Below are positions 1 to 64,000 of a stretch of 64,000 bases of DNA, in pieces. The DNA is from Sphingobium yanoikuyae (lineage in GTDB: Bacteria; Pseudomonadota; Alphaproteobacteria; Sphingomonadales; Sphingomonadaceae). Location of the stretch: assembly GCF_013001025.1 (NCBI RefSeq), contig NZ_CP053021.1, positions 3,500,001 to 3,564,000 of the forward strand, read 5' to 3'. A program made the position numbers and the translations under genes. Numbering within the stretch: the first letter of the stretch is position 1; each line of letters opens with the position of its first letter. The notes under the pieces were generated by a model. The model worked only from the letters and a program-made list of their open reading frames with translations. It was not told the DNA's origin and did no database searches.

Positions 1-536
1 ACCACCAGCAGGATGCCGACGAGGAAGGCATATTGGCCGAGCAGCCGCCAGAGCGACCGCCCGCCCCGCGCTTCCCGCGTGATCATCCGCCACTCACCGT
101 CGGGCTGGCGGATCGCGGCGGTGAAGGTGCCCAGGATGAAGGGGTCGGCGACCCCATCGGGGCCATAAAGCTGCATCTCCGCCACGAACTGGCCGATGCG
201 CTCGCGATCGCCGGGGTCGAGGCGGATGCGCGCATCGGCCGCAGGCAGAGCAAGGCGTCGGGCCAGCAGCGCGGCGATCAGCCGATCGGCCGGGTCGATC
301 GATGCCGGCGGCGCGGCGGCCTGCCGCACCTCATGCACCACCGGCTCGTCGCGCAGCAGGGGCTGGCCATGGACGATGCGGGCAATCTCATAGACCGACA
401 GCGGCACCCGTTCGGGCGGAATGAAATAGAGCAGCAGGGTGAGGCTGAAGGCGGTCAGCGTCAGGATCACGACCAGGGCCAGCGCCAGCAGATGGGCGTG
501 GATCGAATTGGCCCAGCGCAGGAAACCCGCCTTCAT
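1..536 (-). CDS. Sensor histidine kinase, N-terminal part (cut by window edge)
   Basis: Only the first ~178 residues are in the window. The reading frame starts with MKAGFLRW and runs into a strongly hydrophobic stretch at about residues 15-38, the first membrane segment. An Ala/Arg-rich region of about 120 residues, presumably periplasmic, follows, and a second hydrophobic stretch (YAFLVGILLV) begins at the window edge. This is the usual sensor-kinase N-terminus; the HAMP, dimerisation and ATPase domains would lie outside. The start ATG overlaps the stop of the response regulator gene as ATGA, so the two are translationally coupled. The kinase call rests on that coupling and topology, because no catalytic motif is visible. 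Its signal cannot be read from the sequence. Confidence 0.75.
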   Translation of the reverse strand, partial: MKAGFLRWANSIHAHLLALALVVILTLTAFSLTLLLYFIPPERVPLSVYEIARIVHGQPLLRDEPVVHEVRQAAAPPASIDPADRLIAALLARRLALPAADARIRLDPGDRERIGQFVAEMQLYGPDGVADPFILGTFTAAIRQPDGEWRMITREARGGRSLWRLLGQYAFLVGILLV

Positions 537-1273
537 CCGCGCTGCACCGGCGCCTGGAAGATATAGCCTTCGGATCGCACCGTGTGGATCAGTTCGCCAC
601 GCGCGCGGGTGCCGAGCTTGCGGCGCAAGCGGCTGACCTGGGTGTCGATCGCCCGGTCGAACACATCGGCATCCTCGCCCCGCGCCAGTTCGACCAGCGC
701 GTCCCGGTTCAATATCTGTTGGGGATGCTCGATGAAGGCGAGCAGCAGGGCGAACTCCCCCTCCGACAGGCTGATGATGATGCCGGCGGGATCACGCAGC
801 ACCCGGCGCACCGGATCGAGCTGCCACCCTTCGAAATGATAATGGGCCAGCACCGGCTGGCGGGTGTCGGCGACCGGGCGACGGCGGCGCTGCAGCGCAC
901 GGATGCGGGCGAGCAGTTCGCGCGGCGACAGCGGCTTTGGCAGATAATCGTCGGCGCCCATTTCCAGGCCGGTGATCCGGTCGCCCTCCGTCCCCAGCGC
1001 CGACACCATGATGATGCCGGCATCCTGCTGTCCCGCCAGCGAACGGGCGATCGACAGCCCGTCCTCGCCCGGCATCATGACGTCGAGGACGATGATGTCG
1101 ACCGGCTGATGGGCGAGGATGGCGCGCATCGCCGGGCCATCGGCCGCTTCGCTGACGACATAACCTTCCTGCATCAGGAAAGCGCGGACGAGCGCGCGCA
1201 GCGACGGATCGTCATCGACGATCAGGATATGCGTGTCGCCCGGCGCGCTGTCGCCTGTCAGCTTCGCTGTCAC
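533..1273 (-). CDS. OmpR/PhoB-family response regulator
   Basis: Receiver domain first: HILIVDDD carries the acidic pocket, IIVLDVMMPGEDG the phospho-acceptor Asp, and MGADDYLPKP the conserved Lys. A winged-helix DNA-binding domain follows (LSEGEFALLLAFIEHPQQIL, then DVFDRAIDTQVSRLRRKLG and a final GYIF strand). This is a transcription factor phosphorylated by the kinase encoded just downstream. The frame is open to 1507, but a GTG at 1273 has a good ribosome binding site (AGGAGAGG) and gives about 246 residues, the usual family length; an ATG at 1294 is the alternative. The gene is divergent from the redox operon beginning at 1478, and two dyads lie between them. It probably controls that operon; this is inferred from position. 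Confidence 0.9.
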   Translation of the reverse strand: MTAKLTGDSAPGDTHILIVDDDPSLRALVRAFLMQEGYVVSEAADGPAMRAILAHQPVDIIVLDVMMPGEDGLSIARSLAGQQDAGIIMVSALGTEGDRITGLEMGADDYLPKPLSPRELLARIRALQRRRRPVADTRQPVLAHYHFEGWQLDPVRRVLRDPAGIIISLSEGEFALLLAFIEHPQQILNRDALVELARGEDADVFDRAIDTQVSRLRRKLGTRARGELIHTVRSEGYIFQAPVQRG

Positions 1274-1327
1274 CCTTACCTCTCCTCTTCCCATTCCGCC
1301 CCTTCTAGCCGCCGGCCCGCGCCGGAT

Positions 1328-1397
1328 TTTGTCAGGCTCGACACAAAGGGCGGAATAAGCGCCTGCATTCTGCGCCGATTTTGTCGGCGCTGACAAA
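1328..1397. promoter_or_regulatory. Pair of TTTGTC-N6-GACA dyads, 52 bp centre to centre
   Basis: In the gap between the divergent regulator and HiPIP genes, TTTGTC-N6-GACA occurs at 1328-1343 and a perfect TTTGTC-N6-GACAAA at 1380-1397. The two cores are preceded by nearly the same bases (GCGCCG, then ATTTTGTC), so they are also direct repeats. Centres are 52 bp apart, about five helical turns. This is what is seen; that they are operators for the adjacent response regulator is inference. Confidence 0.55.
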
Positions 1398-1477
1398 TTA
1401 ATCCGCCGCCCCCCTGCTAGAAGGATCGCACAAGAGGACCGGAGCAACCGGGCCGGCAGGGAAGAGGAGTGGGCCGC

Positions 1478-1786
1478 ATGGCGGCAAGCCATCATCATGT
1501 CCGTCACTGGAGCCGCCGATCGGCGCTGGGCCTGATCGCCTGCGTGCCGCTGGGGATTGCGAGCATGGCCAATGCCGCCGAGTGCGTCGATCCCGCCAGC
1601 CTGTCCGCCGCGCAGAAGAGCATGCGCAAGTCGCTGGGCTTTCGCACGTCGAGCGATGCGACTAAGCGCTGCGGCCTGTGCGCCTTCTTCACCGCCGCCC
1701 AGCCGGGCTGCGGCAAATGCGCGCTGCTGAGCGGTGGCATCGTACCGGTCGAAGGCGTGTGCGACAGCTGGGCGAAGAAGAGCTGA
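1478..1786 (+). CDS. HiPIP-like high-potential iron-sulfur protein, exported
   Basis: A short protein (about 102 residues) with a twin-arginine export signal (RRSALGLIACVPLGIAS, cleavage near ANA-AE). The C-terminal part matches the HiPIP pattern of four cysteines holding a 4Fe-4S cluster: CGLCAFF, then GKCALLSGG, then GVCDSW. Members of this family are periplasmic one-electron carriers that exchange electrons with cytochromes. One extra Cys (GCGKC) lies beside the third ligand. ATG 1478 is preferred because GAAGAGGAG lies eight bases upstream; a GTG at 1469 is in frame. The stop overlaps the next start as TGATG. This is the first gene of the redox operon, fitting a role as soluble carrier for the cytochromes that follow. 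Confidence 0.82.
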   Translation: MAASHHHVRHWSRRSALGLIACVPLGIASMANAAECVDPASLSAAQKSMRKSLGFRTSSDATKRCGLCAFFTAAQPGCGKCALLSGGIVPVEGVCDSWAKKS

Positions 1787-2442
1787 TGGCGAACCCCGCG
1801 CGCCAATATGTCTGGGATCTGCCGATCCGCCTGTTTCACTGGGCGCTGGTCGGCCTGATCGGCTTTTCCTGGTGGAGCGCGGAAACCTATCACATGGACT
1901 GGCATCGCCTGTCGGGTCAGGCCGTGCTGTTCCTGATCGCCTTTCGCCTGATCTGGGGCCTGATCGGGTCCGGGCCGGCGCGCTTTGCCCAGTTCCTGCG
2001 CGGGCCGCGCGCGATCTTCACCTATCTGACCGGCCGTGCGCCCGCGGCGCCGGGCCATAATCCGCTGGGCGGCTGGAGCGTGGTGGCGATGCTGCTGGCG
2101 CTGTCGGTGCAGGTCGGCACCGGCCTGTTCGCGGTCGATATCGACGGCATCGAATCCGGGCCGCTGTCGCATCTGGTCGATTTCGATCAGGGCCGGCTCG
2201 CCTCCGAGATTCACGGCATCAGCTTCACCATCCTGCAGATGCTGATCGGCCTGCATGTCCTGGCGGTGCTGTTCTACCTGCTGGTGCGACGGCGCAACCT
2301 GATCGGGCCGATGGTCAGCGGCCGGGCGAAAGTGACCGGTGAGCCGGTGGCGGTGCGGCGCGCGTCGCCTGTCGCCTTCGCCGTCGCGATCCTGCTGGCG
2401 GGCAGCCTCGCCTGGTGGGTCTTTGCCGATCCGATGCTGTGA
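1786..2442 (+). CDS. Cytochrome b561-type membrane protein (COG3658-like)
   Basis: About 218 residues with four main membrane segments and a further hydrophobic C-terminal helix. IRLFHWALV near the N-terminus, MDWHRLSG, EIHGISF and IGLHVLAV supply histidines placed as haem b ligands in the Ni-Fe hydrogenase b-type/cytochrome b561 family. Such proteins pass electrons between the quinone pool and periplasmic c-type cytochromes. The start is fixed by the TGATG overlap with the HiPIP gene. The gene lies before a cytochrome c' gene, a pairing common in proteobacteria, so b561 to c' or HiPIP is the likely electron path; the direction cannot be told. Confidence 0.87.
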   Translation: MANPARQYVWDLPIRLFHWALVGLIGFSWWSAETYHMDWHRLSGQAVLFLIAFRLIWGLIGSGPARFAQFLRGPRAIFTYLTGRAPAAPGHNPLGGWSVVAMLLALSVQVGTGLFAVDIDGIESGPLSHLVDFDQGRLASEIHGISFTILQMLIGLHVLAVLFYLLVRRRNLIGPMVSGRAKVTGEPVAVRRASPVAFAVAILLAGSLAWWVFADPML

Positions 2443-2462
2443 CAGACATGAAAGGGACGAGG

Positions 2463-2933
2463 ATGAGGATGCACGATACAGCCCGTATGAAGCGGTCGAT
2501 CGCGATGCTGGCACTGCTCTGCGCGGCACCGCTGGCGGCCGCGCCCGGCGATATCGTCGCCACCCGGATCGCGGGTTTCCGCGAGGTCGGCGCGGCGTTC
2601 AAGAACATCAATGACGAGCTGAAATCGCCCACGCCGCAAACCTATGTGATACAGATTTCGGCGCGGCAGATCCGCGACTATGCGCGCCAGCAGCAGGGCT
2701 GGTTCCCGGCCGGCAGCGGCCCGAAGCCCGGCGTCAAGACGGCGGCCAAGCCGGAAATCTGGAGCCAGCCGGCCGCATTCAAGGCGGCGCAGGACGGCTT
2801 TACCGCACAGGCCAACAGCTTCGCCACCGTGGCGGCGAGCGGCGACGTGGCGAAGATGCGGGTTGCGGCCAAGACGCTGGGGCAAAGCTGTGGCACCTGC
2901 CATCGCAGCTTCCGCGTCGAGGAGAAGCGCTGA
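2463..2933 (+). CDS. Cytochrome c' (class II c-type cytochrome)
   Basis: An exported protein of about 156 residues. A signal peptide (SIAMLALLCAAPLAAA) leads into a four-helix-bundle type sequence, and the haem-binding CGTCH lies a few residues from the C-terminus in QSCGTCHRSFR, as is typical of class II cytochromes. These bind NO or carry electrons in the periplasm. Several in-frame ATG codons exist (2463, 2469, 2487); 2463 or 2469 has upstream GGGACGAGG. The stop overlaps the next start as TGATG. The operon position next to cytochrome b561 supports an electron-transfer role. Confidence 0.88.
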   Translation: MRMHDTARMKRSIAMLALLCAAPLAAAPGDIVATRIAGFREVGAAFKNINDELKSPTPQTYVIQISARQIRDYARQQQGWFPAGSGPKPGVKTAAKPEIWSQPAAFKAAQDGFTAQANSFATVAASGDVAKMRVAAKTLGQSCGTCHRSFRVEEKR

Positions 2934-3724
2934 TGTGGCGCCGGGCGGCCGCGATCCTGTGGCTGGTGCAGCCGGCCGCGCTCTGGGCACAAGCCGCCGA
3001 CCTGCCACCCGAGGCCGCGAGCGGCGAGTCGCTGCCGGCGGGGGTCAGCGTCCGCAAGATCGGTGACCAAAGCGTCTATGTCGATGCCCATGGCCGCACC
3101 CTCTATGGCATGGACATGCGCGCCGTGACCGGGCGGACCGGGCATCAGCCGCTCTGGTGTTCGGGCGATTGTCTGACGCAATGGACGCCGCTGGCCGCGC
3201 CCGCCAAGGCGGAGATCGTGCCCGCACCGCCCGAGTTCGGCGGCGATCGCAAGGCGCCCCGGCTGAAGCAGGACGGCGCCGACTGGATCGCGATGCAGGG
3301 ACCGAGCGGGCCGCAATGGGTCTATAAGCGGGTCAATCTGGTCTTCACCCGTGCCGGCGAACGGCCCGGCACGATCGGGCATGAGGGCGAGGATGGGCTG
3401 GTCTGGAACAGCCTGAAATATGTGCCCGCCGCGCCCAAAATCGACGCGCCGGCCGATGTGACGGCGCGGCTGGTGGACGGGCGCTATCTGCTGGTCGATG
3501 GCCAGGGCAATTTGCTGGTGACGCATAAGGGCAAGGCTTGTGGCACGGCCTGCGCCGACTGGCGCGTCTTTCCGGCGGGCATGGCGCGACGGGGCATGGG
3601 CGCCTGGACCGTGCGGCCCGATGGCGACCGCGCCCAATGGGCCTATCGCGACCGGCCGGTCTTCACCATCGCGGGCGACGCCCCGGCGGACATTCCCGCC
3701 GAGGCCGAACCGCTGATCCCATGA
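2933..3724 (+). CDS. COG4315/PF03640-type secreted repeat protein
   Basis: A signal peptide (residues 1-20, AAALWAQAAD region) precedes two copies of the family repeat. The first is about residues 45-100, with VYVDAHGRTLYGMD and then WCSGDCLTQWTPL. The second is about 180-260, with YLLVDGQGNLLVTHKGKACG and CADWRVF. The repeat normally carries a C-x3-C-x3-W motif; both copies keep it. The biochemical role of the family is unknown. Many relatives are lipoproteins, but no lipobox Cys is seen here, so this copy is probably periplasmic. Start and stop overlap neighbouring genes. Its repeated presence beside c-type cytochromes suggests an accessory redox or binding role (inference). Confidence 0.75.
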   Translation: MWRRAAAILWLVQPAALWAQAADLPPEAASGESLPAGVSVRKIGDQSVYVDAHGRTLYGMDMRAVTGRTGHQPLWCSGDCLTQWTPLAAPAKAEIVPAPPEFGGDRKAPRLKQDGADWIAMQGPSGPQWVYKRVNLVFTRAGERPGTIGHEGEDGLVWNSLKYVPAAPKIDAPADVTARLVDGRYLLVDGQGNLLVTHKGKACGTACADWRVFPAGMARRGMGAWTVRPDGDRAQWAYRDRPVFTIAGDAPADIPAEAEPLIP

Positions 3725-3741
3725 CATTTCGCAAGGAGAGG

Positions 3742-4929
3742 ATGATCGTGCAGAATCATCGCAAACTGATCCTGCTGCTGGGCGCGCTGCCACTCGCGGC
3801 GTCGGTTTCGGCATCTGTGTCAGCGCAGGGCGATGCCCCCGCGAAACCCGCAGCACTGCCCGCGCCGCCGGCCAATGGCGAGATGGGCTTCGTCGTCAGC
3901 CATTTCGCGCCCGCCATCTATCAGGGCAAGGAGGATTGCCCGCAGGGCCTGGCCGCCACTCTGCGCGAAAATTATCTCCAGACCCAGCCGGCGGGCGAGC
4001 AGACGCGACTGCTGGAAAAGGCGAACGAGAAGGAACTGACCGCGCGCTGGACCGGCTATGCCTTTGGTCCCGACAATATCAACATCTGCACCCATCCCGA
4101 CAAGTTCGACCGGCCGCCCCAGCGCATGGTGCAGGGCAAGGTCGCGCAGGGGCTGAACCTGGACGATGATGCGGGTGGCGCGGCGGCGGGCGACAGCTGC
4201 GGCCATGCCAATTTTACCGGGCCTGCGGGCGAACCGGGCGTCGACAACCAGATGTGGCGGGCAATGGGCTGCGTGCGGACCTGGCGCGGGGTCGACGGCA
4301 CGGGCGGCGATATCGTCAAGGGCCTGACCCAGTTTCTGGTGAGCGGCGAACATAGCCAGGTGCTGCTGCTGACCGGCGTCGACAGTCTGGAAAATGATCC
4401 CGAGGTGACGGTGATCTACGCCAATACCGAAGATCGGGCGGTGGTGGATTCGCGCCAGAATTTCATCCCCGGCGCCAGCTACAGCGTCACCGCCAATGCC
4501 GCCCATCGCAATGTGCTGAAAGGGCGGATCGTCAACGGCGTACTGACGACCGAACCGGCCCACATCCGCCTGAAGCAGAATTGGGGCCAGGGATCGGAGC
4601 GGGACATTCGTGGCCGGCGCAACGAATATGATTTCACCAAGGCGCGGCTGCGCTTCACCTTCCAGCCGGACGGATCGATCAGGGGCATTGTCGGCGGCTA
4701 TCAGCCGATCTGGAACGTGATGGCCAGCGCCTCGGTCGGTGGCGAGGGCGCGGCGACCACGGCGGGCTATGACTGCGCCGCCATGTATGCGGCGTTGAAG
4801 GCGATGGCCGATGGCAATCGCGATCCGGCGACCGGCCAGTGTCGCCGTATTTCGAGCGGCATGGAGGCCTGGGCCGTGCCCGCCTTCGTCACCGACCGCC
4901 TGCCCCAGGCCAAGGTGGCGCAGCGATGA
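3742..4929 (+). CDS. Exported protein of unknown function in DUF1592/DUF1552 operon
   Basis: I do not recognise a named domain. About 395 residues: signal peptide (LILLLGALPLAASVSASVSA), then a soluble protein with scattered cysteines (EDCPQGL, INICTHPDKFD, DSCGHANF, AMGCVRTWRG, YDCAAMYAAL, GQCRRIS) that could form disulfides in the periplasm. The segment GVDNQMWRAMGC looks conserved in type. No CxxCH motif is present. AAGGAGAGG sits three bases from ATG 3742 and nine (from AAGGAG) before GTG 3748, so either may start translation. The stop overlaps the next start as ATGA, placing the product in the same export and redox module. Confidence 0.7.
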   Translation: MIVQNHRKLILLLGALPLAASVSASVSAQGDAPAKPAALPAPPANGEMGFVVSHFAPAIYQGKEDCPQGLAATLRENYLQTQPAGEQTRLLEKANEKELTARWTGYAFGPDNINICTHPDKFDRPPQRMVQGKVAQGLNLDDDAGGAAAGDSCGHANFTGPAGEPGVDNQMWRAMGCVRTWRGVDGTGGDIVKGLTQFLVSGEHSQVLLLTGVDSLENDPEVTVIYANTEDRAVVDSRQNFIPGASYSVTANAAHRNVLKGRIVNGVLTTEPAHIRLKQNWGQGSERDIRGRRNEYDFTKARLRFTFQPDGSIRGIVGGYQPIWNVMASASVGGEGAATTAGYDCAAMYAALKAMADGNRDPATGQCRRISSGMEAWAVPAFVTDRLPQAKVAQR

Positions 4930-6644
4930 GCCGGCCGTTTCGCCACAGGGCGCGCTGGGCGCTGCTCGCCGGGTTGCTGCTGAGCGCCTGCACGGTGGAG
5001 AAGGCGCCGCAGACCGCCGCCACGCCCGACGCTAGCTTCGCGCCCTTGAAGACGCCGCTGGGCCAGGTGGCGGGAATGCGCCGCCTGACCGAAGCGCAAT
5101 ATCGCAACAGCATCGCCGATATCTTCGGCCCCGACATCAAGGTCGCCGGCCGGTTCGAGCCGATCGTGCGGCCGGTGCATGAGTTGATCGCGACCGGCGC
5201 CAGCGCATCGACCATCTCGCCCGCCGGGCTGGAACAGTTCGACGCGATGGCGCGCAATATCGCCGCGCAGGTCTTCGCGCCGGATCGCCGCGCCCAGTTC
5301 ATGCCCTGCGCCCCGCGCGACGCGGCCGCGCCCGACGCCGATTGCGCCGCACGGACGCTGATGCCGATCGGCCGCTACCTGTTTCGCCGGCCGATGACGC
5401 AGGAAGAGATCGGCGCCTTCGTCATGATGGCGGGCAAGGGCGCTGGCGATGGCCAGGGCTTCTATGACGGGATGCAGCTGGCGCTCGCCGCCATGCTGGT
5501 GTCGCCGCAGTTCCTCTACATCATCGAGAGCGCGGAGCCCGACCCGGAGGCGCCCGGCAGCCTGCGGCTTGATAATCATGCCCGCGCCGCGCGGCTGAGC
5601 TATCTGCTGTGGAACACGACGCCCAATGAAGCACTGCTGCGCGCGGCCGACGAGGGCAAGCTGACCGATCCGGCCCAGCTCGCGGCGATCGCGCAGAAGA
5701 TGGTGCGTTCGCCCCGGCTGGAGGATGGCGTGCGCGCCTTCTTCGCCGACATGCTGCTGTTCGAGAAGTTCGACGAAATGGCCAAGGACCAGATCGTCTA
5801 TCCCCGCTTCAACCCCGATGTTGCGTCGGCCCTGTCCGAACAGATGCTGCGCATGATCGTCGACCAGCTGGTGACGCGGCAGGGCGACTATCGCGACCTG
5901 TTCACCACCCGGCGAACCTTCATCAACCGGGCGCTGGGGCCGCTCTATCAGGCCAAGGTGTCCAGCATGCAGGGCTGGGTGCCCTATGAATTTGCCGATG
6001 GCGACGATCGCGCCGGGCTGCTGGGCCAGGCCGGTTTCCTGGCGCTCTATTCCCATTCGGGGCGCAGTTCGCCGACCCTGCGCGGCCGGGCGATCCGCGA
6101 ACTGCTGCTGTGTCAGCCGGTGCCCAATCCGCCGGGCAACGTCAATTTCACCGCCGTTCAGGATGTCGGCAACAAGGCGATGCCGACCGCGCGCATTCGC
6201 CTGAACGCCCATAATAGCGATCCGGTCTGTGCCGCCTGCCACAAGATCACCGACCCGCTGGGCCTGCCGCTGGAGCGGTTCGACGGCATCGGCGCCTTCC
6301 GCCGGACCGAGAATGACGCGCCGATCGACACGGCGGGCGTGTTCGAGGGCACCGCCTTCCAGGGCAATGTCGGCCTGGGCCAGGCGCTGGCGGCGAGCAA
6401 GTCGACCACCGAGTGCGTCGCCGGCCGCGCCTTCCAATATGCGACCGGGCGCATGCCGGAGGATGAGGAGGCGACCGCGATGGCACTGGAACAGGGCTTC
6501 GCCGCCGACGGCTATCGCATCCAGGCGCTGTTCCTGCGGGTCGCGACCATGGCCGATGCCTATCGCGTCAGCACCCCGCCGCTGGCCAAGCCGCAGGTCG
6601 CGATGATGACCAGCCCGCATATCCGTGAAGGAGACCGCCCATGA
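4926..6644 (+). CDS. DUF1592/DUF1588/DUF1585-type lipoprotein with haem-c motif
   Basis: About 572 residues. The N-terminus ends in a lipobox (GLLLSAC), so it is a predicted lipoprotein. Domain order resembles the multi-domain family common in planctomycetes and some proteobacteria: an N-terminal segment (MRRLTEAQYRNSIADIFG), a DUF1595-like stretch (YLFRRPMTQEEIGAF), DUF1592 (LSYLLWNTTPNEALL onward), DUF1588 (GLLGQAGFLALYSHSG onward) and DUF1585 at the C-terminus (FQYATGRMPEDEE). Within the DUF1588 part is CAACH at about residues 435-439, a covalent haem c motif. The start overlaps the upstream stop as ATGA, and the end overlaps the DUF1552 gene, its usual partner. Enzymatic function is unknown for the family; an electron-accepting role is inferred from the haem motif and neighbours. 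Confidence 0.85.
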   Translation: MSRPFRHRARWALLAGLLLSACTVEKAPQTAATPDASFAPLKTPLGQVAGMRRLTEAQYRNSIADIFGPDIKVAGRFEPIVRPVHELIATGASASTISPAGLEQFDAMARNIAAQVFAPDRRAQFMPCAPRDAAAPDADCAARTLMPIGRYLFRRPMTQEEIGAFVMMAGKGAGDGQGFYDGMQLALAAMLVSPQFLYIIESAEPDPEAPGSLRLDNHARAARLSYLLWNTTPNEALLRAADEGKLTDPAQLAAIAQKMVRSPRLEDGVRAFFADMLLFEKFDEMAKDQIVYPRFNPDVASALSEQMLRMIVDQLVTRQGDYRDLFTTRRTFINRALGPLYQAKVSSMQGWVPYEFADGDDRAGLLGQAGFLALYSHSGRSSPTLRGRAIRELLLCQPVPNPPGNVNFTAVQDVGNKAMPTARIRLNAHNSDPVCAACHKITDPLGLPLERFDGIGAFRRTENDAPIDTAGVFEGTAFQGNVGLGQALAASKSTTECVAGRAFQYATGRMPEDEEATAMALEQGFAADGYRIQALFLRVATMADAYRVSTPPLAKPQVAMMTSPHIREGDRP

Positions 6645-7981
6645 GCTTCACCCTCGATCGTCGCACCGCCCTGCGCGGCATGGTCAACGGCATGGCCGTG
6701 GCCGTCGGCCTGCCGCTGCTCGACATCTTCCTCGACGGCAACGGCACCGCCATGGCGGCGACCGGCGCGCCGATGCCGATCCGTTTCGGCACCTGGTTCT
6801 GGGGGCTGGGCGTCAATCCGCCGCGCTGGTTCCCCAGCGCCGCCGGCAAGGATTATGAGCTGAAGGTCGAACTCGCCTCGATCGAGGCGCTCAAGCACAA
6901 GGTCAATATCCTGGGCGATTTCACCCTGCCGCTCGACGGCAAGCCCAACCTGCCGCACATCAGCGGCGGCATCGGTATCCGCACCGGCATGGCGATCGAT
7001 TCAGACCGAGGCCTGCCGGGGCCATCCTTCGACGTGTCGATCGGCGATGTGATCGGCACCCGCACCCGCTTCCGCTCGATCGAGCTGTCGGCGACCGGCG
7101 ATCCGCGCAATTCGCTGTCGGGGCGCGGCAATGGCAATCTCAACCCGGCGGAAGTATCACCCGCCGCCCTTTATACAAGGCTGTTCGGCGCCGGCTTCCA
7201 TGATCCCAACAGCGCGACCTTCACCCCCGATCCGGCAGTGATGGCGCGGCGCAGCGTCCTGTCCGGCGTGTCCGACCAGCGCCAGGCGCTGGAGGCGCGG
7301 CTGGGCGCGGCCGACAGGCAGCGGCTCGACCAATATTTCACCTCGCTGCGGCAGCTGGAAAACCAGCTCGACGTGCAACTGACCAAGCCGGCGCCGATGC
7401 AGGCCTGTATCGTCCCGCCCAAGGTGCCCGACCTGCCCGTCAATGCCGAGATCGAGAATGTCATGCGCAATCACGAGATCATGACCGATCTGCTGGTGAT
7501 GGCGATGGCCTGCGACAATGTCCGCCTGTTCAACATGAACTTCAACAATGGCGCGTCGTCGCTGACGCGGGTGGGCAGCACTATCACCCATCATCAGCTG
7601 ACCCATGAGGAGGTGCTGGATAACCGGCTGGGCTATCAACCCGAAGTCACCTTCTATGTCGACAAGTGCATGGAGGCCTGGACCTATTTCATCAAGGCGA
7701 TGGACGCGGTGAAGGAGGGCGACCGCACCCTGCTGGATAACAGCCTGGTCTTTGCCCATAGCGAGACCGAGTTCGCCAAATTCCACACCATCGACAATAT
7801 CCCGATGATGACGGCCGGATCGGCCGGCGGACGCATCCATACCGGCCAATATATCACCGGCGACGGATCGCCGGTCAGCCGGGTCGGCCTGACCCTGCAA
7901 CAGGCGATGGGCGTGCCGGTCGACCGTTGGGGCACGGGCAGTCTGGAGACGAACAAGATCATCCCCGGACTGATAGTTTGA
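6641..7981 (+). CDS. DUF1552 protein, Tat-exported
   Basis: About 446 residues with a twin-arginine signal (DRRTALRGMVNGMAVAVGL). The body matches the DUF1552 family seen beside DUF1592 proteins: FGTWFWGLGVNPPRWFP early, GIGIRTG, SIELSATGD, and late motifs including NSLVFAHSETEFAKFH and GDGSPVSRVGL. The family is related to sulfatase-like or DUF1501-type folds, but no catalytic role is established. ATG overlaps the previous stop (ATGA). Tat export suggests folding or cofactor insertion in the cytoplasm. It is the last gene of the operon; the next gene ends four bases away on the other strand, leaving no room for a separate terminator. Confidence 0.85.
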   Translation: MSFTLDRRTALRGMVNGMAVAVGLPLLDIFLDGNGTAMAATGAPMPIRFGTWFWGLGVNPPRWFPSAAGKDYELKVELASIEALKHKVNILGDFTLPLDGKPNLPHISGGIGIRTGMAIDSDRGLPGPSFDVSIGDVIGTRTRFRSIELSATGDPRNSLSGRGNGNLNPAEVSPAALYTRLFGAGFHDPNSATFTPDPAVMARRSVLSGVSDQRQALEARLGAADRQRLDQYFTSLRQLENQLDVQLTKPAPMQACIVPPKVPDLPVNAEIENVMRNHEIMTDLLVMAMACDNVRLFNMNFNNGASSLTRVGSTITHHQLTHEEVLDNRLGYQPEVTFYVDKCMEAWTYFIKAMDAVKEGDRTLLDNSLVFAHSETEFAKFHTIDNIPMMTAGSAGGRIHTGQYITGDGSPVSRVGLTLQQAMGVPVDRWGTGSLETNKIIPGLIV

Positions 7982-7985
7982 TCCC

Positions 7986-10900
7986 CTATTCCACCCGCGC
8001 CGCGTAAAGGCCGTGGTGCGACAGCATGAACAGGGTCTTGCCGTCCGGGCCGCCGAACAGCAGCTGTAGCGGCCGTTCGGGCACATCGATCCGACCGATC
8101 GGCTTACCGTCGGGCGCATAAACGAAGACCTGGCCATTGGCGACATAGACCCGGCCCTGCGCGTCGCTGACCACGCCCTCCCCGCCACGATCGGCGAAGG
8201 GCTTGAGGTCGGTCAGCGTGCCGTTGCCGGAGACTAGTGCGCTGTAGGTGCGGTTTTCCGATCCGTTGGTGACATAGATGCGCTGGCTCGGCTTGCCCTG
8301 AACGAAGCCATAGCTGTCGAGCGTGTGGGAAAAGCGCAGGCCGCGATGGTCGACCGGTCCCTGGGCAAAGACGCGCCAGGCTGGCAGGGCGATGCTGCCA
8401 TCGGGTGAGACATAGGCTTGGGCATTGGACTGCGCGGCGTCGCGGGCGAACATGTCGGCAAGCGCGGTGAACTGATAGGTCTTGGGATCGATCTGGTCCC
8501 TGAACTCGCCATTCACCCACCAGTTGACCGGGAAGATCGTGGATGCGCTGCCCTGCCCCGCAGGCGTCGCCGGGATGACGCTGACCTGCGCGTCCGGCGC
8601 GCCGGGGGTGACGCTATAGACGGTGCCGTTGCGGCCATAGGAGGAAAGGACGAGCAGATTGCCCGACTTGTCGATGGTCAGGTTCACCGGATCGAGCGCG
8701 GCGTCGCGGATCATCTCCAGCCGGCCCGCGTCGGACCAGCGCCAGATGCGCTGGAAGAAGCGGTCGACGAAATAGAGCCGGCCCTGTGCGTCCACCGCGC
8801 CACCGCCCAACCCGTAGAAACCGTCAGCGAGTTTCTCCACGCTGGCGCCGCCGAAGGTCGAGGGGGCGACCGGGTCGGGCTTCGCCGGCACGTCCAGCAC
8901 GGCGAACTCGCGTTCGCGCACTTCCAGGCCATGGGTGATATCCTGAATGGCGTTTTCGAACGGATATTTGGTGAGGCGCAGGAAGGTGCCGCAGCCATTT
9001 TCGTCGCAGGTGCCGACCCCGCTTTCCGCGTTCACATGGACATTGCGGAAGCGGATGTCGTGCGAATTGTAGAGAGACACGGCGGTCGGCGCAGGCTTGC
9101 GCGTGCGGGTGACGCGATAGCCGTGGAAATTGGCGACCAGAATGTTGCGGGAGTCGCGGATTTCGAGCGCGACGGCATCGCCGCTCTCACCCGCCTCCCC
9201 CTCGGTCTGGGGCGCCAGCAATTCCCAGTTGGCGACGCGGTTGAGGCCGATTTCGGTGCGGACATGATGTTCGACCGAGGCCTGGATCAACCGGCCCGGC
9301 GTGTCCGTATCGGAGATCAAAATGCCCGGATGGCCGAAGGTGCTGGGGCTCCAGATATTAGCGAAGGTGCCCCCGCCCCCCTGCGTCACCCAGAGGCTGG
9401 CATATTGGCCGGCCCAGCGGCGCGATGCGTCGGGATCGGCGGTGGCGTTGTTGTTATAGGGATTGCGCCGGCTGCCATCGAAGGCATCGGTGCCATGGCC
9501 GCCCTGGAACTTGACGTCGTTGACCATGGAGTTGGCGCCGGCCTTCCATAGCAAGCCGGTCGCGCGCGGATTGGCGCCATTGGTGTCGAGCGCCAGACCG
9601 GCGACGATCGCGTCGCCGCCCTGCGCGCTTTCAATGAGCGCCTTGGGCGCACCGACGCCCTGGAAGGCAGGCGTGCCATCGGGCAGGACGATCTGGGTCA
9701 GGCTGGGGTGCAGGCCGATCAGCACCGTGTCGGCGCGCAGCCGCAGCGTGTCGCTCACCTTGTAGAAACCGGCGGGGAAGTAGACGACGCGGTGGCTGTC
9801 GATCGCCTTCTGCAGCGCGGCGGTGTCGTCCGTGCTATTGTCGCCCTTCGCCCCCAATGTGCGGACATTCACCCATTCGGCGACGGGCGGCAGCGGGCGA
9901 ATGGCGGGCGCGCCGGGTGCGGGCAGGCTGGCGATCGGCTGCGCCTGCATGTCGGTCTTATAGTCGCCGATCCGGCCAAGGCCCGGCAGAGTCAGGCCAT
10001 GGGTGAAGGAGGAGACCTTGTAAGCCTTCCCCTGCCCCGCCACCGTCCGGCCGCTTTCGCGGAAGCGGGCGAAGGTCGGGGTGTTGGCGGCCAGCACATT
10101 CTGGAAGCCGACCTGGGTATAGACATTCTTCTCGTTGGAGATGATGACGCCAGCCTTCGAAACATTTTCGAAGCGGACATCCTGGCCCCAGAGCCAGTCG
10201 CCATAGCCCCGGTCAATCTCGATCCCGACCGGCACATTGCGGAAGGCGACATTGAGCAGGGTCAGCCCGGCCTCATGCTCGCGAATGGCGGCGTCGCGCT
10301 GTCCCTCGAACGTCGCATCGACCAGGGCGAAGGGCCAGGCAGGCGAGGTCTTTTCCGCCAGGATGCCATAGCGGCCGCCCTTGAAGTGCAGATCCTCCGC
10401 CTCGTTGGCGACATGGTAGAGGCCGGCGAGGCCCGAACCGATGTCGAAATCGACATGGCTGACGAAGCTGTGCTGGGCGGAATGGAAGCGGATCGCGGTC
10501 GCCGCCGGATTACCGTCCATGATGCGGAAATCGATATTGCCGAGCGCGGAATAGAAGGTGCCCGGATTGGCGTCGGCAATTGTCTTGTCGAACGGCACGC
10601 TGCCGGCCGGGGGGAAGGCGGCGGGCCAGCTTTCCTTGTCCGTCTGACGCTTGCCGCCGGTGAAGATCAGCATATGGGCGACGCCGCGCTGGAAACCGGG
10701 CGTGTTGGCGCCGAGCAGGATCACCGGGCGCTGCGCGCCGATGCCGAAGATGCGCACGCCGGGCCACAGGAACAGGGTACGGCTGATGCGGTAGGTGCCC
10801 TGGGGCAGGAAGACGATGCCGCCGCCGGGCGTCGCGGCGGCTGCGTCGAGCGCCTGCTGGATCGCGGCGCTATCATCGGCGCGGCCATCGCCCACGCCCT

Positions 10901-11027
10901 TCACCGTCACGGCGCGCGCATCGTCGGGCATGGCGGTGTAGACGGACGGAGACGCGAAAGCCGGCTGCGCCGCCATCAGACATAGCAGCATCGACACACA
11001 AGCTCCGCTCAATCCGCCACGATACAT
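7986..11027 (-). CDS. Exported tandem beta-helix (GH55-like) plus SMP-30-like propeller protein
   Basis: About 1013 residues. Signal peptide MYRGGLSGACVSMLLCLM...AFA; ATG 11027 is chosen because GGAG lies nine bases upstream. Two pectate-lyase-3 type helix starts are visible: DGRADDSAAIQQALDAAA at about residue 50 and DNSTDDTAALQKAIDSHR at about 405. This tandem arrangement is that of GH55 exo-beta-1,3-glucanases. After about residue 750 the sequence changes to a gluconolactonase/SMP-30-like propeller (GAVDAQGRLYFVD, NLTIDKSGNLLVLSS, LQLLFGGPDGKTLFMLS). It is paralogous along its length to the protein at 14212-17235 and lies downstream of a TonB receptor gene in the same direction. Substrate is unknown; polysaccharide cleavage at the cell surface is inferred. 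Confidence 0.8.
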   Translation of the reverse strand: MYRGGLSGACVSMLLCLMAAQPAFASPSVYTAMPDDARAVTVKGVGDGRADDSAAIQQALDAAAATPGGGIVFLPQGTYRISRTLFLWPGVRIFGIGAQRPVILLGANTPGFQRGVAHMLIFTGGKRQTDKESWPAAFPPAGSVPFDKTIADANPGTFYSALGNIDFRIMDGNPAATAIRFHSAQHSFVSHVDFDIGSGLAGLYHVANEAEDLHFKGGRYGILAEKTSPAWPFALVDATFEGQRDAAIREHEAGLTLLNVAFRNVPVGIEIDRGYGDWLWGQDVRFENVSKAGVIISNEKNVYTQVGFQNVLAANTPTFARFRESGRTVAGQGKAYKVSSFTHGLTLPGLGRIGDYKTDMQAQPIASLPAPGAPAIRPLPPVAEWVNVRTLGAKGDNSTDDTAALQKAIDSHRVVYFPAGFYKVSDTLRLRADTVLIGLHPSLTQIVLPDGTPAFQGVGAPKALIESAQGGDAIVAGLALDTNGANPRATGLLWKAGANSMVNDVKFQGGHGTDAFDGSRRNPYNNNATADPDASRRWAGQYASLWVTQGGGGTFANIWSPSTFGHPGILISDTDTPGRLIQASVEHHVRTEIGLNRVANWELLAPQTEGEAGESGDAVALEIRDSRNILVANFHGYRVTRTRKPAPTAVSLYNSHDIRFRNVHVNAESGVGTCDENGCGTFLRLTKYPFENAIQDITHGLEVREREFAVLDVPAKPDPVAPSTFGGASVEKLADGFYGLGGGAVDAQGRLYFVDRFFQRIWRWSDAGRLEMIRDAALDPVNLTIDKSGNLLVLSSYGRNGTVYSVTPGAPDAQVSVIPATPAGQGSASTIFPVNWWVNGEFRDQIDPKTYQFTALADMFARDAAQSNAQAYVSPDGSIALPAWRVFAQGPVDHRGLRFSHTLDSYGFVQGKPSQRIYVTNGSENRTYSALVSGNGTLTDLKPFADRGGEGVVSDAQGRVYVANGQVFVYAPDGKPIGRIDVPERPLQLLFGGPDGKTLFMLSHHGLYAARVE

Positions 11028-11051
11028 CAGCCAGGCTCCGTAAAAAGAAGA

Positions 11052-11077
11052 TGTCCCGGCCGTGCAGGACCGGGACA
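11052..11077 (-). other. Intercistronic stem-loop between TonB receptor and beta-helix gene
   Basis: TGTCCCGG and CCGGGACA form a perfect eight-pair stem with a ten-base loop. On the minus-strand transcript it follows the receptor stop and is followed by TCTTCTTTTT, a broken T run, then by the ribosome binding site of the next gene. It could be a leaky terminator or an mRNA-processing and stability hairpin that lowers expression of the downstream enzyme relative to the receptor. Confidence 0.6.
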
Positions 11078-11105
11078 AGTTTGGGGGGAGAGATGTTATG
11101 TTTTA

Positions 11106-14075
11106 TCAGAAATTGAAGCGGACACCGGCGCGATAGATGCGGCCCAGCGTGTCGTAGAGCGCCGGGTTGATATCGAGACCGGTGTTGGTCTGGGGCGAGG
11201 CAACCGGATCCTTGTCGAACAGATTGTCGACCTTGCCATAGAGGGACACACGGTCGCTGAACTTGAAGGTGGCGCCGATGTCGACATAGAAGGCCCCCTT
11301 CATCTTGTTATAGTCGATGGTCGGGTGGTTCGCGGTCGAGGTCGGGCAGGACGACTGGCAGACGACATATTGGTTGCCGAAGGTGCCGTCGCTGATCCAG
11401 CGTTCCTGCACCGTCAGGCTGAATTTGCCGCTGTCATAGGTCTGCACCGCCAGCCATTTCCAGTCGGGGGTGTTGCCGTTGTTGGCGCCGGCCTGATCGA
11501 CCGGATCGACACCGGCAATGCCCGCCTCCACAATGAACTTGCGGATATGGGTGCCGAGCGCGCGGACGGTGAAGTTGCCCGGCAGGCCGAGCGGTTGCTG
11601 CCACTGATAGCTCGCCTCGATATCGAAGCCGCTGGTCCGCCAGGAGGCAAGGTTGAACGGCTGGACATTGATATAGTTGAGGCTGGGATTGGCATTGTCG
11701 AGGCTGAAGCCGCCACAGAAGGCCTGATTGCCATCATAGCAGAACTGGACGATCTGCTGCGCCGACAGGCTGGAGACGACGCCCTTCAGCTTGATGTCAT
11801 AATAGTCGAATGACAGGCTGAGGCCCGGCAGCCAGGAGGGGCGCGCCAGCACGATACCGATTTCGGTGTTGCGGGCGATTTCGGGCTTCAGATTGGGGTT
11901 GCCGATGGTGTTCTGGAATGCCTGAACCGCTGCGCCCTGGAAGGGATCGCTGAAGTTCGGCAGGGTCGTGACGGTCGGCGCAGCGAACAGTTCCGACAGG
12001 TTGGGTGCCCGGACGTCGCGCGAGGTGACGGCGCGCAGGCGGATGCCGTCGAGTGGCGTGTCCCAGGTACCGCCGACCTTCCAAGCCCAGACCGTGCCCG
12101 ATGTGCTGTAATGGGTGCCACGGCCCGCTGCGTTCAGGTTGGCGCGGCCGACCGCTTCGCTGTCGAACAGCGGCATGTCGATTTCCACGAAGCCTTCATA
12201 GACTTCATATTTGCCGCGACCGTTCTTGTAGTTGCCGGCTGCCCAGTTGCTGCCCTGTGCGCCATTGAGCAGCGGGTCGGCGGGATAATCGGCGCTGTTC
12301 GGGCTGAGATCGGACACGCCCGCGCCATAGGGATCGGCATTCACACGGTAGAATTCGCGGCGATATTCGGCGCCGAAGGCGACCGAGAGCGGGCCTGCCC
12401 ACAATTCCACCGGATTGCCCGAGAAGTTGAGGCTCGCGACGTCCTGGGTCAGCTTGGTGTGCTGGAACGGGCCATTGTCATGCGGCGCGACATAGGCGAG
12501 CGCGGCGGCCGAGGGGGTGAAGCCACCGAAGATGTTGATCGGCTGGCAACCGAGCGCGCGGGCGGCCGGATCGGCGCAGACGATCGCGCCGTTGAGGGTG
12601 ATCGCATTGGCCGCCGCAGCATAGCGGTTCTGCAGCACGATATCCTTCACCCGGATGTCCGAGATGGTGATGCCATGCTCATAATAGGCGTCATAATTCC
12701 AGTCGGTGCCGGCCGCGCCGAACTTGCCCTTGGCACCGGCGACGAAGCGATATTGCTTGCGATCGGTATAGACCTGCGGATCGGGGAAGGCGGCGTTGGA
12801 CGAACCGAAGCCGAAGGAGGTGATGCCGGCGGTGGCGCACTGGTCACGCACCGACTGGGGCAGATAGGGGTTGGAACATTGGACGGTCAGGTTGGCGCGG
12901 CCATAGCCGGGGCTAGGCTGGTTGTTGGTCTTCACCTGCGCGACATTGACCGTGACATAGGCTTCGTTGTTGTCGGCGAAATCATAGCCGATCCGGCCAT
13001 AGCCGTTGATGCGTTCCAGCGAGGATTTGAGCGAGGCGCCCGAGCCGGGTGCGCCCGACAGGTCGCCGCCCTCGCAGAAGCTGTTGCCGCGATAGCAGTT
13101 GGTGACCGCGCCGGTGCCGGTCGGCGTGCCGTTCGAGCCATAGTTGAACTGATAGGGATTGCCATTCTGGTCGAAGGCGATGCCCTGCAGCGGGCCATTG
13201 TTGATCAGGCCGTAGCGGGCATATTGATAGGGCTGGGCATAATCGCGGTAATTATATTGCGGCAGGCCATTGTTGGTCTGGCCGGTGTTCATCAGCGTGG
13301 TGGCGCGATACCAGTTGCGGCTGCCCGCGAGATCGGTGCCGAAGTCGCCGGCGCCCACGCCGCCTTCATGGTCATATTCGCCGCTGACCACGACATGCAG
13401 ACGATCGTCCATGAAGGATTTGCCATAGGCGGCCTGGACCAGCGCGGTTTCGTCATCGCCATATTTGGTGATGCTGCCCAGGATATTGCCCTTGAAGCCT
13501 TCGAAATGAGTGTCGGTGATGAAGTTGACCACGCCGCCGACCGCGTCCGAGCCGTAGGAGGCCGAGGCACCGCCGGTGACGACGTCGACGCGCTTCACCA
13601 GCAGCTGCGGGAACATGGAAATGTCGGGCACGCCGGTGACATTGGCGCCAACGACGCGCTGGCCGTCGAGCAGGGTCAGGGTGCGGATCGCGCCCAGGCC
13701 ACGCAGCGAGAAGGAGCTGAGGCCCTGCTGGCCGCTGGACGTGGAGAAGGTGCCGGTGGCGGCGCCGGTCGAGCCCTGGAGCGAGGGCAGCTGGGCGATG
13801 GTGTTGAAGATGTTGGGCTGGGCGTTGTTGGCGATCTGCTCCTCACCGATGACGGTGGTGGGCGTCGGCGCATTGAAGCCGCTGGTGGTGATGCGCGATC
13901 CGGTGACGATGATGTCGGCGCTCTGTGCGGCCGGCGCATCGCTCGTCTGGGCCTGCGGCGCGGGTTCGGCCGCCGGTTCGGTCTGCGCCTGGGCGGTGCC
14001 GGCCAGCGCCATGATGGCGACGGCGGCCAGGCTGACGCCCGCCATATGCCGATGGATTGCGATCTGCACGTTCAT
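11106..14075 (-). CDS. TonB-dependent outer-membrane receptor (beta-helix locus)
   Basis: About 989 residues. The signal peptide (HMAGVSLAAVAIMALAGTAQAQ) is followed by a Pro/Ala-rich stretch and the plug domain (ADIIVTGSRITTSGFNAPTP; VDVVTGGASASYGSDAVGGV near residue 190). A long 22-strand-type barrel rich in Tyr, Asn and Gly follows, ending in AGVRFNF with a terminal Phe as required for barrel assembly. Such receptors import oligosaccharides or siderophores using TonB energy. GAAGAGGA precedes ATG 14075. It is sandwiched between two paralogous beta-helix protein genes, so its ligand is probably an oligosaccharide released by those proteins (inference). An operator-like motif lies about 95 bases upstream. 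Confidence 0.93.
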   Translation of the reverse strand: MNVQIAIHRHMAGVSLAAVAIMALAGTAQAQTEPAAEPAPQAQTSDAPAAQSADIIVTGSRITTSGFNAPTPTTVIGEEQIANNAQPNIFNTIAQLPSLQGSTGAATGTFSTSSGQQGLSSFSLRGLGAIRTLTLLDGQRVVGANVTGVPDISMFPQLLVKRVDVVTGGASASYGSDAVGGVVNFITDTHFEGFKGNILGSITKYGDDETALVQAAYGKSFMDDRLHVVVSGEYDHEGGVGAGDFGTDLAGSRNWYRATTLMNTGQTNNGLPQYNYRDYAQPYQYARYGLINNGPLQGIAFDQNGNPYQFNYGSNGTPTGTGAVTNCYRGNSFCEGGDLSGAPGSGASLKSSLERINGYGRIGYDFADNNEAYVTVNVAQVKTNNQPSPGYGRANLTVQCSNPYLPQSVRDQCATAGITSFGFGSSNAAFPDPQVYTDRKQYRFVAGAKGKFGAAGTDWNYDAYYEHGITISDIRVKDIVLQNRYAAAANAITLNGAIVCADPAARALGCQPINIFGGFTPSAAALAYVAPHDNGPFQHTKLTQDVASLNFSGNPVELWAGPLSVAFGAEYRREFYRVNADPYGAGVSDLSPNSADYPADPLLNGAQGSNWAAGNYKNGRGKYEVYEGFVEIDMPLFDSEAVGRANLNAAGRGTHYSTSGTVWAWKVGGTWDTPLDGIRLRAVTSRDVRAPNLSELFAAPTVTTLPNFSDPFQGAAVQAFQNTIGNPNLKPEIARNTEIGIVLARPSWLPGLSLSFDYYDIKLKGVVSSLSAQQIVQFCYDGNQAFCGGFSLDNANPSLNYINVQPFNLASWRTSGFDIEASYQWQQPLGLPGNFTVRALGTHIRKFIVEAGIAGVDPVDQAGANNGNTPDWKWLAVQTYDSGKFSLTVQERWISDGTFGNQYVVCQSSCPTSTANHPTIDYNKMKGAFYVDIGATFKFSDRVSLYGKVDNLFDKDPVASPQTNTGLDINPALYDTLGRIYRAGVRFNF

Positions 14076-14167
14076 TCCTCTTCCCCTCTTGTCACCAGGC
14101 GCCCTCCCGGCGTCGGCGCGCCCATGGCGGGCTATTGTGTGAGTATTAATCCCGAGCGGTCGCCACC

Positions 14168-14189
14168 GCACTTACGACATAGGTCGTAG
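14168..14189 (-). promoter_or_regulatory. Operator-like motif upstream of the TonB receptor (copy 1)
   Basis: Contains the perfect dyad TACGAC-N4-GTCGTA inside a 22-bp stretch that recurs at 17296-17317 with only two differences. Both copies are preceded on the plus strand by GAGCGGTCGC. Sitting about 95 bases before the receptor start, it is a likely regulator-binding site. The regulator is not in the window. Confidence 0.6.
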
Positions 14190-14211
14190 GCGGCGGTGAA
14201 CCGTCGCTTTT

Positions 14212-17200
14212 TCAGGGCTTTGCGGCGTAAAGCGCGTGGTGCGTCAGGATGAAAAGCGTGCGCTTGTCGGGGCCGCCGAACAGGATCTGGAGCGGCCGGT
14301 CGGGCACGTCGATGCGGCCAGATTCCTTGCCGTCGGGGCCGTAGACGAAGATCTGGCCATTGGCGACGAATACCCTGCCCTGCCCGTCCACCGCGACGCT
14401 CTCGCCACCGCGATTGGCGAAGGGTTTGAGGCCGGTCAGCGTGCCGCCCGGCCCCACCGTGCCGCTATAGGTGATATTCTCCGACCCGTTGGTGACGAAC
14501 AGCCGATCCCCGATCTTGCCGGAGACGAAGCCATTGGCGTTGAGGCCATCGGACCAGCGCCAGCCGGTATGATCGATCGGCCCCTGCTGCCAGACGCGGA
14601 AGGCCGGCAGGGACAGGCTGCCGTCGGGTGAGACATATTCCTTGGCCTTGGGCGTGCCGACGTCACGGGCGAACATTTCGGCCAGCGTCGTGAACTCGTA
14701 GGTCTTGGGGTCGAGCTGGTCGCGAAACTCGCCATTATTCCACCAGTTGACCGGCAGCAGCGTCTTGGCCGCGCCAGAGCTGCGCACCGGGGTCGGCTGG
14801 ATCAGCGTCAGCGCGTCCTTTGGACCGGCGGGGTCGAACGAATAGGCGCCCCCCTTCGCGCCGAGCGAGGACAGGACCATGACATGACCCGAAGCGTCGA
14901 TGGCCAGATTGACCGGATCGAGCGCATGGTCGCGAACGATCTCCAGCCCCTTGCCCTCGCTCCAGCGGTGGATGCGCTGGAAGCGGCGGTCGATGAAATA
15001 GAGCTGCCCTTGCGCGTCCACAGCCGCGCCGGAGATCGACCAGAAGCCATCCTCCAGCTTCTCGACCTTCGTGCCCGAAGGCGCGACCGCAGGGACCGCG
15101 CTGCCGGCCGGGCCGATATCCAGCGCGGCAAACTCGCGCTCGCGCACCAGCAGCTTGCGGCTGACATCCTCGATCGCATTGTCGAACGGATATTTGCTGG
15201 CGCGCAGGAAGGTGCCGCAGCCTTCATCGTCGCAGGTGGCATAGCCGCTCTCGCCATTCACATGGACGTTGCGGAAGCGGATATTGCCGGAGTTGGTGAT
15301 CTTCACCGCGCTCTTTTCCGGCGCATAGGTCCGGGTGACGCGATAGCCATGATAGTTGGCGAACAGCAGGTTGCTGGAGTTGCGGATATCGAGCGAGATG
15401 GCGTCGGGGCCGTCATCCACTTCCTGCTCGGTCTGGGGCGCCAGGAACTCCCAGTTGCGCACATTGTCGAGCACAATCTCGTTGCGGGCATGATGTTCGA
15501 CCGACATTTCATAGACATGGCCGGGCGTATCGGTGTCGGTGATGTAGAAGCCCGCCTGGGCAAAGCTGTTGGGGCTCCACACGTCAGCGAAGGTGCCGCC
15601 GCCGCCGTCCGTCACCCAGATGCTGGGATATTGGGCGTCGAGCCGGCTGTCGGTGACCGGATCGCCGGTGTTGACGCGCAGCGTGCCGAGCATCTTGCCA
15701 TCGGCAGTGGGCGTGCCGCCACCGCCCATTATCTTGACGTCCTCGACCAGGCTCTGTTCGCCCGATCGCCAGAGCAGGGCGGAGGCGCGCGGGTTCACCC
15801 GGCCGGTGAAGAGGCCGAGGCCGGAGAGGATATTGTCGCCGCCCTTGCGGCTTTCGAGGATCGGCAGGACGGCGCCGAGGCCGGCATGTTTGGGGTTATT
15901 GTCGGGAATGAAGAGCTGGGTGATAGCCGGGTGCAGGCCGATCAGGATACTGTCCGGGCGCAGGGTCAGCCTGTCCGTCACCTTGTAGAAGCCGGTCGGG
16001 AAATAGAGGATGCGGTTGGCGTCGATCGCCTTTTGCAGGGCGGCGGTGTCGTCCGCCTTGCCGTCGCCGACTGCGCCCAGGGTGCGGACATTGACCCACT
16101 GCTCCATCGGCGGCAGGTCGCGGATCGCGGACGCGCGGGGCGCCGGCATGGCGGAGAGCGGCTGGATGTCGGCGGTGGTGGCATAATCGCCCGTGTGGCC
16201 GAGTGCCGGGACGGCGAGGCCATAGGAGAAATTGGCGACCTTATAGGTCTTGCCCTTGCCGTCGATCGTCCTGCCGCTGTCGCGGAAGCGGGCGAAGACC
16301 GGGCTGTTGACCGCCAGCGCATTATCGAAGCCGACCTGGGTGAAGACATTCTTCTCGTTCGAGATGACGACCCCGGCCCTGGACACATTTTCGAACCGGA
16401 CATCCTTGCCCCAGAGGCTGTCGCTGTAGCCCCGGTCGATCTCGATCCCGACCGGCGTGTTCTTGATCGCGACATTGACGAGGGTAAGGTCGACCTCATG
16501 CTCGCGGATGGCGGCGTCGCGCTGGCCGTCGAAGCTGGAGTCCAGCAGGGTGAACTGCCAGGCGGGCGAGGTCTTTTCGGTGACGATGCCATAGCGACCG
16601 CCCTGAAAATGGACATTCTCGATCACGTTGCCGGCCTGATAGACGCCGGCGAAGGCGGTGCCGAGGCGGAATTCCATATGGCTGAGGAAGGCATGCTGGG
16701 CCATGCGGAAGCGCACGCCAGCGGCGGCCGGATTGCCCGCGCCGATCTCGATATCGACATTGCTCATCGACGAATAGAAGGTGCCCGAATTGGCGTCGCG
16801 AACGATCTTGTCGCGGGGCACGACCGTCGGCACCGGGACCGGCACCTTGCCAACCTGATATTGATCGCCGCCAGCGAAGATCACCATGGTCGACACGCCC
16901 TGCTGAAAGCCCGGCGTGTTGGCACCGAGCAACAGCACCGGCCGGGTCGGGCCGACGCCATAGACGCGCACGCCCGCCGGCACGATCAGCGAGCGGGTGA
17001 TGCGATAGGTGCCCGACGGCAGGAAGACGATGCCATGGCCGGTCGCGTCGCGGGCCTGGTCGAGCGCCTGCTGGATCGCGGCGCTGTCATCGGCACGGCC
17101 ATCGCCGACCGCCTTCACCGTCACCGCATGGGGCTCGGCCGGCGCGACCGGGAAGACCGAGGTCGTCGCGGCAAAGGCCGGTACCCCGATGCTTGTTGCC

Positions 17201-17235
17201 GCCAGCAAAGCCGCGATCATGCTGCGTCCGATCAT
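14212..17235 (-). CDS. Exported tandem beta-helix (GH55-like) plus SMP-30-like propeller protein (paralogue)
   Basis: About 1007 residues. Signal peptide MIGRSMIAALLAATSIGVPAFA; GGGAGG lies six bases before ATG 17235. It has the same three-part architecture as the protein at 7986-11027: a first beta-helix (DGRADDSAAIQQALDQARD), a second (DGKADDTAALQKAIDANR at about residue 395) and a C-terminal gluconolactonase-like propeller (GAAVDAQGQLYFIDRRFQ, LQILFGGPDKRTLFILT). The two proteins align over most of their length, with many identical stretches such as PVGIEIDRGY and NEKNV. They arose by duplication or act on related linkages. The gene precedes the TonB receptor in the same direction. The next gene upstream is a divergent gluconokinase. 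Confidence 0.8.
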   Translation of the reverse strand: MIGRSMIAALLAATSIGVPAFAATTSVFPVAPAEPHAVTVKAVGDGRADDSAAIQQALDQARDATGHGIVFLPSGTYRITRSLIVPAGVRVYGVGPTRPVLLLGANTPGFQQGVSTMVIFAGGDQYQVGKVPVPVPTVVPRDKIVRDANSGTFYSSMSNVDIEIGAGNPAAAGVRFRMAQHAFLSHMEFRLGTAFAGVYQAGNVIENVHFQGGRYGIVTEKTSPAWQFTLLDSSFDGQRDAAIREHEVDLTLVNVAIKNTPVGIEIDRGYSDSLWGKDVRFENVSRAGVVISNEKNVFTQVGFDNALAVNSPVFARFRDSGRTIDGKGKTYKVANFSYGLAVPALGHTGDYATTADIQPLSAMPAPRASAIRDLPPMEQWVNVRTLGAVGDGKADDTAALQKAIDANRILYFPTGFYKVTDRLTLRPDSILIGLHPAITQLFIPDNNPKHAGLGAVLPILESRKGGDNILSGLGLFTGRVNPRASALLWRSGEQSLVEDVKIMGGGGTPTADGKMLGTLRVNTGDPVTDSRLDAQYPSIWVTDGGGGTFADVWSPNSFAQAGFYITDTDTPGHVYEMSVEHHARNEIVLDNVRNWEFLAPQTEQEVDDGPDAISLDIRNSSNLLFANYHGYRVTRTYAPEKSAVKITNSGNIRFRNVHVNGESGYATCDDEGCGTFLRASKYPFDNAIEDVSRKLLVREREFAALDIGPAGSAVPAVAPSGTKVEKLEDGFWSISGAAVDAQGQLYFIDRRFQRIHRWSEGKGLEIVRDHALDPVNLAIDASGHVMVLSSLGAKGGAYSFDPAGPKDALTLIQPTPVRSSGAAKTLLPVNWWNNGEFRDQLDPKTYEFTTLAEMFARDVGTPKAKEYVSPDGSLSLPAFRVWQQGPIDHTGWRWSDGLNANGFVSGKIGDRLFVTNGSENITYSGTVGPGGTLTGLKPFANRGGESVAVDGQGRVFVANGQIFVYGPDGKESGRIDVPDRPLQILFGGPDKRTLFILTHHALYAAKP

Positions 17236-17295
17236 GTCCGCCTCCCATCCTCATTTTTATAGATGGTGCATGGCTAGGGGAGCGGTCGCGGCTTG

Positions 17296-17317
17296 GCACT
17301 TGCGACAAAGGTCGTAG
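17296..17317 (-). promoter_or_regulatory. Operator-like motif upstream of beta-helix gene (copy 2)
   Basis: A second copy of the 22-bp motif at 14168-14189. The dyad core is TGCGAC-N4-GTCGTA, imperfect by one position, and the flanking GCACTT and leading GAGCGGTCGC are kept. It lies about 60 bases upstream of the beta-helix gene and just before the divergent gluconokinase, so it could serve both. Confidence 0.6.
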
Positions 17318-17389
17318 TTTTCCTGTGGGGTGACGCGGCCTTATAGCGGGAAGACCGATCCCCCTGCCCCAGCGACCAAGGACGCCCGC

Positions 17390-17971
17390 TTGCCGATTTT
17401 CGCCGACCCTGCCCCCATTTCGCCCAAAGCCGTGGGACGCGCCGTCATCGTCATGGGGGTGAGCGGCTGTGGCAAGTCGACGCTGGGCGCGATGCTGGCG
17501 CAGGCGCTGGACTGCCCGTTCCTGGAGGGCGACATCTATCATTCGGCGGCGGCGGTGGAGAAGATGCGCGGCGGGCAGGCGCTGACCGACGATGATCGCT
17601 GGCCCTGGCTCGACCGGCTGGGCGCGGCGATCGCGGGCACGGTGGCGGCGCAGGGCGTGGCGGTGGCGGCCTGCTCCGCATTGAAGCGCACCTATCGCGA
17701 CCGGCTGCGCGCGGCGATCGGCGTGCCGGTGCATTTCATCCTGCTCGACAATGACCGCGACGAACTGCTGGCGCGGCTGGGCAACCGGCCGGGCCATTAT
17801 ATGCCCGCCAGCCTGCTCGACAGCCAGCTCGCCACGCTGGAACCGCCGCTGCCCGAGGAAGGGGCGATGATCCTGACCACCAATGTCCCGGCGACCGAGC
17901 TGCGCGACCGGGCCCTGACCTGGCTGGGATCTGGCCTGGCTGGGATAGGGTCACACCGACGCGACAGTTGA
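17390..17971 (+). CDS. gntK: Gluconokinase (GntK type)
   Basis: A small P-loop kinase phosphorylating gluconate to 6-phosphogluconate. VIVMGVSGCGKSTLG is the Walker A motif with the GVSGCGKS form typical of gluconokinase. FLEGDIYHSAAAVEKMRGG and LTDDDRWPWL are the substrate-binding hallmark. VAACSALKRTYRDRLR and FILLDNDRDELLARL follow, with HYMPASLLDSQLATLE near the end. The frame is open from GTG 17330; TTG 17390 has AAGGA seven bases upstream and gives about 193 residues, closer to the usual 170-180. It is divergent from a gene whose product has a gluconolactonase-like domain, so gluconate metabolism may link them (inference). Confidence 0.9.
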   Translation: MPIFADPAPISPKAVGRAVIVMGVSGCGKSTLGAMLAQALDCPFLEGDIYHSAAAVEKMRGGQALTDDDRWPWLDRLGAAIAGTVAAQGVAVAACSALKRTYRDRLRAAIGVPVHFILLDNDRDELLARLGNRPGHYMPASLLDSQLATLEPPLPEEGAMILTTNVPATELRDRALTWLGSGLAGIGSHRRDS

Positions 17972-18021
17972 AAGTTCATAGTGTCGATAGCCAGCAATGG
18001 CGGGCCGAAAATGGGCGTAAT

Positions 18022-18120
18022 GCGCCTGTCACGCGCCGACGAAGCGACAGGGACGCGACACTGACGCTCCTTTGACGCGACAGTCAGGCGACAGTGAAGC
18101 GACAGCAAGGCGACAGTCGG
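18022..18120. repeat. Nine-unit 11-bp tandem array (GCGACAGnnnn)
   Basis: In the convergent gap between gluconokinase and the GH35 gene, GCGACA recurs at exact 11-base steps: 18044, 18055, then 18077, 18088, 18099 and 18110. The slot at 18066 is degenerate (GCTCC). Two further in-register units begin with GCGCC at 18022 and 18033. The four spacer bases vary (TCAG, TGAA, CAAG, TCGG). The period is close to one helical turn, so the motifs sit nearly on one DNA face. No gene is evident in 17972-18421. Function unknown. Confidence 0.8.
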
Positions 18121-18273
18121 ACCGGCGCCGGGCGGCGCGCGCGACGCCGAATAACGAACCGGCGAAAGGCGTGATGGCGGAAGAATGGCCTGTTCCATCC
18201 GGCAGGATAGATCAGAGAAAGACCGAATAGGAAAGCGCCGCCAGACGAGCGCAGGCGACCAATGTCGGACATT

Positions 18274-18403
18274 CCTCCCCGGAACGGGGAGGTGGCAGCG
18301 CGAAGCGCTGACGGAGGGGCAGGAGCCTATTAGTGCTGCGCTATTGGGCTTGTGCCCCTCCACCGCCTGCGGCGGTCCCCCTCCCCAAGCAAGCTTGGGG
18401 AGG
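18274..18403. repeat. Composite palindromic intergenic repeat
   Basis: Nested hairpins: CCTCCCCG-GAA-CGGGGAGG at 18274-18292, AGCGC-GAA-GCGCT just after, then GGAGGGGC pairing with GCCCCTCC further on, ACCGCC-TGC-GGCGGT, and CCTCCCCAAG-CAAG-CTTGGGGAGG at 18380-18403. This kind of mosaic is familiar as a dispersed intergenic element in sphingomonad genomes. Its last hairpin lies 18 bases past the GH35 stop and could act as a transcript end. The rest of the 450-bp gap holds only the 11-bp array and about 150 bases in which I see nothing. Confidence 0.7.
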
Positions 18404-18421
18404 AATTGGGTCGCGTGCGGC

Positions 18422-20041
18422 TTAGCGATAGCGGCCCATCGTCACCTTGAGCCAGACCGGCTTGTCGATGATGTTGAGGCCATAATCAGTCTGGTCGCCG
18501 TTCCAGACGCGGTCGAAGACCCAGTTGTCGCCCTCGAAATGGCCTTCCTCGACCTTGACGATCATGCCGTTGGCCGGGGCGCCTTCGCGCGCGCCGAACT
18601 GAACGCGGACATGATCGCCGGTGAAGAGAAATTCATTGGCCGAAAGCTGCGCCACGACCATGCCGCCGACCATCGCCTTGTCCCAGGCCGGGGTGTCGGC
18701 ATTGGGGAACCATTCGCGCTGGCCGAACTGCCACTGGCCAAAGCTGGCCGTCACCGTCCAGTCGCCCATGGTGGTGCTGAGCGGCGTGCCGTCGTCCGGC
18801 CGCGCCGCGCCCCAGGTCGGGTGGGCGAAGGCAATCTTCGCCCAGGGACGCATGGCCGCGCCGAGTACGCCGAATTTCGAGGCGAAGGCGTGGATGGTCG
18901 CATCGTCGAAGCTCTTGGCGCCGAGCGGATAGTTGAAATAGTCGGCATCATCCATGCCGAAGGGCGCGAAGCCGATCGCGCCGCGCCCCAGCGCCGACCA
19001 GAAATAGCGGGCATATTCGGCGGCATTGCCGATTTCCGGCACCATCAGCGCGTTGTCGGGCCGGGTATAGAGGTCGAGATGCTTGAAGACGTTGCGGCTG
19101 CCCCGGTCATAAATGTCGGGCGCGGCGAGATCGAGCGAGGGGGCCGCAGCCTTCCAGATGTCGATCACGTCGCCCTGCGGACCGCCGCTCGACACGGTCA
19201 TCGGATCGACCGGCTTATAGGGATCGGTCAGCGAGGCGTTCACATACATGGGCAGCGGCTTGATCGCCTTGCCGGCCTTGGCCAGTTCCTCGATATAGCG
19301 GGCGGTGTACCAGCTGTTGAAAGTGCGGTCGGCGGTGTCGCCGAACACGCTCTTCCAGCTGCCCGCAGGCTTCTTGAGCGCACGGGTCAGTTCGGCCGGG
19401 ACCGGGCCGTCGAACAGTTTCTGCGCGGTGGCGCTGAAGTCGCGGGGATTCTGGTAGCTGCCGACCTCATTTTCGGGCTGCACCATGATGACCGTATTCT
19501 GCGCATCATGATCGCGCACATAGGTCATGAGCTTCAAAAAGGCGCGCTTGTCCGCCGCCAGCGTGGCCGCGCCATGGGGCGAAAGCACGCCATGATCCTT
19601 GCCATCGGCGGTCTTCATGCGCGGGAAGCGGCGATTGTCGAGCTTCACCCAGTCGGGGGTATAGGCAAGGCCGGTATTCTTCCAGGCGCCGAACCAGAGG
19701 AGGACGATGCGCTTGTCATGGGCGCGCGCCTCGTCGAGCAGGGTCTGGACGAAGCTATAGTCGAACTCGCCTTCCTTGGGCTCAAGCTGCTCCCAGGCGA
19801 CCGGCACTTCCACCGTATTGGCATGGATGCTGTCGAGCCGGTCCCAGACCTGCTTCAGGGGGGCGGCATAATTGCTGCTGTTATTGACCTGGCCACCCAG
19901 CATCAGGAAGGGCGCGCCATCGACGATCAGGGCGTGGCGGCCATTCTTGCTCTCGATATGCGGCACTTGGCTGCCATTCTGGGCGAGCGCGGGGGTGGCG
20001 AGCAGCATGGCGCCCGTGAGCAGGGGAAGAAGATTGCGCAT
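18422..20041 (-). CDS. GH35 beta-galactosidase-like enzyme with DUF5597-type C-terminus
   Basis: About 539 residues with a signal peptide (MRNLLPLLTGAMLLATPALA). A TIM barrel with ALIVDGAPFLMLGGQVNNSS and ANTVEVPVAWEQLEPKEGEF matches GH35. The acid/base Glu is expected in MVQPENEVGSYQ, and a candidate nucleophile Glu lies in NALMVPEIGNAAEY. The last ~130 residues resemble the DUF5597 domain often fused to this GH35 subgroup. GH35 enzymes remove terminal beta-galactose. The gene begins 13 bases after the mutarotase stop, so it is the last gene of the fucose operon. That context fits removal of galactose from xyloglucan side chains after defucosylation (inference). Confidence 0.87.
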   Translation of the reverse strand: MRNLLPLLTGAMLLATPALAQNGSQVPHIESKNGRHALIVDGAPFLMLGGQVNNSSNYAAPLKQVWDRLDSIHANTVEVPVAWEQLEPKEGEFDYSFVQTLLDEARAHDKRIVLLWFGAWKNTGLAYTPDWVKLDNRRFPRMKTADGKDHGVLSPHGAATLAADKRAFLKLMTYVRDHDAQNTVIMVQPENEVGSYQNPRDFSATAQKLFDGPVPAELTRALKKPAGSWKSVFGDTADRTFNSWYTARYIEELAKAGKAIKPLPMYVNASLTDPYKPVDPMTVSSGGPQGDVIDIWKAAAPSLDLAAPDIYDRGSRNVFKHLDLYTRPDNALMVPEIGNAAEYARYFWSALGRGAIGFAPFGMDDADYFNYPLGAKSFDDATIHAFASKFGVLGAAMRPWAKIAFAHPTWGAARPDDGTPLSTTMGDWTVTASFGQWQFGQREWFPNADTPAWDKAMVGGMVVAQLSANEFLFTGDHVRVQFGAREGAPANGMIVKVEEGHFEGDNWVFDRVWNGDQTDYGLNIIDKPVWLKVTMGRYR

Positions 20042-20054
20042 CAGATCGGGTCTC

Positions 20055-20399
20055 TCAGGGCTGTTCGTCTAGGGAAAATATGCGGGTGGCGGCGGTCCAT
20101 TTGGCGCCGGGGACGGACCAGGGCAACGGCCGCTGGACGCCGTCCATCTGCGCTTCCCAGGCCTGCACCGCCGGATCGGCGGCGTCGGCCGCCGCCTTGG
20201 CCGCCGGGTCGAAATCCGGGCCGGTCTCCATCAGCATGACCAGCCGGTTGCCGCTGCGATAGATATCCATCGCCCGGACATCGGCGGCACGGATGCTGGC
20301 GCCGATGTCCGGCGGCAGTGCGCCGGACGCATGCCAAGCCTCATATTGGGCGATGGCGGCCGCATCGTCGGCCAGGTCGATCAGCAACACATGACGCAT
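20055..20399 (-). CDS. L-fucose/L-rhamnose mutarotase-like protein (RhaM family)
   Basis: About 114 residues of ferredoxin-like fold type. The family signature is visible: YEAWHASGALPPDIGASIRA, then AMDIYRSGNRLVMLMET, and a C-terminal acidic/aromatic tail. Such enzymes interconvert alpha and beta anomers of 6-deoxy hexoses so that a dehydrogenase receives the right form. The start is fixed by TGATG overlap with the SDR gene. With fucose permease, lactonase and dehydrogenases in the same operon, L-fucose is the likely substrate rather than rhamnose (inference from context). Confidence 0.82.
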   Translation of the reverse strand: MRHVLLIDLADDAAAIAQYEAWHASGALPPDIGASIRAADVRAMDIYRSGNRLVMLMETGPDFDPAAKAAADAADPAVQAWEAQMDGVQRPLPWSVPGAKWTAATRIFSLDEQP

Positions 20400-21142
20400 C
20401 ACATCACCCAGCCGCCGTCGATCACATGGACCGCGCCGGTGGTGAAGGCGGCATCGTCGCTGGCGAGATAGAGGACCAGGCCGGCAATCTCCTCCGCCTT
20501 GCCGAGGCGTCCCATCGGCTGGCGCGCGACGAAGGCGGTCTGGGCGGCTTCATAATCGCCGGTGTCGTGCAGCCGCTGTTGCAGCGAAGGCGTGTCCACG
20601 GTGCCGGGGCAGATGCAGTTGCAGCGAATGCCCTGCCCGACGAAATCGGCGGCGACCGCCTTGGTCAGGCCGATCACGCCCGCCTTGGTCGCGCCATAGG
20701 CGAAGCGGTTGGGGATGCCCTTCACCGAGCTGGCGATGGAGGACATGTTGACGATCGCGCCCGCGCCCTTTTCCACCATGCCCGGCAGGAAGGCCGAAAT
20801 GGTGTGATATTGGGCGGTCATGTTGAGCGCGACGGCAAAGTCCCAGTCGGACTGGCTGCATTCGAGGATATTGCCGGCATGGACGACGCCGGCAATGTTA
20901 GCGAGGATGTCGATCGGGCCGATGTCAGCGGCCAGCGCGCGCACGGCGGCGCCGTCAGTGACGTCGAGGGCAAGGCGCTCGCAGCCCTCCAGCCCGTCAA
21001 GCGCATCGAGATCGCGGTCGGTGGCGAAGACGCGGGCGCCCTCCGCCACGAAACGCTCGACCGAGGCACGGCCGATGCCGCGGGCAGCGGCGGTGATGAG
21101 CGCGGTCTTGCCGGCGAGGCGGCCGTTGCGCGAGGCGCTCAT
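20399..21142 (-). CDS. SDR dehydrogenase, probable 2-keto-3-deoxy-L-fuconate dehydrogenase
   Basis: A classical short-chain dehydrogenase of about 247 residues: TAAARGIGRAS is the NAD-binding Gly motif, DVTDGAAV and NIAGVVHAG follow, then the Ser of NMSSIASSV and YGATKAGV as the catalytic YxxxK, ending in VIDGGWVM. ATG 21142 overlaps the upstream stop as ATGA; an in-frame ATG at 21166 is less likely. In the non-phosphorylated L-fucose pathway an SDR oxidises 2-keto-3-deoxy-L-fuconate. In the Campylobacter pathway, however, the related SDR FucX is the L-fucose dehydrogenase. Because an aldo/keto reductase is also present here, the former role seems more likely. Confidence 0.82.
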   Translation of the reverse strand: MSASRNGRLAGKTALITAAARGIGRASVERFVAEGARVFATDRDLDALDGLEGCERLALDVTDGAAVRALAADIGPIDILANIAGVVHAGNILECSQSDWDFAVALNMTAQYHTISAFLPGMVEKGAGAIVNMSSIASSVKGIPNRFAYGATKAGVIGLTKAVAADFVGQGIRCNCICPGTVDTPSLQQRLHDTGDYEAAQTAFVARQPMGRLGKAEEIAGLVLYLASDDAAFTTGAVHVIDGGWVM

Positions 21143-22341
21143 GCGCGCGCCACCATCGGCAGACATTCGGGACCGATGGGATCGAAAGCCTTGTAGGTCA
21201 AAATAAACTCCTGATGGCCCAGTTGTTCGGAAAGGCTGCGCTCGCCCGCCGCGACGGCGAGGATGGCATCATAGATTTCCTGGCCGACCTGATCGAGGGT
21301 CGCTTCCCCCTCCAGGATGCGGCCGGCATTGACGTCCATGTCGGCGGCCAAGCGGCGGCCGGTTTCGGGATTGGCGCAGATCTTGATGACCGGCGAGATC
21401 GCCGATCCGACCACCGATCCGCGCCCGGTGGTGAACAGGGTGACATGCGCGCCACAGGCGATCAGCTCCACGATCTCGGCATTGTCGGAGATGTTGGGGA
21501 AGCCGAAGCGCGGCTCGCCATCGGGCACGACGTCGAGCAGATAGAGGCCGCCCATCGGGGGGATATCGCCCGGCTTCAATATGCCGTCGATCCGCGAGCT
21601 GCCCGACTTGCTGTAGGCGCCCATGGATTTTTCCTCCTGGGTGGTGAGGCCGCCTTCGGCATTGCCCGGCGCGAAGCTGCCAAAGCCCATGACGGTATAA
21701 TAGGCCTCCGCCTTCTGCACGCAGGCCTCGATCGCGGCGGCGAGTTCGGGCGTGGCGGCGCGGTCGGCCATGATCTTCTCGCAGCCGACCAGTTCGCCGG
21801 TCTCCTCGAAGATGCAGGCCGCCCCTTCCGTCACCAGCCGGTCGAAAGCGCGGCCAACCGCCGGATTGGCGGTGATGCCGCTGGTGCCGTCCGACCCGCC
21901 GCAGATGGTGGCGACGACCAGTTCCTCGACGCCCATCGGCACGCGCTCGACAGATGCGATCTGCGCCCGCACCCGATCAACCGCTTCCAGACCGGCGGCG
22001 ATGGTGGCGGCGGTGCCGCCCTTTTCCTGGATCACCAGCAGTTCGGCCGGGCGGCCGCTCGCTTCCACGACGGCGCGCAGCTTCTCGCGGTTGAAGCTTT
22101 CGCAGCCGAGCGAAACGATGACGAGGCCGCCGACATTGGGATGGGTGGCGATCGCCTCCATCACCTTGGCGGCATAGGCATTGGGATAGCAGCCGGGGAA
22201 GCCGATCAGTTGGACATCGGGATCATCCGCCTTGTCGACGATGCGGCGCGCGACATGATGCGCACATTCGACCAGATAGGCGACGGCGACGACATTGCGA
22301 ATGCCCTTGCGCCCGTCGGATCGGAGCCAGCCCTGGATCAT
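21139..22341 (-). CDS. UxaA-family dehydratase, C-terminal (large) subunit
   Basis: About 400 residues. Opens with MIQGWLRSDGRKGIRN, the hallmark of the altronate/galactarate dehydratase large domain. It contains LIGFPGCYPN, VSLGCESFNREKL, IQEKGGT, ATICGGSDGTSGITANPA and FEETGELVGCEK; the cysteines may hold metal. Family members remove water from sugar acids. ATG 22341 overlaps the stop of the small-subunit gene as ATGA. In E. coli UxaA both parts are one polypeptide; here they are two genes, as in the Campylobacter fucose locus. In this operon L-fuconate is the likely substrate (inference). Confidence 0.87.
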   Translation of the reverse strand: MIQGWLRSDGRKGIRNVVAVAYLVECAHHVARRIVDKADDPDVQLIGFPGCYPNAYAAKVMEAIATHPNVGGLVIVSLGCESFNREKLRAVVEASGRPAELLVIQEKGGTAATIAAGLEAVDRVRAQIASVERVPMGVEELVVATICGGSDGTSGITANPAVGRAFDRLVTEGAACIFEETGELVGCEKIMADRAATPELAAAIEACVQKAEAYYTVMGFGSFAPGNAEGGLTTQEEKSMGAYSKSGSSRIDGILKPGDIPPMGGLYLLDVVPDGEPRFGFPNISDNAEIVELIACGAHVTLFTTGRGSVVGSAISPVIKICANPETGRRLAADMDVNAGRILEGEATLDQVGQEIYDAILAVAAGERSLSEQLGHQEFILTYKAFDPIGPECLPMVARA

Positions 22342-22646
22342 GCGCCCTGCTCCAGCGCGGTGCGGGTGTGGCTGCTGATATAATCGCTCTTCATATTGTG
22401 CATATGGACCCATTGGCCAGCCGCGACCGGCGCAGTCATCGAGCCGATCGGCGCGCCATATTTGATGACCTTGTCCCCCTGCGCCAGCGCCACACGGGCG
22501 ATCTTGTGGCCGATCGCGATGCCCTCGCGCGCGGGGATGGTGCCGCCGGCGACGGGCAGGATATCGCCCGCCTCGATCGCGCTGACGCAGATCAGCACAT
22601 TGTCGTCGGGGTGCAGCAGGATGAGGCGGCTGTCATGTTCAAGCAT
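22338..22646 (-). CDS. UxaA-family dehydratase, N-terminal SAF-domain subunit
   Basis: About 102 residues. Typical small-domain features: DNVLICVSAIEAGD, IPAREGIAIGHKIARV, GDKVIKYGAPIG and the ending WVHMHNMKSDY (HVHNxK-like motif). It would bind to the large subunit encoded immediately after it. The start at 22646 lies inside the end of the aldo/keto reductase gene (8-base overlap), showing translational coupling. The N-terminal extension of the longer open frame (to 22745) is rejected because it is just the neighbouring gene read in another frame. Confidence 0.87.
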   Translation of the reverse strand: MLEHDSRLILLHPDDNVLICVSAIEAGDILPVAGGTIPAREGIAIGHKIARVALAQGDKVIKYGAPIGSMTAPVAAGQWVHMHNMKSDYISSHTRTALEQGA

Positions 22647-23622
22647 GGCTGTGGGCCTTGGCAAGAGGATGGGCACGGGCGGCGGCGTCGAGCGCCGGCC
22701 AGAGCGTGTCGGGGATGGAGGCGCCCAGGCGGGCGATCGTGTCATGGACCTGATCCGCGCCGACCAGGCCGGGGATCACGGCCATGACCTGCGGGTGGCG
22801 CAGCGGAAATTGCAGCGCAGCGGCGGGCAGCGCGACGCCGGCATCGCGGCAGAGCGCCGCCATGGCCTGGGCGCGGGCGAGGATCGCCGGGTCCGGGGCG
22901 GCATAGTCGAAATGGAGCGGGCCACTGAGATCGCGGGCGAGGATGCCGCTATTATAGGGGCCGCCGACGATGACCCGCACATCGGCGCTGGCGCAGCGGT
23001 CGAGCAGTTCCTCCGCGCCGCGATCGAGCAATGTGTAGCGGCCGGCGATCAGGATGGCGTCCAGTTCCACCCGGTCGAGCAGTTCGTGGCAGATCGCGAC
23101 CTCGTTCACGCCGATGCCGATCGCGCCGATCGCGCCGGCGTCTTTGAGGTCGCGCATCGCCCGATAGCCGCCGTCGAGAAAGGCGGCAAGATGATCATCA
23201 TGCGCGTCGCCATGGGTCAGGCGGCCGATATCATGGGCGAGCAGCAGGTCGATGCGATCGCGGCGCAGGCGCTTCTGGCTGCTTTCGAAGGAGCGCAGCA
23301 CGGCGTCATGGCCATAGTCGAAATGCGGCTCGAACGGGTCGGCGTCGACGAAGCCATGGCGTTCGCCTTGCGCGTCGGTGGGCCGCAGCAGACGGCCGAC
23401 CTTGGTCGAGACCCGCGCGCTGCCCTGCGGGTCATGGTCGGCGAGCGCCGCGCCCAGCCGCCGTTCGGCAAGGCCAAAGCCATAATGGGGGGCGGTGTCG
23501 AAATAGCTTATGCCGGCGGCGAAGGCGGCGTCGAGGGTCGCGCACGCTTCCGCATCGCTGACCACGCGATAGAGATTGCTGATGGGCGCAGTGCCCATGC
23601 CCAGGTTGGGGAAATCGATCAT
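22639..23622 (-). CDS. Aldo/keto reductase, probable L-fucose dehydrogenase
   Basis: About 327 residues. AKR barrel features: MGTAPISNLYR at the N-terminus, AGISYFDTAPHYGFGLAERR containing the catalytic Asp and Tyr, RVSTKVGRLL with the catalytic Lys, and IDLLLAHDIG with the catalytic-site His. This form (STKVGR plus HDIG) is that of D-threo-aldose/L-fucose dehydrogenases, which oxidise L-fucose at C1 to the lactone. The stop of the lactonase gene overlaps its start (ATGA). The order fucose permease, lactonase, dehydrogenase, dehydratase supports the assignment. Confidence 0.86.
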   Translation of the reverse strand: MIDFPNLGMGTAPISNLYRVVSDAEACATLDAAFAAGISYFDTAPHYGFGLAERRLGAALADHDPQGSARVSTKVGRLLRPTDAQGERHGFVDADPFEPHFDYGHDAVLRSFESSQKRLRRDRIDLLLAHDIGRLTHGDAHDDHLAAFLDGGYRAMRDLKDAGAIGAIGIGVNEVAICHELLDRVELDAILIAGRYTLLDRGAEELLDRCASADVRVIVGGPYNSGILARDLSGPLHFDYAAPDPAILARAQAMAALCRDAGVALPAAALQFPLRHPQVMAVIPGLVGADQVHDTIARLGASIPDTLWPALDAAARAHPLAKAHSHA

Positions 23623-24443
23623 GCGGCGGCTCCCTGCGTGACGCGATAGAGGCGGGCGGCATTGTCGGCGAAGACGGCGCGATGGGCCGCCACCGGCACC
23701 GAGGCGCGGGCGAGGTCGAGCCAGTCGGCATAATCGGACGCGAGGGTCAGCACCGGCCAGTCGCTGCCCCAGAGCAGGCGATCCGGGCCGAACAGGGCAA
23801 CCAGTTCGGCGATGAAGGGAGCGGCGGCGCCCTCCCCTACCCCCGGCGCCAGCTCTGTCAGCAGGCCCGACAGCTTGCAGGCGACATTGGGGCAGGCGGC
23901 GAGATCGGCCATGGCGGCGCGCCAGTCCGCCGGGATCGCGTCGCCGACAAGCGGCTTGGCAGCGTGATCGATTATGATGCTGAGGTCGGGCTGGCGCCGG
24001 GCCAGCCGGGCGAGCGAGGCGAGATGCTGCGGCCGCACCAGTGCGTCGAGCACCAGCCCTTCGCGGGCCAGCGCCGCGAAGCCAGGCGCCAGTGCCGGAT
24101 CGTCGAAACAGTCGGACGCGCGGCCCTGCATCATCGGGCGGATGCCGACCAGTGGCCCGGCGACCTGCAGCGCGGCGACGCGGGCGGCGACATCGCCGGT
24201 GAGGTCAACCCAGCCGATGACGCCGGCGATGCGATCGGTTTCGGCGGCGAGTGACAGCAGCCAATGGGTGTCGGCATCCGATTCCTGGCTCTGCACCAGG
24301 ATCGCGGCATCGACCTTGTTGGCATCGAGCTGCACGAGCAGATCATCCAGCCCATAGTCGCGATGGATCGCCGGCAGGTCTTCGCCGGGCCAGCTGCAAT
24401 CGTTGCAGCCAAGCTGCCAGAGATGGACATGGGCGTCGATCAT
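23619..24443 (-). CDS. Amidohydrolase-2 family lactonase (probable L-fuconolactonase)
   Basis: About 274 residues of the COG3618 amidohydrolase group. MIDAHVHLWQ is the metal-binding start, VGWVDLTGD and VGIRPMMQG are group motifs, IIDHAAKP supplies a metal-binding His, ACKLSGLLTE follows, and LLWGSDWPVL holds the catalytic Asp. Members hydrolyse L-fucono- or L-rhamnono-lactone to the acid. The start is set by the ATGA overlap with the permease gene, and the end overlaps the aldo/keto reductase gene. It would act between the fucose dehydrogenase and the split dehydratase. Confidence 0.87.
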   Translation of the reverse strand: MIDAHVHLWQLGCNDCSWPGEDLPAIHRDYGLDDLLVQLDANKVDAAILVQSQESDADTHWLLSLAAETDRIAGVIGWVDLTGDVAARVAALQVAGPLVGIRPMMQGRASDCFDDPALAPGFAALAREGLVLDALVRPQHLASLARLARRQPDLSIIIDHAAKPLVGDAIPADWRAAMADLAACPNVACKLSGLLTELAPGVGEGAAAPFIAELVALFGPDRLLWGSDWPVLTLASDYADWLDLARASVPVAAHRAVFADNAARLYRVTQGAAA

Positions 24444-25681
24444 GCCGCCCCGCCCTTGCCGCGCATGCGATGGGCATAGGCCGCGACCAGCAGGAAGCAG
24501 AGCGCGGGCACCAGCATTGCGGCGTTGATCGTGCCGGCCATGTCGGAAATCAGGCCCATGAGCGCGGTCAGCACAGCGCCACCAATGATGGCCATGACGA
24601 TCATCGACGCGCCCGGCTTGGTCAGCGGGCCGAGCCCGTCGAGCGAGAGGACGAAGATGGTCGGATACATGATCGACATGAAGAAGCTGGCGGCCACCAG
24701 CGCGACGACGCCGGGCAGGCCGAGCCAGACGCACCCGACCAATGCGAGGCCGAGATTGACGAGCGCGAACAGCCGCATCAGCCGCGCGCCATCGAAGCGG
24801 GAGAGCAGCGCCGCACCGGCAAAGCGGCCGGCCATGAACAGGCCGAGCGACAGGGTCAGCAGCCAGGCGGCATGCTGGGCGGTGATGCCCGGCAGCGCGG
24901 CCTGCGCATAGCGGATGAGATAGCTCCAGATGCCGACCTGCGCACCGACATAGAAGAATTGGGCGGCGACCCCGGCCAGATAGCGGGGGCGACGCAGCAA
25001 CTGGCGATAGCCGGCCAGCGGCGAGGTAGCGCCGGCATGGCCCTCCACTGCCGCCTTCGGGAAGGATGTGCGCGCGAGCAGAGCCGCCCAGGCCAGCACG
25101 ACCAGCGCGATCAGCAGATAGGGCAGGCGCACGGCCGCGGCAGCAGCGGCGCCCTGTGCCGGCGCATCGGACAGGATCAGCGTCGCGCCCAGCGCCACGC
25201 CGGTGATCGAGCCGAGCGGATTGAACGCCTGGGCAAGGTTGAGGCGGCGGGCGGCGCCGGCGGCATCTCCCAGCACCGCGACCATCGGATTGGCGGCGGT
25301 TTCGAGGAAAGCGAGGCCACTGGCGATCACGAACAGGGCGAACAGGAAGAAGGGATAGCTGACCGCGGCGGAGGCCGGCAGGAACAGCAATGCGCCAAGC
25401 GCGAACAGCAGCAGGCCCAGGATCACCGTCGCCTTGTAGCCGAAACGCTGCGCCGTCAGCGCGGCGGGAATGGCGAAGCAGAAATAGCCCAGATAGAAGG
25501 CCGACTGGACCAGGCCCGAGGCAAAGTCCGAAAGGGCGAAGGCGTGCCGGAAATGGGCGATCAGCACGTCGTTGAGATTATTGGCAAGGCCCCAGAGGAA
25601 GAAGAGGCCGATCGTCAGCATGACCGCCATCTTTGTGGCGCCGCTATCTTCCTGTCTGTCTACCCTGGCATCTGCCTGCAT
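24440..25681 (-). CDS. fucP: L-fucose permease-like MFS transporter (FucP type)
   Basis: About 413 residues with some twelve membrane segments. Motifs of the FucP subfamily: FFLWGLANNLNDVLIAHFR in the first helix region, then SAFYLGYFCFAIPAA, LFLPASAAVSYPFFL, GLAFLETAANPMV, LNLAQAFNPLGSITG and FVLSLDGLG near the C-terminus. It imports L-fucose with protons across the inner membrane. ATG 25681 follows GAGAGGATGGG. It is the first gene after the TonB receptor, from which a strong hairpin separates it. It heads a chain of overlapping fucose genes. Confidence 0.9.
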   Translation of the reverse strand: MQADARVDRQEDSGATKMAVMLTIGLFFLWGLANNLNDVLIAHFRHAFALSDFASGLVQSAFYLGYFCFAIPAALTAQRFGYKATVILGLLLFALGALLFLPASAAVSYPFFLFALFVIASGLAFLETAANPMVAVLGDAAGAARRLNLAQAFNPLGSITGVALGATLILSDAPAQGAAAAAAVRLPYLLIALVVLAWAALLARTSFPKAAVEGHAGATSPLAGYRQLLRRPRYLAGVAAQFFYVGAQVGIWSYLIRYAQAALPGITAQHAAWLLTLSLGLFMAGRFAGAALLSRFDGARLMRLFALVNLGLALVGCVWLGLPGVVALVAASFFMSIMYPTIFVLSLDGLGPLTKPGASMIVMAIIGGAVLTALMGLISDMAGTINAAMLVPALCFLLVAAYAHRMRGKGGAA

Positions 25682-25708
25682 CACCCATCCTCTCTATTGG
25701 CGAACATG

Positions 25709-25739
25709 GCAGGCCCGTCCCTGTTGGGATCGGGCCTGC
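25709..25739 (-). other. Intercistronic stem-loop after the fucose-locus TonB receptor
   Basis: GCAGGCCCG and CGGGCCTGC form a nine-pair perfect stem, with an inner CCC/GGG helix. It lies between the receptor stop and fucP and has no T run after it on the minus strand, so it is unlikely to be a full terminator. A role in protecting the receptor part of the mRNA is inferred, parallel to the hairpin at 11052-11077. Confidence 0.6.
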
Positions 25740-25773
25740 GCAGTCGGGGGAGGTTATACGCCTCCCATGCGGA

Positions 25774-28506
25774 TCAGTAGGTGATCCGGGCCGTCAGGCT
25801 GATGCGACGGTCATTGACCACCACGTCACGCGGACGGCTGTCGATGCCGAAATAGGTCGCACGACGGGTGTTGGTCAGGTTGGTGCCGTCCAGCGCCACC
25901 GCGAACTGCGGCGTCACATTATAGCTGATCGACGCGTCGAGCTGACCGAAGGGCTTGTTGAACACCGGCAGGCTGCCGGTGCCGTTGCCCGCCGTGGTCA
26001 CGACATATTTGCTGCGCCAGTTATAGGCGACGCGGGCCGACAGGCCGCCCTTCTCGTAGATGCCGACGATATTGTAATTATATTTCGACAGCAGTTCGAG
26101 CGGAACGTTGGTGACGGGGCCGCTGGTGGCGGGCGACGGTGCCTGCGAGTCCACATAGGTGAAGTTCGCCTGCATGCCGAGGCCGTCGAACGGACCGGGC
26201 AGGAAGTCGAAGAACTGCTGATAGGCCAGTTCAAAGCCCTTCACCTTGCCCTTGGCGACATTGCCATAGGACGTCACTTCGTAAGTGTAGGTGTTGCCGT
26301 TGTCGAAAGTCACTTCACGGTTGGCGACCGCAGTCTGGATGTAGTTCTTGATATTCTTGTAGAAGGCCGCCGCGGTCAGCGAGCCGGTCCGCGAGAAATA
26401 CCATTCCAGCGTCGCGTCCAGATTGTCCGACTTCATCGGCTTCAGATACGGGTTGCCGCCGCTGGCCGTGTGAATCTGATTTTGCTGCGCACTACCCGGC
26501 TCGGTGATTGTCAGGCTGGGAGCAAGCTGGGTGAAGCTGGGGCGCGAAATATTCTTCGCGGCCGCGAAACGCAGCTGCAGATTATCGGTCAGGTGGACGC
26601 GCAGGTTCAGGCTCGGCAGGACCGAGGTATAGTCATCCGACACCGCAATCGGGTTGAACACGGTCGGGCCGTTGGTTTCGGTGCCATCCGGATTCTGGAT
26701 GATCGTGGTCTGCTGATAAAAGCCCGACACGTCGAGATTGGTGCGGATCACGCGGACGCCGATATTGCCGTCGACCGGATCGGCCTTGAAGAAGGCGGTG
26801 GCATAGCCGGTGAAGGTCTTCTGCCGCTGCTGGTTGGTGCCGCTCTGGGTATAGGCCGGCGCGCTGGCAATGCCCAGCGTGTCGAGCGTGTTCTGATAGT
26901 TGCGGATGATGCCGCGGTTGAAGGCGATGATGTTGCCGAACAGGTCGGCGTCGCCGCGGAAGAAGTCGCCCAGGTCAACCGTTTCCAGTTCGCTGGGGAT
27001 GCCCGACAGGCCGGTATAGCGATAGCCGGTGTCGATCGTGCGGTTCTTGCGGTCGGCATAGCGGAAGCCGGCCTTGATCGACGACAGGATGCCGGCATCG
27101 AAGCGATATTCGGCGTCGAGGCGCGCGGTCTTGTCCGACGCCTTCGATTCATTGAGGTTATCGAGATAGAAGGCGCTGGTGTAGGTCGCCGGGTTGGTGA
27201 GGCCGGTTTCCGAACCGATGTTCACGACCGGGACCGAGCCCGAAATATCCTGATACAGCGTATCGGCGGTGCCATTGAGGCCGAAGATCGAGCGCAGATT
27301 CTTGGTCTTGGCATCGACATATTGGCCGTCGGCGGTGATCGTCAGATTGTCGACCGGCTTCCACTTCAGGTTCAGCGAATAGTCCGTCGTGATCGAATGA
27401 CGGGTCTGGGAGCTGGTGTTGTTGCCGATCGGCACGTTGATGAAGGTGCCGCTCTGGAAATCGCCATTGTCGGCATAGGTGAAGGCCGCGCCCGGCTGAG
27501 GCGTAATCGCGACGTCGCCGCTATAGGCGAAGAAGCTGTAATCGTCGTAACGGAACTTGTAATCCGAACGGAAGACTTCGGCGGTCAGTTCCAGCGTGTC
27601 GCTGGGACGCCACTGCAGCGCGACATCGGTGCCGAGGCGACGACGATCGCCATAGACTTCGCCGATACCAGTGCCGTGCGGCAGGGTCGTGGTCTGGCCA
27701 AGACGACCGAGTTGGACGGCGGTCGCATAATCGACCGGCGAAACGGGATTACCGTTCGCATCAACCGACTGATCAAGCGTGTAGAAGGGCTCAGTCGAGA
27801 TGGTGTCCTGACGGAAGGCGGTCTTCTGGAACGAGACGCTGGCGAGGATACCGATTTCACCGATGCCGGTGTCCCAGCGGTCGCTGACCATCAACGAGGC
27901 CGAAGGCTTGAACTTGTCGGTCAGGTCGAAATAGCTCTGGGTCGCGGTGGCGGCGACCTTCAGACCGTCAAAGTCGAACGGCTTGCGGGTGCGGAAGTTG
28001 ATCGTGCCCGACAGCTGGTCCTCGATCAGGTCGGCCGACGGGTTCTTGTAGACGTCGATGCCGGCCAGCAGTTCGGACGGAATGTCTTCCAGGCTCAGTT
28101 GGTTGGCGCCCGAGGCGGTGAAGATGTCGCGGCCGTTGAGTTCGGTGCGGACCTGGGTCAGGCCGCGGATCGCGACCGAGCTGCCTTCGCCATATTGGCG
28201 CTGCACCTGGATACCGGGGATGCGCTGCAGCGCTTCGGCGACGTTCCGGTCGGGCAGCTTGCCAATGTCTTCGGCGACGATCGAGTCGACGATCACGTCG
28301 CTGTTGCGCTTGATCGACTGGGCGCTGGAAAGGCTGGCGCGGACACCGGTGACAACGATGCCATCTTCGGACGCAGGAGCATCGCTCGACTGTTCCGCAG
28401 CCACATCCTGGGCGTGCGCCTGCACGCTGCACCCCAGCATGACGCTGGCGAGCGAGATACCGGCGAGCAATTCCGCACGCGACGGCACGTTAAAATTCTT
28501 GAACAT
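25774..28506 (-). CDS. TonB-dependent receptor of the fucose/xyloglucan locus
   Basis: About 910 residues. Signal peptide near MLGCSVQAHAQ, then EDGIVVTGVRASLSSAQSIK, NSDVIVDSIVAEDIGKLPD, VAEALQRIPGIQVQR and RNVAEAL: the plug of the sphingomonad/Caulobacter saccharide-type receptor group. The long barrel ends RRISLTARITY, an aromatic terminal residue. AAGGGA precedes ATG 28506; the ORF's upstream ATG at 28581 lacks a signal sequence. It heads an operon with L-fucose permease and catabolic genes and faces an IclR regulator across a 254-bp gap. It probably imports fucosylated oligosaccharides such as xyloglucan fragments (inference). Confidence 0.93.
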   Translation of the reverse strand: MFKNFNVPSRAELLAGISLASVMLGCSVQAHAQDVAAEQSSDAPASEDGIVVTGVRASLSSAQSIKRNSDVIVDSIVAEDIGKLPDRNVAEALQRIPGIQVQRQYGEGSSVAIRGLTQVRTELNGRDIFTASGANQLSLEDIPSELLAGIDVYKNPSADLIEDQLSGTINFRTRKPFDFDGLKVAATATQSYFDLTDKFKPSASLMVSDRWDTGIGEIGILASVSFQKTAFRQDTISTEPFYTLDQSVDANGNPVSPVDYATAVQLGRLGQTTTLPHGTGIGEVYGDRRRLGTDVALQWRPSDTLELTAEVFRSDYKFRYDDYSFFAYSGDVAITPQPGAAFTYADNGDFQSGTFINVPIGNNTSSQTRHSITTDYSLNLKWKPVDNLTITADGQYVDAKTKNLRSIFGLNGTADTLYQDISGSVPVVNIGSETGLTNPATYTSAFYLDNLNESKASDKTARLDAEYRFDAGILSSIKAGFRYADRKNRTIDTGYRYTGLSGIPSELETVDLGDFFRGDADLFGNIIAFNRGIIRNYQNTLDTLGIASAPAYTQSGTNQQRQKTFTGYATAFFKADPVDGNIGVRVIRTNLDVSGFYQQTTIIQNPDGTETNGPTVFNPIAVSDDYTSVLPSLNLRVHLTDNLQLRFAAAKNISRPSFTQLAPSLTITEPGSAQQNQIHTASGGNPYLKPMKSDNLDATLEWYFSRTGSLTAAAFYKNIKNYIQTAVANREVTFDNGNTYTYEVTSYGNVAKGKVKGFELAYQQFFDFLPGPFDGLGMQANFTYVDSQAPSPATSGPVTNVPLELLSKYNYNIVGIYEKGGLSARVAYNWRSKYVVTTAGNGTGSLPVFNKPFGQLDASISYNVTPQFAVALDGTNLTNTRRATYFGIDSRPRDVVVNDRRISLTARITY

Positions 28507-28654
28507 TTGGTCCCTTCCTCTCCCCTGGCCCCTGGTCGGAGCACTGATCGATTCGGCGCCGCGATGCCGCGGCAAAAACATATTCCCCTGCCGTGATATT
28601 TCCCTATTGGGAGCGATACCAACGCGGCGCCCTATTACTCTCCGTTTCCAATTT

Positions 28655-28678
28655 GTGAAATATAAAAATTGATTTCAC
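28655..28678. promoter_or_regulatory. GTGAAAT-N10-ATTTCAC dyad between TonB receptor and iclR
   Basis: A perfect seven-base inverted repeat with a ten-base AT-rich spacer in the most AT-rich part of the divergent gap (28507-28760). It is well placed to govern both the fucose operon and the iclR-hydrolase operon. Binding by the adjacent IclR protein is inference. Confidence 0.6.
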
Positions 28679-28760
28679 CTGTAGATGGTGTGTAGGGAAG
28701 GACCAACAGATGATGGCGCTACCAAAGGCGAGATAGCGCCCGATTGGTGAGGGGATCGGG

Positions 28761-29552
28761 ATGGAAGGCAAGGCGCGCTACCAAGCGCCGGCCCTGAAGA
28801 AAGGGCTGGAAATTCTGGAGCTTCTGGCCGGTTCCAGCGAGCCGCTGATCATGTCCGACATATCTGCCGCGCTTGGCCGGTCGGTCAGCGAGATTTTCCG
28901 CATGCTCCAGGTGCTGGAGGAACATGGCTATATCGCCCGCGCCGAGGATGGCTATCGCCTGACCAACCGGCTGTTCACCCTGGGCATGAGCCAGCCGCCG
29001 ATTCGCGACCTTGCCTCCACCGCCCTGCCGGTGATGCAGGAACTGGCGCGGCAGGCCGGGCAAAGCTGTCATATGGCGGTGGTGTCGGGCGCGGAAATGG
29101 TCGTCATCATCGCGATCGAGGCGCCGGGCCTGTCGGGCTTTGCCGTGCGCGTGGGCTATCGCCGGCCGCTGCACCGTTCCAATTCCGGCCGCATCCTGCT
29201 CGCCTTCCAGTCGCCCGAAAATCGCGAGGCGATGCTGAAGGACATCCGGGCCAGCGATCCGCAGTTCGAGGAAGGCGACCTGGTCGCGCGGCTGGACGCC
29301 GCCGTCGCGGCGGGCGGCGCGGTGTCTCCCAGCCCGATGCTGACCGGCATCACCGACCTGTCCGCACCGATCCTGGTCGGCGGGATCGCCCGCGCATCGC
29401 TGACCATGCCCTTCGTCGACGGCGCCGCCAACCGGGCGAGCATCGAGCAGTGCAATGATCTGGTGCGCGGCGCCGCGCAGGCGATCGGCGCAGCCATGTC
29501 GCCGATCAAGGATGCGCCGTCCCGCGCCACCGCCATGGAGGAAGAGCAATGA
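28761..29552 (+). CDS. IclR-family transcriptional regulator
   Basis: About 263 residues. The N-terminal winged helix (ALKKGLEILELLAG, MSDISAALGRSVSEIFRML, LEEHGYIARAEDGYRL) is followed by the IclR effector domain (LARQAGQSCHMAVVSGAEMV, VGYRRPLHRSNSGRILLAF, ITDLSAPILV). IclR proteins often control sugar-acid catabolism and bind short acids or sugars. GAGGGG lies upstream of ATG 28761. It is the first gene of the hydrolase operon (ATGA overlap with the next gene) and faces the fucose operon, so it likely controls both. An IclR-type regulator also sits in the Campylobacter fucose locus. Confidence 0.93.
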   Translation: MEGKARYQAPALKKGLEILELLAGSSEPLIMSDISAALGRSVSEIFRMLQVLEEHGYIARAEDGYRLTNRLFTLGMSQPPIRDLASTALPVMQELARQAGQSCHMAVVSGAEMVVIIAIEAPGLSGFAVRVGYRRPLHRSNSGRILLAFQSPENREAMLKDIRASDPQFEEGDLVARLDAAVAAGGAVSPSPMLTGITDLSAPILVGGIARASLTMPFVDGAANRASIEQCNDLVRGAAQAIGAAMSPIKDAPSRATAMEEEQ

Positions 29553-30517
29553 CCCTGCTGGATCGCCGCAGCGCGCTGATCGCCGCCGCCGGCCTTGCCG
29601 CCCTGCCCGGCCTTGCCGCCGCGCAGACGACGACGGCCGACGAGGTGATCGAACTATGGTCCGGACCGCCGCCCGGCGACACGGGCGCGCAGATCGTCCG
29701 CAAGATCGACGACCAGTCGAAAGACCCGGCCAAGCCCGATCGCTGGGTGACGGGGATCGCCCGGCCGGTGCTGGTCGTGCGCCGCCCTGCCCGCCCCAAT
29801 GGCGCGGCGATGCTGGTAGTGCCGGGCGGCGGCTATGGCTTCCTGTCCTACGACAATGAGGGGACAAGCCAGGCCGCCTGGCTCAACGAACGGGGCATCA
29901 CCGCCTTCATCCTGCTCTATCGCCTGCCCGGCGAAGGCTGGGCGCAGCGGCAGGATGTGCCGTTGCAGGATGCCCAGCGCGCGATGCGGCTGATCCGCGC
30001 GCTGGCTGTCAATTTCGCTGTCGACAAGAGCCGTGTCGGCGTGCTCGGCTTCTCGGCCGGCGGCCATCTGGCGGGATCGCTGGCGACGCGCCATAGCGAG
30101 CGCGTCTATGCCCCGGTCGATGCCGCCGATCGCGAAAGCGCGCGCCCCGATGTCGCCGGCCTCATCTATCCGGTGGTCAGCCTCGACGCGCCCTTCACCC
30201 ATGGCGGGTCGCGCGACATGCTGCTGGGTGAGGGCGCCAGCGCCGACATGCGCCGCGCCCGGTCGGTGGAGATGCGGGTGGACGGCGGTACGTCGCCCAT
30301 CTTCCTGGTCCATGCCAGCGACGACGGGCTGGTGCCGCCGGCCAACAGCATCGCCCTGTTCCAGGCGATGGAAGCCGCCAGGCGTCCGGTCGCGCTCCAT
30401 ATTTTCGAGGATGGCGGCCATGGTTTCGGCACGCGCCTGCCCAGGACGATGCAGGCGTCGGCCTGGCCCGGCCTGTTCATGACATTCGCCGCCAAGCAGG
30501 GATTGCTGGCGCAATGA
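29549..30517 (+). CDS. Exported alpha/beta-hydrolase, acetyl-esterase-like
   Basis: About 322 residues with a signal sequence (LLDRRSALIAAAGLAALPGLAAA). The oxyanion segment is VVPGGGYGFLS, the nucleophile elbow is VLGFSAGGHLAG (Ser), the acid is HASDDGLVPP (Asp), and EDGGHGFG carries the His. This is the BD-FAE/xylanase-esterase group that removes acetyl or feruloyl groups from plant glycans. The start overlaps the iclR stop as ATGA. In a locus with xyloglucan exoglycosidases, deacetylation of side-chain galactose is plausible (inference). Confidence 0.86.
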   Translation: MTLLDRRSALIAAAGLAALPGLAAAQTTTADEVIELWSGPPPGDTGAQIVRKIDDQSKDPAKPDRWVTGIARPVLVVRRPARPNGAAMLVVPGGGYGFLSYDNEGTSQAAWLNERGITAFILLYRLPGEGWAQRQDVPLQDAQRAMRLIRALAVNFAVDKSRVGVLGFSAGGHLAGSLATRHSERVYAPVDAADRESARPDVAGLIYPVVSLDAPFTHGGSRDMLLGEGASADMRRARSVEMRVDGGTSPIFLVHASDDGLVPPANSIALFQAMEAARRPVALHIFEDGGHGFGTRLPRTMQASAWPGLFMTFAAKQGLLAQ

Positions 30518-31308
30518 AGACAGCGCTGTCGATAGGCCTGCTCGCGCTTGTCGCAAGCGCTGCGTCCGCGGCACCGGACTCCTATCAAAGCTCGCCCGAA
30601 CGCCGCACCGTCGCGGACAAGGATTGGGGGCCATGGCTTGGCCCGTTCCGCGCGAAACTGGTGCCCAGCCTGATGCAGGATTTTGGCGAACGCTATCTTT
30701 ACGCCCCGGCCAATGCCGCGCTGCCCGCGCCGAAACCTGGCGAGCAGCGCGTCGTGTTTCTGGGCGATTCCATCACCGATCGCTGGAACCTGGCGGCCAG
30801 CTTCCCCGGCGAGCCCTATGTCAATCGCGGCATCGGCAGCCAGGTGACGGCGCAGATGCTGCTGCGCTTCCATCAGGATGTCGTGGCGCTGAAGCCGAAG
30901 GTCGTGGTGATCCTGTCCGGCATCAATGATGTCCAGGGCTTCCTGCAACAGGAAACACCCAAACAGATCGAGGCCAACTGGGAAGCGATGGCCGACATCG
31001 CCACCGCCCATCATATCAAGGTCGTGTTCGGATCGATCCTGCCGGTCAACAACTACACGGATGCGGCGAAGGATGTCGTGGCGGAGCGCAAGCCGGCCGA
31101 ACTGGTCGCGCTCAACCAGTGGCTGCGTGCCTATTGCGCGCAGCATGGCCATGTCTTTGCCGATTATCATGCCGCGATGGTCGACCAGAATGGCCTGATA
31201 GCCGCCGCCTATACCCAGGACGGCGTCCATCCGCTGAACAATGGCTATGCCGTGATGGCGCCAATCGCCGCCAGGGCGATCGCGCAGGCGCTAGGAACAA
31301 GGAAATGA
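30514..31308 (+). CDS. Exported SGNH/GDSL hydrolase (first copy)
   Basis: About 264 residues, signal peptide LSIGLLALVASAASAA. Block I is VVFLGDSITDRWN (Ser), block II GIGSQVTAQM (Gly), block III LSGINDVQG (Asn), and block V DGVHPLNNGY (Asp and His). This is the platelet-activating-factor-hydrolase-like branch, often carbohydrate acetyl esterases. The start overlaps the upstream stop as ATGA. It is followed by a second, clearly related copy, so the operon holds two SGNH enzymes besides the alpha/beta-hydrolase. Confidence 0.88.
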   Translation: MKTALSIGLLALVASAASAAPDSYQSSPERRTVADKDWGPWLGPFRAKLVPSLMQDFGERYLYAPANAALPAPKPGEQRVVFLGDSITDRWNLAASFPGEPYVNRGIGSQVTAQMLLRFHQDVVALKPKVVVILSGINDVQGFLQQETPKQIEANWEAMADIATAHHIKVVFGSILPVNNYTDAAKDVVAERKPAELVALNQWLRAYCAQHGHVFADYHAAMVDQNGLIAAAYTQDGVHPLNNGYAVMAPIAARAIAQALGTRK

Positions 31309-31316
31309 GGACGACG

Positions 31317-32123
31317 ATGCTGCGTTTCACCGCCCCCCTTCTCGCCGCCGCCTGCGCGATGGCGCTGGCCATGCCGGCCCTCGCCGAAACCAAGGTGCCG
31401 GGCGATCCGCATGCCAATGATCCGGTCGGCATCGTCGCCGATCCCTGCCCCACCCACGAGAAGCCGAGCGACGAGGCCGGCTGGAAACTGTGGAACCTGC
31501 ACATGCTGACCCGCGATTTCGGGCAGCTGTGCCGCTATGCCGCCGCCAACAAGGCGATCGAGGGCCAGAAAGTGCGGGTCGTCTTCATGGGCGATTCCAT
31601 CACCGACAACTGGATCAACCTGGACCCGACCATGTTCCAGAACGGGCTGGTCGATCGCGGCATCAGCGGCCAGACGACGCAGCAAATGCTGGTGCGCTTC
31701 CGCAATGACGTGATCGCGCTGAAGCCGCAGGCGGTCCACATCATGGCGATGACCAACGACATCGCCGGCAATACCGGCGCGGCGACGATGGAGACGGTGC
31801 TGGGCAATATCCAGACCATGGCCGATCTCGCCCGCGCGCACGGCATCAAGGTCATCATCGCCTCCGTCCCACCCGCCGCCGCCTTTCCCTGGAGCCCCGG
31901 CATGACGCCCGCGCCGCAGGTCGCCGCGATCAACAAGTGGCTGGCCGACTATGCCCGCGCCAATGGCTTCACCTTCGTCGACTATCACAAGGCGATGGCG
32001 CAGCCCGATGGCGCGATGAAGCCGGGCCTGTCGAGCGACGGCGTCCATCCGACCAGGGAGGGCTATGCCATCATGCGCCCGCTGGCCGAGGCCGCGATCG
32101 CCAAGACATTAGGAGCCAAGTGA
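31317..32123 (+). CDS. Exported SGNH/GDSL hydrolase (second copy)
   Basis: About 268 residues. Signal peptide MLRFTAPLLAAACAMALAMPALA; GAGGA lies five bases before ATG 31317, while ATG 31305 overlaps the previous stop and is the alternative. Block I VVFMGDSITDNW, block II GISGQTTQQM, block III AMTNDIAGN, block V DGVHPTREGY. Homologous to the preceding gene in order and motif spacing, but with an extra Cys-containing N-terminal region (DPCPTHEK, GQLCRYAA). Probably a tandem duplicate that has specialised for another acetyl position (inference). Confidence 0.87.
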   Translation: MLRFTAPLLAAACAMALAMPALAETKVPGDPHANDPVGIVADPCPTHEKPSDEAGWKLWNLHMLTRDFGQLCRYAAANKAIEGQKVRVVFMGDSITDNWINLDPTMFQNGLVDRGISGQTTQQMLVRFRNDVIALKPQAVHIMAMTNDIAGNTGAATMETVLGNIQTMADLARAHGIKVIIASVPPAAAFPWSPGMTPAPQVAAINKWLADYARANGFTFVDYHKAMAQPDGAMKPGLSSDGVHPTREGYAIMRPLAEAAIAKTLGAK

Positions 32124-33748
32124 TGCAGGATTTCGGACGCCGATCCTTTTTGGCGGGCGCCGCCGCGCTGGGCCTTGCCAATGCTGCCCGCGCCGCCAGC
32201 CCGATGGGCACCGCCAAGGGCCCGGTGCAGGCAAGCTGGCCCTCGCTGGTCAGCAATTACCGCTATCCCGACTGGTTCCGCGATGCGAAGCTGGGCATGT
32301 GGTCGCACTGGGGGCCGCAATCGGTGCCGGCGCAGGGCGACTGGTATGGCCGCTTCATGTATATGCAGGGCCACCCGATGTACGAACATCACCTCAAGAC
32401 CTACGGCCATCCGTCGGTCGCGGGGATGAAGGACATCCAGAATCTGTGGACCGCCGACAAGTGGGATCCCGATGCGCTGATGGCCAAATATCAGAAGGCC
32501 GGCGCCAAATATTTCATGGCGCTGGCCTGCCATCACGACAATCTCGATTGTTATGACAGCCGCTATCATGCCTGGAACAGCCTGCGCGTCGGGCCGAAGA
32601 AGGATATTGTCGGCATCTGGGAACAGGCCGCGCGCAAGGCCGGCCTGAAATTCGGCGTGTCGAACCATGCCGCCCATGCCTGGCACTGGTATCAGCCCGC
32701 TTATGGCTATGATCCGGTCGGCCCGCAGAAGGGCGTGCGCTATGACGCGTTCCGGCTGCGCAAGGAAGACGGCAAGGGCCAATGGTGGGATGGGCTCGAC
32801 CCGCGCGAACTTTACACCGGCGGCCATGCCGTGCTGCCCGACGGCATCGACACGATCGAGGCGATGGACAAGTGGCACGACGCCAATAACGGCCAGTGGA
32901 TCGAGACCGGGCCGAAGGATGATCCGGCCTATGTCACCCGCTGGCTGCTGCGCCAGACCGACCTGGTGGCGAAATACAAGCCCGACATGGTCTATATGGA
33001 CGATCATGAACTGCCCTTCGGCCCCGTGGGGCTGGAAGCGGCGGCGGACTATTATAACCGCTCGATCGAATGGCACGGCAAGATCGACGTGGTCATGACC
33101 GGCAAGCAGTTGAAGCCCTATGCCCGGTTCGGCATCGTCCAGGATGTCGAGCGTGGCTATACCGACCATATCTGGGACGAGCCCTGGCAGACCGATACCT
33201 GCATCGGCGACTGGTTCTACAATATCGCCCGGCTGACCGACAAAAGCTACAAGAGCGCCGAGCAGGTAATCCAGCGGCTGGCCGATGTCGTGTCGAAGAA
33301 CGGCAATCTGATGCTGTCCATCCCGCAGCCCGGCGACGGCTCCATCGACAGCGAGGCGGAGAAGATCCTGGACGCGATGGCCGGATGGATGGTGCATGGC
33401 GGCGAGGCGATCTTCGGTTCACGGCCGTGGAAGCGCTATGGCGAAGGGCCGACCCAGGCGATCGTGGGTATGCAGAATGAGGAGAAGGCCAAGCCCTTCA
33501 CCGCGCAGGACATCCGCTTCACCACCAACAAGGGCGCGCTCTATGCGCTGTTCCTGGGCAAGCCCGCCGGATCTACGACCATCCGCTCACTGGCGCGCGG
33601 CCAAGGGACTGGCACAATCGAGCGGGTGACGCTGCTCGGTGGCGGCCAGCTTGCCTTCCGTCAGGATGGCGCGGGCCTCCACTTCACCATGCCGCACGGC
33701 ATCGATTTCGTCCCCGCCGTCCGCATCGACGGCCGGGGTCTGGTTTAA
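32123..33748 (+). CDS. GH29 alpha-L-fucosidase
   Basis: About 541 residues with a Tat-like signal (GRRSFLAGAAALGLANAARA). GH29 features: WFRDAKLGMWSHWGPQSVPA, MYEHHLKTYGHPS, MALACHHDNLDCYDS, and the likely nucleophile Asp in MVYMDDHELP. TDHIWDEPWQTDTCIGDWFY and VSKNGNLMLSIPQ are conserved GH29 parts, followed by a beta-sandwich C-terminus. It releases L-fucose from glycans. AGGAG precedes TGATG at 32121-32125. With a fucose permease and catabolic operon across the promoter, the product is directly used. Confidence 0.92.
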   Translation: MQDFGRRSFLAGAAALGLANAARAASPMGTAKGPVQASWPSLVSNYRYPDWFRDAKLGMWSHWGPQSVPAQGDWYGRFMYMQGHPMYEHHLKTYGHPSVAGMKDIQNLWTADKWDPDALMAKYQKAGAKYFMALACHHDNLDCYDSRYHAWNSLRVGPKKDIVGIWEQAARKAGLKFGVSNHAAHAWHWYQPAYGYDPVGPQKGVRYDAFRLRKEDGKGQWWDGLDPRELYTGGHAVLPDGIDTIEAMDKWHDANNGQWIETGPKDDPAYVTRWLLRQTDLVAKYKPDMVYMDDHELPFGPVGLEAAADYYNRSIEWHGKIDVVMTGKQLKPYARFGIVQDVERGYTDHIWDEPWQTDTCIGDWFYNIARLTDKSYKSAEQVIQRLADVVSKNGNLMLSIPQPGDGSIDSEAEKILDAMAGWMVHGGEAIFGSRPWKRYGEGPTQAIVGMQNEEKAKPFTAQDIRFTTNKGALYALFLGKPAGSTTIRSLARGQGTGTIERVTLLGGGQLAFRQDGAGLHFTMPHGIDFVPAVRIDGRGLV

Positions 33749-36108
33749 TGCAAGTACAGGGAATGACTGGGATGATCGCAAAGGGCTTCAAGGCAAGACT
33801 GGCGGGGATCGCATTGGGTGCATCCTGCATCGCCATCGCCGCACCGGCGCTGGCCGCGCCGATGGCGCTGCTGGACCGCAATGGCAGCCGGGTCGCGATC
33901 GAACCCTATGCCCCCAATATCGTGCGCGTCACCATCGCGATGGACCCCGACCTGGCGCAGGCGGCACCGGGCGAAGGCCCCAATGCCAAGGCCGATGCCA
34001 GCGGCTGGACCCATAGCAGCGACGCGAGCGGCGACATCTTCACCTCCTCGGCGATTTCGCTGACGATCGATGCCCAGCCCTGGCCCGGCGCGCCGACCCA
34101 GATGCAGCGCTATTTCGCCCCGGCCCTGCCGCCGGTCAGCCTGTCGGTGAAGGATGCCAGCGGCACCGTCCTCACCAAGATGACCGGCTGGGAAATGGCG
34201 CCCGTGACCGTCAATGGCGAGAAGACCTTCAAGGTCGGCGCCAGCTTCGACGCGCCGCTGGACGAGCATTATTACGGCCTGGGCCAGAACCAGGAAGGCT
34301 ATATGAATCTGCGCGGCAAGCAGATCGACTGTTCGCACAGCTATGACGCGCCGGCCGGCGAGACCGTCTGCGTCCCCTTCCTGGTCACCAACAAGGGCTA
34401 TGGCATCGTCTGGGACAATCCGGCGCGCACTTTGGTGTGGCCGGGCCTGCACAATTCGACCCGCTTCCAGAGCCAGGTCGGCGAGCGCGTCTCCTTCTTC
34501 GTCATCACCGGCAAGACGACCGATGACCTCTATGCCGGCTATGCCAAGCTGACCGGCGCGACGCCGCTGCCGCCCAAGGCCGGTTTCGGCCTGATCCAGA
34601 GCAAGGCGCGCTACGAAAGCCAGAAGGAACTGCTCGACGTCGCCAATGGCTATCGCCAGCGCAATCTGCCGCTCGATATCATGGTGCTCGACTGGTTCTA
34701 CTGGACCCGCATGGGCCAGCTCGACATCGACCGCACCTATTATCCCGACCCCAAGGGGATGAACGACCAGCTCAATGCCATGGGCATGCGGTCGATTATC
34801 AGCGTGTGGCCGCGGTTCGAGCGCGAAGGCCGCTATTTCGAGTTCCTCAAGTCCAAGGGCTGGTTCCTGAAGGACAAGGACGGCAATCCGGTCGACGGCC
34901 TGCCGATGCGGTCCGACCGGGCCGGCGCGCTGATCGACAGCACCAATCCGCAAGCGCGGGAATGGTTCTGGGGCAAGCTGCGCGACAATATCGCGAGCCA
35001 GGGCTTCGACTGGTTCTGGCTGGACGAGACCGAGCCGGATCTGGTGCCGGACGGCTATTTCTACTCGATCGGTTCGGGCGACCGCTATCATAACCTGTTC
35101 CCGCTGGTGCATACGTCGGGCGTGGCCGAAGGCTCGGAGCGCGACCGCCCCAATTTCCGCAACATGATCCTGGCGCGCGCCGCCTATCTGGGCTCGCAGC
35201 GCAATGGCGGCCTGTTCTGGTCGTCGGACATCAAGTCGACCTGGGAAGCGCTCGACCGGCAGGTGCCCGCCGGCCTCAACTTCACTGCGTCGGGCCTGGC
35301 CTATTGGGGTAGCGACATTGGCGGCTGGCAGTGGCCGAGCGGCCCGAAGGCGCAGCATCCGGTGCTGCTCGATCCGGCCGGCATGACGGCGGCGGGTGCG
35401 GACTATACCGATTATCCCGAACTGTTCGTGCGCTGGTTCCAATATAGCGTGTTCACGCCGACGCTGCGCATCCATGGCCAGCGCCCGGACACGGAATTGT
35501 GGACCTATGGCAAGGCGGCCGAGCCGATCCTGGCCGACTGGCTGCGCCTGCGCTACACGCTGATCCCCTATATCTATGCGCTGGGCCGCCACACCTATGA
35601 CACCGGCGCGCCGTTCATGCGCGGCCTGTTCATGGACTTCCCAAACGATCCCAAGGTGTCGGACATCGGCGACCAATATATGTTCGGCCCCGCCTTCCTG
35701 GTCGCCCCGGTGACCAAGCAGGGCCAGACCAAGCGGTCGGTCTATCTGCCCGCCGGCACCGCCTGGTATGATTATTGGACCAACCAGAAATATGAGGGCG
35801 GCCAGACGATCGAGGTGGATGCGCCGATCAACCGCATGCCGCTGTTCGTGAAGGCCGGTTCTATCGTGCCGATGGGCGTGCAGGTGAAGAGCACGGCCGA
35901 GAAGCAGGCCTTGGAAAGCATCCGGGTTTATCCGGGTGCCGACGCGCGCTTCACCCTTTATGACGATGACGGCACGACCAATGCCTATCGCAAGGGCGGC
36001 ATGAAGGCCGAGCTGGTCTGGGACGACAAGGCAAAGACGCTGACGAGCAAAACGAAGCTGCCCACCGGCCAGGCCATCAGCGGCCTGGTGCAGATCGTCG
36101 GTCAATAA
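33748..36108 (+). CDS. GH31 glycosidase, probable alpha-xylosidase
   Basis: About 786 residues with a signal peptide (GIALGASCIAIAAPALA). GH31 elements: DEHYYGLGQNQEGYMNLRG (N-terminal sandwich), FGLIQSKARYESQKELLDV, MVLDWFYWTRMGQLDID, WFWLDETEPDL with the nucleophile Asp, and ASGLAYWGSDIGGWQ with the acid/base Asp. The DWFYW and SKARY forms resemble xyloglucan-active alpha-xylosidases more than maltose-type alpha-glucosidases, though I cannot prove specificity. The first ATG overlaps the GH29 stop as TAATG; ATG 33763 with CAGGGA is an alternative. Confidence 0.9.
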   Translation: MQVQGMTGMIAKGFKARLAGIALGASCIAIAAPALAAPMALLDRNGSRVAIEPYAPNIVRVTIAMDPDLAQAAPGEGPNAKADASGWTHSSDASGDIFTSSAISLTIDAQPWPGAPTQMQRYFAPALPPVSLSVKDASGTVLTKMTGWEMAPVTVNGEKTFKVGASFDAPLDEHYYGLGQNQEGYMNLRGKQIDCSHSYDAPAGETVCVPFLVTNKGYGIVWDNPARTLVWPGLHNSTRFQSQVGERVSFFVITGKTTDDLYAGYAKLTGATPLPPKAGFGLIQSKARYESQKELLDVANGYRQRNLPLDIMVLDWFYWTRMGQLDIDRTYYPDPKGMNDQLNAMGMRSIISVWPRFEREGRYFEFLKSKGWFLKDKDGNPVDGLPMRSDRAGALIDSTNPQAREWFWGKLRDNIASQGFDWFWLDETEPDLVPDGYFYSIGSGDRYHNLFPLVHTSGVAEGSERDRPNFRNMILARAAYLGSQRNGGLFWSSDIKSTWEALDRQVPAGLNFTASGLAYWGSDIGGWQWPSGPKAQHPVLLDPAGMTAAGADYTDYPELFVRWFQYSVFTPTLRIHGQRPDTELWTYGKAAEPILADWLRLRYTLIPYIYALGRHTYDTGAPFMRGLFMDFPNDPKVSDIGDQYMFGPAFLVAPVTKQGQTKRSVYLPAGTAWYDYWTNQKYEGGQTIEVDAPINRMPLFVKAGSIVPMGVQVKSTAEKQALESIRVYPGADARFTLYDDDGTTNAYRKGGMKAELVWDDKAKTLTSKTKLPTGQAISGLVQIVGQ

Positions 36109-36121
36109 GGAGACAAAGAAG

Positions 36122-37585
36122 ATGACGGGTATCAATCGCCGCGAACTGGGCCTGGGCCTGGGTGCCGCCGCGCTGGGCGCGGGCCTGGCCGGCAGCAGCA
36201 GTGCGAACGCGCAGGCCGCAGCCGCGGCCGCCGGCGCGCCGCAGGGCAGCCTCGCCTTCCCCTCCGACTTCCTGTGGGGCTGTGCCACCGCATCCTATCA
36301 GATCGAGGGCGCCGTGAACGCCGATGGCCGCGGCCAGACCAACTGGGACGTGTTTTCCCACACGCCCGGCAAGGTCGCCAATGGCGACACCGGCGACGTC
36401 GCCTGCGACAGCTATAACCGCTATCAGGACGATATCGCTCTGCTGAAGGCGCTGGGCGTCAAGGCCTATCGCTTCTCGATCGCCTGGTCGCGCATCTTCC
36501 CCAATGGCCGGGGCAAGCCCAATGCCAAGGGGCTGGACTATTATAACCGTCTGGTCGACGGGCTGCTGGCGGCGGGCATCACCCCGCATGTCACCATGTT
36601 CCACTGGGATCTGCCCCATGCCCTGCCGGGCGGCTGGCAGAATCGCGACACCAGCTATGCTTTCGCCGACTATGCCGGCTATACCGCCGGCAAGCTGGGC
36701 GACCGCGTCAATCACTTCATGACGGTCAACGAACTGCGCTGCTTCACCGATCTCAGCTACATGACCGGCGGCAAGGCGCCGGGCCTGAAGCTGCCGATGA
36801 AGGAAGTCAATCAGGTGCGCCACCATGGCGTGCTGGCCCATGGCCTGGGCGTACAGGCGATCCGCGCCGCGACCAAGTCGGGCACGCAGGTCGGCATTGC
36901 CGACAATCCCAACATCTATGTCCCCGCGATTGAGACGCCCGAGCATATCGAGGCGGTGAAGAAGGCCGTGCGCGAAGAGAACGCCATGTTCCTGACCGCG
37001 ATCATGGAAGGTCGCTATATCGACAGCTACCTGACTGCGCAGGGCAAGGATGCGCCGGTGGTCAAGGAAGGCGACATGAAGCTGATCGGCGCGCCGATCG
37101 ATTTCCTGTCGGTCAATGTCTATACCGGCAACACCGTCCGCGCCGACGACAGTGCGCCGTCGGGCTACAAGATCCTGCCCCATCCGGGCCAGGCGCCGCG
37201 CATGCCCTCCCCCTGGCTCTATGTCACGCCCGAGGTCATCTATTGGGGGATGCGCGCGATCAGCGAGAACTGGAAGCCCAAGGGCCTCTACATTTCCGAA
37301 AATGGCTGCTCGGCGGACGACAAGGTGGCCGAAGACGGCAAGGTCTATGACACCGACCGCGTCATGTATCTGCGCAATTACCTCACCCACCTGCAGCGCG
37401 CGACCCGCGAGGGCATTCCGGTGAAGGGCTATTTCGTCTGGAGCCTGATGGACAATTTCGAGTGGGAAGACGGCTATACCAAGCTGTTCGGCATCCACCA
37501 TGTCGACTTCAAGACCCAGAAGCGCACGCCCAAGCTCAGCGCCGACTGGTATCGCGAACTGGTGCGCACCAACAAGCTGGTGTGA
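36122..37585 (+). CDS. GH1 beta-glucosidase, exported
   Basis: About 487 residues. A Tat-like N-terminus (INRRELGLGLGAAALGAG, ending NAQA) is unusual for GH1, which is mostly cytoplasmic. Motifs: FLWGCATASYQIEGAVN, YRFSIAWSRIFP, the acid/base region MTVNELRC, the nucleophile region YISENGCS, and the closing YFVWSLMDNFEWEDGYTKLFG. The usual TxNEP acid/base motif reads TVNEL here: Glu is kept but Pro is replaced. It would cleave cello-oligosaccharides after removal of side chains. It is the last gene of the rightward operon, 13 bases after GH31, followed by a strong hairpin. Confidence 0.92.
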   Translation: MTGINRRELGLGLGAAALGAGLAGSSSANAQAAAAAAGAPQGSLAFPSDFLWGCATASYQIEGAVNADGRGQTNWDVFSHTPGKVANGDTGDVACDSYNRYQDDIALLKALGVKAYRFSIAWSRIFPNGRGKPNAKGLDYYNRLVDGLLAAGITPHVTMFHWDLPHALPGGWQNRDTSYAFADYAGYTAGKLGDRVNHFMTVNELRCFTDLSYMTGGKAPGLKLPMKEVNQVRHHGVLAHGLGVQAIRAATKSGTQVGIADNPNIYVPAIETPEHIEAVKKAVREENAMFLTAIMEGRYIDSYLTAQGKDAPVVKEGDMKLIGAPIDFLSVNVYTGNTVRADDSAPSGYKILPHPGQAPRMPSPWLYVTPEVIYWGMRAISENWKPKGLYISENGCSADDKVAEDGKVYDTDRVMYLRNYLTHLQRATREGIPVKGYFVWSLMDNFEWEDGYTKLFGIHHVDFKTQKRTPKLSADWYRELVRTNKLV

Positions 37586-37592
37586 CCCTAGC

Positions 37593-37624
37593 GCCGCCGC
37601 CATCCCCTTGCGGATGGCGGCGGC
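37593..37624 (+). terminator. Stem-loop terminator candidate after GH1
   Basis: GCCGCCGCCATCC pairs with GGATGGCGGCGGC (13 pairs, six-base loop), eight bases after the GH1 stop. The T run is weak (CTAAAATT follows), so termination efficiency is uncertain, but no other transcript end is seen before the next gene. Confidence 0.65.
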
Positions 37625-37638
37625 GACCTAAAATTCCA

Positions 37639-37658
37639 CGCCATATCGACATATGGCG
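37639..37658. promoter_or_regulatory. Perfect dyad CGCCATAT-CGAC-ATATGGCG upstream of M28 peptidase
   Basis: Eight-base arms with a four-base spacer, about 80 bases before the peptidase start and after the GH1 terminator. The AT-rich arms make it stand out from its GC-rich setting. Regulator unknown. Confidence 0.45.
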
Positions 37659-37736
37659 TCGCATGGGCATTATCCCCTCGCATTGCCGGCCGCTGACTCG
37701 CGCCGCGTAATGTTCAAGAGAGATAAGGAGTTACCC

Positions 37737-39413
<1,677 letters not shown>

Positions 39414-39452
39414 GATGTGAGGCGTGGCGGCCGGTGCCTACCGGCCGCCATG

Positions 39453-39914
39453 TCATATCGGCAGTTCGTGGGTCGACTTGATTTCCGACAGGGCGACCGT
39501 CGAGTTGATTTCCTGGACGCCGGGCAGCTTGCTCAGCCGTTCGAAGAAGAAGCGTTCATAGGCCTCGATATCCTTGGCCACGATGCGCAGCATGAAATCC
39601 ATCGTGCCGAGCAGCACGAACGCCTCCAGCACTTCGGGAAAGCCGCCGATCGCGGCGCTGAATTCGTCCAGATTGGCGCGGCCATGGGCGTTGAGCTTTA
39701 CCTGGGCGAAGACCTGGGCATTGAGGCCGACCTTGCGCCGGTCGAGCAAGGCCACCCGCTTGCGGATCAGCCCTTCCTTTTCCAGCCGGTCGATGCGGCG
39801 CCAGCAGGGCGACGGGGTCAGCCCGACCTTGTCCGCGATCTCCGCCGTGGTCTGGCTGGCATCGCGCTGCAATTCGCGGAGAATCTTCCGCTCGAAATGG
39901 TCGAGTTCGATCAT
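39453..39914 (-). CDS. Lrp/AsnC-family transcriptional regulator
   Basis: 153 residues. The N-terminal helix-turn-helix (ERKILRELQRDASQTTAEIADKVG, LTPSPCWRRIDRLEKEGLI) is followed by the ligand-binding RAM domain (VFAQVKLNAHG, VLLGTMDFMLRIVAKD, GVQEINSTVALSEIK). Such regulators respond to amino acids and usually control an adjacent catabolic gene. AGGA precedes ATG 39914. It is divergent from an amino acid dehydrogenase gene across about 124 bases, which strongly suggests that gene as target. Confidence 0.93.
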   Translation of the reverse strand: MIELDHFERKILRELQRDASQTTAEIADKVGLTPSPCWRRIDRLEKEGLIRKRVALLDRRKVGLNAQVFAQVKLNAHGRANLDEFSAAIGGFPEVLEAFVLLGTMDFMLRIVAKDIEAYERFFFERLSKLPGVQEINSTVALSEIKSTHELPI

Positions 39915-40038
39915 ATTTTCCTACATATCGTCGATGACGGGATAATTCATCCTCATATTGGCGGTATCGGGCTTCAAATCAGGCAAGATTCTTCTCTGGC
40001 GACCGGCGATAAGGCGGCATCATCCCGAGGAGAAGAAT

Positions 40039-41091
40039 ATGGTTTCCCGTCCTGCCCGCCTGAACCCGCCGATGCAGTCGGTGCGGCTGCTTGATCCCGC
40101 CAGCGGGCTGGACGGCGTGATTGCCATCCACAGCACCGCGATCGGGCCGGGCGCCGGTGGCTGCCGCTTCTGGCATTATGCCGACATCGGCGCGGCGCTG
40201 GACGATGCCTGCCGCCTGGCCGAGGGCATGAGCTACAAGAATGCCATGGCCGGCCTGCCCTTCGGCGGCGCCAAGGCGGTGCTGCGCCGGCCCGAAGGCG
40301 AGTTCGACCGGGTCGCGCTGTTCCAGGCGTTCGGCCGCGCGGTCGAGGAACTGGGTGGCACCTATGTCACGGCCGAGGATGTCGGCACCAGCGTCGCCGA
40401 CATGCAGGCGGTCGCCAGCCAGACCCGTCATGTTGCCGGGCTGGACGTAGCCGAGGGCGCGGCCGGTGGCGATCCGTCGCCCTGGACCGCGCTGGGCGTG
40501 TTCGAGGCGATGCAGGCGGCCGCGCGCCAGTCTCTGGGCGCAGAACTGTCCGACCTGACGGTCGCGGTGCAGGGCACCGGCAATGTCGGCGCGGCGCTGT
40601 GCCGTCGCCTGGCCGATGCCGGCGCCCGACTGGTGATCGCCGACATCGATCCGCGCCGCCGCAACACGCTGGCCGCCGTGCTGAACGCGAATGTGGTGGA
40701 CGTGGCCGACATCGCCGCGGTCGAGGCGGACATCTTTGCCCCCTGCGCCCTGGGCGGCGCTCTGGATCCGCAGAGTGTGGCGGCGATGCAGGCGCGCCTG
40801 GTCTGCGGCGCAGCCAACAACCAGCTGGCGACGCCCGATGTGGCGGAGCTGCTGCGGTCGCGCGGCATCGTCTATGTGCCCGACTATGTCGCCAATGCCG
40901 GCGGCATCATCAGCGTGTCGGCCGAATATCTGGGCGAGGACCGCGCCAGCGTTGCTGCCCGCGTCGACCAGATCGGCGGCCGGGTCGCCCAGATACTTGA
41001 CCAGGCCAAGCGCGAGGAGCGCTCCCCCGCACTGGTCGCCGACGAAATGGCCGAGGCCATCATCGGCGAGGCCGAACGCCAGGCGGCGTGA
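40039..41091 (+). CDS. Leu/Phe/Val dehydrogenase-type amino acid dehydrogenase
   Basis: About 350 residues. Substrate domain: IHSTAIGPGAGGCRFW, AEGMSYKNAMAGLPFGGAKA containing the two catalytic lysines, and VTAEDVGTSVADM with the catalytic Asp. NAD domain: VAVQGTGNVGAALCRRL and IADIDPRR, then AANNQLATP and VPDYVANAGGII. It reversibly deaminates branched or aromatic amino acids with NAD. GAGGAGAAG precedes ATG 40039; the frame is open further upstream but without a ribosome site. An Lrp-type regulator is divergent. Confidence 0.91.
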   Translation: MVSRPARLNPPMQSVRLLDPASGLDGVIAIHSTAIGPGAGGCRFWHYADIGAALDDACRLAEGMSYKNAMAGLPFGGAKAVLRRPEGEFDRVALFQAFGRAVEELGGTYVTAEDVGTSVADMQAVASQTRHVAGLDVAEGAAGGDPSPWTALGVFEAMQAAARQSLGAELSDLTVAVQGTGNVGAALCRRLADAGARLVIADIDPRRRNTLAAVLNANVVDVADIAAVEADIFAPCALGGALDPQSVAAMQARLVCGAANNQLATPDVAELLRSRGIVYVPDYVANAGGIISVSAEYLGEDRASVAARVDQIGGRVAQILDQAKREERSPALVADEMAEAIIGEAERQAA

Positions 41092-41106
41092 TTGCAAACT
41101 CCCCCT

Positions 41107-41136
41107 CTGCGCTGTCGGTCAGTCCCGGCAGCGCAG
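41107..41136. terminator. Stem-loop at convergent gene ends
   Basis: CTGCGCTG pairs with CAGCGCAG (eight pairs) at the convergent junction of the dehydrogenase gene and the MFS transporter gene, overlapping the last codons of the latter. It has no T run, so termination is likely Rho-assisted if it occurs here. Confidence 0.4.
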
Positions 41137-42633
41137 GGTGGCAAGCGCCGCCAGCAGCATGACGGCGCCGGCAAAGGCCATGGTCCAGATCGGTTCGGTC
41201 GGGAAGAAATGGCGCATGATCGTGCCCATCACCGTCGCCACCAGCAATTGCGGGATGACAACGAAGGCGTTGAACAGCCCCATATAGATGCCGAGCTTGG
41301 TCTGCGGCACGCTGGAGGCGAGCATCGCATAGGGCATGGCAAGGGTCGAGGCCCAGGCGATGCCGATCGCCACTTCCGACAGTAGCAGCGCCTGTGCATC
41401 GCGCAGGACCAGGAAGGACAGGAAGCCGAGCGCGCCAAGCGTGAGCGCCAGCGCATGGGTCCGGGCCTGGCCGATGCGGCGGGCGAGCGGCTGGAGCAGG
41501 AAGGGCGCGGCGAAGGCAGCGACGCCATTATAGGTGGCAAACAGAATGCCGACCCAATTGCCCCCTTCATTATAGGCCGCGCTGGTCGGGTCGGCCGATC
41601 CGAAGACATATTGGGCGACCACCGGCGTGGTATAGATCCACATGATGAACAGCGCCGACCAGGTGAAGAACTGGACCAGCGCCAGCTTCTTCATCATCGC
41701 CGGCATGGTCGCGAAATTGCCGACCACATGGCTGAGCAGATTGTCGGTCCGCCCCTGCGCATGGAGGCCACGCGCGACGATGCGGGCGATGCCATAGGCC
41801 GCAAGCAGCCCGCCCAGCAGATACAGCTCCTTTTCCAGCGCCCAGCCCCAAACGGCGGCGATGATGGCAAGGCCAGCGACGATCCAGAGCGGACCACCGG
41901 CGGGGACCGGCGGCGCCTCCTCCCGGTTTGCCGCTTCGCTGGCCTGGGCAAAGCGGGCCATCTGCTCGGGCGAATATTCGCGGGTGGTGAGCACGGTCCA
42001 GAGCACGGCGAGGAACAGCGCAGCGCCACCGATATAGAAGCTGATGCGCACCGTGTCGGGGATCATGCCGGCGGGCGCGACATTGGAGACGCCCATCTGG
42101 TCGAGCAGCCAGGGGGTGGAGGAGCCGATCACCGCGCCGGTGCCGATGAAGGCGGTCTGGATCGCATAGCCGGCCATATGCTGTTCCTTCGCCAGCATGT
42201 CGCCGACAAAGGCGCGGAACGGCTCCATCGAGACGTTGAGCGAGGCGTCGAGAATCCAGAGCATCAGCGCGGCGGCCATCAGGCCGGGCGCATTGGGCAT
42301 GCCGAACAAAGCGAGTGCCGCGAACAGCGCACCGGCGAAGAAATAGGGCCGACGGCGGCCGAGGCGGCACCAGGTGCGATCGCTATAATGGCCGATCACC
42401 GGCTGGACCAGCAGGCCGGTCAGCGGCGCAGCGATCCACAGCAAGGCGAGATTGTCGAGATTTTCCCCCAGCGACTGGAAGATGCGCGACATGTTGGCGT
42501 TCTGCAGCGCGAAGCCGATCTGGATGCCGAAGAAGCCGAAGCTGATATTCCACAGCCCCCAGAAGCCCTGGCGCGGCCGGCCATCGGACGTCGTCGCGCC
42601 CGTTTCCAGCCCCATCTCATTCATCCCGGCCAT
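41119..42633 (-). CDS. MFS sugar transporter of the maltodextrin locus
   Basis: About 504 residues with about twelve membrane segments. SFGFFGIQIGFALQNANMSRIF and PLTGLLVQPVIGHYSDRTW followed by LGRRRPYFF are the signature of the glycoside-pentoside-hexuronide/SLC45-like group that imports maltose or sucrose with cations. ATG 42633 is preferred because GAAGG lies six bases upstream. It lies downstream of GH97 and two GH13 genes in the same direction, separated from GH97 by a palindromic repeat. It probably carries maltose or maltodextrins across the inner membrane. Confidence 0.88.
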   Translation of the reverse strand: MAGMNEMGLETGATTSDGRPRQGFWGLWNISFGFFGIQIGFALQNANMSRIFQSLGENLDNLALLWIAAPLTGLLVQPVIGHYSDRTWCRLGRRRPYFFAGALFAALALFGMPNAPGLMAAALMLWILDASLNVSMEPFRAFVGDMLAKEQHMAGYAIQTAFIGTGAVIGSSTPWLLDQMGVSNVAPAGMIPDTVRISFYIGGAALFLAVLWTVLTTREYSPEQMARFAQASEAANREEAPPVPAGGPLWIVAGLAIIAAVWGWALEKELYLLGGLLAAYGIARIVARGLHAQGRTDNLLSHVVGNFATMPAMMKKLALVQFFTWSALFIMWIYTTPVVAQYVFGSADPTSAAYNEGGNWVGILFATYNGVAAFAAPFLLQPLARRIGQARTHALALTLGALGFLSFLVLRDAQALLLSEVAIGIAWASTLAMPYAMLASSVPQTKLGIYMGLFNAFVVIPQLLVATVMGTIMRHFFPTEPIWTMAFAGAVMLLAALATLRCRD

Positions 42634-42794
42634 CCCCATCCTTCGCCTTAACTTCGCACATTTCCCGCACATTTTGACATTAAGTTGCGAGCGCCTGATC
42701 CTATCGGAAAGTCTGCGTGCATGCGGTCACGCAGCCTATCAAGCGCAGGCGGAATAGGACAGCCGGGGGCTGTTGATCGCCCCCTTCGATCCTG

Positions 42795-42880
42795 CGTCAT
42801 CCTGACGAAAGTCAGGATCCATTCGGCGCGACACCTGCGAGCGAGCGCTGAATGGATCCCGGATCAAGTCCGGGATGACG
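42795..42880. repeat. Palindromic repeat with GAAA-capped hairpin between GH97 and MFS genes
   Basis: An 86-bp dyad: outer arms CGTCATCC/GGATGACG and GGATCCATTC/GAATGGATCC, with inner hairpins CCTGAC-GAAA-GTCAGG and ATCCCGGA-N5-TCCGGGAT. The type (CTGACGAAAGTCAGGATCC) is a familiar dispersed intergenic element in alphaproteobacteria. It lies in the 272-bp gap between two genes that seem to belong to one operon and may split their expression. Confidence 0.75.
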
Positions 42881-42905
42881 GTAGGAACAGAAGAGGCGTC
42901 AGCCT

Positions 42906-44963
42906 TCACCGCTTGCGCTTGCCGCCGCTGGCGACGAAGCGGATCGCCTGGCCGCCACCCGGCGCCAGGTCGAGGCTGAGGACATCGCCCTTCTTCACCT
43001 GCTTCTTTTCGATCACGATCGCGTGGCGTGCCTCGGTGCGATAGTCGGCGCCGGGGCCGTCGCGGTAGATTTCGGCGGTGTAGCTGCGGCCGGCATCGAG
43101 GAAGTCGAGCGTGACCTTGGACGAGCGCGCCTGTTCATCGCCGACCGCGCCCAGATACCAGTCGTCGCTGCCCTTCCCCTTGCGCGCGATGGTGACATAG
43201 TCGCCAACCTCGCCATTCAGGGCGCGGGTGTCGGACCAGTCGGTCGGCACATCCTTGATGAACTGGAAGGGGCCGGGATATTTGGCGTAATTTTCCGGCG
43301 TGTCGGCCGCCATCACCACCGGCGAATAGAGGACGACATAGAGGGCGAGCTGCTTGGCGATGGTCGAGTGGATGGTGCTGCCTTCCGAACCCGACAGGCT
43401 GAGCACGCCGGGGGTGAAGTCCATCGGGCCGCCCAGCAACTGGGTGAAGACCAGGTTCGCCTCATGCTCGGGCGGGTTCTTGCCGCCGACCCAGGCATTA
43501 TATTCCATGCCCCGGCCGCCTTCGCGCGCGACCCAGTTGGGATAGGTGCGGCGGAGGCCCGTGTCCTTGACCGGTTCATGGCTGTCGATGCTGACATGAT
43601 ATTTGGCGGCGGTCTGCACGACGCGCAGATAATGGTTCACCATCCACTGGCCTTCATGCCATTCGCGATGCTTCGCGCCATCGGCGTCGACCCGCTCGAT
43701 CTGGCCGGCGTCGGTGACATAGCCGGTCTTCACCACCTGCTCGCCATGGTCGGCCGCCCATTTGAAGGCGCTGTCGAGCTGGCCGTCATAATGGCTGGCC
43801 GAACCGCCGGTTTCATGATGGCCGATCAGGGTGACGCCCTTGGATTTCGCATAGGCGGCAAGGCCGTCAGCGTCGAAATCCTCGGTCGGCTGCGAGAAGT
43901 TCATTTCATTGCCGTTGCCGAACCAGTTGCCGTCCCAGCCGACATTCCAGCCCTCGACCAGCACGGCGGGGATGCCGCTGGCAGCGGCGAAATCGATATA
44001 GCGGCGGACATTGGCGGTGGTGGCGCCATGTTTGGGACCGCGCGCCCAGCTCCATTCGCCCTTGATCATGTTCCACCAGACGCCGACGAACTTGCCCGGC
44101 TTGATCCAGCTTGAAACGTCGCCGAGCTTGTTCGGCTCGTTCAAGTTCAGGATCATGTGGTTCATGTAGAGGCCGGCGGCATCGTCGGCGACGGCGATGG
44201 TGCGCCAGGGGGTGGAGAAGCCGGCGTCGCGCGACACCTTGGGCGCGCCCGCCCCCGGTGTCAGATCGGCGCGGAACGTGTTGCCCTCGGCACGGGCGAG
44301 ATTCATGCCGGCATAATCGACCAGCGCGGCCTCATGCAGGGCGACATGGGTGCCGTCGGCGAGCTTGACCGTCATCACCGTCTGAGCGGTGCCGACCGCG
44401 TCGAGCGGGGTGCGGTTGTAGAGATATTCCTCGCGATTCCACTCATAAGCGGGCTTCCACCAGGCCGTGCCGCCCTGCGCGAAGGCGAACTGGGTCAGTT
44501 CCTCGGCAATGTTGGCGTGATGGAGATTGGCCTGGTCGGGCAGGCTGTAGCGGAAGGCGACGCCGTCATCGAACAGGCGGAAGGTCACGTCCATTTCGCG
44601 CTGGAGATCGCCCTTCTCGCGGAAACTGAGCTTCAGCTCATTATGATGGTCGCGGATGGTGGTCCATTCACCCCAGGGCTGGGTCCAGCTGGTGTCGCTG
44701 CTGGTCTGCTTGGCATCGGCCAGCGTCAGGTTGCGTTCGATCTTGGGGGCGTCGGTGAACAGGAAGCCGAGGCGGGAATCGGCGATCAGCGGCTTGCCGT
44801 TGCGCTGCACGGCATAGCTGGGGCGCCCCTCGCCATCGAGGCTGATGGTGAGGGTGATATGGCCGTCGGGTGAGGATGCCCTGGCCACCACATCGGCGCG
44901 CGCGGCGGTAGGCGCGAGCGCCAGGGCGATGAGAGGCAAGGTGAGCGCGGTCAGTCGCGTCAT
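42906..44963 (-). CDS. GH97 alpha-glucoside hydrolase (SusB-like)
   Basis: About 685 residues with a signal peptide (LTALTLPLIALALAPTAARA). GH97 landmarks: an N-terminal sandwich (RNGKPLIADSRLGF), GVWWNMIKGEWSW, VEGWNVGWDGNW, GHHETGGSASHY, SIDSHEPVKDTGLRRT and REGGRGMEYNAW. The Glu residues in HHETG, SHEPVK and GMEYNAW match positions used by inverting GH97 enzymes such as SusB, so an inverting alpha-glucosidase is likely. AAGGACG lies seven bases before ATG 44963. Long upstream extension of the frame overlaps the GH13 gene and is rejected. Confidence 0.92.
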   Translation of the reverse strand: MTRLTALTLPLIALALAPTAARADVVARASSPDGHITLTISLDGEGRPSYAVQRNGKPLIADSRLGFLFTDAPKIERNLTLADAKQTSSDTSWTQPWGEWTTIRDHHNELKLSFREKGDLQREMDVTFRLFDDGVAFRYSLPDQANLHHANIAEELTQFAFAQGGTAWWKPAYEWNREEYLYNRTPLDAVGTAQTVMTVKLADGTHVALHEAALVDYAGMNLARAEGNTFRADLTPGAGAPKVSRDAGFSTPWRTIAVADDAAGLYMNHMILNLNEPNKLGDVSSWIKPGKFVGVWWNMIKGEWSWARGPKHGATTANVRRYIDFAAASGIPAVLVEGWNVGWDGNWFGNGNEMNFSQPTEDFDADGLAAYAKSKGVTLIGHHETGGSASHYDGQLDSAFKWAADHGEQVVKTGYVTDAGQIERVDADGAKHREWHEGQWMVNHYLRVVQTAAKYHVSIDSHEPVKDTGLRRTYPNWVAREGGRGMEYNAWVGGKNPPEHEANLVFTQLLGGPMDFTPGVLSLSGSEGSTIHSTIAKQLALYVVLYSPVVMAADTPENYAKYPGPFQFIKDVPTDWSDTRALNGEVGDYVTIARKGKGSDDWYLGAVGDEQARSSKVTLDFLDAGRSYTAEIYRDGPGADYRTEARHAIVIEKKQVKKGDVLSLDLAPGGGQAIRFVASGGKRKR

Positions 44964-44973
44964 GGGAACGTCC

Positions 44974-46571
<1,598 letters not shown>

Positions 46572-46575
<4 letters not shown>

Positions 46576-48395
46576 TGCGGATTAGCGCTCCGTACAGCGC
46601 AGACGCTGTAGCCAAGGGGAGGAAGGTCGAGGGCGAGGCTGCCGGGCGCGGACGCGCGCGGGGCACAGGCCGCGCCGGCAAGGGTATCGAAGGCGGTGGA
46701 GGCGGTATCCACCTGGACCTGCGCCCTGATCGGCGCGGTCGATGTGTTGAAGGCGATCAGATATTCAGCGCCCGTGTCGGGATCGAAGCGGGAGACAGCG
46801 AACAGGCCCGGCTCGTCGCCGCGCGCCCGGATCGTCTCGCTGCCCCGGCGCAGCGCGGCATGGCCGGTGCGCAGGCGGGCGAGCGCCGCAATCTCGCGAT
46901 AGAGCGGATGGGCGGGGTCGAAGCGCGCGGTGGCGGTGGTGGCAGTGCTGCCGAGCAGGCGATTATCGTTATAGCTCGCCACCTGGCTGCCGAACATATC
47001 CTCGCGCGCGTCCTGATCGCCGCCATCGCCGACAAAACCCTGTTCATCACCATAATAGATGGTCGGCACGCCGCGCAGCGTCAGCAGCATGGCGTTGGCG
47101 AGCATCACCCGGCGCAGCACCTCATCCTCGCCGGCCTGCGGGAAGGCGCGGCGGACGAAGGTGGCGAAACGGCCGGCGTCATGATTGCTGACGAAGGTCG
47201 GCAACTGGCGCGCGGTGGCAGCGCCCCCCTGATAGAGGGCGTCGCCGGTCAGCATGCGTTCCCAAGTGGCGGTCGCCGCCTTGCCCGCGACGGTTTCCAG
47301 TGCGGCCTGGCGAAAGGCGAAGTCGAGCACGGCGGGGAAGCCACCTTCGCGGGTGTGCCAGGCGAGCGGGCCGGCATCGACCGTCTCGACATAGACTTCG
47401 CCAAAGACATGGAAATTGGGGATGCCACGCGCCTTGGCCCGCGCCTGCATGGCGGGGACGAACTGCTGCCAGAAATGCGGATCGACATGCCGGGCGGTGT
47501 CGATGCGGAAGCCGTCAATGCCGAAGCGGTCGATCCAGCCGCCGAAAATGTCGATCATGCCGGCGATCACGCGCGGATGTTCGGTCATCAGGTCGTCGAG
47601 CCCGGCAAAATCACCCATGGTCGCGCTCTCGCCCGAATAGGTCGTCTCGCCGCGATTATGATAATAGCGCACATCGTTGAGCCAGGCCGGGTTCTTCACC
47701 GCCTGCTCGCCCTTGGGCACGAAGGGGGTGTAGGCGTAGGCGGGATCGGTAAGTTTCGCGAAATTGGCGTCGCTGTGATCGGCATCGCCGGTGAAGCCGG
47801 GATTGATCGCCGCGCCGGCCACGCCGCCGCGCCGCTGATAGGGATAGTCCGCGCGCGACCGATAGGTGCAGAGGCTGTCGGCGCATTCGCGATATTGGAT
47901 CACGTCAGCCGTATGGTTGGCGATGATGTCCATATAGACTTTCATCCCCCGGCCATGGGCGGCCTTCACCAGCGCAGCGAAATCCGCGTCGGTGCCGAAA
48001 TGCGGATCGACATGCTCGAAATCGGTGATCCAGTAGCCGTGATAGCCGGCGCTTTCCTGGCCCTTGGGGCCCTGCACCGGCTTGTTGCGGAAGATCGGGC
48101 CGACCCAGATGGCGGTGGCGCCCAGCCCCTGAATATAGTCGAGCCGGCGGATCAGCCCCTGGATGTCGCCGCCATGGTAGAAGCCCTTGGACGCGGGATC
48201 ATAGCCGGTCTGGAGCCGGTCGCCCTTGAGGCCGCCCTTGTCATTGGCGGGGTCGGCATTGTCGAACCGGTCGGGCAGGACGAAATAAATGACTTCATCT
48301 TCGGGCAGGCGGGCGCGAAAGCCGTCATCCTGTGCCATCGCCGGAGCGGGAAGCGCGCAGAGCGCAGCCAGCAGCATTGCCGTTCGTCCGCGCAT
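46572..48395 (-). CDS. GH13 alpha-amylase-like enzyme, exported
   Basis: About 607 residues with a signal peptide (AMLLAALCALPAPAMA). Motifs: VIYFVLPDRFDNADPANDKGG at the start (the calcium-site type N-terminus of cyclomaltodextrinase/amylase relatives), GFYHGGDIQGLIRRLDYIQG, YMDIIANHTAD (region I), GFRIDTARH (nucleophile Asp), HVFGEVYVE (acid/base Glu) and FVSNHDAGR (Asp). GGAGG lies ten bases before ATG 48395; ATG 48404 and 48413 are alternatives. It is the first gene of the leftward maltodextrin operon, facing lacI. It would hydrolyse oligosaccharides in the periplasm. Confidence 0.9.
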
Positions 48396-48484
48396 GGCCT
48401 TCATCCCTCCCATTGCCGCTTGTGCCCGATTGCCGCGGCTTGGCCCCTTCTTAGTCGGCGGGGACAGGGCGGGCCAAGGGAGCG

Positions 48485-48498
48485 GCATACGTATTCAG
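48485..48498. promoter_or_regulatory. LacI-type operator candidate, copy 1 (amylase/lacI gap)
   Basis: GCATACGTATTCAG, with an ATACGTAT palindromic core, lies between the amylase gene and lacI. The identical 14-mer recurs at 53100-53113 before the TonB receptor. A shared exact 14-mer in two promoters of one metabolic locus is good evidence of a common operator; LacI binding is inferred. Confidence 0.7.
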
Positions 48499-48553
48499 AC
48501 CGGTTTCAAACCCTTCTATTCCCAATGGAGACTCGCTGGCGTAGGGTCGCGCC

Positions 48554-49576
48554 ATGGCCGCCAACGACAAAGTGACATCCTTCGACATCGCCACGCTGGC
48601 CGGCGTGTCCCAGCCGACCGTGTCGCGCGCGCTGCGCGGCGACAAGACGGTGAGCGAGGCGACGCGGCTGCGGGTCGAGGCGATCGCCCGGCAGCTCAAC
48701 TATACGGTGGACAAGAATGCATCCTCGCTGCGGCGGGGCAAGAGCAATACGCTGGCGCTTTTGTTCTTCGAGGATCTGCTGCCCGACGAAAGCTGGATCA
48801 ATCCCTTCTTCCTGTCGATGCTGGGGCCGATCCTGCAGACCTGCGCCAAGCGCGGCTATGATTTGCTGACCAGTTTCCAGCAGCTGTCGACCGACTGGCA
48901 TGTCGATTATGAGGATAGCCGCAAGGCCGACGGCATCATCCTGCTGGGCTATGGCGACTATGAAATCTATCGCACCCGGCTGGAGCAGCTGGTGGCGCAG
49001 GGCACGCATTTCGTGCGCTGGGGGTCGGTCGACCAGCATGCGCTGGGGATGACGATCGGCTGCGACAATCGGCGCGGCGGGCGCGACGCGGGCGCCCATC
49101 TGATCGCGCGCGGATGCAGCCGGATCGCCTTTCTGGGTGACGCCTCGAGCCATTATCCCGAATTTCGCGACCGCTATGCCGGCCTGTCCGACGTGCTGCG
49201 CGAGGCCGGCCATGCGGTCGACCCCGGCCTGCATGTCGACGCGCTGTCGACCGAGCAGTCGGGTTATGAGGCGGCGAGCCGCCTGATCGCGCGCGGCGTG
49301 ACGTTCGACGCGATCTTTGCCGGGTCCGACCTGATCGCGATCGGCGCGATGCGGGCGCTGGACGAACATGGGCTGTCGGTGCCCGGCGACGTCGCCCTGA
49401 TCGGCTTCGACGATATCCCGGCCGCCAGCCTGACACGGCAGCCGCTGACCACCGTGGCGCAGGATTATCTGCACGCGGGCGAAGTGCTGGTCGACGCGCT
49501 GATCGGCCAGATCGACCGCAAGCCGGTCACGCCGACCTTGCTGGCGCCCCGGCTGATCACGCGGATGACGGCTTAG
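48554..49576 (+). CDS. LacI-family transcriptional regulator of maltodextrin locus
   Basis: 340 residues. The N-terminal helix-turn-helix VTSFDIATLAGVSQPTVSRALRG and hinge SLRRGKSNTLALLF are canonical. The periplasmic-binding-type sensor domain includes ADGIILLGYGD, GCDNRRGGRDAGAHLIARG, DAIFAGSDLIAIGAMRAL and VALIGFDDIPAASLTRQPLT. LacI members bind a sugar effector and release DNA. The adjacent genes (amylase, alpha-glucosidase, GH97, MFS) and a matching operator upstream of a TonB receptor indicate a maltose-type regulon repressor or activator. Confidence 0.94.
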   Translation: MAANDKVTSFDIATLAGVSQPTVSRALRGDKTVSEATRLRVEAIARQLNYTVDKNASSLRRGKSNTLALLFFEDLLPDESWINPFFLSMLGPILQTCAKRGYDLLTSFQQLSTDWHVDYEDSRKADGIILLGYGDYEIYRTRLEQLVAQGTHFVRWGSVDQHALGMTIGCDNRRGGRDAGAHLIARGCSRIAFLGDASSHYPEFRDRYAGLSDVLREAGHAVDPGLHVDALSTEQSGYEAASRLIARGVTFDAIFAGSDLIAIGAMRALDEHGLSVPGDVALIGFDDIPAASLTRQPLTTVAQDYLHAGEVLVDALIGQIDRKPVTPTLLAPRLITRMTA

Positions 49577-49583
49577 AATTTTC

Positions 49584-49618
49584 CTCCCCTCCCTCTCAGG
49601 GAGGGGTTGGGGGTGGGT
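49584..49618 (+). repeat. Left 35-bp inverted repeat framing the DUF559 gene
   Basis: CTCCCCTCCCT, two variable bases, CAGGGAGGGG, then TTGGGGGTGGGT. The reverse complement of 50001-50035 is identical except for the two bases. It ends 34 bases before the DUF559 ATG, directly after the lacI stop. Confidence 0.8.
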
Positions 49619-49652
49619 AGGCGAGCGGAGCGAGCCTTGCTAGCTTGGCCTC

Positions 49653-50048
49653 ATGCGCCGCGTTCCTGAACATCTGACGGCCAATGCCCGCGCGCTGCGC
49701 AACGGCCAGACCGATGCGGAGCGGATGATCCGGTTGCGCATATCCCGCTATCGCCCGCGCTTCACGAGGCAGTTGGTCATCGGCCCCTATATTGTCGATC
49801 TGGCATGCCGTTCGGCGAAACTGGCGATCGAGTTCGACGGGAGCCAGCATCTGGATGCGCAGGCCTATGACGAACGTCGCTCCCTGTTTCTAAGGGAACA
49901 GGGCTGGACGGTGTTGCGCTTCTGGAATGGCGACGTGATCGAGAATCCGGATGGTGTGGTGGAGGCTATCTTGAACAGGGCCGCCGAGTGCCTCGGCGGC
50001 ACCCACCCCCAACCCCTCCCTGGAAGGGAGGGGAGACGAAAGACTTGA
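49653..50048 (+). CDS. DUF559 endonuclease-like protein (Vsr-related fold)
   Basis: 131 residues. The PD-(D/E)XK nuclease pattern is visible in YIVDLACRSAKLAIEFDGSQH (Asp, then Glu-x-Asp), followed by YDERRSLFLREQGWTVLRFWN, the usual DUF559 ending. Family members are related to very-short-patch repair endonucleases; function is unproven. The last dozen residues (HPQPLPGREGRRKT) are encoded by the right-hand 35-bp inverted repeat, so the repeat is part of the reading frame. Just before it a perfect hairpin, GCCGCCGAG-TGC-CTCGGCGGC (49980-50000), is also coding. The gene interrupts a maltodextrin locus to which it has no evident link, suggesting insertion. Confidence 0.88.
   Translation: MRRVPEHLTANARALRNGQTDAERMIRLRISRYRPRFTRQLVIGPYIVDLACRSAKLAIEFDGSQHLDAQAYDERRSLFLREQGWTVLRFWNGDVIENPDGVVEAILNRAAECLGGTHPQPLPGREGRRKT
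50001..50035 (-). repeat. Right 35-bp inverted repeat framing the DUF559 gene
   Basis: ACCCACCCCCAA, then CCCCTCCCTG, two variable bases and AGGGAGGGGAG. It is inverted relative to 49584-49618 with two mismatches in 35 bases. It lies inside the 3' end of the DUF559 reading frame. Confidence 0.8.
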
Positions 50049-50060
50049 TCTCCCTCCCCC

Positions 50061-50104
50061 CAAAGAAAAACGGACCGCCCTCCCCTCTAAGGGGTGGCGG
50101 TCCG
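50061..50104 (-). terminator. Rho-independent terminator for the maltodextrin TonB receptor
   Basis: On the minus strand CGGACCGCC pairs with GGCGGTCCG, enclosing an inner CCCCT/AGGGG helix, and is followed directly by TTTTTCTTTG. This is a textbook intrinsic terminator for the leftward receptor transcript, about 110 bases past its stop. Confidence 0.85.
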
Positions 50105-50150
50105 GGGAGGGGAATTACCCGCGTGCAGTCGGGCAATCCGGGGAGGAATT

Positions 50151-50220
50151 TCAGAACTTGCCCGACCGGCGCAAAGGCCGGTCAGAATTTGCCCGATCGG
50201 CCGCAGGCCGATCAGAACTT
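50151..50220 (-). repeat. Tandem 30/31-bp repeat at the receptor's stop codon
   Basis: On the minus strand the receptor ends AAGTTCTGA; the same tail recurs 30 bases later (AAATTCTGA) and 31 bases after that (AAGTTCTGA). Between them lie hairpins GATCGGCC-TGC-GGCCGATC and ACCGGC-N6-GCCGGT followed by TCGGGCAA. The unit starts on the plus strand are 50151, 50182 and 50212. The copies lie beyond the true stop. Confidence 0.75.
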
Positions 50221-53001
50221 ATAGGTCAGGCCCAGATAATAATCGCGGCCGTAGCGCTGATAGTCGATGACCTGGCGCTTATCGCCATTCTGATAGGTGA
50301 CGAAGGGCTGGTCGGTGAGGTTCTTGCCCTGGAGCAGGATCGACAGGCCGGTGAGCGGCCCCGACTGGAATTCATAGCCGATCTGCGCGTCGAGAATGCC
50401 CTCTGCCTTGGCGGTGCGGAAGGTCGGCGCGGCCGAGAGGCCGGCGACTTCGCCCAGGAAGGAGGAGCGATAGCGATAGGAGACGCGCGCCTGGAAACCG
50501 CTCTTTTCATAATAAGCGGTGCCGCTGGCGACCCATTTGGACAGGCCCGGCAGGGTGACGACATCGGTCGGGTTGCTGCCATATTTGACTTCGCTGTGGG
50601 TGTAGGAACCGCTGGCGAAGATGCCGAAGCCATCAAGCGTTTCGCTGAACACCTTGAACGGCAGCGAGACGGTGCCTTCCGCACCCATGATCGTGCCCTT
50701 GCCGGTGTTGGCCGGGGCCTTCAGCAGGCCGATATAGCTGCCGTCGGCGATGATCTGGTTGCGGATGTCGGCAGGCAGCGAGGCCAGCACGTCCGAGAAA
50801 TCATAGGCGATATTGTTGTTGGGATCGACGAAGTCGGTCAGATTCTTGAAATAGCCCGCGAGCGAGACATAGCCGCCGCCCGGAAAATATTTCTCGATCG
50901 ACAGGTCGATATTGGTCGACTGATAGGGACGCAGCGCGATGTTGCCGCCGTTCGAGCTGAACGGGCTGTACTGCGGGTCGGAGCCGAGGCCGACATTGGC
51001 CAGGTTGAAATTATATTCCTGGTTGATCCGTTCCTGGTCCATGCGCGGACGCACCATGGTCTGAGCCGCGCCCATCTTCACAAAGAAGCCGGGTTCCAGC
51101 TCGACCGAGAACTGCGCGCTGGGCAGGAAATTGGTGAAACTTTCCCTGCCCGAGGCCGGGACGACGGTGACGACGCCGTTGGAGAAGTTGGAGATGGTGC
51201 CGGTCGACGCCTGGCGGGTGTGGATCACCTGCACGCCGATCGCGCCCTTGAGCGGCTTGCCGCCCAGATCGCCGTCCAGCGTCATCTTGGCATAGCCGGT
51301 GAAGACATCTTCCTTCACGACATTGTCGCGCACCAGCGACGAGGGGCGATTGTCGAACACGGCGTCGAGCGTGTTGTTGTAGAGATAGAGCGGATCGAGC
51401 GTCAGCATCGCCGGCACGCCCAGATAGTCGAGCGAGACATTCTTGCCGAGCAGTGCCTCCTGCGGCACCGGGGCCGAGCCGGGCGTGCCGTTGGCGATGG
51501 TGCAATCCGTGCCGCCGGTGGGGCAGAGGAAATAGCTGGTATAGGCGCTGGTCTTCTTGCGCCGGCTGTAATTGCCGCCGACTTCCCAATTGCTGAAGAT
51601 GCTGCCCGAAATGTCGCCGACCAGGTTGGCGCGGAACGACTTCATGTCGTCGATGAACTTGGGCCGGTTGAGGAAGCCCGCCTGCACGACGGCGGTGGTG
51701 CCGTTATAGCCCCAGCCATTGGGGTCGGTCAGGCTGATGACGTTGGTGTCGGTATAGTCGAGCGTCGGCACGATGCTGAACAGGCCGTTCGACTGGCGCT
51801 CGACGCGCACCGTGTCGGACACGCCCGACCGCAGATAGCCGGTGCCCGAATAGGTTTCGAGCAGGAAGTCGGTGCGCTTGGCGCGCGACCAGCTGGCATC
51901 GACATTGAGCTTGAGTCGATCGTTCAGGCGGATGTCGTTGTTCCAGCCGAGCGAAATGGTGTCGGCCTTGCGCTTGTTATAGTCGTTGCGCTGGACGCCA
52001 TAGACGTTGGAGAAGGTGGCGCCGGTGACGAAGCCATTTTCGACGGTCACGTCGCTGACGCCGACGTCCGTGCCCCAGACGAGCGGGAATTCGATGCCGC
52101 GCAGGCGCTGTTCTTCCTCGAAATGCGAGGCGAGCACGTCGAAGGTCGAGTGGAAATTGTCGCTCGGCTGCCATTCCAGCGTGCCGACCATGCCATAGCG
52201 CTTGAGCAGGTTCGACTGCACATAGGGCTTGGCGCCGCCGATGATCAGATTGCCGTCGGCATCGGTGGGATAACCCCAGGCGTTGAAACGCTCATTCTGC
52301 GACGGGGTCTGCGAGGCGGCGAAGCCCAGCGACAGGCCCAGCGTGTCGTCGGCAAACTGATCGACATAGGTGGCCGAGGCGCGATAGCCATAGCGTTCGC
52401 CATCGGGATTGAGCTTGTCCATGCCATTCATCTGGCCGCGCAGCGACACGGCGAGGATGCGGTCATTCTTGTCGAGCGGACGCAGCATGCGCAGGTCGAC
52501 CGTACCGGAGATGCCGGCGGCGATCAGCGCGGCGTCGGCGCTCTTGTAGACATTGACGTTCTGGAAGAATTCCGAGGGATACTGATCATATTCGACGCCG
52601 CGATTGTCGCCGACGGTGACCTGTTCGCGGCCATTGAGCAGGGTGGTCGAGAAGTCCGGGCCAAGGCCGCGGATCGACAGGCGCTGGTCGCGGCCTTCGA
52701 GGCGCTGGGCGGTGACGCCGGGCAGGCGGGCGAGCGAGTCCGCGATCGACACGTCGGGCAGCTTGCCGACATCTTCGGCCGAGATGGAATCGACGATCAG
52801 CACGGAATCGCGCTTCACCTTGGCGGCGGAGGCGAGCGAGGCGCGGATGCCGGTGACGACGATGCCTTCGGATTCGCCGGCGGCGGGTGCGGCGGGCGTC
52901 GCGGTTTCGGCGTCGGTCTGCGCATGGGCGACCGCGGCGAACGAGAAGGAAGCCCCTGCCAGCAGCGCAGCGCGCAGGACGGTATGACGGAATTGATGCA
53001 T
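50212..53001 (-). CDS. TonB-dependent receptor of the maltodextrin locus
   Basis: 929 residues. Signal peptide RAALLAGASFSFAAVAHAQ; plug start EGIVVTGIRASLASAAKVK, VDSISAEDVGKLPDVSIA, DSLARLPGVTAQRLEG and IRGLGPDFSTTLLNGRE. This is the saccharide-type receptor group. The barrel ends DYYLGLTYKF with terminal Phe. GGGAGG lies about ten bases before ATG 53001. The upstream gap carries the same 14-mer as the amylase/lacI gap, so LacI likely controls it. Import of maltodextrins is the expected role. Its 3' end is followed by tandem repeats and a strong terminator. Confidence 0.94.
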   Translation of the reverse strand: MHQFRHTVLRAALLAGASFSFAAVAHAQTDAETATPAAPAAGESEGIVVTGIRASLASAAKVKRDSVLIVDSISAEDVGKLPDVSIADSLARLPGVTAQRLEGRDQRLSIRGLGPDFSTTLLNGREQVTVGDNRGVEYDQYPSEFFQNVNVYKSADAALIAAGISGTVDLRMLRPLDKNDRILAVSLRGQMNGMDKLNPDGERYGYRASATYVDQFADDTLGLSLGFAASQTPSQNERFNAWGYPTDADGNLIIGGAKPYVQSNLLKRYGMVGTLEWQPSDNFHSTFDVLASHFEEEQRLRGIEFPLVWGTDVGVSDVTVENGFVTGATFSNVYGVQRNDYNKRKADTISLGWNNDIRLNDRLKLNVDASWSRAKRTDFLLETYSGTGYLRSGVSDTVRVERQSNGLFSIVPTLDYTDTNVISLTDPNGWGYNGTTAVVQAGFLNRPKFIDDMKSFRANLVGDISGSIFSNWEVGGNYSRRKKTSAYTSYFLCPTGGTDCTIANGTPGSAPVPQEALLGKNVSLDYLGVPAMLTLDPLYLYNNTLDAVFDNRPSSLVRDNVVKEDVFTGYAKMTLDGDLGGKPLKGAIGVQVIHTRQASTGTISNFSNGVVTVVPASGRESFTNFLPSAQFSVELEPGFFVKMGAAQTMVRPRMDQERINQEYNFNLANVGLGSDPQYSPFSSNGGNIALRPYQSTNIDLSIEKYFPGGGYVSLAGYFKNLTDFVDPNNNIAYDFSDVLASLPADIRNQIIADGSYIGLLKAPANTGKGTIMGAEGTVSLPFKVFSETLDGFGIFASGSYTHSEVKYGSNPTDVVTLPGLSKWVASGTAYYEKSGFQARVSYRYRSSFLGEVAGLSAAPTFRTAKAEGILDAQIGYEFQSGPLTGLSILLQGKNLTDQPFVTYQNGDKRQVIDYQRYGRDYYLGLTYKF

Positions 53002-53099
53002 GACAGTGATCCTCCCCAGGACGCATCTTGAGCGTTTCTTGCCGACATGTGTCGGTCTGGTTCAAATAGCGCCGCCCCCGACCCTCTGCACAGATTCCA

Positions 53100-53113
53100 G
53101 CATACGTATTCAG
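53100..53113. promoter_or_regulatory. LacI-type operator candidate, copy 2 (TonB receptor promoter)
   Basis: GCATACGTATTCAG, identical to 48485-48498, about 100 bases before the receptor start. It links the receptor to the lacI/amylase unit across the DUF559 insertion. Confidence 0.7.
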
Positions 53114-53228
53114 CCATATTCACGACATGCCCGGTTACCGTAGCGGAAATGGCCGAAATAGCGGGTTCAGCCGTGCGATAGGGCCGATGGCATGGGCGCG
53201 GCCGCCGACAAAAATATGCGGCCGATGC

Positions 53229-53256
53229 TTGAAAGGGACGCGCACTTTCCTAGATT
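53229..53256 (+). promoter_or_regulatory. Sigma70-like promoter for a candidate small RNA
   Basis: TTGAAA at 53229-53234 and TAGATT at 53251-53256 with a 16-base spacer, placing the start of transcription at about 53262-53264, exactly where the first hairpin of the candidate RNA begins. Confidence 0.55.
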
Positions 53257-53262
53257 GGTCCT

Positions 53263-53341
53263 GTCACTCTTCCCCCCTTTGGAGTGACACCTCCCTGAAC
53301 CTGGCCCCGTCGTCGAGCTTGCTCCGGCGGGGTTTTCTTTT
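53263..53341 (+). ncRNA. Candidate two-hairpin small RNA with anti-ribosome-site sequences
   Basis: The predicted transcript begins with a stem (TGTCACTC/GAGTGACA, 53262-53289) whose 12-base loop is TTCCCCCCTTTG. A single-stranded CCTCCCTGAACCTGG follows. An intrinsic terminator ends it: CCCCG/CGGGG at 53305-53332 with an inner GAGC-TT-GCTC helix, then TTTTCTTTT. A promoter precedes it. The layout of two stem-loops with C-rich unpaired stretches resembles alphaproteobacterial anti-Shine-Dalgarno small RNAs such as the CcsR 'cuckoo' or suhB/MmgR types; whether it is one of these cannot be told. It lies in the 367-bp gap 53002-53368, divergent from the TonB receptor and converging on the LytTR gene. 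Confidence 0.65.
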
Positions 53342-53368
53342 GCCCGCCAGAGCGGGGCAGGATGCGGG

Positions 53369-54136
53369 TCAGGACGCGGGCAGGAAGCCGGCGCGTTGCA
53401 GCCGGGCGACCGAATCGCGCGCGACGGGGACGCTGAGCCCGCCATCCAGGGTGATGAGCCAGCTGCGCCCGGCGGGATCACAGCGCAGGATGGCGCGATG
53501 GGCGATCCACCAGCTGCGATGCACCTGCGCGCCGGCCACCCCCTCCATCTCCGCAATCGCGTCGCGCAGCCGCATCAGCAGCAATTCGCTGCCGCCCGCG
53601 CCATGGACGCGGACATAATGATCCTCGCTCTGCAGCGCCAGGATCGGCCCGGCAAAGCCGGCCGATAGGCGATGGCGCAGGGCGGGTTCGGTGGGGGATG
53701 TTGTGGCGGCGTATTCGGGAAGTGGGGCATCGGCGGGCGACGGCGCAGCGTGGCGCCGAGCCAGCCGCCGGTCGGTCTGTTCGGCCCAGTGGGTGACGAC
53801 CAGCACGGTGAGCGCGCAGAGGAAGGAAAAGGGCAGCAGGCCGGTAAAGCCGTCTAGGTCGCGAAAGGCGGTGCGGCCGACATTGCGCCAGAGGAAGGCC
53901 AGCGGCACGACGCAGAGCGACACGCCGGAAAAGACGGTGATCGACACCGAAAGGTCGATCCGCCGCGCCAAGCCGCGCAGCAGCCAGATCGCCGGCCGGA
54001 CAAGGATATAGGCCCCCATCAGCAGCAGCCACCAATGGCCGATCCGCCCCGGCAGCCCGTCGCGCATATAGGTGCCGAACGGCCCCATGAAGCCGATGAT
54101 GCCGGCCAGCAGCAGCATCGCCCACAGCTCCAGCAA
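53369..54136 (-). CDS. Membrane-bound LytTR-domain regulator
   Basis: About 255 residues. Four hydrophobic segments fill the first ~125 residues (AMLLLAGIIGFMGPFG, WWLLLMGAYILVRPAIWLL, ITVFSGVSLCVVPLAFLW, LLPFSFLCALTVLVVTHW). A charged linker and a LytTR DNA-binding domain follow (ILALQSEDHYVRVHGAGG, LLLMRLRDAIAEMEG, VHRSWWIAHRAILRC). Membrane LytTR proteins regulate transcription from the inner membrane. The start is unclear: TTG 54136 has no close ribosome site, whereas GAGAGGGGA lies eight bases before an in-frame ATT at 54154. No ATG lies upstream of the first membrane helix before a stop codon. Confidence 0.85.
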   Translation of the reverse strand: MLELWAMLLLAGIIGFMGPFGTYMRDGLPGRIGHWWLLLMGAYILVRPAIWLLRGLARRIDLSVSITVFSGVSLCVVPLAFLWRNVGRTAFRDLDGFTGLLPFSFLCALTVLVVTHWAEQTDRRLARRHAAPSPADAPLPEYAATTSPTEPALRHRLSAGFAGPILALQSEDHYVRVHGAGGSELLLMRLRDAIAEMEGVAGAQVHRSWWIAHRAILRCDPAGRSWLITLDGGLSVPVARDSVARLQRAGFLPAS

Positions 54137-54355
54137 GATGCGTCGGTTGAAAATCGGCTATTCCCCTCTCCGCCCCGCTTTTCGCCCTGCCCGTTCGCGA
54201 AGCGCCGACTGGAAAATGCCCGGTTTTGCGGGGCATTGGCAAGCCCTCTTTCCGCGTAACGGATTGGCGCTTGCCGGCCGGCGGGCAGGTGCCATCAGCA
54301 GAGCGGACGGCCGCCCCGTGCCCCTGGGCCAAGGCCGAAACGAGGAGAGAATTTG

Positions 54356-56008
54356 GTGACCAAGCCCCCTTCCCGCCGGCTGCCCATCTTGGCGATGCTG
54401 CCCATCCTGATCGGCGGACTGGCGCTGGATGGCGGGCCGACCCTGGCCCGGCCTGGGGCGCAAGGCGCGCTGTTCGGCCAGCCGGTGATCCGCACCCTGC
54501 CATTGCCCGCCGACATGCGGCCGCAAAGCGCCACCTACACGCCGTCGGGCCGGATATTGCTGACCTATGCCAAGCCGGGCGAGAGCGATCCGCGGCAGAT
54601 CAACCTCGCGATCATGGACGATGATGGCAGCCATATCCGCCCGATCTTCAGCGGGACGATTCCCGCCCGGCCGAAGGATAATGGCATCCGCTACATGGTG
54701 TTTGCCGACAATAAGCGCATCTTCCTGGGCGATTTCGTGATCGAATGCCCGACCAGCCTGGACGATTGCACGCAGGCGCAACTGGTGCCCGTCACCTATC
54801 CGCCGCAGGTGGCCGATGGCGCGCATATCTGGCATCGCTGGTCGGAAATGGTGGTGGCGCCGGACAATCGCCATATCGCCTGGACGACCTTGCTCGCCAA
54901 TTACTCCGCCGCGGTGCTGACCGGCGAACTGACGCGCGGCCCGGACGGCTATGTCGTCACCCGGCCGCAGATCATCAGCAGCAGCGATCCCTTCCGCCCC
55001 GATCCCGCCCATGCCGATGGCGTCATCCCGTCGCCGATCCGTGGCGGCGAGGTGAAGCAATTCGTCCATGGCGGCAGCGCCCTGTCGCTGGTCGGCGCGG
55101 TGAAGCGCGACCTGCCCGATTCGGTGGTGATGGACCTGGCGAGCGGCAAGGTGACGCCGATCACCGACACGCCGGGCTATACCGAAACGACGATCTTCTC
55201 GCCCGACGAGCGGCTGGGCATGGTGATGACCACCCGCTTTTCGCAGACCGACCCGGCGATATTGGGGCTGATGCCCCGCCCCTATCCCGACAGCCTGAAC
55301 ATGGGGCTGAGCATGTTCGCCTATACCTATGCCGTCACCGGCGTGCGCACGGCGCGGCCGGGCAATGTCGGGCCGGCGCTGATCGACATCGCCCGGTCGC
55401 AGCGCGAGGTGGGGTATCAGGGCGCGAACCTCAGCAGCCAGGTCGACTGGGTATTTCATTCGCCCATGTCCTGGCATCCCGACAGCCGCCGGGCGACCTG
55501 GATCGAGGGGCTGCGCGGCAGCGAGACCAAGCGGGTCCAGATCGTCACCCTGCCCGGATACAAGGCCGGGCCGGCGGTCGCCCCACGCGCCGTGCCCGAC
55601 AGCTTGCCCTATGGCGATACCGACCTGTCCACCCTGCCGGCGCTGGCGGGCAAGAGCCAGAATATCGACGTGAAGGTCTATGGCCGGCGGTCAGGCCATA
55701 TCCAATATCGGCGCACGAGCGGCGCCATCGAGAAAATCTATGTCGATTTCAGCGACGACGGAAAGCAGGTCTATAGCGGGCGCGAGACGACGCAGATCAA
55801 CATGCGCGGCCAGTCCAGCTACGAAGCGGACATCCGCCTGACCGGTCCCCGCCCCGGCATCATGAAGCTGCAGATGGCGTTCGGACCGCTGGGCGGCCCC
55901 AAGCCCGCCGCGATCGACTTCACGCCCCAAGCCGATGGCCAGCCGCGCAGCCGGGGCTTTGCCGAATATGGCGGCCGGCGCCTGAGCGTGGACCGGCTGG
56001 CGCCATGA
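54356..56008 (+). CDS. Exported TolB-like beta-propeller protein
   Basis: About 551 residues. Hydrophobic signal (LPILAMLPILIGGLALDGG). The body has repeats of the TolB/WD-like type: ATYTPSGRILLTYAK, INLAIMDDDGSHIRPIF, MVVAPDNRHIAWTTLL, TIFSPDERLGMVMTTRF and SWHPDSRRATWIEGLRG. The C-terminal 120 residues form a different sandwich-like part (YRRTSGAIEKIYVDFSDDG onward). No catalytic motif is seen; related proteins include uncharacterised PD40-containing proteins. GAGGAGAG precedes TTG 54353 and GTG 54356; GTG is preferred. It stands alone between LytTR and the convergent ABC operon. Confidence 0.75.
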   Translation: MTKPPSRRLPILAMLPILIGGLALDGGPTLARPGAQGALFGQPVIRTLPLPADMRPQSATYTPSGRILLTYAKPGESDPRQINLAIMDDDGSHIRPIFSGTIPARPKDNGIRYMVFADNKRIFLGDFVIECPTSLDDCTQAQLVPVTYPPQVADGAHIWHRWSEMVVAPDNRHIAWTTLLANYSAAVLTGELTRGPDGYVVTRPQIISSSDPFRPDPAHADGVIPSPIRGGEVKQFVHGGSALSLVGAVKRDLPDSVVMDLASGKVTPITDTPGYTETTIFSPDERLGMVMTTRFSQTDPAILGLMPRPYPDSLNMGLSMFAYTYAVTGVRTARPGNVGPALIDIARSQREVGYQGANLSSQVDWVFHSPMSWHPDSRRATWIEGLRGSETKRVQIVTLPGYKAGPAVAPRAVPDSLPYGDTDLSTLPALAGKSQNIDVKVYGRRSGHIQYRRTSGAIEKIYVDFSDDGKQVYSGRETTQINMRGQSSYEADIRLTGPRPGIMKLQMAFGPLGGPKPAAIDFTPQADGQPRSRGFAEYGGRRLSVDRLAP

Positions 56009-56023
56009 AGAGCCGCCGGACGA

Positions 56024-57151
56024 TCAGGCCATGGCGCTGATCGTCCGGCGGAAGCGAGTGAGTGCGATCAGGAAGAAGGCGATGCCGATCGCGGCGGTGG
56101 CGGCGAATTGCGGCCAGACGACGCCAATGCCGGCGCCCCGGAACAGGATCGCCTGACCCAGTTCGACGAAATGGGTGGTCGGCGCGAACAGCATCACATC
56201 CTGCACCAGCTTGGGCATGGATTCGCGCGGGGTGGTGCCGCCCGACAGCATCTGCAGCGGCAGCAGGACAAGGATCATCAGCATGCCGAATTGCGGCATG
56301 TTGCGCGCCAGCGTCGCGAGGAAAATGCCCATCGAGGTTGTGGAAAACAGCACCAGCGCAGCGCCCGCGAAGAAGAGCGCCAGCGATCCGGCGACGGGCA
56401 CGTGCATCAGCCCCTGCACCACCAGGTTGATCGACAGGGACGAGGCGAGTAGCACGACCAGCCCCATCGACCAAACCTTTGACAGCATGATCTCGAACGG
56501 GGTGACCGGCATCACCAGCAGATGCTCGATCGTGCCATGTTCCCGCTCGCGGATCAGCGCCGCGCCGGTGAGGATGATCGACAGCATCGCGATCTGGTTG
56601 ATGATCTGCGCCAGCGCACCGAACCATGTATGGTTGAGCGTCGGGTTGAAGCGCCCCCGCACCGCCAGGTCGACCTTTGGCACGCTATTGGCGCGATAGC
56701 GGTTGACGAATTCATTCACTTCGGCGGTCGCGATCTGCTGCACATAGCTGCTGCCCGAAAATGCCTGGCTCATGCGCGTGGCGTCGGTGTTGAGCTGGAT
56801 TTCCGCCGTCCGGCCGGCCAGCACGTCGCGCTGGAAGCCATGGGGTATGTGGAGGACGAAGGTGAAGTCGCCCGCGTCCATGCCCGGATCGATCTGCGCC
56901 GGCGCAATCATCCGGGGCAGCGTGAATTGCGGCGGATAGAAAGCGGCGACGATCCGCTGCGACAGGGGCGATTCATCCTCATCGACGATTGCGATGGCTG
57001 CATTGTGCAGCGTTTCCGGCTTGGAATTGGCCGAGGTATAGATGGAGACGGTGAAGACGAACAGGATTAGCACCAGCATGATCGGGTCGCGCCACAGGCT
57101 CCACAGCTCCTTCACGCCCAGCCGGTAGATGTTGGAAATCGTCGCAAGCAT
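56024..57151 (-). CDS. yhhJ: ABC-2 type permease (YhhJ-like)
   Basis: About 375 residues. One N-terminal membrane helix (PIMLVLILFVFTVSIYT), a large periplasmic insert (NAAIAIVDEDESPLSQ, DFTFVLHIPHGFQRDVLAGR), then five C-terminal helices with MLSIILTGAALIREREHGTIEHLLVMPVTPFEI, the ABC-2 signature. The arrangement matches YhhJ of the yhiI-rbbA-yhhJ operon. It starts five bases after the RbbA-like gene, with GGAGG upstream. Probably forms a half of the membrane channel, with the permease part of RbbA supplying the other half. Confidence 0.9.
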   Translation of the reverse strand: MLATISNIYRLGVKELWSLWRDPIMLVLILFVFTVSIYTSANSKPETLHNAAIAIVDEDESPLSQRIVAAFYPPQFTLPRMIAPAQIDPGMDAGDFTFVLHIPHGFQRDVLAGRTAEIQLNTDATRMSQAFSGSSYVQQIATAEVNEFVNRYRANSVPKVDLAVRGRFNPTLNHTWFGALAQIINQIAMLSIILTGAALIREREHGTIEHLLVMPVTPFEIMLSKVWSMGLVVLLASSLSINLVVQGLMHVPVAGSLALFFAGAALVLFSTTSMGIFLATLARNMPQFGMLMILVLLPLQMLSGGTTPRESMPKLVQDVMLFAPTTHFVELGQAILFRGAGIGVVWPQFAATAAIGIAFFLIALTRFRRTISAMA

Positions 57152-57156
57152 GGGCG

Positions 57157-59907
57157 TCAGGCCTCCTGCTTCTTGAGCAGCATGATCGCGATGCCGACGA
57201 TCAGCGGCGCGGAAATGGCGAGCGGCAGGAAGGAGCCGGCCAGGTCCGAAAAGCCCAGCGCCTTGGCAAAGACGCCGCGGCTGATGGTGAACATGTGGCT
57301 GCCGGGATAGATGTCGCCGATGATCCGCGCGCTGCCCTCCATCGAGGAGACGGGGTCGGTCATACCGCCATAGGTGGTGGCCGGGATCATCGTGCCGATC
57401 ATCGCCAGGAACATCGCGGCGATCTGGCTGCGCGTCACGGCCGAGGCGAGCAGGCCCATGCCGGTCGCGGTGACGCAATAGATGGCGGCGGCCAGCAGCA
57501 GGGTCGGGAAGCTGCCCTTCACCGGCACGCCGAAGATGAAGATCGCCATCAGCACCATCAGCAGGAAGTTGACAAGCGCCAGCACGACATAGGGAAGCTG
57601 CTTGCCGAGCAGGAATTCGCTGCGGCTGACCGGCGTCACATAAAGGTTGATGATCGATCCGATCTCCTTTTCGCGCACCACCGCCAGCGCGGTCAGCATC
57701 GCCGGCAGCATGAGCAGCAGCAGCGGGATGACGATCGGCACCATCGCCGGCAGGCTCTGCACATCGGGATTGTAGCGATAGCGGTTCTCGATCGAGAAGC
57801 TGCTGCCGACCGCGCTGCCGCGCGCGGCCGCCTGCTGGCTCAGCCAATGCTGGTGCAGCCCCTGGATATAGCCCTGCACCGTTTCGGCGCGCTGTGGATT
57901 GGCGCCGTCGAACCAGGCGCCGACCGTGACCTGCCGCCCGGCCGTGATATCCCGGCCGAAGCCCGGCGGAATCTCGATCACCAGCGCCAGTTCGCCATCC
58001 TTCATGCGCCGGTCGAGATCATCATAATCGCGGATCGGCGCATGTTCGACGAAATAGGAGGAGCCGGAAATGTCGAGCGCATAATTCTGGCTGAGGATGC
58101 TGTTGTCGCGGTCCAGCACGGCATAGTTCAGCTCGTTGATGTCGGTGGTCATGCCGAAGCCGATCACCAGCATCAGGATCAGCGAACCGATCAGCGCGAG
58201 CGTCGCACGGACCGGATCGCGCTGCAGTTCCAGCATCTCGCGCCAGGCATAGGTGAGCGCGCGTTGCGGGCTGAAGCCGCGCCTTATCGTGCCATGTTCC
58301 GCCTGCGCCATGTCCTTGAGCGCGCTTTCCTCGTCGGGCGGGCGGGTGTCGCCGCCGGCATCGACCAGATAGCCGATGAAGGCCTGTTCCAGATCGGGCG
58401 CGCCGCGCTTCTCGATCAGGCGCGCGGGCGCATCGCTGTCCAGCACATGGCCCGCATGCATCATCGACATGCGATCGCAGCGCATCGCTTCGTTCATGAA
58501 ATGGGTGGAGATGAAGATCGTCACCTTGTCGCGGCGCGACAGCTCCGCCAGCAATCGCCAGAAGCCGTCGCGCGCCACCGGATCGACGCCGGAGGTCGGC
58601 TCGTCCAGGATCAGCAGTTCCGGCTTGTGGACCATCGCCACCGCAAGGCTGAGGCGCTGGCGGATGCCGAGCGGCAGGCTGTCGGGCAGTTCCTCCATCA
58701 CCGGACCAAGATCGAACCGATCGGCCATTTCCGCGACGCGGGCGGGAATATCCTCGCGCGCGACATGGAAGAGATGGGCGTGAAATTCCAGATTCTGGCG
58801 GACGGTGAGTTCGGTGTAGAGCGAGAAGGCCTGGCTCATATAGCCGACCCGCTTGCGCGTAGACATGTCGTCCGGGTCCACTGCATTGCCGAACAGCCAG
58901 GCCTTGCCCTCGGTCGCGGGCAAGAGGCCGGTCAGCATCTTCATGGTGGTCGACTTGCCGCAGCCATTGGACCCCAGGAAACCGAATATCTCGCCCCGGC
59001 GAATGCGGAAGCTGACATGATCGACCGCGGTGAAATCGCCAAAGCGCATGGTCAGGCCCTGCGCCTCGATCGCGATGTCATCCTCGCTGGCTTCGAGCGG
59101 CGGGATGATGACCGGCTCATGGCCGCGCTTCTTCTCCTCGGGCAGCAGCGCGATGAAGGCCTCCTCCAGCGAACTGGTGCCGGTGCGCGCGAAAATCTCA
59201 GCCGGGGTGCCGGTGTCGAGGATCTGCCCGTCATCCATCGCCACCAGCCAGTCGAAACGCTGCGCCTCATCCATGTAAGCGGTGGCGACGATGACGCTCA
59301 TCTGCGCCTGGGTCTGGCGGATGTCGTTGATGAGATCCCAGAATTGGGCGCGGGCCAGCGGATCGACGCCGGTGGTCGGCTCGTCCAGGATCAACAGGTC
59401 GGGATCATGGATCAGCGCACAGCACAGGCCGAGCTTCTGCTTCATGCCGCCCGACAGCTTGCCCGCCGGCCTGGCAAGGAATGGGTCGAGGCCGGTGGCG
59501 CGGGTGAGCGCATCGATCCGCCTTCGCCGCTCCGCCCCGTCATGGCCGAACAGGCGGCCGAAAAACTGCAGATTCTCCTCGACCGACAGGGTGGGATAGA
59601 GATTCTTGCCCAGCCCCTGCGGCATATAGGCGATGCGCGGGCAGACATCGCTGCGATGGCGCTTGTCGCGCATGTCCCCGCCCAGCACATGGACATCGCC
59701 ATCCCGGATGACATGGGCGCCGGCGACGAGGGAGAGCAGGCTGGACTTGCCCACGCCATCGGGGCCGATCAGGCCGATCATCCGCCCACCCGGTATGTCG
59801 AGATCGATGCCGCGCAGCGCCTGCGTCTTGCCATAATGGAGGCGGACGCCGGACAGGCGGACGACCGGATCGACCGTTGGCGCGCCGATGGGGGCGGGCT
59901 GGTTCAC
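57157..59907 (-). CDS. rbbA: RbbA-like protein: two ABC ATPase domains fused to an ABC-2 permease
   Basis: 916 residues. The first ATPase (residues ~15-250) has [18 protein letters not shown] and [13 protein letters not shown]. The second (~285-520) has GSNGCGKST, a divergent signature [11 protein letters not shown] and [13 protein letters not shown]. The remaining ~370 residues are a permease with [15 protein letters not shown], a periplasmic insert ([19 protein letters not shown]) and [29 protein letters not shown]. In E. coli RbbA was described as a ribosome-associated ATPase; the operon context points to export. Start overlaps the HlyD gene stop as ATGA. Confidence 0.92.
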
Positions 59908-60995
59908 TGGACCGCCCGCGATCCTTCGGGAAGGGCGCGGACCGCGAGCGAGGCGGGCCAGGCAACGCCCGGATTGATCCGGACATAGGCCATGCCGGGC
60001 AGGCCGGTCTTCACCTGGGCGATATGCTTGCGCAGCAGCGCCGGATCGATCCGGGCCTTGACCCGGAACATCATTTTCTCGCGCTCGCTCTGGGTTTCGA
60101 CCGTCTTGGGCGTGAACTGGGCGACGTCGGCGACGAAGCTGATCCGCGCCGGGATCGGATAGTCGGGAATGGCATCGAGCACGATCCGCGCCTCGCTGCC
60201 GATGGCGACACGGCCGGCGGCGGTAGCGGGCAGGAAGAAGCTGATCGTCACGTCGGACAGGTCGACCAGGCTCAGCACCCGGCCACCGGCCGTCACCACC
60301 TCGCCGGGCTGGGCGACGCGATACTGGACGCGGCCGTCGCGTGGCGCGCGCAGGCTGCTGTCGTTGATGTCCGCCTCGATCCGCTGGATGGTGGCACGGC
60401 CGGCCTCCACGCGGGATCGCGATCCGATCACCTGGTTGCGGGCATTGGTGATGGCGACCTCGGCCGAGGCAAGCTGGGCACGGGCCGCCTCTACGGCGGC
60501 GGCGGCGCCTTCGGTCTGGGCGGCGTCGTCATCGCGTTCCTGCACTGCGGTCGCGCCTTCGCGGGCCAGGGTTTCGGACCGGGCGAGGCGCTTGCGCGAG
60601 GCGTTGAGTTCGGCGATGCGCTGGCGCACCACGGCCTGGGCCGCGGCCTTCTCGCTCTCGCGCTGGGCGACCTGGGTCTGGGCGACGAGGACGGCATTCT
60701 GCGCCTCTGCCAGTTGCGCGACGGCCTCGGTCCGCTGTGCGTCCAGTACATCGACATCCATATGGGCGACGATCTCGCCGGCCTTCACCAGTTGCCCCTC
60801 ATCCGCGACGATATCCTTGATCCGCCCGGCGGATTTGGAGGCGACGTCGATTTCTGTCGCTTCCAGCCGGCCGTTGCCGCCGACAATGCCTTCGGGCAGG
60901 CCGGCCGGCTTCAGCAACGTCCAGAGCAGGAAGGCAATGCCGGCCACCGCCGCGATGATCAGGCCCCTGACGATCCAGCGCTTGTTCATGCTCAT
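59904..60995 (-). CDS. yhiI: HlyD-family periplasmic adaptor (YhiI-like)
   Basis: 363 residues. One N-terminal membrane helix ([18 protein letters not shown]), then the adaptor layout: biotinyl-lipoyl half-motifs ([20 protein letters not shown] and [19 protein letters not shown]), a long coiled-coil between them (about residues 85-210, rich in Ala, Glu, Gln and Arg) and the beta-barrel part ([20 protein letters not shown]). It links the inner-membrane RbbA/YhhJ complex to the outer-membrane factor. Its start overlaps the stop of the outer-membrane factor gene, and its end overlaps RbbA (ATGA). Confidence 0.92.
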
Positions 60996-62434
60996 GGTTC
61001 CCCCTGGTTCCCGGACGGGGCGGCCGCGATGCCGCGATTGACAACAAAGCCACCACCGAGGGCAGCATAGAGGCTGACGATGCTGGAGAGTTCCCCCCGG
61101 CGAAGCTGGACCAGCGCCTGTTCCGCATCGAACAGGTCGCGCTGGGCATCGAGCACTTCGAGATAGGTGGAGCGGCCATTGTCGAAGCGTAGTTGGGCGA
61201 GGCGCGCCCGTTCCCGCTGGGCATCGACCAGTTGGCGCGTGGTGCCGATCTGCAGGGCGATCTGGCGCCGCCGGACCAGCGCGTCAGACACATCGCGAAA
61301 GGCGGACTGGATCGTCTTTTCATAGGTAGCGACGGCCTCATCCCGGCGCGCCTGCGCCACGTCCAAATTGCCCTTCAGCCGGCCGGCGTTGAACAGGGGC
61401 AGACGGATCATCGGCGAAAAGCTCCACACCTCGCTATTGCCGCCGAACAGCCCGTCCAGATCCGGGCTGGTCGTGCCATAGGCGCCGGTCAGGCTGATAT
61501 TGGGGAAGAAGGCGGCGCGGGCGGCACCGATATTAGCATTGGCCGCGCGCAGCTGATGCTCGGCGGCAACGATGTCCGGCCGGTTGGTGAGCAGTTCGGC
61601 CGGCAGGCCGGCGGGCACCTGATAATCGCCGCCCGGCCCGGCCAGCCGCAGCGATCCGGGCGCAATCTCCACCGGCTGGCCGACCAGCAGCGCCAGCGCA
61701 TTGCGATTGACCGCGCGGTCGAGGTTCAGCACATGCATGGTGGTGTCCGCCTGCGCCAGCAGCACCTGGGACTGGGCCAGGTCCAGCTTCGACCCCGACC
61801 CCACCTCATAGCGGCGGCGCATGATGCGCAGCGTTTCCTGCCGGGTGGTGATCGACTGCTGGGTAAGGGCGGCGCGCTCCTCATATTCGCGCTCCAGCAG
61901 ATAGCCGAGCGCAACCTGCGCGATCAGGTCGGTCGCGACCGCGCGGCGAGATTCCTCCGACGCCAGAAACTGTTCGCGGGCGGCCTCCTTCAGATTGCGC
62001 AGCCGGCCCCAGAAATCGATTTCCCAGCTGGCGCTGAGTTGGGCGGTGATCGATTTCACGTCGACGATCTGGTCGCCGATCACCGGCAGGCTGTAGAAGG
62101 CCTGACCGCGCGTGCCCGTCGCCACCGCATCGAGCTGAGGATAGAGCGAGGCACCCTCGATCCGCCAGGCGCCGCGCGCCTGCGCCACGCGGGCGGCGGC
62201 GATGCGAATGTCGCGATTATTGGCCAGCGCCTGGGCGACCAGCCTGCGCAATTCGGGATCGGGAAAAACCTGCTCCCAGTCGCGCCCGGCCAGCGAAGCC
62301 CCGGCCGGCGTCGCCACGGCATAGCTGTCGGGCACCGGCAGGGATGGCTGAACATAATCGGGCGCAAAGGAACAACCGGTCAGGGAAAGAGCCAGAAGCA
62401 TCGTCAAGGCCTCAGGGATAACCCTCCCCTTCAC
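60992..62434 (-). CDS. NodT-family outer-membrane efflux lipoprotein
   Basis: About 480 residues. Lipobox LSLTGC, so the Cys is acylated. Typical NodT/TolC-like motifs: WEQVFPDPELRRLVAQALANN, IRIAAARVAQARGAW, SASWEIDFWGRLRNLKEAA, AGLPAELLTNRPDIVAAEHQLRAANANIGAARAAFFPNISL is the hallmark stretch in part, and LPLFNAGRLKGNLD. GTG 62434 gives a charged N-region (KGR) before the hydrophobic core; ATG 62497 and ATG/TTG near 62400 are alternatives. It is first in an operon with the HlyD adaptor and RbbA, giving a complete envelope-spanning exporter. Substrate unknown. Confidence 0.9.
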   Translation of the reverse strand: MKGRVIPEALTMLLALSLTGCSFAPDYVQPSLPVPDSYAVATPAGASLAGRDWEQVFPDPELRRLVAQALANNRDIRIAAARVAQARGAWRIEGASLYPQLDAVATGTRGQAFYSLPVIGDQIVDVKSITAQLSASWEIDFWGRLRNLKEAAREQFLASEESRRAVATDLIAQVALGYLLEREYEERAALTQQSITTRQETLRIMRRRYEVGSGSKLDLAQSQVLLAQADTTMHVLNLDRAVNRNALALLVGQPVEIAPGSLRLAGPGGDYQVPAGLPAELLTNRPDIVAAEHQLRAANANIGAARAAFFPNISLTGAYGTTSPDLDGLFGGNSEVWSFSPMIRLPLFNAGRLKGNLDVAQARRDEAVATYEKTIQSAFRDVSDALVRRRQIALQIGTTRQLVDAQRERARLAQLRFDNGRSTYLEVLDAQRDLFDAEQALVQLRRGELSSIVSLYAALGGGFVVNRGIAAAPSGNQGEP

Positions 62435-62703
62435 GCCATGACCTATCGCAAAATCGGAATTGCCAAGCGACACCAAGCACCCCTTTTCGAGCAACATGGA
62501 CCCCTATTCAATCGATATAGCATCGACCGACTTCATCTATTCTCGATTTTGTGAGACATGATGCTTCAGAACATCACAAGGACTCACTAATAACTTATGC
62601 CTTTAATATATTTGTGTTTATCTACCACAACCAGTATCGTCAATCGCACCTGACCTGACCGCTCGCGCCGTTGCGAGGGGCGCAACGCGACAAGGGACGC
62701 AGG

Positions 62704-63966
62704 ATGATCCGCAACCGCCGCGCGCAACCACGACACTTGCCCGCCCCCTGGTCGAGCCTGGCATGGCTGCTGGCTGTCCTGTCGCCTTCTTTTGCGACAA
62801 GCGCCCTGGCCGGGGAACCCGTAGAAACCCTGATAGGGCGGATCGCCCTGCCCGATGACCAGAATATGGCGAGCGTGGAACTGCGCTTCCTCAACATGGG
62901 CACGGCACCCGCCGCCATGCCGCTGCCCGACCGGGTCGAGGCGCGGGTGGAACAGGATGGCGCCGCGCGCCGGCTGTGGCTGCGCCGGGCGCCGGGCGTG
63001 CCGGAGACGGTGGAGATTGCGCCGGGCGGCTTTGCCCAGGCGCGCTATCAACTGGCCGCAAGCGACATGGCCGAGGGCGCGTTGCTGTCGATCCCGGCCT
63101 GGAATTCGCCGCAGGTTGCGCTGCATGGCGCGGCTGCCTCGCGGATGGCGGCCGCTTCGCCGGTGCCTGTCCCACCGCCGCCGCCGCCGCCCGGAACCCC
63201 GGTGCCGCCGCCGGTCGCGCCGCCGGCCGATCGCAGCGCCGGCAATGCCTTCATCGGCAATCTGGCGCCCTATGAGCCGATCTATGCGGTCTATGGCCCC
63301 GGCACCAATACCGATGCCCGGTTGCAGTTGAGCTTCGAATATCGGTTGTTCGGATCGCGCGATGCCGCGCATTTGCCCAGTTCCTGGCGGGACGGCCTGC
63401 ATTTCGCCTATACCCAGCGCATGTTCTGGGATCTGGGCGCCAATTCCATGCCCTTCCGCAACATCGATTATCAGCCAGAGATCATCTATGTGACGCCGAC
63501 CCGGATGCTGAAGAACGGCATGTCGCTGGCGCTGCAGGGCGGGCTTCGGCACGAATCCAACGGCCGGGACGGCGATGCGTCGCGCAGCATCAACAGCGTC
63601 TATGTCGCGCCGATGGCGGCCTTCTCGCTGGGCGAGGAACGGCGGCTGCTGGTGGCACCGCGCCTGACCTTCTATGTCGGCGACAAGTCCGACAATCCCG
63701 ATATCGTCCGCTATCGCGGCCATGCCGGCCTGTTCCTGCAGGTCGGCGATGATGATGGGCTGCGCCTGTCGACCAACAGCCGGTTCAATTTCGGATCGGG
63801 CAAGGGCGCAATCAACGCCGACCTGTCCTATCCGCTGCCGCGCCTGCTGGGCGGTGGCCCCGATCTCTATTTGTTCGCTCAGGGATTTGCCGGATATGGC
63901 GAGAACCTGTTGGACTATAATCGTTCCATAACAAGATTGCGGATCGGCTTCGCGCTGGTGCGCTGA
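62704..63966 (+). CDS. pldA: Outer-membrane phospholipase A (PldA family) with N-terminal extension
   Basis: 420 residues, about 130 more than E. coli PldA. Signal peptide ends near ATSALAGE. Residues ~40-150 look like a small beta-sandwich (VELRFLNMG, RARVEQDG type strands), followed by a proline-rich linker (VPPPPPPPGTPVPPP). The barrel then starts at NAFIGNLAPYEPIYAVYG and contains the catalytic HESNG in GLRHESNGRDGDASRS (His and Ser) with later YVAPMAAF and LTFYVGDKSDNPDI strands. The last residues (RIGFALVR) lack a terminal Phe. AGGGA lies eight bases before ATG 62704. The upstream gap (62435-62703) is AT-rich and holds CGTTGCG-N5-CGCAACG at its end. Confidence 0.9.
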   Translation: MIRNRRAQPRHLPAPWSSLAWLLAVLSPSFATSALAGEPVETLIGRIALPDDQNMASVELRFLNMGTAPAAMPLPDRVEARVEQDGAARRLWLRRAPGVPETVEIAPGGFAQARYQLAASDMAEGALLSIPAWNSPQVALHGAAASRMAAASPVPVPPPPPPPGTPVPPPVAPPADRSAGNAFIGNLAPYEPIYAVYGPGTNTDARLQLSFEYRLFGSRDAAHLPSSWRDGLHFAYTQRMFWDLGANSMPFRNIDYQPEIIYVTPTRMLKNGMSLALQGGLRHESNGRDGDASRSINSVYVAPMAAFSLGEERRLLVAPRLTFYVGDKSDNPDIVRYRGHAGLFLQVGDDDGLRLSTNSRFNFGSGKGAINADLSYPLPRLLGGGPDLYLFAQGFAGYGENLLDYNRSITRLRIGFALVR

Positions 63967-64000
63967 CCGCCGGGTGGCTTGCCCCCGGCCGCTCGACGCG

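Follow-up and report, generated by a model that had tools for sequence, protein, structure and literature searches.

The closest described systems are sRNAs of alphaproteobacteria, above all the alphaR8 RNAs. In Caulobacter, the alphaR8 member SisA acts as a repressor of a wide range of mRNAs, those of receptor genes among them, probably via an anti-Shine-Dalgarno (anti-SD) 10-mer common to SisA-D, all of which are sponged by CrfA; SisA-D have no promoter motif in common, the linker 10-mer of alphaR8 is UUUCCUCCCU, and in most species with a single copy alphaR8 adjoins a gene for N-formylglutamate amidohydrolase (FGase) (PMC12559287). In Sphingopyxis granuli, SuhB together with Hfq represses thnR (PMC6563040), and two other Caulobacter sRNAs, RusT (PMC11005374, which also gives receptor names) and ChvR (PMC6237742), repress receptors. 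RusT is iron-responsive, and ChvR, which has a single target, pairs via two separate stem-loops.

The CcsR or cuckoo RNAs of Rhodobacter, which are under stress or RpoH control, have C-rich anti-SD loops with a CCUCCUCCC motif and a gene context of their own. In enterobacteria, the synthesis of outer-membrane proteins is shut off by the sRNAs MicA and RybB, which are made under the stress sigma factor sigma-E.

We analysed a locus in a 64 000-nucleotide stretch of the Sphingobium yanoikuyae genome (hereafter the window) that very probably is a small regulatory RNA gene (Table 1). The window RNA fits the scheme of SisA, SuhB, RusT and ChvR, with two differences: a C-run loop that matches the SDs of receptor genes better than control SDs, and an RpoH1-like promoter. 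As in alphaR8 RNAs (S. meliloti MmgR, S. granuli SuhB), a hairpin, an exposed CCUCCCU and a Rho-independent terminator follow each other in the same order; unlike them, the window RNA has a longer and stronger hairpin with a C-run in its loop, an RpoH1-like promoter, other neighbours, and ACACCUCCCU in place of UUUCCUCCCU. It has in common with SisA-D of Caulobacter crescentus that these are paralogous anti-SD sRNAs with a CCUCCCU core, of which SisA represses receptor mRNAs among others, whereas SisA-D have unrelated promoters; in the window family, an RpoH-like promoter recurs and another exposed stretch, the C-rich loop, accompanies the core. The likeness to ChvR and RusT, which repress TonB-dependent receptors as is proposed here, is one of described action. 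The comparison with the CcsR/cuckoo RNAs also goes by their general description only, their loop having CCUCCUCCC where that of the window RNA has UUCCCCCCUUU, and MicA and RybB are alike solely in the way they work, with another sigma factor, another RNA, and porins instead of TonB-dependent receptors.

On balance we lean slightly towards the view that the locus specifies a trans-acting, RpoH-driven anti-SD sRNA of ~79 nt, of alphaR8 (suhB/mmgR/SisA) stock, which would repress the translation of receptor mRNAs.

Locus and predicted fold

The initial annotation had proposed a -35/-10 pair with 16-base spacing, leading into a stem-loop with a C-rich loop, a single-stranded stretch and an intrinsic terminator. 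The promoter boxes are indeed in place (TTGAAA at 53229-53234 and TAGATT at 53251-53256), and in a scan of 52900-53500 they constitute the only promoter-like site, for 0.1 expected; the three RNA elements were located as listed in Table 1, the single-stranded stretch being predicted as exposed. Transcription is predicted, from the position of the -10 box, to start near 53262-53264 and to give an RNA of ~79 nt. The in silico fold of an 84-nt sequence has an energy of -31.4 kcal/mol (z = -3.59), and none of 200 shuffles was equally stable. The probability of being unpaired is near 1 for the C-run of the loop and, in the CCUCCCUGAAC linker, at least 0.93 over CCUCCCU and 0.42-0.47 over GAA. It had been suggested that both unpaired stretches could pair with ribosome-binding sites, which agrees with their predicted exposure and with the match of the loop to the G-run SDs of receptor genes described below.

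Table 1. Features of the sRNA locus and of its neighbours (positions in the window)
Feature	Position	Strand	Basis or remark
sRNA gene with promoter	53228-53341	+	Direct sequence reading
Promoter: CTTGAA (53228-53233), 15-base spacer, CCTAGAT (53249-53255)	53228-53255	+	RpoH1-type, 12 of 13 consensus positions
sRNA as covered by covariance model R1	53259-53341	+	Window copy among the R1 inputs; R2, built without it, matches too
Hairpin 1, arms UGUCACUC/GAGUGACA	53262-53289	+	Fold and compensatory changes
C-rich loop of hairpin 1, UUCCCCCCUUUG	53270-53281	+	Sequence complementarity with receptor-gene G-run SDs
Exposed linker CCTCCCTGAACC, with the near-invariant family core CCUCCCUGAACC; second anti-SD stretch	53290-53301	+	
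Intrinsic terminator: stem 53303-53312/53325-53334, then TTTTCTTTT	53303-53341	+	Sequence, fold, covariation
TonB-dependent receptor gene, divergent neighbour	50212-53001	-	TIGR01782, 548 bits; SD GGGGAGG, possible target
LytTR-domain gene, convergent neighbour	53369-54136	-	

Conservation of the RNA

At the DNA level, relatives were found in 25 of the 61 genomes searched, every one of the same genus and often with several copies; an exact match to a 28-base core was seen in a single named species, Sphingobium scionense, in a scan that may omit records near the S. yanoikuyae genome itself. A covariance model, R1, was built from 14 copies including that of the window, first alignments with poorly aligned rows having been dropped in favour of this set. 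In the S. yanoikuyae genome it finds five copies at E ≤ 10−3, the next match being at E = 1.66. Across the Sphingomonadaceae, 199 of 249 genomes and 83 of 96 genera have matches at E ≤ 0.01, mostly a single one per genome outside the genus; since R1 also recognizes 14 sister-family alphaR8 loci (E ≤ 0.0021), this counts RNAs that have this core rather than the members of a single subfamily in the strict sense. All 27 loci inspected outside the genus have the core TCCCTGAAC or differ from it by a single change.

The initial annotation had made its proposal depend on conservation of the stems in relatives and had suggested an alignment to look for compensatory changes. Such changes are present in both stems: in 32 R1 matches (31 distinct), 98.3% of the cells are paired and 9 of 17 pairs have double-sided changes, counts that are flattered by the fitting of this alignment to the structure, and none of 500 shuffles reached any of five covariation measures. 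For hairpin 1, compensatory changes affect 6 of the 7 modelled pairs.

Other genera typically have two hairpins ahead of the same CCUCCCUGAACCUUGGCC core, a form longer than the single-hairpin copies. In an unfitted alignment of 18 two-hairpin sequences, 19 of 29 predicted pairs have double changes; most of 28 folded sequences have a C-run in hairpin A, with UUU or UCAU often coming next, and the run is shorter in some, such as L114, L116 and L123. On sequence grounds, the sRNA is widespread in the Sphingomonadaceae and the window copy is one of its Sphingobium paralogues, of the single-hairpin form. The S. yanoikuyae genome also has a two-hairpin copy (at 2203459, beside a SapC gene) with both motifs retained; easy access to its linker is less likely, because the latter is predicted to be partly paired. 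In three close genomes that share the window locus, the sRNA is 98.8-100% identical and the intergenic and coding flanks 93-99%, while the promoter stretch, at 90%, is below the flanks with both boxes retained.

A tRNA gene (L094 1684-1755) and a cobalamin riboswitch (95 bits, L094 2341-2582) lie downstream of the two-hairpin copy of S. yanoikuyae, and tRNAs are found near several other sRNA copies too. In another genus, one genome (G071) has a tandem pair of sRNAs ~400 bases apart (L100 1501-1581 and 1904-1983).

Relation to the alphaR8 family

The covariance-model scan against known families that the initial annotation had called for gave no Rfam match in the window at the gathering score; the nearest family to the window copy is the alphaproteobacterial RF00519 (suhB/mmgR, i.e. 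alphaR8), with 24.2 bits for a cut-off of 41. Among 20 family-wide relatives, 12 match RF00519 at all, with 25.0-37.1 bits, all under this cut-off. Weak matches to 23S-methyl and anti-hemB in the window, and to ar14 at the family-wide loci, were discarded as far under their own cut-offs.

A second model, R2, was built from the two-hairpin form without the window copy and without any alphaR8 locus over the cut-off. It matches the window copy (46 bits, E = 2×10−9) as its sole match in the 64 kb, and all 14 sister-family loci above the RF00519 cut-off (E ≤ 2.5×10−4), which argues for common descent with the canonical alphaR8 members; none of 22 same-genus RF00519 loci is matched at E ≤ 1. The six RF00519 loci inspected in the S. 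yanoikuyae genome (L061-L066, four of them over the cut-off) are of another type, GCCUUUCAGGC-AUCCUCUCC. By eye, the over-cut-off copies L061-L064 seem to share a degenerate palindrome-like TTCGCAnTTGCGAA ~20-35 bases upstream, perhaps an operator.

The window copy has the alphaR8 order of elements, and its linker agrees with the published 10-mer at 7 of 10 positions, CCUCCCU being retained. There is no linkage to an FGase gene at the window locus, where the neighbours are the TonB-dependent receptor and LytTR-domain genes. Because it stays under the RF00519 cut-off and lacks both the exact 10-mer and the FGase linkage, we do not regard the window RNA as a filed alphaR8 member; because R2 finds it along with the 14 sister-family alphaR8 loci, we read it as a diverged alphaR8 branch. 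The resemblance to alphaproteobacterial anti-SD RNAs that had been noticed from the layout alone is borne out by comparative data.

Promoter of the sRNA

The RpoH1 consensus is CTTGAA-N15-16-CCTATAT (Barnett et al. 2012, quoted by PMC4843759), and the Sphingomonadales have rpoH1 only, according to the latter source. A very similar pattern, CTTGAA-N15-16-CCTATnT, recurs upstream of the family members within a narrow range of distances. Our own consensus was derived from the sRNA members, and the published one was used for the final count: at least 11 of its 13 positions are matched at 34 of 60 members, which include close relatives and are therefore not independent, as against 1 of 2142 control stretches. 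This level is reached by 15 of the 31 single-hairpin members (16 are below) and by 19 of the 29 others, which are two-hairpin by locus, with L108 possibly a single-hairpin one. None of the six RF00519-type copies inspected in the S. yanoikuyae genome (L061-L066) reaches 10 of 13 on the RpoH1 consensus.

At the HSP20 loci of the genus, CTTGAA-N16-CCATAT is found in 12 of 30 cases; at the groES loci, CTTGAC occurs in 10 of 16 and CTTGAA in 3 of 16, as CTTGAA-N16-CCTAG. When the sRNA-derived consensus is applied, at least 10 of 13 positions are matched at 25 of 46 heat-shock loci and 17 of 322 control stretches, and at least 11 of 13 at 5 of 46 and 5 of 322, respectively. By these counts the heat-shock loci resemble the sRNA promoters yet fit less well. 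The usual sixth -35 base among the sRNA members is A, which is also found in 16 of the 30 HSP20 loci. The exact pattern CTTGAA-N15-17-CYATNT has eight sites in the 5.9-Mb genome (control, one). Among them are sites ahead of an HSP20 gene, of the two-hairpin sRNA and, with gene names assigned by eye, of genes for HtpG, a peptide deformylase and a VapBC-like pair; three of the eight are inside ORFs. The promoter of the window RNA looks like one of the heat-shock type, with RpoH as the presumed sigma factor.

Two observations were made by eye. CTTGAA-N15-CCATAT stands directly before a small VapB-like/VapC-like pair (L182 1501-1830, C1:4842291), which may be heat-shock controlled, and TTCAT or GTCAT, possibly a regulator site, recurs in the promoter spacer of the single-hairpin paralogues L006, L011, L012, L018, L021 and L026.

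The pattern CTTGAA-N17-CTATNT differs little from the sigma-70 consensus of alphaproteobacteria, and most groES loci have CTTGAC (10 of 16), so that the same boxes could be read as a housekeeping promoter. The locus would then specify an alphaR8 sRNA of the SuhB/SisA type that tunes catabolic and receptor genes to growth rate and carbon state and has no role in stress. The homology to alphaR8 is in keeping with this, as is the growth-rate control of S. granuli SuhB (PMC6563040), and the pairing of the RNA would be the same as in the reading that we favour. We nevertheless hold this reading to be the less likely one: across genera, members match the published RpoH1 consensus far more often than the background does; A at the sixth -35 position is shared with the HSP20 loci; the RF00519-type copies L061-L066 all stay under 10 of 13; and SisA-D have no common promoter motif (PMC12559287).

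Shine-Dalgarno sites of receptor genes

The S. yanoikuyae genome has 106 plug-domain (PF07715) receptor genes (L184-L213, L244-L319). They were compared with 70 SDR genes (70 of 89 dehydrogenase-gene matches, the omitted 19 being mostly partial or weak), and this comparison replaced a first one of 30 against 30. Start codons were picked by SD strength, using what we take to be the sequence of the 16S tail. Among the 22 nt that precede the start, 67 of 106 receptor genes and 10 of 70 SDR genes then have GGGG (Fisher P = 7×10−11); other choices of start shrink this contrast, the significance being kept, with 49 of 106 against 8 of 70 for the most upstream start (P = 10−6) and 35 of 106 against 8 of 70 for the nearest (P = 0.001). 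The receptor G-runs are mainly at -9 to -15, i.e. at the SD position. The corresponding count in dinucleotide shuffles averages 17, with a maximum of 26 over 200 rounds, and no such run is present at 46 HSP20/GroES loci from the genus, which have 39 distinct upstreams.

Other SD types behave differently. GGGAGG is in 16 of 106 receptor genes against 3 of 70 SDR genes (P = 0.026), GGAG shows no significant difference (36 of 106 against 33 of 70, P = 0.085), and AAGGA-type SDs have the opposite trend (1 of 106 against 15 of 70). A GAGAGG class, which fits the other RF00519 type of the genome, was dropped, being devoid of receptor enrichment (9 of 106 against 8 of 70). At least six Watson-Crick pairs with the loop or the linker can form at 62 of 106 receptor genes and 13 of 70 SDR genes, and the median duplex energies are, respectively, -13.05 and -9.25 kcal/mol for the loop and -11.9 and -9.3 kcal/mol for the seed. 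Composition accounts for part of these energies: the receptor median of the true seed was undercut by 2 of 20 scrambled seeds, and the margin of the loop over its scrambles was narrow. In six other genera the G-run trend is weaker, with 14 of 30 receptor against 5 of 29 SDR genes (P = 0.025) among the best-scoring matches, 30 out of 263 for receptors and 29 out of 255 for SDR genes, one SDR locus without usable start being excluded; one of these six genomes (G116) has no R1 match.

Receptor mRNAs had been proposed as targets in the initial annotation on account of the closeness to one receptor promoter. This is a weak reason, and a better one is that receptor genes across the genome often carry G-run SDs that match the loop. 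The neighbouring gene had been called a maltodextrin receptor gene; its product is a TonB-dependent receptor (TIGR01782), while maltodextrin as substrate found no support. With a seed duplex of -16.6 kcal/mol, its SD ranks 20th of 106, making it a plausible, not an outstanding, target. That energy, the divergent arrangement of sRNA and receptor genes, retained in the three close genomes, and the precedent of Caulobacter ChvR, which has one receptor mRNA as its only target (PMC6237742), might suggest that the sRNA mainly pairs with this GGGGAGG SD and tunes that single gene. We find this improbable, because the seed forms a better duplex with 19 other receptor genes and the loop with 41, and because the two-hairpin copy lies elsewhere, beside the SapC gene, yet has both motifs.

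Proposed mode of action

The mechanism that seems most likely to us is one in which the sRNA, itself controlled by RpoH, represses the translation of receptor mRNAs. RNA polymerase with RpoH would transcribe the sRNA under heat or protein-folding stress; the sRNA, with Hfq or alone, would use its loop or its linker to pair with SDs in the mRNAs of TonB-dependent receptors, and such pairing would block ribosome entry and lower the synthesis of outer-membrane receptors. GGGG-type SDs would let it distinguish receptors from ordinary mRNAs. More tentatively, we propose that in sphingomonads this amounts to an SD code for the control of their very large receptor set, in which the GGGG-type SDs of most receptor mRNAs might be read by an RpoH1-driven, alphaR8-derived sRNA with a C-run loop, the whole class being shut under protein-folding stress.

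If this is true, the enterobacterial sigma-E sRNAs would have an alphaproteobacterial counterpart. A link would be made between the alphaR8 stock and the heat-shock sigma factor, and a structured sRNA branch that is in most sampled Sphingomonadaceae genomes and uncalled by Rfam would be described; G-run SD against C-run loop would be a direct rule for class-wide regulation in bacteria with ~100 outer-membrane receptors. What raises the interest beyond another family member is the promoter of the heat-shock type, together with the SD pattern of the receptors. In the literature searched, which was available in part and had the 2016 alphaR8 evolution and 2018 SuhB papers outside its scope, neither this RNA nor the G-run SDs of receptor genes turned out to be described, and the main-text passages of a Zymomonas sRNA paper (PMC6970203) contain no CCUCCC/CCTCCC string.

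That the locus is a functionless remnant, either a decaying duplicate or a mere terminator between convergent genes, as the 28 bases between the sRNA end and the end of the LytTR gene and the shortness of the single-hairpin copies might suggest, is very improbable, given that the promoter is in place, that identity in the three relatives is 98.8-100% over the sRNA and 90-99% over its promoter and flanks, and that a bare terminator would not need the compensatory changes found in hairpin 1.
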